Of a DNA stretch of 25,478 nt, positions 1 through 25,478 are shown in pieces. Source of the DNA: a virus; the IMG/VR virus record IMGVR_UViG_3300028024_000087, positions 1 to 25,478 of that record. One strand, given 5' to 3'. Within the stretch, counting starts at the first letter, position 1, and each line of letters begins with the position of its first letter. The notes under the pieces are model-generated. The model worked only from the letters and a program-made list of their open reading frames with translations. It was not told the origin of the DNA and did not search any database. Both the position numbers and the translations under genes were made by a program.

Positions 1-1
1 G

Positions 2-121
2 CTGACCTGCGATGTGTGGGAGCATGCCTATTACATCGATTACCGGAACAAGCGCCCCGATTATGTCGGCGCCTTCTGGAATCTGGTGAACTGGGACTTC
101 GCCGCGAAGAATTTCGGCTAA
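2..121 (+). CDS. sodB: Fe/Mn superoxide dismutase, C-terminal fragment (host gene)
   Basis: This is the last 39 residues and stop codon of an iron/manganese superoxide dismutase, which converts superoxide to hydrogen peroxide and oxygen in the cytoplasm. The visible motif DVWEHAYY carries the last two metal ligands of the family (Asp and His), and the end reads [14 protein letters not shown], typical of the SOD C-terminal domain. The start lies outside the window. It is followed at once by a rho-independent terminator, so it is a host transcription unit that the prophage did not break. It marks the host side of the left junction. Confidence 0.95.
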
Positions 122-144
122 GCTTCACCCGGACAAACCGCGAA

Positions 145-170
145 ACGGGGGCCGAAAGGCTCCCGTTTTT
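145..170 (+). terminator. Rho-independent terminator of the SOD gene
   Basis: A 9-bp stem (acgggggcc / ggctcccgt, one G-U pair) with a GAAA loop runs straight into five T residues, 23 bases after the SOD stop codon. Confidence 0.88.
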
Positions 171-203
171 GTTTGTGGGGAAGGCGTTCTTCAGGCGCCG
201 CCA

Positions 204-235
204 CCCCTCACCCCGCAAGCGGGGCGAGTGAGGGG
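204..235. repeat. Host intergenic palindrome
   Basis: CCCCTCA-CCCCGC is followed by AA and then GCGGGG-CGAG-TGAGGGG, a long inverted repeat with a 4-base bulge. From memory, similar CCCCTCACCC...GCGGGG palindromes are common between genes in rhizobia, so I read it as host DNA just outside the prophage. Its right arm ends at 235, which bears on where the phage end can lie. Confidence 0.6.
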
Positions 236-242
236 AAGGACC

Positions 243-403
243 GGATATTGCAGAGAGCACGGAAGACCTCGGAATAACCCGGAAGACTCCGGAAGGCGCT
301 GATTATCATGGGCTTCGTCACCTGTCATTCTGCCGGGCGCCCTTCAGCGTGGATTTTGCAGAGGCGCCTGACATAAGAAGTTTCCGCGCGGGATTTTGCA
401 GAT
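243..403. repeat. Probable transposase-binding sites L1, L2, L3 at the phage left end
   Basis: The core GGATATTGCAGA (243-254) recurs as GGATTTTGCAGA at 351-362 and 392-nearby (core start 391). The start-to-start spacings are 108 and 40 bp. As I recall, Mu has its L1, L2 and L3 transposase sites about 105 and 40 bp apart. The match in number and spacing, in front of a leftward repressor gene, supports the assignment. The flanks outside the 12-bp core are not conserved, so the full site length is unknown. Confidence 0.6.
260..296 (+). repeat. Four CGGAA repeats at exact 10-bp period
   Basis: CGGAA begins at 260, 270, 280 and 290; CGGAAGAC occurs at 260 and 280, so the unit is also a 20-bp tandem repeat. 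The array lies between the first and second presumed transposase sites, where Mu bends its DNA with HU. A phased protein-binding or bending array is an inference. Confidence 0.6.
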
Positions 404-606
404 CGTCGGTTCCAACCGTAACGCCCACTTAAGTCGCTCTTAAGAGACGTTGAAAAAATCAATCGTATCGGAAAGGCCCCAGCTACCGTCGCTGTCAGCC
501 CAGGCAATGAAAATTGACATGGGTATGCGTACATTCCTACGTACCACAATGATGTGCATTAATTCATAAGTTAGGATATTCAACAATCCTGCCCAGGAGA
601 CCAACC
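404..606. other. Non-coding left-end leader between attL and the repressor gene
   Basis: I see no convincing gene here. The stretch holds the CTTAAG/CTCTTAAG motif (428-444), a perfect -35-like TTGACA at 514-519 without a clear -10, and a CGTAC direct repeat around 529-544 (CGTAC at 528-532 and 540-544) within an imperfect palindrome. In Mu the comparable region lies between the transposase sites and the end of the repressor gene. Confidence 0.5.
428..444. repeat. CTTAAG-TCG-CTCTTAAG motif (left copy)
   Basis: Two CTTAAG words lie 11 bp apart. The sequence CTTAAGTCGCTCTTAA is nearly the same as CTTAATCGCTCTTAA at 17092-17106, in front of the protease/scaffold gene. This is probably a binding site shared by two regulatory regions. 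Confidence 0.4.
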
Positions 607-1092
607 TCAAGCCCGCTGTTTACCACTTGTCGCGGCCGAGGGTGGCGCTAGTAGCAGCTTTTTGTGCTGGCCTACCGCCAGCTTCACCATAGCGAATTGT
701 TCGTCTGGGTCGCTGGTCGCGGCAACAATATCCGCGTGAACTTCTGCATACTTACGCCCCAGTTCCGCGGGAACCGGAGGGATGCGTAACTCCTTATAAA
801 GCTTCATAAATCCGTCTACGATGCGGGCCATCAGCTCGGTATTGAAATCGCCTCTTGCCTGTGGCTGTGGAGCGGCGCTTTGGCCAGTGATCAGCCAATT
901 CAAATCCACCTGGGTGAAGCCCGAGATTTTCCGCAAAGCCGTCAGGCCGGGCGCACGCTCTCCGGCCAAATAGTTATGCAAGGTTCTCTCGGGAATATCC
1001 GCGCCGCGCGCTACTGCACGCGGTCCACCGGCGTGATCGACCGTTTCTTTGAATCGCTCAAGGAAAGCGTCGTCTATTTCGGGCTTCATCAT
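607..1092 (-). CDS. Phage repressor, c-like HTH protein
   Basis: This 161-residue protein is transcribed leftward, divergent from the early operon, which is the place of the lysogeny repressor in Mu-like phages. The N-terminal half carries a Cro/C1-type helix-turn-helix: 'GGPRAVARGADIPERTLHNYLAG' split over about residues 17-40, then a turn with LRKISGFTQVDLNWLITG. There is no S24 protease Ser/Lys domain, so RecA-type self-cleavage is not expected. The start ATG at 1092 (or 1089) follows GGAG with 5-8 bases spacing. A longer open frame reaching 1368 runs through the operator region and its N-terminal part is not protein-like. Palindromic operators just upstream suggest autoregulation. Confidence 0.85.
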   Translation of the reverse strand: MMKPEIDDAFLERFKETVDHAGGPRAVARGADIPERTLHNYLAGERAPGLTALRKISGFTQVDLNWLITGQSAAPQPQARGDFNTELMARIVDGFMKLYKELRIPPVPAELGRKYAEVHADIVAATSDPDEQFAMVKLAVGQHKKLLLAPPSAATSGKQRA

Positions 1093-1114
1093 CCTAACTC
1101 CGAAATTCAACGAC

Positions 1115-1128
1115 TGCGCTATTGCGCA
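1115..1128. promoter_or_regulatory. Operator, imperfect palindrome near the repressor start
   Basis: TGCGCTATTGCGCA has one mismatch pair from the perfect palindrome at 1232-1245, and both are preceded by GAC. It lies 23 bases upstream of the repressor ATG, where a bound repressor would control its own transcription. Confidence 0.6.
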
Positions 1129-1204
1129 TTTCGAAGTTGGAGAATTCGGAACAAAAACAAGATGTTGTGCCGAGTTCTGGCCTTTCAGCCCAAAATGTAA
1201 GCGC

Positions 1205-1218
1205 GAAAGCGCACTTTC
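1205..1218. promoter_or_regulatory. Possible third operator, GAAAGCGCACTTTC
   Basis: A 14-bp near-palindrome between the two TGCGC operators shares their GCGC half. It may be an auxiliary repressor or Ner site; the function is inferred from position only. Confidence 0.3.
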
Positions 1219-1221
1219 CTG

Positions 1222-1249
1222 TTGCGATGACTGCGCAATTGCGCATACT
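1222..1249 (+). promoter_or_regulatory. Candidate early promoter Pe
   Basis: TTGCGA (1222-1227) and CATACT (1244-1249) are separated by 16 bp and point toward ner and the early operon. The perfect operator at 1232-1245 fills the spacer, so repressor binding would exclude RNA polymerase. The -10 match is weak and the assignment rests partly on position. Confidence 0.45.
1232..1245. promoter_or_regulatory. Operator, perfect 14-bp palindrome TGCGCAATTGCGCA
   Basis: This is a perfect inverted repeat in the repressor-ner interval, 117 bp centre to centre from the imperfect copy at 1115-1128. It is probably the main repressor operator over the early promoter. Confidence 0.7.
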
Positions 1250-1255
1250 CTCACC

Positions 1256-1294
1256 TTCGTAACAACGAACACACCGACGAACGGATTAACGAAC
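1256..1294 (+). promoter_or_regulatory. ACGAAC triplet, probable Ner operator
   Basis: ACGAAC occurs at 1265, 1277 and 1289, an exact 12-bp period. The first copy also forms an inverted repeat with TTCGT at 1256-1260. The array lies just downstream of the likely early start site. Mu Ner binds a pair of 12-bp elements in the same region of the phage switch, so a Ner operator is a reasonable inference. Confidence 0.45.
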
Positions 1295-1318
1295 GTCAAA
1301 ACCTTCACCCCAAAAAAA

Positions 1319-1336
1319 GCCGGCCCGCCAGCCGGC
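1319..1336 (+). promoter_or_regulatory. GC-rich hairpin in the ner leader
   Basis: Two GCCGGC words, six bases apart, follow a run of seven A residues and sit six bases before the ner ribosome-binding site. The hairpin could slow or attenuate early transcription, or mask the ribosome site. No T-run follows it on the plus strand; read from the minus strand it would be followed by seven T residues and could end leftward transcription. Confidence 0.35.
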
Positions 1337-1352
1337 CCAATCAGGAGCATCA

Positions 1353-1637
1353 ATGCCACGTTTACCAAAACGCACTTGGACTCGGGAAGGTATCAAAGCT
1401 GAAATCCGCGATCGCGGCATCACGCTTGAAGCCCTCTCAAAATCCTGGGGCTACAGCCCCAAGGCCGTCACCCATGCCTTGTCTCGGCCTTGGCCTGCCA
1501 TAGAAGCCCGTATCGCCGAATTCCTTGACATTCCCGCGACCGAACTTTGGCCGGAACGATACCGCGCTGACGGATCGCCTGCCGGCGCGGCTGGCAACTA
1601 TCCCGCCCGCCGCGCTGAGACTCGGGCAGCCGCCTGA
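1353..1637 (+). CDS. ner: Ner-like transcriptional regulator
   Basis: This is a 94-residue protein of the Mu Ner/SfsB family, a small homeodomain-like HTH protein that turns down early transcription and the repressor promoter. Residues 6-70 align in pattern with Ner: WTREGIKAEIRDRGITLEAL, then SWGYSPKAVTHALSRPWP, then a helix ending in LWPERY, matching the family ending 'IWPSRY'. The C-terminal tail (about 25 residues, Ala/Arg rich) is probably disordered. The ATG follows AGGAG at 5 bases. It is the first gene of the rightward early operon, as in Mu. Confidence 0.9.
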   Translation: MPRLPKRTWTREGIKAEIRDRGITLEALSKSWGYSPKAVTHALSRPWPAIEARIAEFLDIPATELWPERYRADGSPAGAAGNYPARRAETRAAA

Positions 1638-1710
1638 TCCGCTCTGAATTGACGCAAGCCTAGTCCCTCGCGCTCTCCCCGGACAGTCAAAACGACAAGG
1701 TTATTTGAAC

Positions 1711-2526
1711 ATGGCATCCAAGATCGTCTCCATTCCCCTGGCGCAAATCTCTATTGAAGGGCGCTTGCGTTCCGTTGACCCGGATTGGGCCGCGGGCTTA
1801 GCCCTCTCCATTGAGCAGGTCGGCTTACATACACCGGTCTTGGTGGCCAAGGCCGGCGATGGCTATCGCCTCGTCGCGGGTGCGCACCGCTTCGAGGCCG
1901 TCAAGTCCCTTGGTTGGGAAAAAATCGATGCATCTATCGTTGACGGCAATCAACTGGAATTGCGCCTCCAGGAAATTGACGAAAACCTGTTCCGTCGCGA
2001 GTTGAACGCACTCGACCGGGCAACCTTTCTCGCGGAGCGCCACTCGATCTATGAGGAACTGCACCCGGAGACAAAGAAGGGGGCGGCCGGTGCTGCTGTC
2101 CGTTGGCATGCGAGCGAAAAGTTTTCGTTTGCATCCGACACGGCGGAAAAGCTCGGCCTGTCCGAGCGTTCCATTCAGCTTTCAATTGCGCGTTACCGCA
2201 ATATCAATGCCGATGTGCGGCAGCAAATCAACGGCACCTGGATCGCGAACAAGGGCAATGAGCTGGACGCACTCGCCCGTCTGTCGCCAGCCGAACAGAA
2301 AAAGGCGGTCAAACTGGTTCTTCGAGAGAAAGACCCGCTGCCCTCCATCGCCGCCGCCGCTCGTAAAATCAAGGGCACCCTCGACCCCGTCAATTCGGAT
2401 GAAGACAAGGCGCTGCAAAAGCTGATGGCGCTCTGGCGTGACGCCACGGCTGCCATACGCGGCAACTTTGTTGCATGGCTCGACGAACAAGGCGAGTTGG
2501 GCGGACGGAAAAAGAAAGCCGCGTGA
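1711..2526 (+). CDS. ParB/RepB-like partition-family protein
   Basis: This 271-residue protein has the ParB/Spo0J fold. Residues 8-75 form the ParB N-terminal domain, with GYRLVAGAHRFEAVKSLGW at 51-69. The nucleotide-binding box usually written GERR is GAHR here (57-60). ENLFRRELN (91-99) and a helix-turn-helix around AEKLGLSERSIQ (145-156) follow, then a basic tail ending GRKKKAA. ParB-like genes between ner and the transposase are common in alphaproteobacterial Mu-like phages. With no parA nearby, true plasmid-type partition is unlikely; a role in DNA binding during transposition is inferred. ATG 1711 is preferred, although a TTG two codons earlier sits closer to AAGG (1697-1700). Confidence 0.85.
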   Translation: MASKIVSIPLAQISIEGRLRSVDPDWAAGLALSIEQVGLHTPVLVAKAGDGYRLVAGAHRFEAVKSLGWEKIDASIVDGNQLELRLQEIDENLFRRELNALDRATFLAERHSIYEELHPETKKGAAGAAVRWHASEKFSFASDTAEKLGLSERSIQLSIARYRNINADVRQQINGTWIANKGNELDALARLSPAEQKKAVKLVLREKDPLPSIAAAARKIKGTLDPVNSDEDKALQKLMALWRDATAAIRGNFVAWLDEQGELGGRKKKAA

Positions 2527-2533
2527 GGTAGCT

Positions 2534-2725
2534 ATGGCTGCGAACCATTCGCCCGACAACTCCGCCGCCACTGAAGAAAAGCCAGTTCCAGAAGGAAAGC
2601 TAGTCGCGGTTCGCGAGGCCATCGCCGCTGTTTTCTATGGCTCGGTGAATGAGATTTCGCTCGCTGCCATTCGCGCCGCCAGCGCTTGGGATGTCGCCAA
2701 CCGCGCACCAGAAGGTCATCAATAA
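2534..2725 (+). CDS. Small early protein of unknown function
   Basis: This is a 63-residue protein with an acidic, Pro/Glu-rich N-terminus (about 1-22) and one or two helices after it (VAVREAIAAVFYGSVNEISL). I do not recognise a family. The ATG has GAGG five bases upstream. It starts eight bases after the ParB-like gene, and its TAA overlaps the next ATG (TAATG), so it is read as part of the early operon. Confidence 0.65.
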   Translation: MAANHSPDNSAATEEKPVPEGKLVAVREAIAAVFYGSVNEISLAAIRAASAWDVANRAPEGHQ

Positions 2726-3192
2726 TGGCACGCATAAAAGGCGATAGCCGGACAGCCGATCTCCTGAGCTGGTTGCCACCGGAGCCTGTTCAATCGTTTG
2801 ACACCGAGACGGTACGAGCAGCATCCCTTCACGGGGCGTTGTGCCGGGCGCTCAAAGAGGCGCTTAAGAGCTGCGACAAGACCCGCGAGCAGATCGCCGA
2901 GGAAATGTCTGAATATCTTGGCGAAGATGTCAGCAAGAACATGCTCGACGCTTACGCTTCGGAGGCTCGCGACGAGCACATTATCAATGTCATTCGGTTT
3001 ATCGCGCTGATCAGCGCGACCCGTGATCAGCGGCTATTGAATTGGATTGCCGAAATGTTCGGGTGGGCGGTGATTGATCAGCGGTATTTGCCAGCGATCA
3101 ACGTCGCGTTGCTTGCCGATAAGAAAGAGGAAATTGAGCGGCAGCTTCAGGTTGCGCAGCGAAACCTGAAGAACGGGAGCGCCGGGCTATGA
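2725..3192 (+). CDS. Early phage protein upstream of the transposase
   Basis: This 155-residue protein has a conserved-looking core at about residues 35-75: LHGALCRALKEALKSCDKTR, then REQIAEEMSEYLGEDVSKNMLDAYASEARD, like a phage regulatory protein with a helix-turn-helix-like segment. The end (ADKKEEIERQLQVAQRNLK) is a probable coiled coil. I recall similar proteins just before A genes in Mu-like phages but cannot name the family with certainty. The start is the ATG in the TAATG overlap; a longer frame from 2686 lies inside the preceding gene. It ends in an ATGA overlap with the transposase gene. Confidence 0.7.
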   Translation: MARIKGDSRTADLLSWLPPEPVQSFDTETVRAASLHGALCRALKEALKSCDKTREQIAEEMSEYLGEDVSKNMLDAYASEARDEHIINVIRFIALISATRDQRLLNWIAEMFGWAVIDQRYLPAINVALLADKKEEIERQLQVAQRNLKNGSAGL

Positions 3193-5132
3193 AGCAATGG
3201 TTCACGCCCGCTGATCTCGCAGCCCTGGCATTGCCCGGCATGCCGACCACAGCACGCGCAGTGCAGTTGATGGCGCAGCGTGAGAATTGGAAGCGACCTG
3301 ACTGGCAATGGCCAACCAATGAGCAAGGCCGCTGGCGGCGCCGCGAAGCGCGCGGCGGTGGTGTCGAGTATCACTATTCGCTGTTGCCGACCCGTGCGCG
3401 GGCCAAGGTGGTTTCTATGCATGTGACGCCGGCCGGTGATGAGCGCGCCGAGGCAAAAGCCGACCTGTCACACCGTGAAATGTGGACATTCTTCGATGCA
3501 CTCCCCGATAAGAAGAAGGAAAAGGCACGCGAGAAACTTGCCGCACTGGATGAGATCAACGCGCTGATCGTTTCCGGCATGCACAAGGACATCGCGTGCC
3601 AAATGGTGGCCACACAACGCGATATCGCGGTTCGCACCGTCTACAATTGGCGCGGTCTTGTGGCCGGAAAAGACCGGGCCGATTGGTTGCCGTATCTCGC
3701 ACCGCGTCATGTCGGCACGATGACCGAGGCGCACTGCGATGCGGAGGCCTGGGAGTATCTAAAGGGCGACTATCTGCGCCTGGAGCGACCGAACTTTTCG
3801 GATTGCTATCGCCGACTAACTCGGATTGCCCAGGGCAACGGTTGGAGCATCCCGAGCGACGATGCCCTGTTGCGCCGGATACAGGCGCTGCCGACCCCAC
3901 TGCTGGTCCTGGCGCGAGATGGCGTCGATGCGCTTAAACGCATGTTCCCGGCACAGGAGCGCGACCGCTCGGTATTTCATGCACTCGAAGCCGTCAACGC
4001 TGACGGTCACAAGTGGGACGTTTGGGTCCGCTGGCCTGATGGTGACATCGGCCGCCCTGTCATGGTCGGCTTTCAGGACCTGTACTCAGGCATGATCTTG
4101 TCCTGGCGCATCGACCGGACGGAAAACAAAGAGACGGTACGCCTTGCCCTCGGCGATTTGATCGAGACTTACGGCATCCCTGATCATTGCTGGCTGGATA
4201 ACGGCCGAAACTTTGCGAGCAAATGGCTGACCGGAGGTATCCCCAACCGCTACCGCTTCAAAGTCCGTGATGAAGAACCGGCCGGTATCCTCACCACTGT
4301 AGGAACCGAGGTTCACTGGACCACGCCATATAGCGGCCAGTCCAAGCCAATCGAACGAGCATGGCGCGATATGGCGCAGAGCATCGCCAAGGACCCGCGC
4401 TTTGCCGGCGCTTGGACCGGCAATACAGTGGCCGACAAACCTGAAAACTACGGCAGCAAGGCTGTTGATCTCGATACCTTCATTCAGGTGGTGAGCGAAG
4501 GGATTGCGGAACACAACGCCCGCCTGGGCCGTACGTCCCGCATCGCCGCCGGCCGTTCATTGCGTGACGTGTTTACGGCCTCCTACGAGGTAAGCCCGAT
4601 CCGCAAAGCGACACCGGAGCAACGCCGCCTTTGGCTGTTGGCTGCCGAAGGCGTCCGGTCCGATACCGTCAACGGTTCCATGCGGATCGAAGGCAACCGG
4701 TATTGGGCGGAATTCCTGCATGCCTTTCGCGGCCAAAAGCTGGTGGCGCGGTTCGATCCGCAAAGCCTTCATGACGGCATCCACATCTATCGTCTCGATG
4801 GTGCTTATGTCGGCTATGCCGACTGCATCGAGGCAGCCGGCTTCAACGATGTGAACGCGGCCCGCTCCCATGCTCAGACGCGCCGCGCTTGGATGCGCGC
4901 CCAGGCAGAGATGCTGAAGGCGGAGCGCAAGCTATCGATTGAGGAAGTGGCGGCCATGATGCCGACCACGGAGGAACCTGCACCGCTGCCTGAGACAAAA
5001 CTCGTGCGGCCGGTCTTCGGAAATCTCGCAATCAAGCCGGAAACGGCAATCGACGCCGAGCGGGACCAAGAAGAGGTGCTGATCAATTTTGGCCGGGGAT
5101 TGGCCCTGGTTAAAAACAACGCCGACCTCTGA
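3189..5132 (+). CDS. A: Mu-type DDE transposase A
   Basis: This 647-residue transposase cuts the phage ends and joins them to target DNA in replicative transposition. Residues 1-75 match the Mu A N-terminal winged helix that binds the enhancer (WFTPADLAALALPGMPTTAR). End-binding HTH subdomains lie at about 110-250. The RNase H-like core carries the catalytic triad D272 (in NADGHKWD), D337 (in WLDNGRN) and E389 (in KPIERAW), with spacings of 65 and 52 residues, like Mu A. The beta-barrel is at about 480-560, and the basic helix at 565-600 (RRAWMRAQAEMLKAERKL) fits the domain III that contacts B. The gene is full length and looks intact. It starts in an ATGA overlap and is followed by B. Confidence 0.97.
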   Translation: MKQWFTPADLAALALPGMPTTARAVQLMAQRENWKRPDWQWPTNEQGRWRRREARGGGVEYHYSLLPTRARAKVVSMHVTPAGDERAEAKADLSHREMWTFFDALPDKKKEKAREKLAALDEINALIVSGMHKDIACQMVATQRDIAVRTVYNWRGLVAGKDRADWLPYLAPRHVGTMTEAHCDAEAWEYLKGDYLRLERPNFSDCYRRLTRIAQGNGWSIPSDDALLRRIQALPTPLLVLARDGVDALKRMFPAQERDRSVFHALEAVNADGHKWDVWVRWPDGDIGRPVMVGFQDLYSGMILSWRIDRTENKETVRLALGDLIETYGIPDHCWLDNGRNFASKWLTGGIPNRYRFKVRDEEPAGILTTVGTEVHWTTPYSGQSKPIERAWRDMAQSIAKDPRFAGAWTGNTVADKPENYGSKAVDLDTFIQVVSEGIAEHNARLGRTSRIAAGRSLRDVFTASYEVSPIRKATPEQRRLWLLAAEGVRSDTVNGSMRIEGNRYWAEFLHAFRGQKLVARFDPQSLHDGIHIYRLDGAYVGYADCIEAAGFNDVNAARSHAQTRRAWMRAQAEMLKAERKLSIEEVAAMMPTTEEPAPLPETKLVRPVFGNLAIKPETAIDAERDQEEVLINFGRGLALVKNNADL

Positions 5133-5180
5133 CGCAAACAGAGGCCGGCGCAAATGCAACCATCAACAGGAGCAGACTAT

Positions 5181-6149
5181 ATGAACGCGATTACTGCTGA
5201 CAAGGGCACTTTCAGCGATGAACACCAGAACGCCTTGCGCGAAGAAGTGCGGGCCATCATGGAACACGAAGGAATGTCCCAGGCCGATGTTTCCAAAGCA
5301 TCAGGGGTCAAATATGGCACCTTCACCGGGTGGCTTAGTGGCACCTACGCAGGACGAAATGAGAACATCGCTGCGGAGGTCCAAATCTGGCTTGAGGCCC
5401 GCAAAGAGCAACAGCGCACTTTAACTAAGCTACCACCGCCGCCGGGCTTCCAAGCTACGCCGACAGCTAAACACATCATCAATGTACTGAGCTTCGCCCA
5501 GGCGTCTCCTGATTTCACGGTAGTTGCGGGAGGCCCTGGTGTCGGCAAGACGACAGCACTCAAGCGCTATCAGGAAACCAACCCGAACGTTTGGATGATC
5601 ACCATGTCGCCGACTAGTTCGTCACCGCATGCATTGCTGACGGAGCTGTGCGAGGAGATGCGGATTGCAGAACGGCAATCAATGAAGTTGATGCGGGCTA
5701 TCGGCCGTAAGATTGCTGGATCGAATGGCCTCATCATCGTGGATGAAGCGCAGCACTTGCTGCCGAAGGCGGTAGATCAGCTTCGGTCGATTTACGACCT
5801 GGGCGGCGTCGGCGTCGTCTTGGCTGGCAATGAAACGGTTTACAGCCGGTTAGAAGGCGAAGGGCGGAAGGCCGCTTATGCGCAGATGTATAGCCGGATC
5901 GGCATGCGGATTACCCGGCCTAAGCCGCACGCGCAGGACATCTGCACACTGATAAAGGCCTGGGGTATTGACGATAAAGACCAAGCCGAATTGCTGAAGG
6001 TCATTGCCCGCAAGCCCGGCGCTTTGCGCGGATTGACGAAGACCTTAACGCTTGCTGCCATGCTCGCCGCCGGTGATGGCGTGCCGCGTGGTGTGAAGCA
6101 CATCAAACAGGCATGGTCGCAGCTCTCCAGCCAAGACGTTGTGTCGTAA
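5181..6149 (+). CDS. B: AAA+ target-DNA activator B
   Basis: This 322-residue ATPase, the Mu B family, binds target DNA, stimulates transposase A and gives target immunity. Residues 20-80 hold a Cro-like HTH (MSQADVSKASGVKYGTFTGW) as in Mu B. Walker A is GGPGVGKT (117-124) and Walker B is LIIVDEAQH (184-192); a sensor region (VVLAGNETVYSRL) and the C-terminal KPGALRGLTKTLTLAAMLA domain follow. I choose ATG 5181, preceded by AGGAG at 8 bases. An in-frame ATG at 5154 with GAGG is possible and would add nine residues. It lies 48 bases after A. Confidence 0.96.
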   Translation: MNAITADKGTFSDEHQNALREEVRAIMEHEGMSQADVSKASGVKYGTFTGWLSGTYAGRNENIAAEVQIWLEARKEQQRTLTKLPPPPGFQATPTAKHIINVLSFAQASPDFTVVAGGPGVGKTTALKRYQETNPNVWMITMSPTSSSPHALLTELCEEMRIAERQSMKLMRAIGRKIAGSNGLIIVDEAQHLLPKAVDQLRSIYDLGGVGVVLAGNETVYSRLEGEGRKAAYAQMYSRIGMRITRPKPHAQDICTLIKAWGIDDKDQAELLKVIARKPGALRGLTKTLTLAAMLAAGDGVPRGVKHIKQAWSQLSSQDVVS

Positions 6150-6160
6150 GGGAGGCGCGC

Positions 6161-6370
6161 ATGTTGTCAAACGAAATTCGTAATATCGCAGCCGCTCTTT
6201 CCGCTCTGCCTCTTGATAGTACCGACGGGCCCGATTTGGCGCGGCGGCTCGATGCTATCGCGGCCGGCGTCGAGAGCTTGGAAGCGATCACCATCCCGAC
6301 TTATGCGCGCGTTATCCCGGCTGATTGCCGGGATAACGTTCTCGCCTTCCGAAGGGCGGGTGCCATATGA
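6161..6370 (+). CDS. Small early protein containing a DNA inverted repeat
   Basis: This is a 69-residue, mainly helical protein (LSNEIRNIAAALSALPL..., then ARRLDAIAAGVESLEAI). I do not recognise a family. ATG 6161 follows GGGAGG at 5 bases, and the gene ends in an ATGA overlap with the next one, so translation is likely. Its last third contains a perfect 11-bp inverted repeat (6311-6337) that is listed separately; the codons there encode VIPADCRDN. Confidence 0.65.
   Translation: MLSNEIRNIAAALSALPLDSTDGPDLARRLDAIAAGVESLEAITIPTYARVIPADCRDNVLAFRRAGAI
6311..6337. repeat. Perfect 11-bp inverted repeat inside a coding region
   Basis: GTTATCCCGGC (6311-6321), five bases TGATT, then GCCGGGATAAC (6327-6337). 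As RNA it is a very stable hairpin 30 bases before a stop codon and the next coupled start. As DNA it contains two inverted TTATCC words, the 5' part of a DnaA box, and lies 350 bases upstream of a gene for a DnaA domain IV protein. Confidence 0.7.
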
Positions 6371-6693
6371 CCAACCAACCCTACAAAGTGGGTGATGTCA
6401 TCGACGTCGATTTCCGGGGCCGCGCGGTCAAAGCGGAGGTGGTGACCTATCGGACCGCCAGCCGCCGGCAGATATTGACCGTGCGTACCGAGAACGACGG
6501 GCTGTTGACCCTCGCAATCGAGTTGCCGGTGACGGAAGGCGTAGCATCGATTTCTGTCCCTCCTGCCGATATCGCCGCTGCGCGTGTCATTGCGCTATCG
6601 ATACTCGCTCGCCACGAAACTCGGATGCCGGTCGCGGCAGAGGCCAATCTGTTGGCCTCTGCCGTGATCGCTCTGACCGGCGGTGCTGCATGA
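6367..6693 (+). CDS. Hypothetical early protein
   Basis: This is a 108-residue protein. Residues 1-65 look beta-rich (YKVGDVIDVDFRGRAVKAEV, then QILTVRTENDGLLTLAIELP), like a small barrel; the remainder is an Ala-rich helix pair. I do not recognise a family. It is coupled on both sides by ATGA overlaps (6367-6370 and 6690-6693), which supports expression as part of the early operon just before the DnaA-like gene. Confidence 0.65.
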   Translation: MTNQPYKVGDVIDVDFRGRAVKAEVVTYRTASRRQILTVRTENDGLLTLAIELPVTEGVASISVPPADIAAARVIALSILARHETRMPVAAEANLLASAVIALTGGAA

Positions 6694-7169
6694 CCAGATC
6701 ACGGCTTTCCATCGAGTACATTCAGCAGCAGGTCGCCGAATCCTACGGCCTCGATGTCCGCCTACTGATCTCGCCGCGTCGCGCCCGTAAGATAACCCGG
6801 CCCCGTCAGGTGGCAATATGGCTCTGCGCAAAACTCTTACCCGGCCGCTCGCTGCCCGAGATCGGCCGGGCCTTCGGTAATCGTGATCACACCACCATCA
6901 TGCACGCTATTCGGCGGATCGATACTCTATCGGATCACGATGCCGCGTTTTTCGAGACACTGGTGATCATCCGTGACCGACTCACGGAAGCGACAGGGGT
7001 ACAGCCCGCGCGGCCGGTGTCGATCGTGGCACAGGCCCGCGAATTGGCACGGATCTTTGCCAAGGCGGCTTACGCCTTGGCGGAGGCCGATCCCGAGCTA
7101 GCAGCTCGCACGTTTCGACATCTCTCGGCGAGCTTTCAGCCAGTTCAGCAGCACGGCGGCCGGAGATGA
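6690..7169 (+). CDS. Free-standing DnaA domain IV DNA-binding protein
   Basis: Residues 7-80 of this 159-residue protein match the C-terminal DNA-binding domain of the replication initiator DnaA: IQQQVAESYGLDVRLLISPR, RKITRPRQVAIWLC, SLPEIGRAFG, and NRDHTTIMHAIRRI, the variant of the DnaA signature GRDHTTVMHA. The AAA+ ATPase domain of DnaA is absent. Residues 85-159 are helical and of unknown role. It should bind DnaA-box-like DNA without being able to open an origin. Roles as a competitor of host DnaA, or as a phage regulator using this fold, are inferences. ATGA overlaps couple it on both sides. Confidence 0.88.
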   Translation: MTRSRLSIEYIQQQVAESYGLDVRLLISPRRARKITRPRQVAIWLCAKLLPGRSLPEIGRAFGNRDHTTIMHAIRRIDTLSDHDAAFFETLVIIRDRLTEATGVQPARPVSIVAQARELARIFAKAAYALAEADPELAARTFRHLSASFQPVQQHGGRR

Positions 7170-7285
7170 TGCGCGCTCTTCTCACCTGGCTGTTCGGTCG
7201 CCGCCGCAAGTCCGATCCACTCCCGCATTTTGGCCGCCTGCTGATTGGCGGCTCCATCACCTCGACAAAAGGAAAACTACGATGA
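7166..7285 (+). CDS. 39-residue basic microprotein, coupled on both sides
   Basis: This is a short frame: MMRALLTWLFGRRRKSD followed by PLPHFGRLLIGGSITSTKGK. Its ATG lies in an ATGA overlap with the stop of the DnaA-like gene, and its TGA overlaps the ATG of the next gene in the same way, a pattern that is unlikely by chance. An amphipathic start followed by GRRRK suggests membrane or nucleic-acid contact. No family is recognised. The second ATG (7169) is an alternative start. Confidence 0.5.
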   Translation: MMRALLTWLFGRRRKSDPLPHFGRLLIGGSITSTKGKLR

Positions 7286-7923
7286 CCACCGACACCGCAG
7301 CCACCGTGGCCAATCTCCCCGACACCACCAACTTTATGATCGACGCCAAAGGCCGCCACGTCCCGGTCCATCTCGTCAGCGATCTCGAAAAGCTCCAAGA
7401 CCAACTTGTCACCAATGTCATGAATTTTGCCATCTCTTTATCTGCACAGATTGCCCGCTTCAAAACCCATACCTTCGATGACGTCGATACCTACATGTCA
7501 CTGTCAGCAGAGAAGTACGGCGCGAAGCGACGTGGACAGAAAGGCAACATGAAATTTCAGAGCTACAACGGTTGCATGCGCTTAATCGTCGCCGTGCAAG
7601 ATCATCTCGATTTCGGACCGGAGCTTCAAACGGCGAAGGCGCTGGTTGATGAATGCATTTCAGAATGGGCATCTGAAGCTAGCGATAAAATCAAAAAGCT
7701 GGTTAGCCACGCCTTCGATGTCGATAAGGCTGGCCGGATCAATCGCGAGGCGCTGTTCTCCTTGCGACGCTTGCAGATAGACGATCCGCGTTGGAAGAGC
7801 GCGATGGAAGCCATCGCCGACAGCATGCGGATAGCCGGGTCAAAGACCTACATTCGGCTCTATCAACGCGCCACTGCGACCGATGATTGGTTGCTTGTGC
7901 CCATCGATCTAGCCGCCGTGTGA
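7282..7923 (+). CDS. DUF3164-family phage protein
   Basis: This 213-residue protein resembles the DUF3164 family found in the early regions of Mu-like phages. Visible traits are the N-terminal FMIDAKGRHVPVHLVSDLEK, a basic central stretch (KRRGQKGNMKFQSYNG), and a helical C-terminal half with GRINREALFSLRRLQIDDPRW followed by AMEAIADSMRIAGSKTYIRL. The biochemical role of the family is not known to me; a DNA-related early function is inferred from position. ATG 7282 follows AAAGGA at about 8 bases and overlaps the preceding stop. Confidence 0.8.
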   Translation: MTTDTAATVANLPDTTNFMIDAKGRHVPVHLVSDLEKLQDQLVTNVMNFAISLSAQIARFKTHTFDDVDTYMSLSAEKYGAKRRGQKGNMKFQSYNGCMRLIVAVQDHLDFGPELQTAKALVDECISEWASEASDKIKKLVSHAFDVDKAGRINREALFSLRRLQIDDPRWKSAMEAIADSMRIAGSKTYIRLYQRATATDDWLLVPIDLAAV

Positions 7924-7934
7924 GAGGTGGTGCC

Positions 7935-8396
7935 ATGACGCCCGACCAGATTGCCGAACGGCTGGCCTGCGACTACTGCGCTTATAACGATTTGCATCAT
8001 TGGCGCAGCATCGTCACGCCGTCCGCTCGGCAATCCTGGGAGAAGTCGGCGCGTCAGGCCATGGAACGGATCAAAGAGGCAGCGGCGCTGCTTTCGGGTG
8101 AAAAGGTTGGACGGGCCGCGCTTATTCGGTTGATGCGGGAACGCGCAGACGATCTCGCTAAAGAGGTGACCGGCATCGAAATCAACAAGCGGCCGACAGA
8201 ATGGCCGGCCTATCTGGAAAGCCTATCTCCCTATGGCTTCGTCACCGGAGAAAGCGAGCGCTCCTATATCGCTCGCCGTCTCCAGGACAAGACTAAGGAT
8301 AATCGCCGGTACATCACGAAGTTGGACCGCATCTTGACCCATGCCGCCGACCAGCCGGCGCCCGCTCCGAACAACCTGGATCAGAGGGCAGCATGA
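7935..8396 (+). CDS. Hypothetical early protein
   Basis: This 153-residue protein is largely helical and charged, with Trp residues near the start (LHHWRSIVTPSARQSWEKSA). I do not recognise a family. The ATG is preceded by GAGGTGG with 5-7 bases spacing, 11 bases after the stop of the DUF3164 gene. An in-frame upstream start inside the previous gene has no ribosome site. The last 20 residues are Pro/Ala rich. Confidence 0.65.
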   Translation: MTPDQIAERLACDYCAYNDLHHWRSIVTPSARQSWEKSARQAMERIKEAAALLSGEKVGRAALIRLMRERADDLAKEVTGIEINKRPTEWPAYLESLSPYGFVTGESERSYIARRLQDKTKDNRRYITKLDRILTHAADQPAPAPNNLDQRAA

Positions 8397-8407
8397 CGGA
8401 ACCACGC

Positions 8408-8500
8408 CTAAGGATGCTCCAGGGCTGCCGCGACCAAAGCCAAAATCGCGCTGAGTGAACTCAATATGAAGAGAATGTCCCAGAACTCACGCCACTTCAC
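8408..8500 (-). CDS. Candidate 30-residue membrane peptide on the minus strand
   Basis: On the minus strand, GTG at 8500 is preceded by GGGAG at 6 bases. The product is MKWREFWD followed by one hydrophobic segment (ILFILSSLSAILALVAAALE) and a short tail, a classic single-span microprotein. A TATATT box (8535-8530) with TTTATT 16 bases upstream lies inside the operator-like repeat at 8526-8550. It runs against the early operon, so it would be a separate unit, for instance a lysogenic or toxin-like peptide; that is speculation. Coding status is uncertain. Confidence 0.35.
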   Translation of the reverse strand: MKWREFWDILFILSSLSAILALVAAALEHP

Positions 8501-8525
8501 GTCGATCTCCCATCTTCCCGAAGGG

Positions 8526-8550
8526 CAGGAATATATCCTGATATACAGGA
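8526..8550. promoter_or_regulatory. Alternating inverted-repeat operator
   Basis: CAGGA (8526), TCCTG (8536) and CAGGA (8546) are separated each time by the same ATATA, so two overlapping palindromes share the middle half-site and all half-sites are exactly 10 bp apart. It lies between the minus-strand peptide start (8500) and the plus-strand gene at 8577. This is the layout of a divergent operator for a helix-turn-helix or ribbon-helix-helix protein. Confidence 0.55.
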
Positions 8551-8576
8551 AAATAAACCGAAATATTGGAGGTAAC

Positions 8577-8879
8577 ATGACCGAATCACGCGTTATCGCC
8601 GCGCTCGATCTCGCCTGCATGTTGCAGGTGCTGAGCACCCGTCATCCGGCCTTGGCCGTTGATGATCGGATCAAGCTTCGGCGTTACACGGTGCGCGGGA
8701 TGGCCGCGCTCAATGGCAGCCGGCTGCCCGCTGGTGAGGCAATCGACCTGTCTATCGGCCTTGCGGCCTTCGATGCGATCTGTTCGGCCCTGATCAGCCT
8801 CGGCATTAGCAACGCTGAGCTGGCCGCGCATTTCAATCGCGGTGCGGTTAATCGCATCAATCCGGCGAGCGCGTCATGA
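8577..8879 (+). CDS. Hypothetical protein upstream of gemA
   Basis: This 100-residue, mainly helical protein has no family I recognise. ATG 8577 has a strong GGAGG five bases upstream, and the gene ends in an ATGA overlap with gemA, so it is expressed with the gemA-mor block. About 180 bases without a convincing plus-strand gene and an AT-rich operator-like site precede it. It may therefore be the first gene of a sub-operon with its own promoter. Confidence 0.65.
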   Translation: MTESRVIAALDLACMLQVLSTRHPALAVDDRIKLRRYTVRGMAALNGSRLPAGEAIDLSIGLAAFDAICSALISLGISNAELAAHFNRGAVNRINPASAS

Positions 8880-9316
8880 GCACTGATCCGACACGGAATG
8901 CCGAGATCGCGAAAATCAAGATCGGGCAGCAGAAGCTTGGCCTTGATGACAGCACCTACCGGGCGATGCTGGGACAGGTGACCGGCCACCAGTCGGCCGC
9001 CCTTCTCACCGCCTCACAGCGTCGCGCTGTGCTGGACCATATGACCGGCCTCGGAGCTTTTAAGGGACAGGCAAAAATGGCCGCACACCCCATTGCGCGA
9101 AAGGTCTTTGCGCTGTGGGCCGAGTTGCATCGGGCTGGCAAGGTGGGTGATCCGTCGCGCGAAGCACTGCGGGCCTTTGTCCGCCGGCGGACGATCACCA
9201 AAAAACATCCGGCCGGCGTGGGCGATCCTGAGTGGCTGACCGCCAGCGAAGCAAACCGGGTCATTGAAGCCCTAAAGGCATGGTTAGAGAGGGACGGCAA
9301 TGGAAAGCTTGCGTGA
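8876..9316 (+). CDS. gemA: GemA / gp16 family protein (DUF1018)
   Basis: This 146-residue protein is of the Mu GemA (gp16) family. The N-terminal pattern IAKIKIGQQKLGLDDSTYRA is the family hallmark, followed by LTASQRRAVLDHMTGLGAF and a C-terminal helix pair (WLTASEANRVIEALKAWLER). In Mu, GemA affects host gene expression and DNA relaxation and lies just before mor, as here. It overlaps mor by 17 bases and is coupled to the gene before it. Confidence 0.88.
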   Translation: MSTDPTRNAEIAKIKIGQQKLGLDDSTYRAMLGQVTGHQSAALLTASQRRAVLDHMTGLGAFKGQAKMAAHPIARKVFALWAELHRAGKVGDPSREALRAFVRRRTITKKHPAGVGDPEWLTASEANRVIEALKAWLERDGNGKLA

Positions 9317-9722
9317 GCGCTACGGCTATTTGCCGCGCGGACTCGTGATCGTCAACGAAACGGTGGGCGAAGATGCGATGCTGCGTCTTGCCGCCAAGTT
9401 GGGCGGGCTGCGGGTTCGTTGCGCGCGGGCCTGGGGTGCCGATAATGAGATTGCCCAGCTATTCGGTCAGGAGATCGCCGAGGCAATCCGGCACGCATTG
9501 TTCGCGGCCGGTATCGACCGCTGGGACGTTCCCATGATGGGCCATAGCTTGACGCGCGCCCGCCGCGCCCGCATCTTTGCGCTTCGGCAAGAAGGGAAGA
9601 CCGCTAACGAGATTGCCCTATTGCTTGGCATCACGCAGCGAACTGTCTTCTATCGGCAAGACGGACCCGAGGCCGATCCCCGACAGATCGATTTGGAGAG
9701 TTTGCTTAAGCCGACTGGCTGA
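9300..9722 (+). CDS. mor: Mor-family middle/late transcription activator
   Basis: This 140-residue protein fits the Mor/C family of Mu. The dimerisation half contains LAAKLGGLRVRC and a helix (EIAEAIRHALFAAGID), and the HTH is at about 92-120: RIFALRQEGKTANEIALLLG then ITQRTVFYRQ. Mor activates the middle promoter in Mu. Only one Mor/C protein is seen here, so it may switch on late genes directly. AGAGGG sits 6 bases before the ATG. It is the last gene before a strong terminator, as expected for the end of the early transcript. Confidence 0.87.
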   Translation: MESLRERYGYLPRGLVIVNETVGEDAMLRLAAKLGGLRVRCARAWGADNEIAQLFGQEIAEAIRHALFAAGIDRWDVPMMGHSLTRARRARIFALRQEGKTANEIALLLGITQRTVFYRQDGPEADPRQIDLESLLKPTG

Positions 9723-9764
9723 AACGTCTCACACCCCTTTACGGCGCTCTCTCTGTTTCACTTA

Positions 9765-9789
9765 AACCGTCCCATAGGGGCGGTTTTTT
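9765..9789 (+). terminator. Rho-independent terminator ending the early operon
   Basis: A 9-bp stem (AACCGTCCC / GGGGCGGTT, one T-G pair) with an ATA loop is followed by six T residues. It separates mor from the lysis genes and leaves only about 25 bases before the next ATG. A late promoter must therefore lie upstream of or inside the hairpin, or the late transcript must read through it. Confidence 0.85.
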
Positions 9790-9814
9790 CTTTGGCGAAA
9801 CGAGAGGCCCATAG

Positions 9815-10459
9815 ATGGCAAACACGCTTCCGCGCGGCATTCGGAACAACAACCCTGGCAACTTGCGCCGGAGCGGCGATAAGTGGCAGGGCTTAGCGCC
9901 GCAACAGACCGACCGGGAATTCTTCGTTTACATCGACGCCGTTTATGGCATCCGTGCTTTAGCGCGTACCCTGATCACCTATCAGGACAAATACGGCCTT
10001 AACACCGTCAACGGCATAATCTCTCGGTGGGCACCCAACACCGAGAATGACACGGGCGCCTATATCGACGCCGTTGCCGAGGTCAGTTTCTCTCCGGCCG
10101 CGCCCCTGGACCTGCACAGGTATGATCATCTGAAGCCCCTTCTTCTGGGCATCATCCGGCACGAAAACGGTGTGCAACCCTACACGGCGGCGCAGGTCGA
10201 CAAGGCTTTGGCGCTGGCCGGTGTTGAGCCGCCGCGCAAGCCGCTTGCGCTAACGGGGACGGTAAGGGGCGGCACGGCCTCGGCCCTCGGCATTGCGGGG
10301 ACAGGTGTCAGCGAGACGTTGCAGGATGCAGCAGCGCAGATGAGCCAACTGACTCCGTATCTCGAAACCGCCAAGTGGGCGTTCCTTGCCCTCACATTGG
10401 CCGGTGTCGGCTACATGCTGTATCGCAGGTGGGACGATTATCGCCGGTTGGCGCGATAG
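9815..10459 (+). CDS. Lysozyme-like lytic protein with C-terminal membrane anchor
   Basis: This 214-residue protein is the likely endolysin. Residues 7-120 have the phage 'RGIRNNNPGNLRR' lysozyme-like domain (GDKWQGLAPQQTDREFFVY, AVYGIRALARTLITYQDKYG, NDTGAYIDAVA, RHENGVQPY), often annotated as structural protein P5-like or lytic transglycosylase. A single membrane segment (AFLALTLAGVGYMLYRRW, 189-206) with a basic end anchors the C-terminus. There is no N-terminal signal. It heads the late region, followed by two spanin-like genes. The anchored form may work together with a holin or act by itself. Confidence 0.75.
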   Translation: MANTLPRGIRNNNPGNLRRSGDKWQGLAPQQTDREFFVYIDAVYGIRALARTLITYQDKYGLNTVNGIISRWAPNTENDTGAYIDAVAEVSFSPAAPLDLHRYDHLKPLLLGIIRHENGVQPYTAAQVDKALALAGVEPPRKPLALTGTVRGGTASALGIAGTGVSETLQDAAAQMSQLTPYLETAKWAFLALTLAGVGYMLYRRWDDYRRLAR

Positions 10460-10461
10460 CC

Positions 10462-10698
10462 ATGGGCGCCGCGATCTGGCTGGTCGTTCGGCCATATGCG
10501 CTTAAGGCGCTGGCCGTAGTCGCGGCCATCGTCACGGTTCTCGCAATCCTGGCCCGCGCAAAGAACGCGGGCCGGATGGCAGAGCGCGTCGAGATAGCGC
10601 AGCAGGCCAGCCGGATCGAAAGGGAGATGGCCAAGGCCGGGGCAAAGAGAACGACCCAGGCCGAAATGCTAAAGCGCCTTGACGAGGGGACGTACTAA
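10462..10698 (+). CDS. Inner-membrane spanin-like protein
   Basis: This 78-residue protein has one N-terminal membrane segment (about 12-31, ALKALAVVAAIVTVLAILAR) followed by a charged, helical periplasmic part (NAGRMAERVEIAQQASRIER). That is the layout of an Rz-like i-spanin, which joins the outer-membrane spanin to fuse the two membranes in the last step of lysis. The next gene, overlapping by one base (TAATG), encodes a small lipoprotein, which supports the pairing. It is shorter than lambda Rz. A holin is an alternative. Confidence 0.6.
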   Translation: MGAAIWLVVRPYALKALAVVAAIVTVLAILARAKNAGRMAERVEIAQQASRIEREMAKAGAKRTTQAEMLKRLDEGTY

Positions 10699-10934
10699 TG
10701 AACCGCCTTCTACTTACGGCGGCACTGCTGGTCGCCGGGTGCGAGATACCGCGCAATATTCCGACTTGCCCGACCATCGTCGAATACAGCCTCGATTTTC
10801 AGGCACAGGCTCGGGCACAGATCGCGGCAACGATACCGGAGGGATCGCCGGTCGGTGTAATGCTTCAAGACGGTATGCACCTACGCGATCAGGTTCGCTC
10901 TTGCGAACGCGAGAGGGGCAAACATGCACTTTGA
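10698..10934 (+). CDS. Outer-membrane spanin-like lipoprotein
   Basis: This 78-residue protein starts with a lipoprotein signal peptide, MNRLLLTAALLVAGC, with lipobox VAGC and the lipidated Cys at 15. The mature part is short with Pro residues near the start, as in Rz1-type o-spanins. It has two further Cys residues (in PTCPT and RSCER) that might pair or dimerise. It is coupled to the i-spanin-like gene. It overlaps the next gene by 11 bases. Confidence 0.65.
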   Translation: MNRLLLTAALLVAGCEIPRNIPTCPTIVEYSLDFQAQARAQIAATIPEGSPVGVMLQDGMHLRDQVRSCERERGKHAL

Positions 10935-11289
10935 AACTCAGTTGGTCGCCTGGGCCTTCGGTTTGCTGACGGCCTTCATCATCGCTGTGTTCGGTCTGCT
11001 CAAGTGGTTCTTCTCCCGCTACATCAGTGGCGTGGATGCACAAATCGCGGCTCTCGAAACTCGTCTCTCCGCAGCCACCAAGGAGGGCAAAGAGGCAATT
11101 GAAAAGGAGGCCAATCAACGTCGCGAGCTTGAGCGTGAGTTTCGCGGTTTTCTGGCGTTGCTCCCCCAGCAATACGTTGCGCGCGAAGACTGGATACTTA
11201 TGGCCTCTAAATTCGACAGCAAAATGGATGGCCTCGCCAACATGCTGACCAATGCGGTCAAAGAGCTTTTAATACGGGGACCCAAATGA
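10924..11289 (+). CDS. Membrane-anchored coiled-coil protein (gp25/DUF2730-like)
   Basis: This 121-residue protein has one strong membrane segment near the start (about 8-29, AWAFGLLTAFIIAVFGLLKWFF). A coiled coil follows (DAQIAALETRLSAATKEGKE, AIEKEANQRRELEREF). Placement between the lysis genes and the gp26/gp27-like genes, with this architecture, matches Mu gp25 (DUF2730); the family call comes from position and shape rather than sequence motifs. It ends in an ATGA overlap with the next gene. Confidence 0.6.
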   Translation: MHFETQLVAWAFGLLTAFIIAVFGLLKWFFSRYISGVDAQIAALETRLSAATKEGKEAIEKEANQRRELEREFRGFLALLPQQYVAREDWILMASKFDSKMDGLANMLTNAVKELLIRGPK

Positions 11290-11594
11290 ATGTGATTGAT
11301 ATGGATCGTGCGAAGCGGGAGACAGCCCGCTGGCGCATCCTTTGCACGCTCAACGCCGGCCGGCCCATTGGCGTATCGGAAATGATTATCTTTCGTGCGC
11401 TCTCGGATGCGGAACTGCATCTGTCTCCGCATGAAGTCCGGGAGGAACTCGACTATCTCGAAAAGAAGGGCCTTGCTCAGACGAAGCGGAGCGGCGGCAA
11501 TTGGTCAGCGGAACTGACTGCCAAAGGCATCGACATTGTTGAATACACGGCCGAGTGCCCGGCGGGCATCTCGCGTCCCGAAAAGTATTGGTGA
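11286..11594 (+). CDS. Winged-helix phage protein (gp26-like)
   Basis: This 102-residue protein has the shape of a small winged helix: RWRILCTLNAGRPIGVSEMI, then LSPHEVREELDYLEKKGLAQ, a wing (TKRSGGNWSAELTAKGIDI) and a C-terminal RPEKYW. I recall the same pattern in the VpaChn25_0724-type phage proteins, found at this place in Mu-like phages. It may take part in packaging or gene control; neither is shown. It is coupled to the gene before it, and gp27 starts five bases after its stop. Confidence 0.65.
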   Translation: MNVIDMDRAKRETARWRILCTLNAGRPIGVSEMIIFRALSDAELHLSPHEVREELDYLEKKGLAQTKRSGGNWSAELTAKGIDIVEYTAECPAGISRPEKYW

Positions 11595-11598
11595 CGAC

Positions 11599-12162
11599 AT
11601 GCCGCCGCGCTCAAAGATCCTGCTGCTACCGGCCGAGGTACGCCAGGAGCTAGACCAGCGATTGATCGCGGGCGGCTTCAGCGGCTTTGTCGAGTTGTCG
11701 GAGTGGTTGTCGAGCAAAGGCTATGAGGTCGGCAAGAGCGCGATCCATGCTTACGGCCAATCGTTCCAAGATAAGGTCGATAAGATCAAGCTCGCGACAG
11801 AACAGGCGAAAGCGATTGTCGAAGGCAGCAGCGATGACGGCGCCGCCATGAACGAGGCGCTAATGCGATTGGTGCAAGAGCGGCTGTTCTCGATCCTTGT
11901 CGAGGCGAATATTGATCCGAAGACGATCAACATTTCCTCCATCACAAAATCCGTTGCCGAGCTTGGCCGCACCGTCATCAAGCAGAAGGAGTTCCGCCAG
12001 AAATACGATGCGGAGCTTGCGAGCCGTACCAGAGCGGCGGGCGACAAGGTTGCAGCCATCGCGCGGGAAAATGGTCTGTCTTCCAAGGCGGTAGCGCAGT
12101 TGCGACGCGAAGTGTTGGGCATCCGTCCGAAACCGGCCAAAGGTGGCGTGGCAGATGCCTGA
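11599..12162 (+). CDS. gp27-like protein (DUF3486), probable small terminase
   Basis: This 187-residue protein is of the DUF3486 (Mu gp27) family, thought to be the small terminase subunit. The N-terminal part is family-typical: PPRSKILLLPAEVRQELDQR, then GFSGFVELSEWLSSKGYEVG and KSAIHAYGQSF, an HTH-like fold. The C-terminal half is helical with a second HTH-like stretch (IARENGLSSKAVAQLRREVL). It lies directly before the large terminase and overlaps it by 8 bases. The start ATG 11599 is used because upstream codons lie in the preceding gene. Confidence 0.85.
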   Translation: MPPRSKILLLPAEVRQELDQRLIAGGFSGFVELSEWLSSKGYEVGKSAIHAYGQSFQDKVDKIKLATEQAKAIVEGSSDDGAAMNEALMRLVQERLFSILVEANIDPKTINISSITKSVAELGRTVIKQKEFRQKYDAELASRTRAAGDKVAAIARENGLSSKAVAQLRREVLGIRPKPAKGGVADA

Positions 12163-13711
12163 CAGTATCGACGATATTTTAGTATCGGCCGATCTTCCCG
12201 AAGGCCATGATCCGCTCGCCGATGGCATTCTGATGTTGCATCAGAAAGAGTGGTTGGAGGACACGTCTTCCCTGAAGCTCGCCGAGAAGGGCCGACGTAC
12301 CGGCATCACCTATGCCGAGGCGCTTGACGATACATTGACGGCAGCGGCGGCACGCACAGCCGGCGGCGACAATGTGATTTATATCGGCGATACAAAAGAA
12401 AAGGGCATCGAGTTCATCCGCTACGTGGCCCACTTCGCCCGGATTGTGGCGAAGGAGTTTTGCGAGGTCGAAGAGTTCCTTTTCGAAGACAAGCGCTCGG
12501 ATGGCAACAGTAAGCACATCAATGCCTATCGCGTCCGTTTCGCGAGCGGCTTCCAAGTGGTGGCGCTGTCGTCCAGGCCGGAAAACATTCGTGGCCTGCA
12601 AGGCGTCGTGGTGATCGATGAGGCTGCCTTTCATAAGGATGTCGGCCATGTCATTGAAGCCGTCAACGCTCTGCTAATTTGGGGCGGCAAGGTTCGGATC
12701 ATCTCATCGCACAATGGCGAGGATAATCCGTTCAACCAGTTGATCAAGGATACCCGCGCCGGGCTGTACGATTACAGCATCCATCACATTCCGTTTAGCC
12801 TCGCCGTCGACAACGGCCTTTACGGGCGGGTGTGCCTGATCCGTGGCGAGGAACCGACCGAGCCGGGCAAGACGGAATGGTTGAGCCGCATCCGCCGGTC
12901 TTACGGTCCGCGCCATGAAGCGCGCGACGAAGAGCTAGAAGCGATCCCGCGCAAGAGTTCGGGTGTCTACTTCCCGCGCAATCTGGTGCAGAAAAGCCAG
13001 GATGACACGATCCCGACTATCTCTTTCAGCAAGCCGGCCGACTGGTATCTTGATGACCAGCGGTTGCGGCAGGCGGAGGAATGGTTTCTCGAACATCTTA
13101 AGCCGGTGTTGGATCGATTGGACCCCAAGCGCCGCAGCGTGTTCGGTCAGGACTTCGGCCGGGACGGTGATTTGTCAGTCATCGTGCCGGCACAGGAGAT
13201 CGGCGCTGGCCGGTGGCGGGCGGCGTTCAACCTCGAACTGCGTCGCATTCCGTTCGACGTGCAGCAATATCTCCTGTTCAAGATCATTCATGCATTGCCG
13301 AATTTTCATCATGGCTCGCTTGATGCACGGGGCAACGGTCAGTCACATGCCGAGGCCGCGCAGCAGAAATTCGGCGTCGAGCGCATCACCTGCGTCAAGG
13401 CGACAGTCGAATGGTATGCGAAGTGGTTCCCTGAATATCGGGCAGCGCTTGAAGAACGCTCTTTCCTGTTGGCGGCAGGTGAGGATGTGCTGGCCGATCA
13501 CCGCTTGTGCATCCTGAAAGCTGGTCGCCCGGCCGTCTCCGAAGATCATGTTAAAGGCACTGATGGCGAGCAGCGACATGGCGACAGCATGATTGCCAGC
13601 CTGTTGGCCTGGTCTGCCACTGAAACGCCAGCGGAGCAGTTCGGTTACACCACGCTTAGAGACGCCGTCGATATCAAGGCCGGCGCCTTCAGAATGAAAG
13701 GTTGCATGTGA
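12155..13711 (+). CDS. Large terminase (Mu gp28 family)
   Basis: This 518-residue terminase motor pumps phage DNA into the head. The ATPase domain has a deviant Walker A (EKGRRTGITY, 44-53) and Walker B VVVIDEAAF (151-159) with catalytic Glu 156; ISSHNG (183-188) fits the coupling motif. The RuvC-like nuclease starts at VFGQDFGRDGDLSVIV with Asp 333, and HGDSMIASLLAW (475-486) provides a late acidic residue. ATG 12155 overlaps the gp27 stop; a GTG four codons earlier is possible. It is full length. Confidence 0.94.
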   Translation: MPDSIDDILVSADLPEGHDPLADGILMLHQKEWLEDTSSLKLAEKGRRTGITYAEALDDTLTAAAARTAGGDNVIYIGDTKEKGIEFIRYVAHFARIVAKEFCEVEEFLFEDKRSDGNSKHINAYRVRFASGFQVVALSSRPENIRGLQGVVVIDEAAFHKDVGHVIEAVNALLIWGGKVRIISSHNGEDNPFNQLIKDTRAGLYDYSIHHIPFSLAVDNGLYGRVCLIRGEEPTEPGKTEWLSRIRRSYGPRHEARDEELEAIPRKSSGVYFPRNLVQKSQDDTIPTISFSKPADWYLDDQRLRQAEEWFLEHLKPVLDRLDPKRRSVFGQDFGRDGDLSVIVPAQEIGAGRWRAAFNLELRRIPFDVQQYLLFKIIHALPNFHHGSLDARGNGQSHAEAAQQKFGVERITCVKATVEWYAKWFPEYRAALEERSFLLAAGEDVLADHRLCILKAGRPAVSEDHVKGTDGEQRHGDSMIASLLAWSATETPAEQFGYTTLRDAVDIKAGAFRMKGCM

Positions 13712-15285
13712 TGGCGAAGCTGCTGGGGCCTGATGGCCTACCGATCAATCGCGCGGCGTTGACCGAGGAAGTTGCCACACCGACCCTCACCGGCGTGCGA
13801 TCACTTTGGACTAACAGTGTTGCATCCGGCCTGACACCAGCTCGGCTTGCAAGTATCCTGATGCGTGCCAACGATGGCGATATATTCGACTATCTGACGC
13901 TGGCCGAGGAAATGGAAGAACGCGAGCCGCATTACGGGTCCGTTCTCGGTACCCGCAAACGTGCGATCTCCGGTCTCGATGTGACGGTCGAAGCGGCCAG
14001 CGATGAGGGGAAGGATCAGGAGATAGCCGACGCGGTGCGGGATCTAGTCAATAAACCGATCTTCGGGGAAATGCTGGACGATCTGTTAGATGGCCTGGGC
14101 AAGGGTTTTTCCGCAGTTGAAATGATGTGGGGCGTGACGCCGAAAAAGCGGATGATGCCGGTGGCCTATGAATGGCGCGATCCACATTTCTTCCAGTTCG
14201 ACCGTATCTCAAAACGTCAACTTATGTTGCGGGATGATAGCAACCCGGACGGCGTGCCGTTGCCGCCCCATAAATTCATCATCCACACGCCGCGCTTGAA
14301 ATCCGGCATTCCGATCCGAGGCGGATTAGCGCGGCTTGCGTCGTGGTCGTTCATCTTCAAAAGTTACGGGGTGAAAGATTGGATGGCCTTTGTTGAGGTC
14401 TTCGGCATGCCGCTACGATTGGGGCGCTATGGTCCGAGTGCCACCAAGGAAGACAAAGACACCTTGCTGCGGGCTGTGGCCAATCTCGGCAGCGATGGTG
14501 CGGCCATCATTCCTGAGTCGATGCGGATCGAGTTTCCGACGACTGTGACCGGTGACGGCTCCAAGGTGTTTCGCGACCTTGCGGAGTGGGTGGATAAGCA
14601 AACATCGAAGGCCGTTCTGGGTCAGACTATGACGACCGATGACGGCGCCAGTCTGGCACAAGGGCAAGTCCATAACGACGTGCGCCGGGATATCCAGGTA
14701 GCTGACGCCCGCCAAACCGCGAACACCATCAATCGCTTTTTGGTTCAATCGTTCGTCGATTTCAATTTCGGAACACAGGAAAACTATCCGGCTGTCAGGT
14801 TGCCCGTGATCGAACCAGAGGATACGGCCGGGCTTGCCACCTCGTTGGAAAAGCTGGTGCCGCTCGGCCTCACGGTTGAAACATCCGTAATCCGTGACAA
14901 GTTCGGTCTGCCAGACCCGGCGGACGATGCCGAGGTCTTGCAAGCTGCGGTCAAGCCGCAGCCGACAGACCGCGCGACCAATCGGCATCGGCCGGGCTGC
15001 CCTTGCTGCGGCACCGCGCGGGCGCGCAATAGCGTGCAAGCCGGTGATGCCGATGCCATCGACCGCATGATCCATGATGAACTAAACGATGGTTGGGAGC
15101 GCCTTATGTCGCCGCTGGTTGATCCGGTCGAAAAGCTGCTGTCGGAATGCAACAGTTACGAAGAAGCAATGGAGCGTTTGCCGGAACTGGCGAGCACGGT
15201 CGATCCGGCTGCCATCATTGAAAGCTTGACGCGGATGTCATTCACCGCGCGGGCACAAGGCGATGTTACCGACGATCTGGATTAG
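13711..15285 (+). CDS. Portal protein (Mu gp29, DUF935)
   Basis: This 524-residue portal forms the ring through which DNA enters and leaves the head. Family features are DYLTLAEEMEEREPHYGSVL near residues 52-71, LDGLGKGFSAVEMMW, a long YEWRDPHFFQFD segment, and WMAFVEVFGMPLRLGRYG. The C-terminal region has a tight cysteine cluster (CPCCGTA) that may bind metal. The TGATG overlap with the terminase stop sets the start at 13711, with AAAGG nine bases upstream; a TTG at 13702 is less likely. Confidence 0.93.
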   Translation: MAKLLGPDGLPINRAALTEEVATPTLTGVRSLWTNSVASGLTPARLASILMRANDGDIFDYLTLAEEMEEREPHYGSVLGTRKRAISGLDVTVEAASDEGKDQEIADAVRDLVNKPIFGEMLDDLLDGLGKGFSAVEMMWGVTPKKRMMPVAYEWRDPHFFQFDRISKRQLMLRDDSNPDGVPLPPHKFIIHTPRLKSGIPIRGGLARLASWSFIFKSYGVKDWMAFVEVFGMPLRLGRYGPSATKEDKDTLLRAVANLGSDGAAIIPESMRIEFPTTVTGDGSKVFRDLAEWVDKQTSKAVLGQTMTTDDGASLAQGQVHNDVRRDIQVADARQTANTINRFLVQSFVDFNFGTQENYPAVRLPVIEPEDTAGLATSLEKLVPLGLTVETSVIRDKFGLPDPADDAEVLQAAVKPQPTDRATNRHRPGCPCCGTARARNSVQAGDADAIDRMIHDELNDGWERLMSPLVDPVEKLLSECNSYEEAMERLPELASTVDPAAIIESLTRMSFTARAQGDVTDDLD

Positions 15286-15288
15286 GCT

Positions 15289-16653
15289 ATGGCGGGAGAA
15301 TACGCATTCGACCCGAAGTCGTCGCCGGAAGCATTGGCCTTCCTGAAATCGAAGCGGCTCAAGCCGGGCTTTTCCTATAAGGACGTTTGGGGCGAAGAGC
15401 ACGCCTACAACTTCACCGTTGCGAAGATGTTGCAGACCGACTTGCTCAAGTCAGTGCAGCAGAGCCTTGTTGACGCGCAGGCGGCGGGACAGACTTTCCG
15501 CGATTGGGCGAAAGGCATTCAGCCCGAGCTTGCGCGTCGTGGCTGGTGGGGTAAGGGCATCCAGACCGACCCGAAAACCGTCGAGGAAAAGCTGGTCCAG
15601 CTTGGAAGTCCGCGCCGGCTACGAACCATCTATGACGCCAACATGCGATCCGCACGCGCGGCCGGCCAGTGGGAGCGCTTCCAGCGGACAAAGACGGCCT
15701 TGCCCTACCTGCTGTATGAGCTGGGACCAAGCGAGCGGCACCGGCCCGAGCATGTCGCGCGGGCCGGGAAGATCGCGCCGATTGATGATCCGATATGGCA
15801 ATACTGGATGACGCCTAATGGATGGGGCTGCAAATGCCGGGTGCGACAGATCAGCCGATCTGAGTCACAGCGCAAAGGATATCCCCAACAGCCGCCGCTG
15901 ACTTCCGCCGATATGATCGATTGGACCAATAGCCGGACCGGCGAAACCTACCGCATTCCAAAGGGTATCGACCCGGCTTGGGCCAACAATGCCGGCCTTG
16001 CTCGGCAGCAGGGCGAAGCCACGCGACTGCTCGGCGAAAAGCTGATTGACGCCGATCCCGCGACCGCCGCCGCCTTATGGGATGGTGCCGCCAAGAGCTT
16101 GACACCGAGCGTCACTCAGGACTGGCAGCGTTTCGTTGATCGCTATTGGAATGCGCCGCAAGCGGCCGCCCGCGATCATAAGGGCGGTGCCCGCTTTGTC
16201 GCCGGCATGCTCAAGCCGCAGGTGATAGACGCGCTCAAGCAGCGCGGGGTCGTCGTGTCATCTGCCGCTATCACGATTGATGACAAGCAACTGCTGCATC
16301 TCTCTCGCACTGACAAGCTGACGGCAGCGGTTGAACTGCCGGATAGGAGCGTAGGAAAGGGTGTCGCGATCTCGCGTGAGGACATGGAGGGCTTGCCGGC
16401 CATCCTCGCCGGGCCTGAAGCTGTGCTGCTGGATCGTGAACGTGGCAATATCGAGGTGGTCTTTCAGCCGTCACAGGATGACGGGCGCCTCGGGCGCATC
16501 ATCATCGCGACGGATAAGCGCGTGCCGGTGACGCCATCGCTTGCCGATGAGAAGCGGGCTAAACCGACAGTGAACAGCATCACCACCGCCGGCCTTGCCC
16601 GGCCGGCCAATGTCTATGATGAGAGTGTCTATGATGTGCTATGGAAGCGATAG
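15289..16653 (+). CDS. gpF-like minor head protein with a C-terminal nuclease-toxin-like domain
   Basis: This 454-residue protein has two parts. Residues 1-190 are the Mu gpF / SPP1 gp7 (MuF) head-morphogenesis domain, with ARGWWGKGIQ-type and MTPNGWGCKCRVRQIS (173-188) motifs. After a linker, residues 300-454 match, in pattern, the phage Barnase-EndoU-ColicinE5/D-RelE-like (PBECR) nuclease group: LLHLSR with H337, AISREDMEGLPAILAGPEAV, NIEVVFQ, GRIIIATD, then NSITTAG near the end. MuF proteins sit inside the virion at the portal, so the extra domain could travel with phage DNA. Nuclease activity is inferred. Confidence 0.88.
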   Translation: MAGEYAFDPKSSPEALAFLKSKRLKPGFSYKDVWGEEHAYNFTVAKMLQTDLLKSVQQSLVDAQAAGQTFRDWAKGIQPELARRGWWGKGIQTDPKTVEEKLVQLGSPRRLRTIYDANMRSARAAGQWERFQRTKTALPYLLYELGPSERHRPEHVARAGKIAPIDDPIWQYWMTPNGWGCKCRVRQISRSESQRKGYPQQPPLTSADMIDWTNSRTGETYRIPKGIDPAWANNAGLARQQGEATRLLGEKLIDADPATAAALWDGAAKSLTPSVTQDWQRFVDRYWNAPQAAARDHKGGARFVAGMLKPQVIDALKQRGVVVSSAAITIDDKQLLHLSRTDKLTAAVELPDRSVGKGVAISREDMEGLPAILAGPEAVLLDRERGNIEVVFQPSQDDGRLGRIIIATDKRVPVTPSLADEKRAKPTVNSITTAGLARPANVYDESVYDVLWKR

Positions 16654-16733
16654 GATCGGTTGGAGGGCGTCACTTCCTCATTCCAGGGCGCTCGCCCCGT
16701 GCCTGACCGTCTTCCAGGCGCTCAACCGATCCT
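16652..16733. repeat. Long-range 11-bp inverted repeat with inner hairpin
   Basis: AGGATCGGTTG (16652-16662) pairs perfectly with CAACCGATCCT (16723-16733); the left arm starts inside the gpF stop codon. The loop contains a GGGC-gctc-GCCC hairpin (16686-16697) and a direct repeat TTCCAGG(G)CGCTC at 16681 and 16712. No T-run follows, so it is not a standard terminator. A structured RNA, or the junction of an inserted cassette, is possible. Confidence 0.5.
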
Positions 16734-16737
16734 GGGA

Positions 16738-16766
16738 TTGACTCTAGGAGGGGCGCCGTCGAAAAT
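16738..16766 (+). promoter_or_regulatory. Sigma-70-type promoter before the two-TM gene
   Basis: TTGACT (16738-16743), a 17-bp spacer and GAAAAT (16761-16766) precede the small membrane gene. A constitutive promoter inside the late head operon is the mark of a moron. Confidence 0.5.
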
Positions 16767-16795
16767 CAAGCTGGGGAGTTTGATTGAGGGGTATC

Positions 16796-17005
16796 ATGAA
16801 GCGGACCGCGTGGAACACTAACAGGGCCGCGCTCTATGGAGCCATCTGTGGGGTGGTTTTGGCTCTTTATCATTTGTCCGTCGAGCCACTGCAGATGGGG
16901 CCATATTGGATGGCTGATATAGCGGGCCGCATCCTGGGCAATGCGGCGGGTTCGGCAATATTGTTTTGGCTGGTTGCCTTGGCTCGGAACCGGCTTGTAA
17001 GGTGA
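16796..17005 (+). CDS. Two-TM small membrane protein (moron candidate)
   Basis: This 69-residue protein has two hydrophobic segments (about 12-28, ALYGAICGVVLALYHLSV, and 44-62, RILGNAAGSAILFWLVAL) and basic ends (MKRTAWNTNR..., ARNRLVR). ATG 16796 follows GAGGGG at 4 bases. I know no family. It stands apart from the head genes: own promoter, more than 140 bases of non-coding DNA before it and 200 after. It may be a lysogenic-conversion or exclusion gene, or a holin or antiholin; these are inferences. Confidence 0.65.
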   Translation: MKRTAWNTNRAALYGAICGVVLALYHLSVEPLQMGPYWMADIAGRILGNAAGSAILFWLVALARNRLVR

Positions 17006-17206
17006 CTCGATAAATTAGGGCCCCAGAGCGGCCGAAATCTCTTTTTGGCCCCGGATGTAGCGGTCAGGCGCCCGATCCGCCCCCAAAGGCTCTTAATCGC
17101 TCTTAAATTCCTCTTAAAACCCTGGTCCGGGACGTCACCGCAAGCCGTGGCGTAATGCGAACCTTGTTCGCCCCATATCGAGGGGGTCCGGCCCTACGTT
17201 CGGGGC
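17006..17206. other. Intergenic control region before the protease/scaffold gene
   Basis: There is no gene. It holds three CTCTTAA repeats (17090-17117) and a GC-rich stretch before the I start with CCCC/GGGG pairing (CCCC 17171-17174 with GGGGG 17182-17186). A short AGAG...CTCT pairing followed by T residues (17035-17055) is too weak to call a terminator. In Mu a late promoter, PI, lies in the matching place. Confidence 0.45.
17090..17117 (+). promoter_or_regulatory. Triple CTCTTAA repeat, probable activator site
   Basis: CTCTTAA begins at 17090, 17100 and 17111, so the copies are about one helical turn apart. The first two, with their TCG spacer, match the left-end motif at 428-444. The position, 90-117 bp before the protease gene, fits a late promoter activator site such as for the Mor-like protein. 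This is an inference. Confidence 0.45.
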
Positions 17207-18253
17207 ATGACAAAAACGACCTCAATTCCCGGTTCCCTCGCGAAGCTTCCCTCGGTCGGTGCGTTTAGCCGGCCGGGGGACGCCCTCGATTTTGGCCACG
17301 CTCTTAATGAGCTGCCTGCCGGTGACGCGCCTGATTGGATACAGCTATTCCCGGCTGGCGCCCGTGTCGTCGGCCAAGACGGCCGGTCCTGGATCAATGA
17401 CCGGCCTCGGGAAGTCGTTGCCGCGTTCAATCGCTCGCTGCCGGTCGATTGGGAACACGCTTCTGAGATCGCAGCCCCGCAGGGTCAGCCTGCACCCGCC
17501 GCCGGATGGATCGAGGAATTACAGGCGCGCGATGACGGCTCGATCTGGGGTCGTGTCGAGTGGACTGAGCGCGGCCGGGCACAGGTCGCAGCTCGCGAGT
17601 ATCGCTTTATCTCCCCCGTTTTTACCTATGGTCGCGCCAACAATCGCGTTCAGCGCATCACGTCGGCAGCCTTGACCAACAGCCCGAATCTGAACCTGCG
17701 CGCCCTCAATCGCGCGCAACAGTCCGACATCGATCCAACCAGCCAACCAGGAGACAATGGTATGAGCAATCGCGTAACTCAGGCTCTCGGCCTGATCGAT
17801 GGCGCCAACGATGACCAGGTCATCGCGGCCATCAACAAATTGAAGGGTGATTTTGCCACGGCGAAGAACCGGGCGGAAAACCCCGACATCAGCAGCTATG
17901 TCCCGAGGGCCGACTATGACGCTGTTTTGGCGCGGGCGACCAATGCAGAAATCAGGGTGAAAGACATCGAGGTCAATTCGCTGAAGGCCGAAGCCGAAGC
18001 AGTGATCGACGCTGCCTTGAAGGAAGGCAAGATCGCACCTGCCAGCCTCGACTATCACCGCGCAATGTGTCGTGACCGTACTGGCCTGGATGCCTTCAAG
18101 GCTTTCGCTGTCTCGGCGCCGAAGATCGTCGCCGATAGCGGCCTTGAAGGTAAGACCCCGCCGGGCAGTGGAGCCGTACTCACTGAAGAAGAGCGGGCAG
18201 TATGCCGCATGCTCGGTCAGAGCGAGGCCGCCTTTCTGAAGGCCAAGGGCTAA
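17207..18253 (+). CDS. I: Mu I-like prohead protease fused to scaffold
   Basis: This is a 348-residue protein of the Mu I family, which processes the prohead. The protease half has LPVDWEHASEIAAPQG (Asp81, His84) and AREYRFISPVFTYGR with Ser136, the family's conserved EYR-ISPVF box. The second half, from about residue 186, is a helical scaffold (AEIRVKDIEVNSLKAEAEAV) that is also made from an internal start. The ATG has almost no ribosome site: GGGG is next to it and GAGGGGG is 20 bases upstream, perhaps brought closer by pairing. An upstream in-frame stop at 17153 and the lack of other start codons fix the start. Confidence 0.9.
   Translation: MTKTTSIPGSLAKLPSVGAFSRPGDALDFGHALNELPAGDAPDWIQLFPAGARVVGQDGRSWINDRPREVVAAFNRSLPVDWEHASEIAAPQGQPAPAAGWIEELQARDDGSIWGRVEWTERGRAQVAAREYRFISPVFTYGRANNRVQRITSAALTNSPNLNLRALNRAQQSDIDPTSQPGDNGMSNRVTQALGLIDGANDDQVIAAINKLKGDFATAKNRAENPDISSYVPRADYDAVLARATNAEIRVKDIEVNSLKAEAEAVIDAALKEGKIAPASLDYHRAMCRDRTGLDAFKAFAVSAPKIVADSGLEGKTPPGSGAVLTEEERAVCRMLGQSEAAFLKAKG
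17762..18253 (+). CDS. Z: Nested head scaffold protein (Z-like), internal start in I
   Basis: In-frame ATG at 17762 (residue 186 of I) is preceded by AGGAG with 8 bases spacing, a much better ribosome site than that of I itself. The 163-residue product starts MSNRVTQALGLIDGANDDQV and is mostly coiled-coil and helical, as a scaffold should be. In Mu the scaffold Z is likewise translated from inside I. Separate production would give many scaffolds per protease. Confidence 0.75.
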   Translation: MSNRVTQALGLIDGANDDQVIAAINKLKGDFATAKNRAENPDISSYVPRADYDAVLARATNAEIRVKDIEVNSLKAEAEAVIDAALKEGKIAPASLDYHRAMCRDRTGLDAFKAFAVSAPKIVADSGLEGKTPPGSGAVLTEEERAVCRMLGQSEAAFLKAKG

Positions 18254-18293
18254 GCCTCGCTCGCTATTCATCTCTCAAAGAAAGGTAGCTTCA

Positions 18294-19184
18294 ATGATTA
18301 TCAACGCCGCAGCGATTGCCGCCATCAGCGCGGGCTTTCGAGCCGAATTCCAGGGTGCCTACGATGGGACCACGGCAATCTTTGAAAGGATCGCCACATC
18401 CGTACCATCGAGTGGTCCGTCTGAAAATTACGGCTGGCTTGGTCAATGGCCGCAGTTGCGGGAATGGGTCGGAGATCGGTTGCTGAAGGACATCAGCGCT
18501 CATAAATACTCGATCGACAATAAGAAATTCGAGGGCTCCGTCGGTGTGAAAGCTGACGATATTAAAGACGACCGCCTCGGCGTTTATAAGCCGATGTTCG
18601 AGGAGATGGGTCGTGCGGCAAAAACTCACCCCGACGAACTGGTGTTCAATCTCCTCAACGCGGGCACGTCTCAGCTTTGCTACGACGGTCAAAACTTCTT
18701 CGATACCGACCATCCGGTAATAATCAATGGTGCGGCCGAAACCGTATCCAATTTTCAGGCCGGTGCTGGCGAGCCGTGGTACCTGCTCGATTGCTCGCGC
18801 AAGCTGAAGCCGCTGATCTTTCAGAAACGCCAGGATTACAATTTCGTCGCAATGACCAAGCCGGATGACGAAGCTGTCTTCATGCGAGACGAGTTTCGCT
18901 ATGGCGTCGATGCTCGATGCAATGTCGGGTTCGGCTTCTGGCAGATGGCCTATTGTAGCAAGGCGCCGTTCACACAAGCAAACTTCCGCACGGCGCGCAA
19001 TGCTATGACCACACTGAAATCGGACCAAGGCCGACCGCTGGGAACCAAGCCCACGCTTCTGGTGGTTGGACCCGGCAATGGAGATGCGGCCCGCGACCTG
19101 ATTAACGCCGACCGCCTTGCAAATGGCGCGTCGAACACGGATCGCGGCTTGGTCGAGGTTCTTGAAACTCCCTACGTGTTCTGA
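18294..19184 (+). CDS. T: Major head protein T (Mu gpT family)
   Basis: This 296-residue protein builds the capsid shell. Family signs are FRAEFQGAYDGTTAIFERIA near the start, NYGWLGQWPQLREWVGDR, the region KFEGSVGVKADDIKDDRLGV, then QNFFDTDHPV and, near the end, PTLLVVGPGN. AAAGG lies about 8 bases before the ATG. It follows the protease/scaffold gene by 40 bases, as in Mu. Confidence 0.94.
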   Translation: MIINAAAIAAISAGFRAEFQGAYDGTTAIFERIATSVPSSGPSENYGWLGQWPQLREWVGDRLLKDISAHKYSIDNKKFEGSVGVKADDIKDDRLGVYKPMFEEMGRAAKTHPDELVFNLLNAGTSQLCYDGQNFFDTDHPVIINGAAETVSNFQAGAGEPWYLLDCSRKLKPLIFQKRQDYNFVAMTKPDDEAVFMRDEFRYGVDARCNVGFGFWQMAYCSKAPFTQANFRTARNAMTTLKSDQGRPLGTKPTLLVVGPGNGDAARDLINADRLANGASNTDRGLVEVLETPYVF

Positions 19185-19192
19185 GGCGCGAG

Positions 19193-19417
19193 ATGCGGAA
19201 AGCACTCTCCATCACAGCGCCGGCCGGGCCGTTTTGGCGGGCCGGTCTCAAGTTCGACCGAGAAGCGCGGGTTATCGCCCTGGACGATCTGACGAAAGAT
19301 CAGCTCGAAAAGATCAAGGGCGAGCCGCGCCTATCGGTTGAGGCGGCCGAGTTGCCGGGCGATGACCGCAGCGGCGGCACGACCGGCAAGGCAGCAGTCG
19401 GCAAGAACAGGAAATAG
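19193..19417 (+). CDS. gp35-like small head-region protein (HI1506-related)
   Basis: This 74-residue protein begins MRKALSITAPAGPFWRAGLKF, the pattern of the HI1506/Mu gp35-like proteins placed right after the major head gene. The middle has LDDLTKDQLEKIKGEP, and the end is a Gly/Lys-rich flexible tail. GAGGCG precedes the ATG. The role is not known to me; a head accessory or capsid-associated function is inferred. Confidence 0.75.
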   Translation: MRKALSITAPAGPFWRAGLKFDREARVIALDDLTKDQLEKIKGEPRLSVEAAELPGDDRSGGTTGKAAVGKNRK

Positions 19418-19419
19418 CC

Positions 19420-19575
19420 CTGTTCACGCCTCGCCTTGAAACCTCGATCAGTGTGGCGGCATCGGCAATTCAAAAGGTTGTCGATGCCGCCCATGTACCG
19501 TCGAAGGTCCGCCGAGACGCATTGACGGAAATCCGCATCCGTCTCGATGAAGCAGAAAAGAAGTTGAAGGACTGA
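19420..19575 (+). CDS. Possible 51-residue protein with a non-ATG start
   Basis: The gap between the gp35-like and gp36 genes is filled by one plausible frame: LFTPRLETSISVAASAIQKV, then VDAAHVPSKVRRDALTEIRI and RLDEAEKKLKD, with amphipathic helices and good codon use. It lacks ATG. CTG 19420 has AGGA 7 bases upstream; GTG 19453 is the other option, without a ribosome site. It ends four bases before the gp36 start. A frameshift product of the preceding gene was considered but no slippery site is seen. Coding status is unproven. Confidence 0.4.
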   Translation: MFTPRLETSISVAASAIQKVVDAAHVPSKVRRDALTEIRIRLDEAEKKLKD

Positions 19576-19579
19576 CCCC

Positions 19580-20017
19580 TTGTACGCATCGGCGCAAGAT
19601 ATCATCGACCGCTATGGCAACGATGGCTGGCTAGTCACCGATCAGGATGACGAAACCGGTATCGATGCGAAAGCCGAGCGCGCGTTGAACGATGCAGCGG
19701 CGCGGATCGATGCGAAGCTGGCGGCGCGCTATCGGCTGCCGCTGACGGCTACCGAGTTGGTGACGGCCGGTGAAGCTTTGCGAGGGTTGGCTATCGATAT
19801 CGCTCGCTATTTCCTCGCCAGCAACGGAACCTTGCTGACTGACGATATCCGTAAGCGCTACGAAGACGCCGTCGAGCTGCTGGATGATATCGCTGCCGGC
19901 AAAGCCGCGCTGCCGATGCCGCCTGTCGAAGCGCCGGGGAGTTACACTTCAGGCGATGCTGTCCAAATGATTTCCGAACCGCGTTTGTTCACCCGCCGTC
20001 AGATGTGGGGCCTGTGA
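19580..20017 (+). CDS. gp36-like protein (DUF1320)
   Basis: This 145-residue protein is of the DUF1320 (Mu gp36) family, a head-tail connector or completion protein. The start YASAQDIIDRYG is the usual beginning of the family, ADARIDAKLAARYRLPL-like helices follow, and the second half is FLASNGTLLTDDIRKRYEDA. The start codon is TTG at 19580 with GAAGGA 8 bases upstream; the family almost always begins Met-Tyr-Ala, which supports it. It overlaps the next gene by one base (TGATGA). Confidence 0.9.
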   Translation: MYASAQDIIDRYGNDGWLVTDQDDETGIDAKAERALNDAAARIDAKLAARYRLPLTATELVTAGEALRGLAIDIARYFLASNGTLLTDDIRKRYEDAVELLDDIAAGKAALPMPPVEAPGSYTSGDAVQMISEPRLFTRRQMWGL

Positions 20018-20466
20018 TGAGCATCGCGCTTCAGATCCAACCCCAAGGTATCGAGCAGCTTGAAGGCGCGTTGTCGCGTCTCGCTACTCCGGATCTGCAT
20101 TCGTATCTGGATGTCATGGGCGCGCTGGTCGAAAGCCAGACACGTGCCAGACTTTCAGAGGAGAAGAAAAGCCCCGGCGGTGAACAATGGGCGGAATGGT
20201 CTGCGCGCTATGCCAGGACTCGCCACAGCGGCCAGAAGCTGCTCGAAAGCCGGGGTGACCTTATCGGCGATATTCATTACATCGTCGAAGGCGACGCGGT
20301 GTGGATCGGCTCGGCGCTGGTCTATGCCGCAAAGCATCAATTGGGAAGCAAAGACGGCACGACGCCCGCCCGTGAGTATCTTGGTCTATCGGCGGCTAAT
20401 GAGGCGGAACTGATCGAGGAAAGCATTTCCTTCCTGGCATCGCAGATCGAGGCAGCGCAGCAATGA
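20017..20466 (+). CDS. Virion morphogenesis protein (Mu gpG / P2 gpS family)
   Basis: This 149-residue tail-completion protein has the family core at 45-135: RLSEEKKSPGGEQWAEWSAR, then LLESRGDLIGDIHY, WIGSALVYAAKHQLGSK and PAREYLGLS. In Mu, gene G lies next to F; here it has moved between gp36 and gp37, an order I recall for BcepMu-type phages. The start at 20017 is set by the TGATGA junction, and the end overlaps gp37 (ATGA). Confidence 0.9.
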   Translation: MSIALQIQPQGIEQLEGALSRLATPDLHSYLDVMGALVESQTRARLSEEKKSPGGEQWAEWSARYARTRHSGQKLLESRGDLIGDIHYIVEGDAVWIGSALVYAAKHQLGSKDGTTPAREYLGLSAANEAELIEESISFLASQIEAAQQ

Positions 20467-20942
20467 TCTATGACTTGCTCTCTCTCCGCGATGGCGTCGC
20501 CGCGAAACTGAGGGCGGAACTGACGCAGCTTAAAGAATGCGTACCGCATCCCGGCCGGTTCGATCTCACCGAGCTTGCCAACCACAGCATGCTGTCGCCG
20601 AGCCTGCGCATCGGCATGCTCGGCATGCAGCGGCCGGATGCTGTTCACACGTCGGAAACGGATTACCCCTTTCGTCTCGCCGCTTATGTCACAACCGCCG
20701 ACCAGCCGAAGAAGCCGCGCGATGTTACCGCCCTGGAAATCGTCAACTATCTTTTGACGACACTGCCCGGTCGGCAGTGGGGCGGCGAGAATGTACTGCC
20801 GATCCAGGCGCTGACGGTGACGGCCGACAACCTCTACTCATCGAAAGTGGGCAACAAGGGCGTGTCGCTTTGGGCCGTGACCTGGTTGCAGCCAATCCGC
20901 CTCGGTGGTGACGACCTGGTGCTTGAGGCCGCCAATGGCTGA
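20463..20942 (+). CDS. gp37-like protein (DUF1834)
   Basis: This 159-residue protein matches the Mu gp37 (DUF1834) family of head-tail joining or tail terminator proteins. Typical traits are the start MIYDLLSLRDGVAAKL, the central DYPFRLAAYVTTAD, and the end GVSLWAVTWLQPIRLG. In Mu the sheath gene L follows; here the next gene is the baseplate spike V, a change in module order. It is coupled on both sides. Confidence 0.82.
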   Translation: MIYDLLSLRDGVAAKLRAELTQLKECVPHPGRFDLTELANHSMLSPSLRIGMLGMQRPDAVHTSETDYPFRLAAYVTTADQPKKPRDVTALEIVNYLLTTLPGRQWGGENVLPIQALTVTADNLYSSKVGNKGVSLWAVTWLQPIRLGGDDLVLEAANG

Positions 20943-21411
20943 CCTCGCTTTTCTGCTGGCCGAACTGGACCGCCGCCTTGCCAATATGATCAAGGTCGGA
21001 ACGGTCGTTAAGGTCGATCACGGCAAGGCGCTGGCGTCGGTCGAGATCCGGACGGCCGGTGGGACGATCACCACGCGGCCCATACCGATCCCGGCGGGGC
21101 GCGCTGGAGACGTCAAGCGTTGGTCGCCGGTCTCTGTCGGCGAACAGGTCATGGTTGCCAGCCTTGGCGGCGAGACGGGCGCGGCCTTCATCCTCGGCCC
21201 CTATTATCAGGCAAGCCAACCGGCGCCGGGCAACAACGGCACAACCGAAATCGTGACTTTCCCTGACGGCACCATGATCAAGCACGATTGGGGCGCTGGC
21301 CAGATGAGCATAAAGACCCCGGCTGATCTGACCATCGAGGCGGCAAATGTCACCGTGAAGACCGGCAAAATCCGCTTTGAGTATGACGCCTTTGAAATGG
21401 TGGAAAGCTGA
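20935..21411 (+). CDS. V: Baseplate spike protein V (gp45/gpV family)
   Basis: This 158-residue central spike forms the membrane-piercing trimer under the tail tube. An N-terminal OB-fold is seen at 25-95 (ANMIKVGTVVKVDHGKALAS, RWSPVSVGEQVMVASLGGET, GAAFILGPYY), followed by the beta-helix stretch PADLTIEAANVTVKTGKIRF. ATG 20935 follows GAGG at 6 bases. It opens the P2-type baseplate block and is followed by a PAAR gene that caps it. Confidence 0.92.
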   Translation: MADLAFLLAELDRRLANMIKVGTVVKVDHGKALASVEIRTAGGTITTRPIPIPAGRAGDVKRWSPVSVGEQVMVASLGGETGAAFILGPYYQASQPAPGNNGTTEIVTFPDGTMIKHDWGAGQMSIKTPADLTIEAANVTVKTGKIRFEYDAFEMVES

Positions 21412-21413
21412 TC

Positions 21414-21683
21414 ATGGCGCACGGCATCGCCGTTAAGGGCCTGGACGCTGCCGGCGGCGCGCAGATTGCAGCGGCCCGTCGCACCACCTGGAACGGCCAA
21501 CCGATTGTCTGCCTCGGCGATCCGGTAACACCGCATGGCGACGGTACGCACGGCAGCCCGGTGATGGCGGAAGGCCATCACGCGATCCGGTGGAACGGCA
21601 TTCCTGTTTGCTTTGAAGGACACCACGCGAATTGCGGCCATGCCACTAGCGGCCGGCCGAAGACCACGAGCGACACACTTTGA
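21414..21683 (+). CDS. PAAR-domain spike-tip protein
   Basis: This 89-residue protein is almost only a PAAR domain, the sharp cone that tips the spike. PVTPHGDGTHGSPVMAEGHH, GIPVCFEGHHANCGHATSG carry the His and Cys residues expected to bind the metal ion. It lies two bases after V, the protein it caps. A PAAR gene between V and W is also known from other P2-like tails. Confidence 0.88.
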   Translation: MAHGIAVKGLDAAGGAQIAAARRTTWNGQPIVCLGDPVTPHGDGTHGSPVMAEGHHAIRWNGIPVCFEGHHANCGHATSGRPKTTSDTL

Positions 21684-21697
21684 AAGGGAGAACTGCA

Positions 21698-21913
21698 TTG
21701 GCGACGAAAACTTACAACGTTGTTTCCGGTCTCAGTCATGCCGGCAAATTCTATAAGCCCGGCAAGACAATCGATCTGTCGGACAGACAGGCACAATACC
21801 TACTCCTTGGTGGGCAGATCACTGAGGGTAAGGCGAAGTCGACGCCGGCTGTCAAGGTCGCGAAGACGGAACCCGATCAGGCCGCTGTGAGCGCGGCGAA
21901 GAAGACAAAGTAA
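21698..21913 (+). CDS. Small tail-module protein
   Basis: This 71-residue protein begins ATKTYNVVSGLSHAGKFYKP, then GKTIDLSDRQAQYLLLGGQI, a pattern I have seen in small tail-region proteins of P2-like phages; the name is not certain. The end is a Lys/Ala-rich flexible tail. The start is TTG at 21698, supported by GGGAG 7 bases upstream; a TTG at 21680 overlapping the PAAR stop is less likely. Confidence 0.65.
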   Translation: MATKTYNVVSGLSHAGKFYKPGKTIDLSDRQAQYLLLGGQITEGKAKSTPAVKVAKTEPDQAAVSAAKKTK

Positions 21914-21915
21914 TC

Positions 21916-22266
21916 ATGCGCGGCATGGCGGCTGCCGGCGGCAAGGTGCTGAGCGACGAGGCTCACATCTCGCAATCGGTCATGGACATCCTGATGACCC
22001 CGCTTAACTCGCGGGTGATGCGCCGTGACTATGGTAGCCGCCTGCCGCTTTTGATGGGCCGACCCATCACCCAGGAAAACGCGGTTGAGGTCTATGCCGC
22101 CGTCGCCGAAGCGCTCGGCCGGTGGGAGCCGCGCATCCAGGTGCAGCGCATTCAGCTTGTGTCGGGCAATCAGGCCGGAGGCGCGGTGTTCGAGATCGCC
22201 GCGATCAATCTCGAAACCGGTAAGCCCTGGAACCTGACCTTTAGCCAGGAGCAAATCGCCAGATGA
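21916..22266 (+). CDS. W: Baseplate wedge protein W (gp25-like)
   Basis: This 116-residue protein is of the gpW/gp25 family, which joins the baseplate wedges to the sheath start. Family traits are DEAHISQSVMDILMTPLNSR, VMRRDYGSRLPLLMG and ITQENAVEVYAAVAEALGRW, followed by beta strands. It stands between the small tail protein and J, with an ATGA overlap to J. Two ATGs lie near the start (21916 and 21925). Confidence 0.92.
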   Translation: MRGMAAAGGKVLSDEAHISQSVMDILMTPLNSRVMRRDYGSRLPLLMGRPITQENAVEVYAAVAEALGRWEPRIQVQRIQLVSGNQAGGAVFEIAAINLETGKPWNLTFSQEQIAR

Positions 22267-23249
22267 GCGCCTTTACCGCAGTCGATCTCGCCAACCTACC
22301 GGCGCCGAACCTGATTGAGCCGCTGGATTTCGAGAAGATCTTCGAGGACATGAAAGCCGATTTCATCGCGCGGAACCCGGCTGAGTATACGGCTCTGGTG
22401 GAAAGCGATCCCGGCATAAAGCTTATTGAGACCGCCGCCTATCGCGAATTGCAGGTCCGACAGAGCTTCAACGAGCGGGCAAAGGCCGTGCTGCTCGCTC
22501 GGTCGCTCGGTCCCGACCTTGACAATCTTGCAGCCTTCTACGAGGTCGAGCGCCGGCTTGTCGATCCGGGCGACCCGGCCGCTTATCCGCCGATTGATCC
22601 GACCTGGGAGTTGGACGACGATCTCCGCCGCCGCACCCAGATGGCGCCGGAGGCGCTGACGGTTGCCGGGTCAGAAGGCGCCTATGTGTTTCATGCGCTG
22701 TCGGCCGGTCAGCAGCCCATCGACATGCAGGTTGATAGCCCGTCACCAAACGTCATCACCGTTACCTATCGCTATGCGCCATCCCCGGTCGCTTCGCAGG
22801 TGCGACATGCAAGTGTTGACTCGCCTGTGCCCGGCGATGTCGTCGTGGCCGTGCTGTCGCGCGTAGGCGATGGCTCACCGTCGCCCGATCTGGTGCAGCA
22901 AGTACGCGACAGTCTCGGCGCAGAAGACGTTCGCCCGCTGACGGACAATGTTTACGTCAATCCGGCCGAGATCATTCCCTATCAGGTCGAAGCGGAAATC
23001 ACGCTCTATAGCGGGATCGATAGCGAGCTGATCCGTCAGGCCGCAGTAGACGCGGTACAGGAGCTTGTGACCGAGCGCCATCGCCTGGGCGATACAATTG
23101 CACTATCGGCTGTCGACGGCGCTCTGTGCCGCCCCGGTGTCCAGAAGGCCCGGATCATTCAACCGGCGGCCGATATCATCTGTACCAAGGCTCAAGCCGC
23201 CTATTGCACGGCGATCACCGTGACCGTCGCCGGGGTGGCCAATGTCTGA
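22263..23249 (+). CDS. J: Baseplate assembly protein J
   Basis: This 328-residue protein is of the P2 gpJ/Mu gp47 wedge family. It shows the common N-terminal pattern DFEKIFEDMKADFIARNP, LIETAAYRELQVRQSFNERA, the central MAPEALTVAGSEGAYVFHAL, and the C-terminal domain with DSLGAEDVRPLTDNVYVNPA. It overlaps W by four bases and I by eight, in P2 order. Confidence 0.94.
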   Translation: MSAFTAVDLANLPAPNLIEPLDFEKIFEDMKADFIARNPAEYTALVESDPGIKLIETAAYRELQVRQSFNERAKAVLLARSLGPDLDNLAAFYEVERRLVDPGDPAAYPPIDPTWELDDDLRRRTQMAPEALTVAGSEGAYVFHALSAGQQPIDMQVDSPSPNVITVTYRYAPSPVASQVRHASVDSPVPGDVVVAVLSRVGDGSPSPDLVQQVRDSLGAEDVRPLTDNVYVNPAEIIPYQVEAEITLYSGIDSELIRQAAVDAVQELVTERHRLGDTIALSAVDGALCRPGVQKARIIQPAADIICTKAQAAYCTAITVTVAGVANV

Positions 23250-23901
23250 TGTCATCACGATCCTGCCGGCCAATGCGACGCAGCTAGAGCGCGACCTTGA
23301 GGCCGCGACGGCGCGTATCGGCGATGTTCCTTACCCGGTGGATACGCTCTGGCACCCGGACAAGTGCCCGGTTGCGTTTCTCCCGTGGCTCGCCTGGGCG
23401 TTGTCGGTGGATCTCTGGAAATCGGATTGGCCCGAAGCCCGCAAGCGTGCGGTGATCAAAAGCAGTATTGCATGGCACCGCCGCAAAGGCACCGTGGGCG
23501 CAGTGCGCCGGGCCATCGCCATGCTCGACATGGATATGATCGAGATCGTCGAATGGTTTCAGGTCGAGGCGCAACGCGACACCTACGCTGTGCTGCATGA
23601 TCGGCCGTACACCTTCGCGGTTAATGCCGGCCTGTCGTCGCGCGGCGTCTCGATGGAGATGTGGGACGAGCTTTATAGCGCGATCTGGGAAGCCAAGAAC
23701 GTTCGCTCCCATCTCATGCAACTGCGCCTCTACCTGATGCAGCATTTCATCGCGCCGAGGATCGGCGCAGCCGCGTATTTCGGCGAAGACACCACGATCT
23801 ATCCGTATCAGCTTCAGCCCATGGAGCAATCCGAAGAGACCTATTATGGCCTTGCGCACTATGGCGCAGAAGTCGGCTACCTCTATCCGAAAGCGAGCTA
23901 A
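23242..23901 (+). CDS. I: Tail protein I (P2 gpI family)
   Basis: This 219-residue protein is of the P2 gpI baseplate/tail family. Visible traits are LPANATQLERDLEAATARIG, PYPVDTLWHPDKCPVAFLPW with LAWALSVDLW, and HRRKGTVGAVRRAIAMLDMD, then IEIVEWFQVEA. It lies between J and the fibre gene as in P2. The symbol I here follows P2 and differs from the Mu I protease at 17207. Confidence 0.93.
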   Translation: MSDVITILPANATQLERDLEAATARIGDVPYPVDTLWHPDKCPVAFLPWLAWALSVDLWKSDWPEARKRAVIKSSIAWHRRKGTVGAVRRAIAMLDMDMIEIVEWFQVEAQRDTYAVLHDRPYTFAVNAGLSSRGVSMEMWDELYSAIWEAKNVRSHLMQLRLYLMQHFIAPRIGAAAYFGEDTTIYPYQLQPMEQSEETYYGLAHYGAEVGYLYPKAS

Positions 23902-23906
23902 ACCAA

Positions 23907-25244
23907 ATGGCTGATGATTTTTACACGCTGATCACATCGACGGGTAAGGCGAAGCTGGCGGCGGCGATAGCAGCGGGCGTCAGTATCAAAATCACTCAGA
24001 TGGCGGTGGGCGATGGAACTGCGGCACCGAGCGAAATCCAGACCGCTCTTGTCTCAGAGAAATATCGACAGGCGATCAACGGTATCCGCATTGTGCCGGA
24101 CAATCCGGCCTGGGTTGAGATCGAGGGCGTCATACCACAGACAGTTGGTGGTTGGTATGTGCGAGAAGTTGGCATCTTCGATGATGCAGGCGCACTGATC
24201 GCCGTCGCCCGCTACCCGGAGAGCTTCAAGCCGCAGCTCGATAGCGGCACCGGTAAGGATCTCTATATCCGATTGATCCTGGAGGTCGGCAATACGTCAT
24301 CCGTCAACCTCCTGATTGACCCGGCCATCGTTCTTGCCACCCGCAAGTATGTCGATGACACCATGGCTGATCACGAGAACAGCCACGATCACCCGTACGC
24401 GACGACGGAGATGCCGGGCTTCGTTGAATTGTCAACCATGCCCGAGGCCAAGGAAGGGTTGGATGATCGAACGGCCGTAACTCCGAAAGGGCTATGGACC
24501 GCAATCAACTCAGTGGTGCAGACCGGGCAATGCTACCTCCAGCTCGCAGGCGCCAATCTCGTCTTGATCCCGAAGAATGGCGATCTGATGTTCGTCGGTG
24601 GTGTGCCAGTTCATGTCCCCGGCACTGGCGTACAACTGCCGCCCACCGGTAACGCAGCTAACACAACATATTATATCTACGCGCAAGCCGACGATGGAAC
24701 GCTGCGGCTTGAGAAGTCGACGACCGCGCATACGATTGATCCATCGACCGGCATCGAAATCAAAATCGGCGCGCCATCGCGAAGTCTTGTTGGCATGGCG
24801 CGCTCCGATGCTGCCGGCAATTGGGCCGATGCACAGGGTAACATTGGTGTCCTCTCCTGGTATCAGCAGCAACCGAGAAACAGCGCGGCCGCACAGATAT
24901 CGTCCGGGGTGACACTCGCAGCAAACGGTCAACATCAACTTGCAGGAACGGGTAGCCGTAACTTCTTTCTGTGCTGGGCCGGCGCGGCAGTAGATCTTCA
25001 GGTTACGTGTGATGCCAGCCTAAATACCATCAATGGTCTTATCGTATGGATGCATCTCGATGGAGTTGGCGGAAAAAACGCCATTATGACCAACCAAACA
25101 CCTAACAGGTTGCAGCAGATCGTCAGCGACAAAGCCACGGGCCTCTCGGAAATGCAGCACCTATTGGAGGTCTACGTAGCGAGCGCGGCCGGTACTGTCA
25201 TGACTATCTACCACAGTTATTCGGACGTCACGGTTCAAGGCTGA
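23907..25244 (+). CDS. H: Tail fibre / tail-collar fibre protein H
   Basis: This 445-residue fibre recognises the host surface. Residues 1-150 are the tail-collar fibre domain (DUF3751) that attaches to the baseplate: DFYTLITSTGKAKLAAAIAA, ITQMAVGDG, GGWYVREVGIFDDAGALIAV. A P2 H-type segment follows (MPGFVELSTMPEAKEGLDDR, TAVTPKGLWTAI). The C-terminal 240 residues are beta-rich and are the likely receptor-binding part; I do not recognise that domain. It starts five bases after I. Confidence 0.9.
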   Translation: MADDFYTLITSTGKAKLAAAIAAGVSIKITQMAVGDGTAAPSEIQTALVSEKYRQAINGIRIVPDNPAWVEIEGVIPQTVGGWYVREVGIFDDAGALIAVARYPESFKPQLDSGTGKDLYIRLILEVGNTSSVNLLIDPAIVLATRKYVDDTMADHENSHDHPYATTEMPGFVELSTMPEAKEGLDDRTAVTPKGLWTAINSVVQTGQCYLQLAGANLVLIPKNGDLMFVGGVPVHVPGTGVQLPPTGNAANTTYYIYAQADDGTLRLEKSTTAHTIDPSTGIEIKIGAPSRSLVGMARSDAAGNWADAQGNIGVLSWYQQQPRNSAAAQISSGVTLAANGQHQLAGTGSRNFFLCWAGAAVDLQVTCDASLNTINGLIVWMHLDGVGGKNAIMTNQTPNRLQQIVSDKATGLSEMQHLLEVYVASAAGTVMTIYHSYSDVTVQG

Positions 25245-25257
25245 AGAAGAGGCTACG

Positions 25258-25478
25258 ATGTATTATCTCGATGCAAAGGGCGGTCCGATCACTTCGTTGT
25301 ATCCGCAGCCCTTCACGACCAAGAGTAACACGCCGGTAACTGAGGAAGACTTCTCACGGCCAGCCGATGCGCGGATGGCACTCGGTATCTGGCCGTTGCA
25401 GAGCGATCCGATGCCGGACCTCTCCTTGTTCGATGTGACAGGGGAAACCTACGAGATGCAGCCGATCACGGGTGACGA
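25258..25478 (+). CDS. Protein downstream of the tail fibre, cut by the window edge
   Basis: The first 73 codons are seen: MYYLDAKGGPITSLYPQPFT, then VTEEDFSRPADARMALGIWP and a Pro/Asp-rich stretch. AGAGG is five bases before the ATG. At this place P2- and Mu-like phages carry a tail-fibre assembly chaperone or a second fibre gene; the visible part does not decide which. No stop is reached. Confidence 0.7.
   Translation, partial: MYYLDAKGGPITSLYPQPFTTKSNTPVTEEDFSRPADARMALGIWPLQSDPMPDLSLFDVTGETYEMQPITGD

Follow-up and report, generated by a model that had tools for sequence, protein, structure and literature searches.

The window analysed here, a virus record spanning 25,478 bases in its entirety, belongs to a Mu-like transposable phage whose MuA, MuB, GemA and Mor homologues are arranged in the Mu order, with the late genes lying downstream of the Mor/C-like activator (Table 1). 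Between the transposition ATPase and the DUF3164 gene lie orf108 and a gene for a protein resembling domain IV of DnaA (hereafter the domain IV gene), which overlap in an ATGA; because of this overlap the two are probably co-translated. The domain IV gene belongs to the coupled early operon of this Mu-like phage, and the phage origin proposed for it in a sequence-only reading of this DNA is supported. A ParB-like protein comparable to that of the window is also found in the phages StopSmel, Aussie and POA1180. At the left edge of the window (positions 1-300), our impression is that the DNA may be that of the host; a reading frame there contains an SPRxRGE-like stretch, of a type that we have the impression of meeting in alphaproteobacterial intergenic repeats.

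Table 1. Features of the early region of the window (window coordinates)
Feature	Position	Strand	Evidence or remark
Repressor	607-1368	-	
ner-like gene	between the repressor and ParB-like genes		
ParB-like gene	1705-2526		early operon, between ner and MuA
MuA-type transposase	3189-5132	+	Pfam: DDE_2, Mu DNA-binding domains
MuB-type transposition ATPase	5154-6149	+	Pfam: PF09077, AAA_22
Small ORF	6113-6370		true start perhaps 6161
orf108 (small protein)	6367-6693	+	directly upstream of the domain IV gene
dnaA domain IV-like gene (159 aa)	6690-7169	+	ATG start
DnaA domain IV fold (residues 6-103)	6705-6998	+	Pfam, structural match, residue mapping
Predicted C-terminal helical hairpin (residues 112-133 and 135-149)	7023-7136	+	AlphaFold model, alignments
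DUF3164 gene (next conserved early gene)	7282-7923	+	Pfam: PF11363
GemA homologue	8876-9316	+	Pfam: PF06252
Mor/C-like late transcription activator	9300-9722	+	phrog_836

The Pfam profile Bac_DnaA_C (PF08299) matches the product at 91.6 bits (cut-off 31.5; E 3.1e-26), aligning over its full length (1-69 of 69) to residues 8-77, and a Pfam search of the 159-residue protein recovered neither an AAA+ or ATPase domain nor any other DnaA domain. The open reading frame is present, and the idea of a free-standing DnaA domain IV devoid of the ATPase is thereby borne out. The DnaA equivalog TIGR00362 is missed by a wide margin (95.2 bits against 343.9, covering profile positions 343-434 only) because the protein corresponds solely to the C-terminal part of DnaA. 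A phmmer search of the PDB matched the complex of E. coli DnaA domain IV with DnaA-box DNA (1j1v; E 2.6e-19). An AlphaFold2 model derived from 20 aligned phage relatives (pLDDT 90.6) superimposes on 1j1v with a Foldseek TM-score of 0.96, normalised by target length, and a VIA-align Z of 19.1 (rmsd 0.8 A, residues 6-100), and on the box-bound Mycobacterium tuberculosis DnaA (3pvp) with an equal Z of 19.1 at 0.8 A, the match in this case reaching residue 103; TrpR appears among the weaker structural neighbours. Since the domain IV fold occupies approximately residues 6-103, the additional C-terminal part begins near residue 104. The boundary at residue 85 drawn in the sequence-only reading therefore lies about 18 residues too early, the helix at 85-102 belonging to domain IV itself. 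The window protein accordingly has the fold of cellular domain IV, with 94-96 residues superimposing at 0.8 A, and shares its main box-contacting residues, but differs in being free-standing, lacking domains I-III and being encoded by a phage, and further in a turn that is longer by one residue before the SLPEIG helix and in an extra C-terminal hairpin.

The anticipated DnaA-box contacts are indeed present, the main set being identical to that of E. coli DnaA. R399, R401, R405, P406, R407, Q408, P423, R432, D433, H434, T435, T436 and H439 are all retained in the alignment of the window protein, and K397 is replaced by a proline. In the helix-turn-helix, R31 corresponds to R399, R65-D66-H67-T68-T69 to R432-T436, and H72 to H439. 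The residues R399, R407, Q408, P423, R432-T436 and H439 are also identical in the relatives from loci L104, L105, L108 and L109. The study that produced 1j1v reportedly found R407, Q408, P423 and H439 to touch DNA too. The minor groove is contacted by R399 and the major groove by the helix 434-451, and box binding is defective in the E. coli mutants R399A and T435M (PMC5742627). These identities suggest that the window protein likely recognises DnaA boxes. The 15 distinct carriers of the gene described below were found by way of MuA alone and so carry no bias for the recognition motif; H434 is kept in 11 of them. The recognition helix is altered to xDPTT in L201, L205 and L223 and to HYAS in L199, and owing to such changes box binding is not common to all carriers.

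A helical C-terminus had also been anticipated, and prediction of the whole protein agrees with it in placing helices at 112-133 and 135-149, preceded by a linker (about 101-110) that is modelled with lower confidence. The hairpin is conserved in alignments of the closest relatives, the tails of L104-L109 being 45-61% identical, and no match to it was found among the fold-search matches listed, all of which fell on one domain. We dropped the notion of a tail common to all carriers. When a model built from the seven nearest tails was scored on those of distant carriers against 200 shuffles, the best cases were equalled by 2-7 of the 200 and several did no better than shuffles, and homology of the tail is consequently claimed for the close group only. 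A helix-(D/N)P-helix pattern can be seen, but may be convergent.

Profile scans across 80 loci collected by MuA similarity uncovered the domain IV gene in 16, about one in five, of which 15 are distinct (L188 and L189 appear to represent one phage); among the approximately 66 loci with a recognised MuB as well as a recognised GemA, 14 carry it. In all 16 carriers it lies on the operon strand, 3' of MuA and, where GemA was seen, 5' of GemA, and in L206 and L217 it is located past DUF3164. Full-length relatives that include the tail (45-71% identical) occur in L097, L104-L109 and L268; at least six distinct phages besides that of the window have conserved orthologues of this kind. The transposase and ATPase module of L104 and L268 is different, yet the succession orf108, domain IV gene, DUF3164 and GemA is retained: the L104 transposase has Mu-transpos_C and HTH_Tnp_Mu_1 and no DDE_2 match, its ATPase has AAA_22 without the MuB C-terminal domain, and the window MuB finds no match in L104-L109. 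L097 is very close to the window phage in MuA (94% identical), MuB (85%) and Mor (91%), whereas orf108 and the domain IV protein are only 33% and 45% identical and the flanking genes 74% and 72%. This divergence, taken together with the roughly 71% identity of the window domain IV protein to that of L104, suggests that orf108 and the domain IV gene look to have been exchanged jointly between phages or to have evolved fast.

The locus G047 is otherwise colinear: it has MuA and MuB, and DUF3164 comes after an orf108 homologue with no domain IV gene in between. Its absence here, in conjunction with its occurrence behind two different transposase/ATPase modules, identifies the gene as an accessory cassette; as about four-fifths of the related transposable phages are without it, it is not required for the phage cycle. 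No clear copy was detected in the annotated Mu-like phages StopSmel, Aussie and POA1180. In the first two, a small gene preceding ParB (L098 2119-2520 and L100 2122-2523) was hit by the domain IV profile with E 0.006, and may be a remote helix-turn-helix relative or a chance match. The comparison of the L104 and L105 genes (dN 0.14, dS 0.94, dN/dS about 0.15) indicates that the domain IV gene is under purifying selection, as judged from substitution patterns.

In all nine viral loci found with orf108 the domain IV gene adjoins it. We considered orf108 as its obligatory partner; this is ruled out by G047, whose orf108 homologue stands without a domain IV gene, and orf108 is therefore independent of the latter. 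The structural model of orf108 is weak (pLDDT 68), and 385 sampled genomes of the class yielded only distant relatives of orf108 and no exact host. L104 (6328-6657) and, at the corresponding places, L105-L107 harbour a diverged second orf108 paralogue (profile E 2e-9 to 2e-7) directly before orf108, from which it follows that the family duplicates in tandem.

DnaA boxes encoded by the phages themselves were rejected as the targets, as the window has no consensus box and none recurs at a fixed place in the 30 carrier loci surveyed. The motif TTWTNCACA occurs 0 times in the window against 0.8 expected, and sites with one mismatch 3 times against 2.4. In 377 kb from the 30 carrier loci, counts for which come chiefly from the left portion of the genomes, the consensus TTATNCACA is absent (2.8+/-1.3 expected) and TTWTNCACA occurs 4 times against 7.3 expected, with no boxes at a recurring fixed place; the 63 non-carrier loci contain 24 boxes against 24.4 expected. 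Box depletion in the carriers is statistically weak and suggestive only. With consensus boxes absent or few in the carrier loci, the phage offers no targets of its own, and the early-operon position together with the missing consensus boxes fits action on host DNA.

Phage proteins annotated as DnaA C-terminal are already known to be common in databases and deposited phages. BFVD gives 43 matches with an E of at most 0.001, many of them labelled in this way, and proteins named "Chromosomal replication initiator, DnaA C-terminal" (for example A0A6J7WM09 in BFVD, AmM1_63 of Aurantimonas phage AmM-1 and EVB88_078 of Rhizobium phage RHph_N28_2) resemble the window protein in having a Bac_DnaA_C-like domain without a full DnaA. 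They are, however, at most about 34% identical to it in the structure search, and whereas AmM1_63 adjoins a primase and the RHph_N28_2 gene follows DUF1376, the window gene lies in a transposable-phage early operon and has a tail of its own. Hits under records such as "Campylobacter phage A11a" and "Salmonella phage S.Kent 1-2-1" probably stem from host DnaA contained in those records, and we left them out of the count. The PRK06030 family (NCBIfam NF004686-NF004688) likewise comprises small proteins similar to DnaA domain IV, but the window protein falls far short of its cut-offs (28.5 against 136, 25.4 against 148 and 22.5 against 181 bits). We found no paper on the function of a phage protein consisting of DnaA domain IV only in the open-access literature. 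New here are the tail, the behaviour as an accessory cassette and the finding that such a protein recurs in transposable phages.

With regard to function, we tentatively favour, as plausible, a protein that passively occupies DnaA boxes of the host and thereby impedes both DnaA-oriC assembly and promoters under DnaA control; competition with host DnaA of this kind was put forward in the sequence-only reading. The product would be an optional protein of alphaproteobacterial Mu-like phages, presumably made early in lytic growth, that retains the box-binding domain and lacks domains I-III, which are needed for origin melting and helicase loading. It might bind boxes on the host chromosome, both at oriC and at DnaA-controlled promoters, and by mere occupancy could weaken assembly of the DnaA-oriC complex; its hairpin might dimerise the protein or bind a partner. 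To our knowledge, Mu has no need for DnaA. Mu fork assembly after strand transfer uses restart proteins (PMC3334882), and since replication is set up in this manner, a block of DnaA would be harmless to a phage that relies on restart proteins of the host, and not on DnaA, to start the forks of its replicative transposition. By analogy, a precedent for a prophage product directed against DnaA at oriC is YfdR of the E. coli prophage CPS-53, the cluster of which lowers initiation by DnaA; YfdR binds the DnaA protein, with DnaA Phe46 being important (PMC4776307), and differs in that it is not a DnaA domain and targets DnaA, the expected target of the window protein being a DNA site.

The principal alternative, which we regard as doubtful, is that the DnaA helix-turn-helix was reused in a transcription factor acting at its own, possibly altered, sites in phage or host promoters, a replication block not being its purpose. 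DnaA itself is a transcription factor, and this alternative would sit well with the small helix-turn-helix fold, with TrpR among the weaker structural neighbours, with a hairpin that could dimerise the protein, and with the altered recognition residues of some phages, as expected if a regulator has operators of its own. Yet the window protein has the same recognition residues as DnaA, and nothing in them points to a new site. The lack of consensus boxes in the window and of any recurrent place for them in carrier loci, with no consensus-box array in the carriers' early region, speaks against phage promoters being simply controlled by way of canonical boxes. A positive factor that recruits the host replisome or the transposition ATPase to regions with DnaA boxes, so that replication would begin or transposition be targeted there, as TnsD/TniQ guides TnsC, appears improbable: the gene lies a few genes 3' of MuB in most carriers, but in L104-L109 the same protein and tail stand behind a different transposase/ATPase pair, so that the tail is not matched to MuB, and the displacement past DUF3164 in L206 and L217 speaks against it as well. 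The patchy distribution, with absence from the colinear G047, would be compatible with a captured host fragment of little function spread by recombination, but we consider this very improbable in light of the purifying selection and the conservation of full-length orthologues, tail included, in the other phages.

An evolutionary elaboration of the favoured box-occupancy reading, which we consider rather unlikely as a whole, is that transposable phages repeatedly acquired a bare domain IV, which acts as a dominant-negative "decoy initiator" and shuts down oriC early while DnaA-independent replication by transposition continues, the recognition helix being altered later in several lineages. If DnaA boxes are indeed blocked, phages would have in this a simple means of making their replication independent of the host cell cycle, and it would furnish a tool to stop initiation without touching DnaA.
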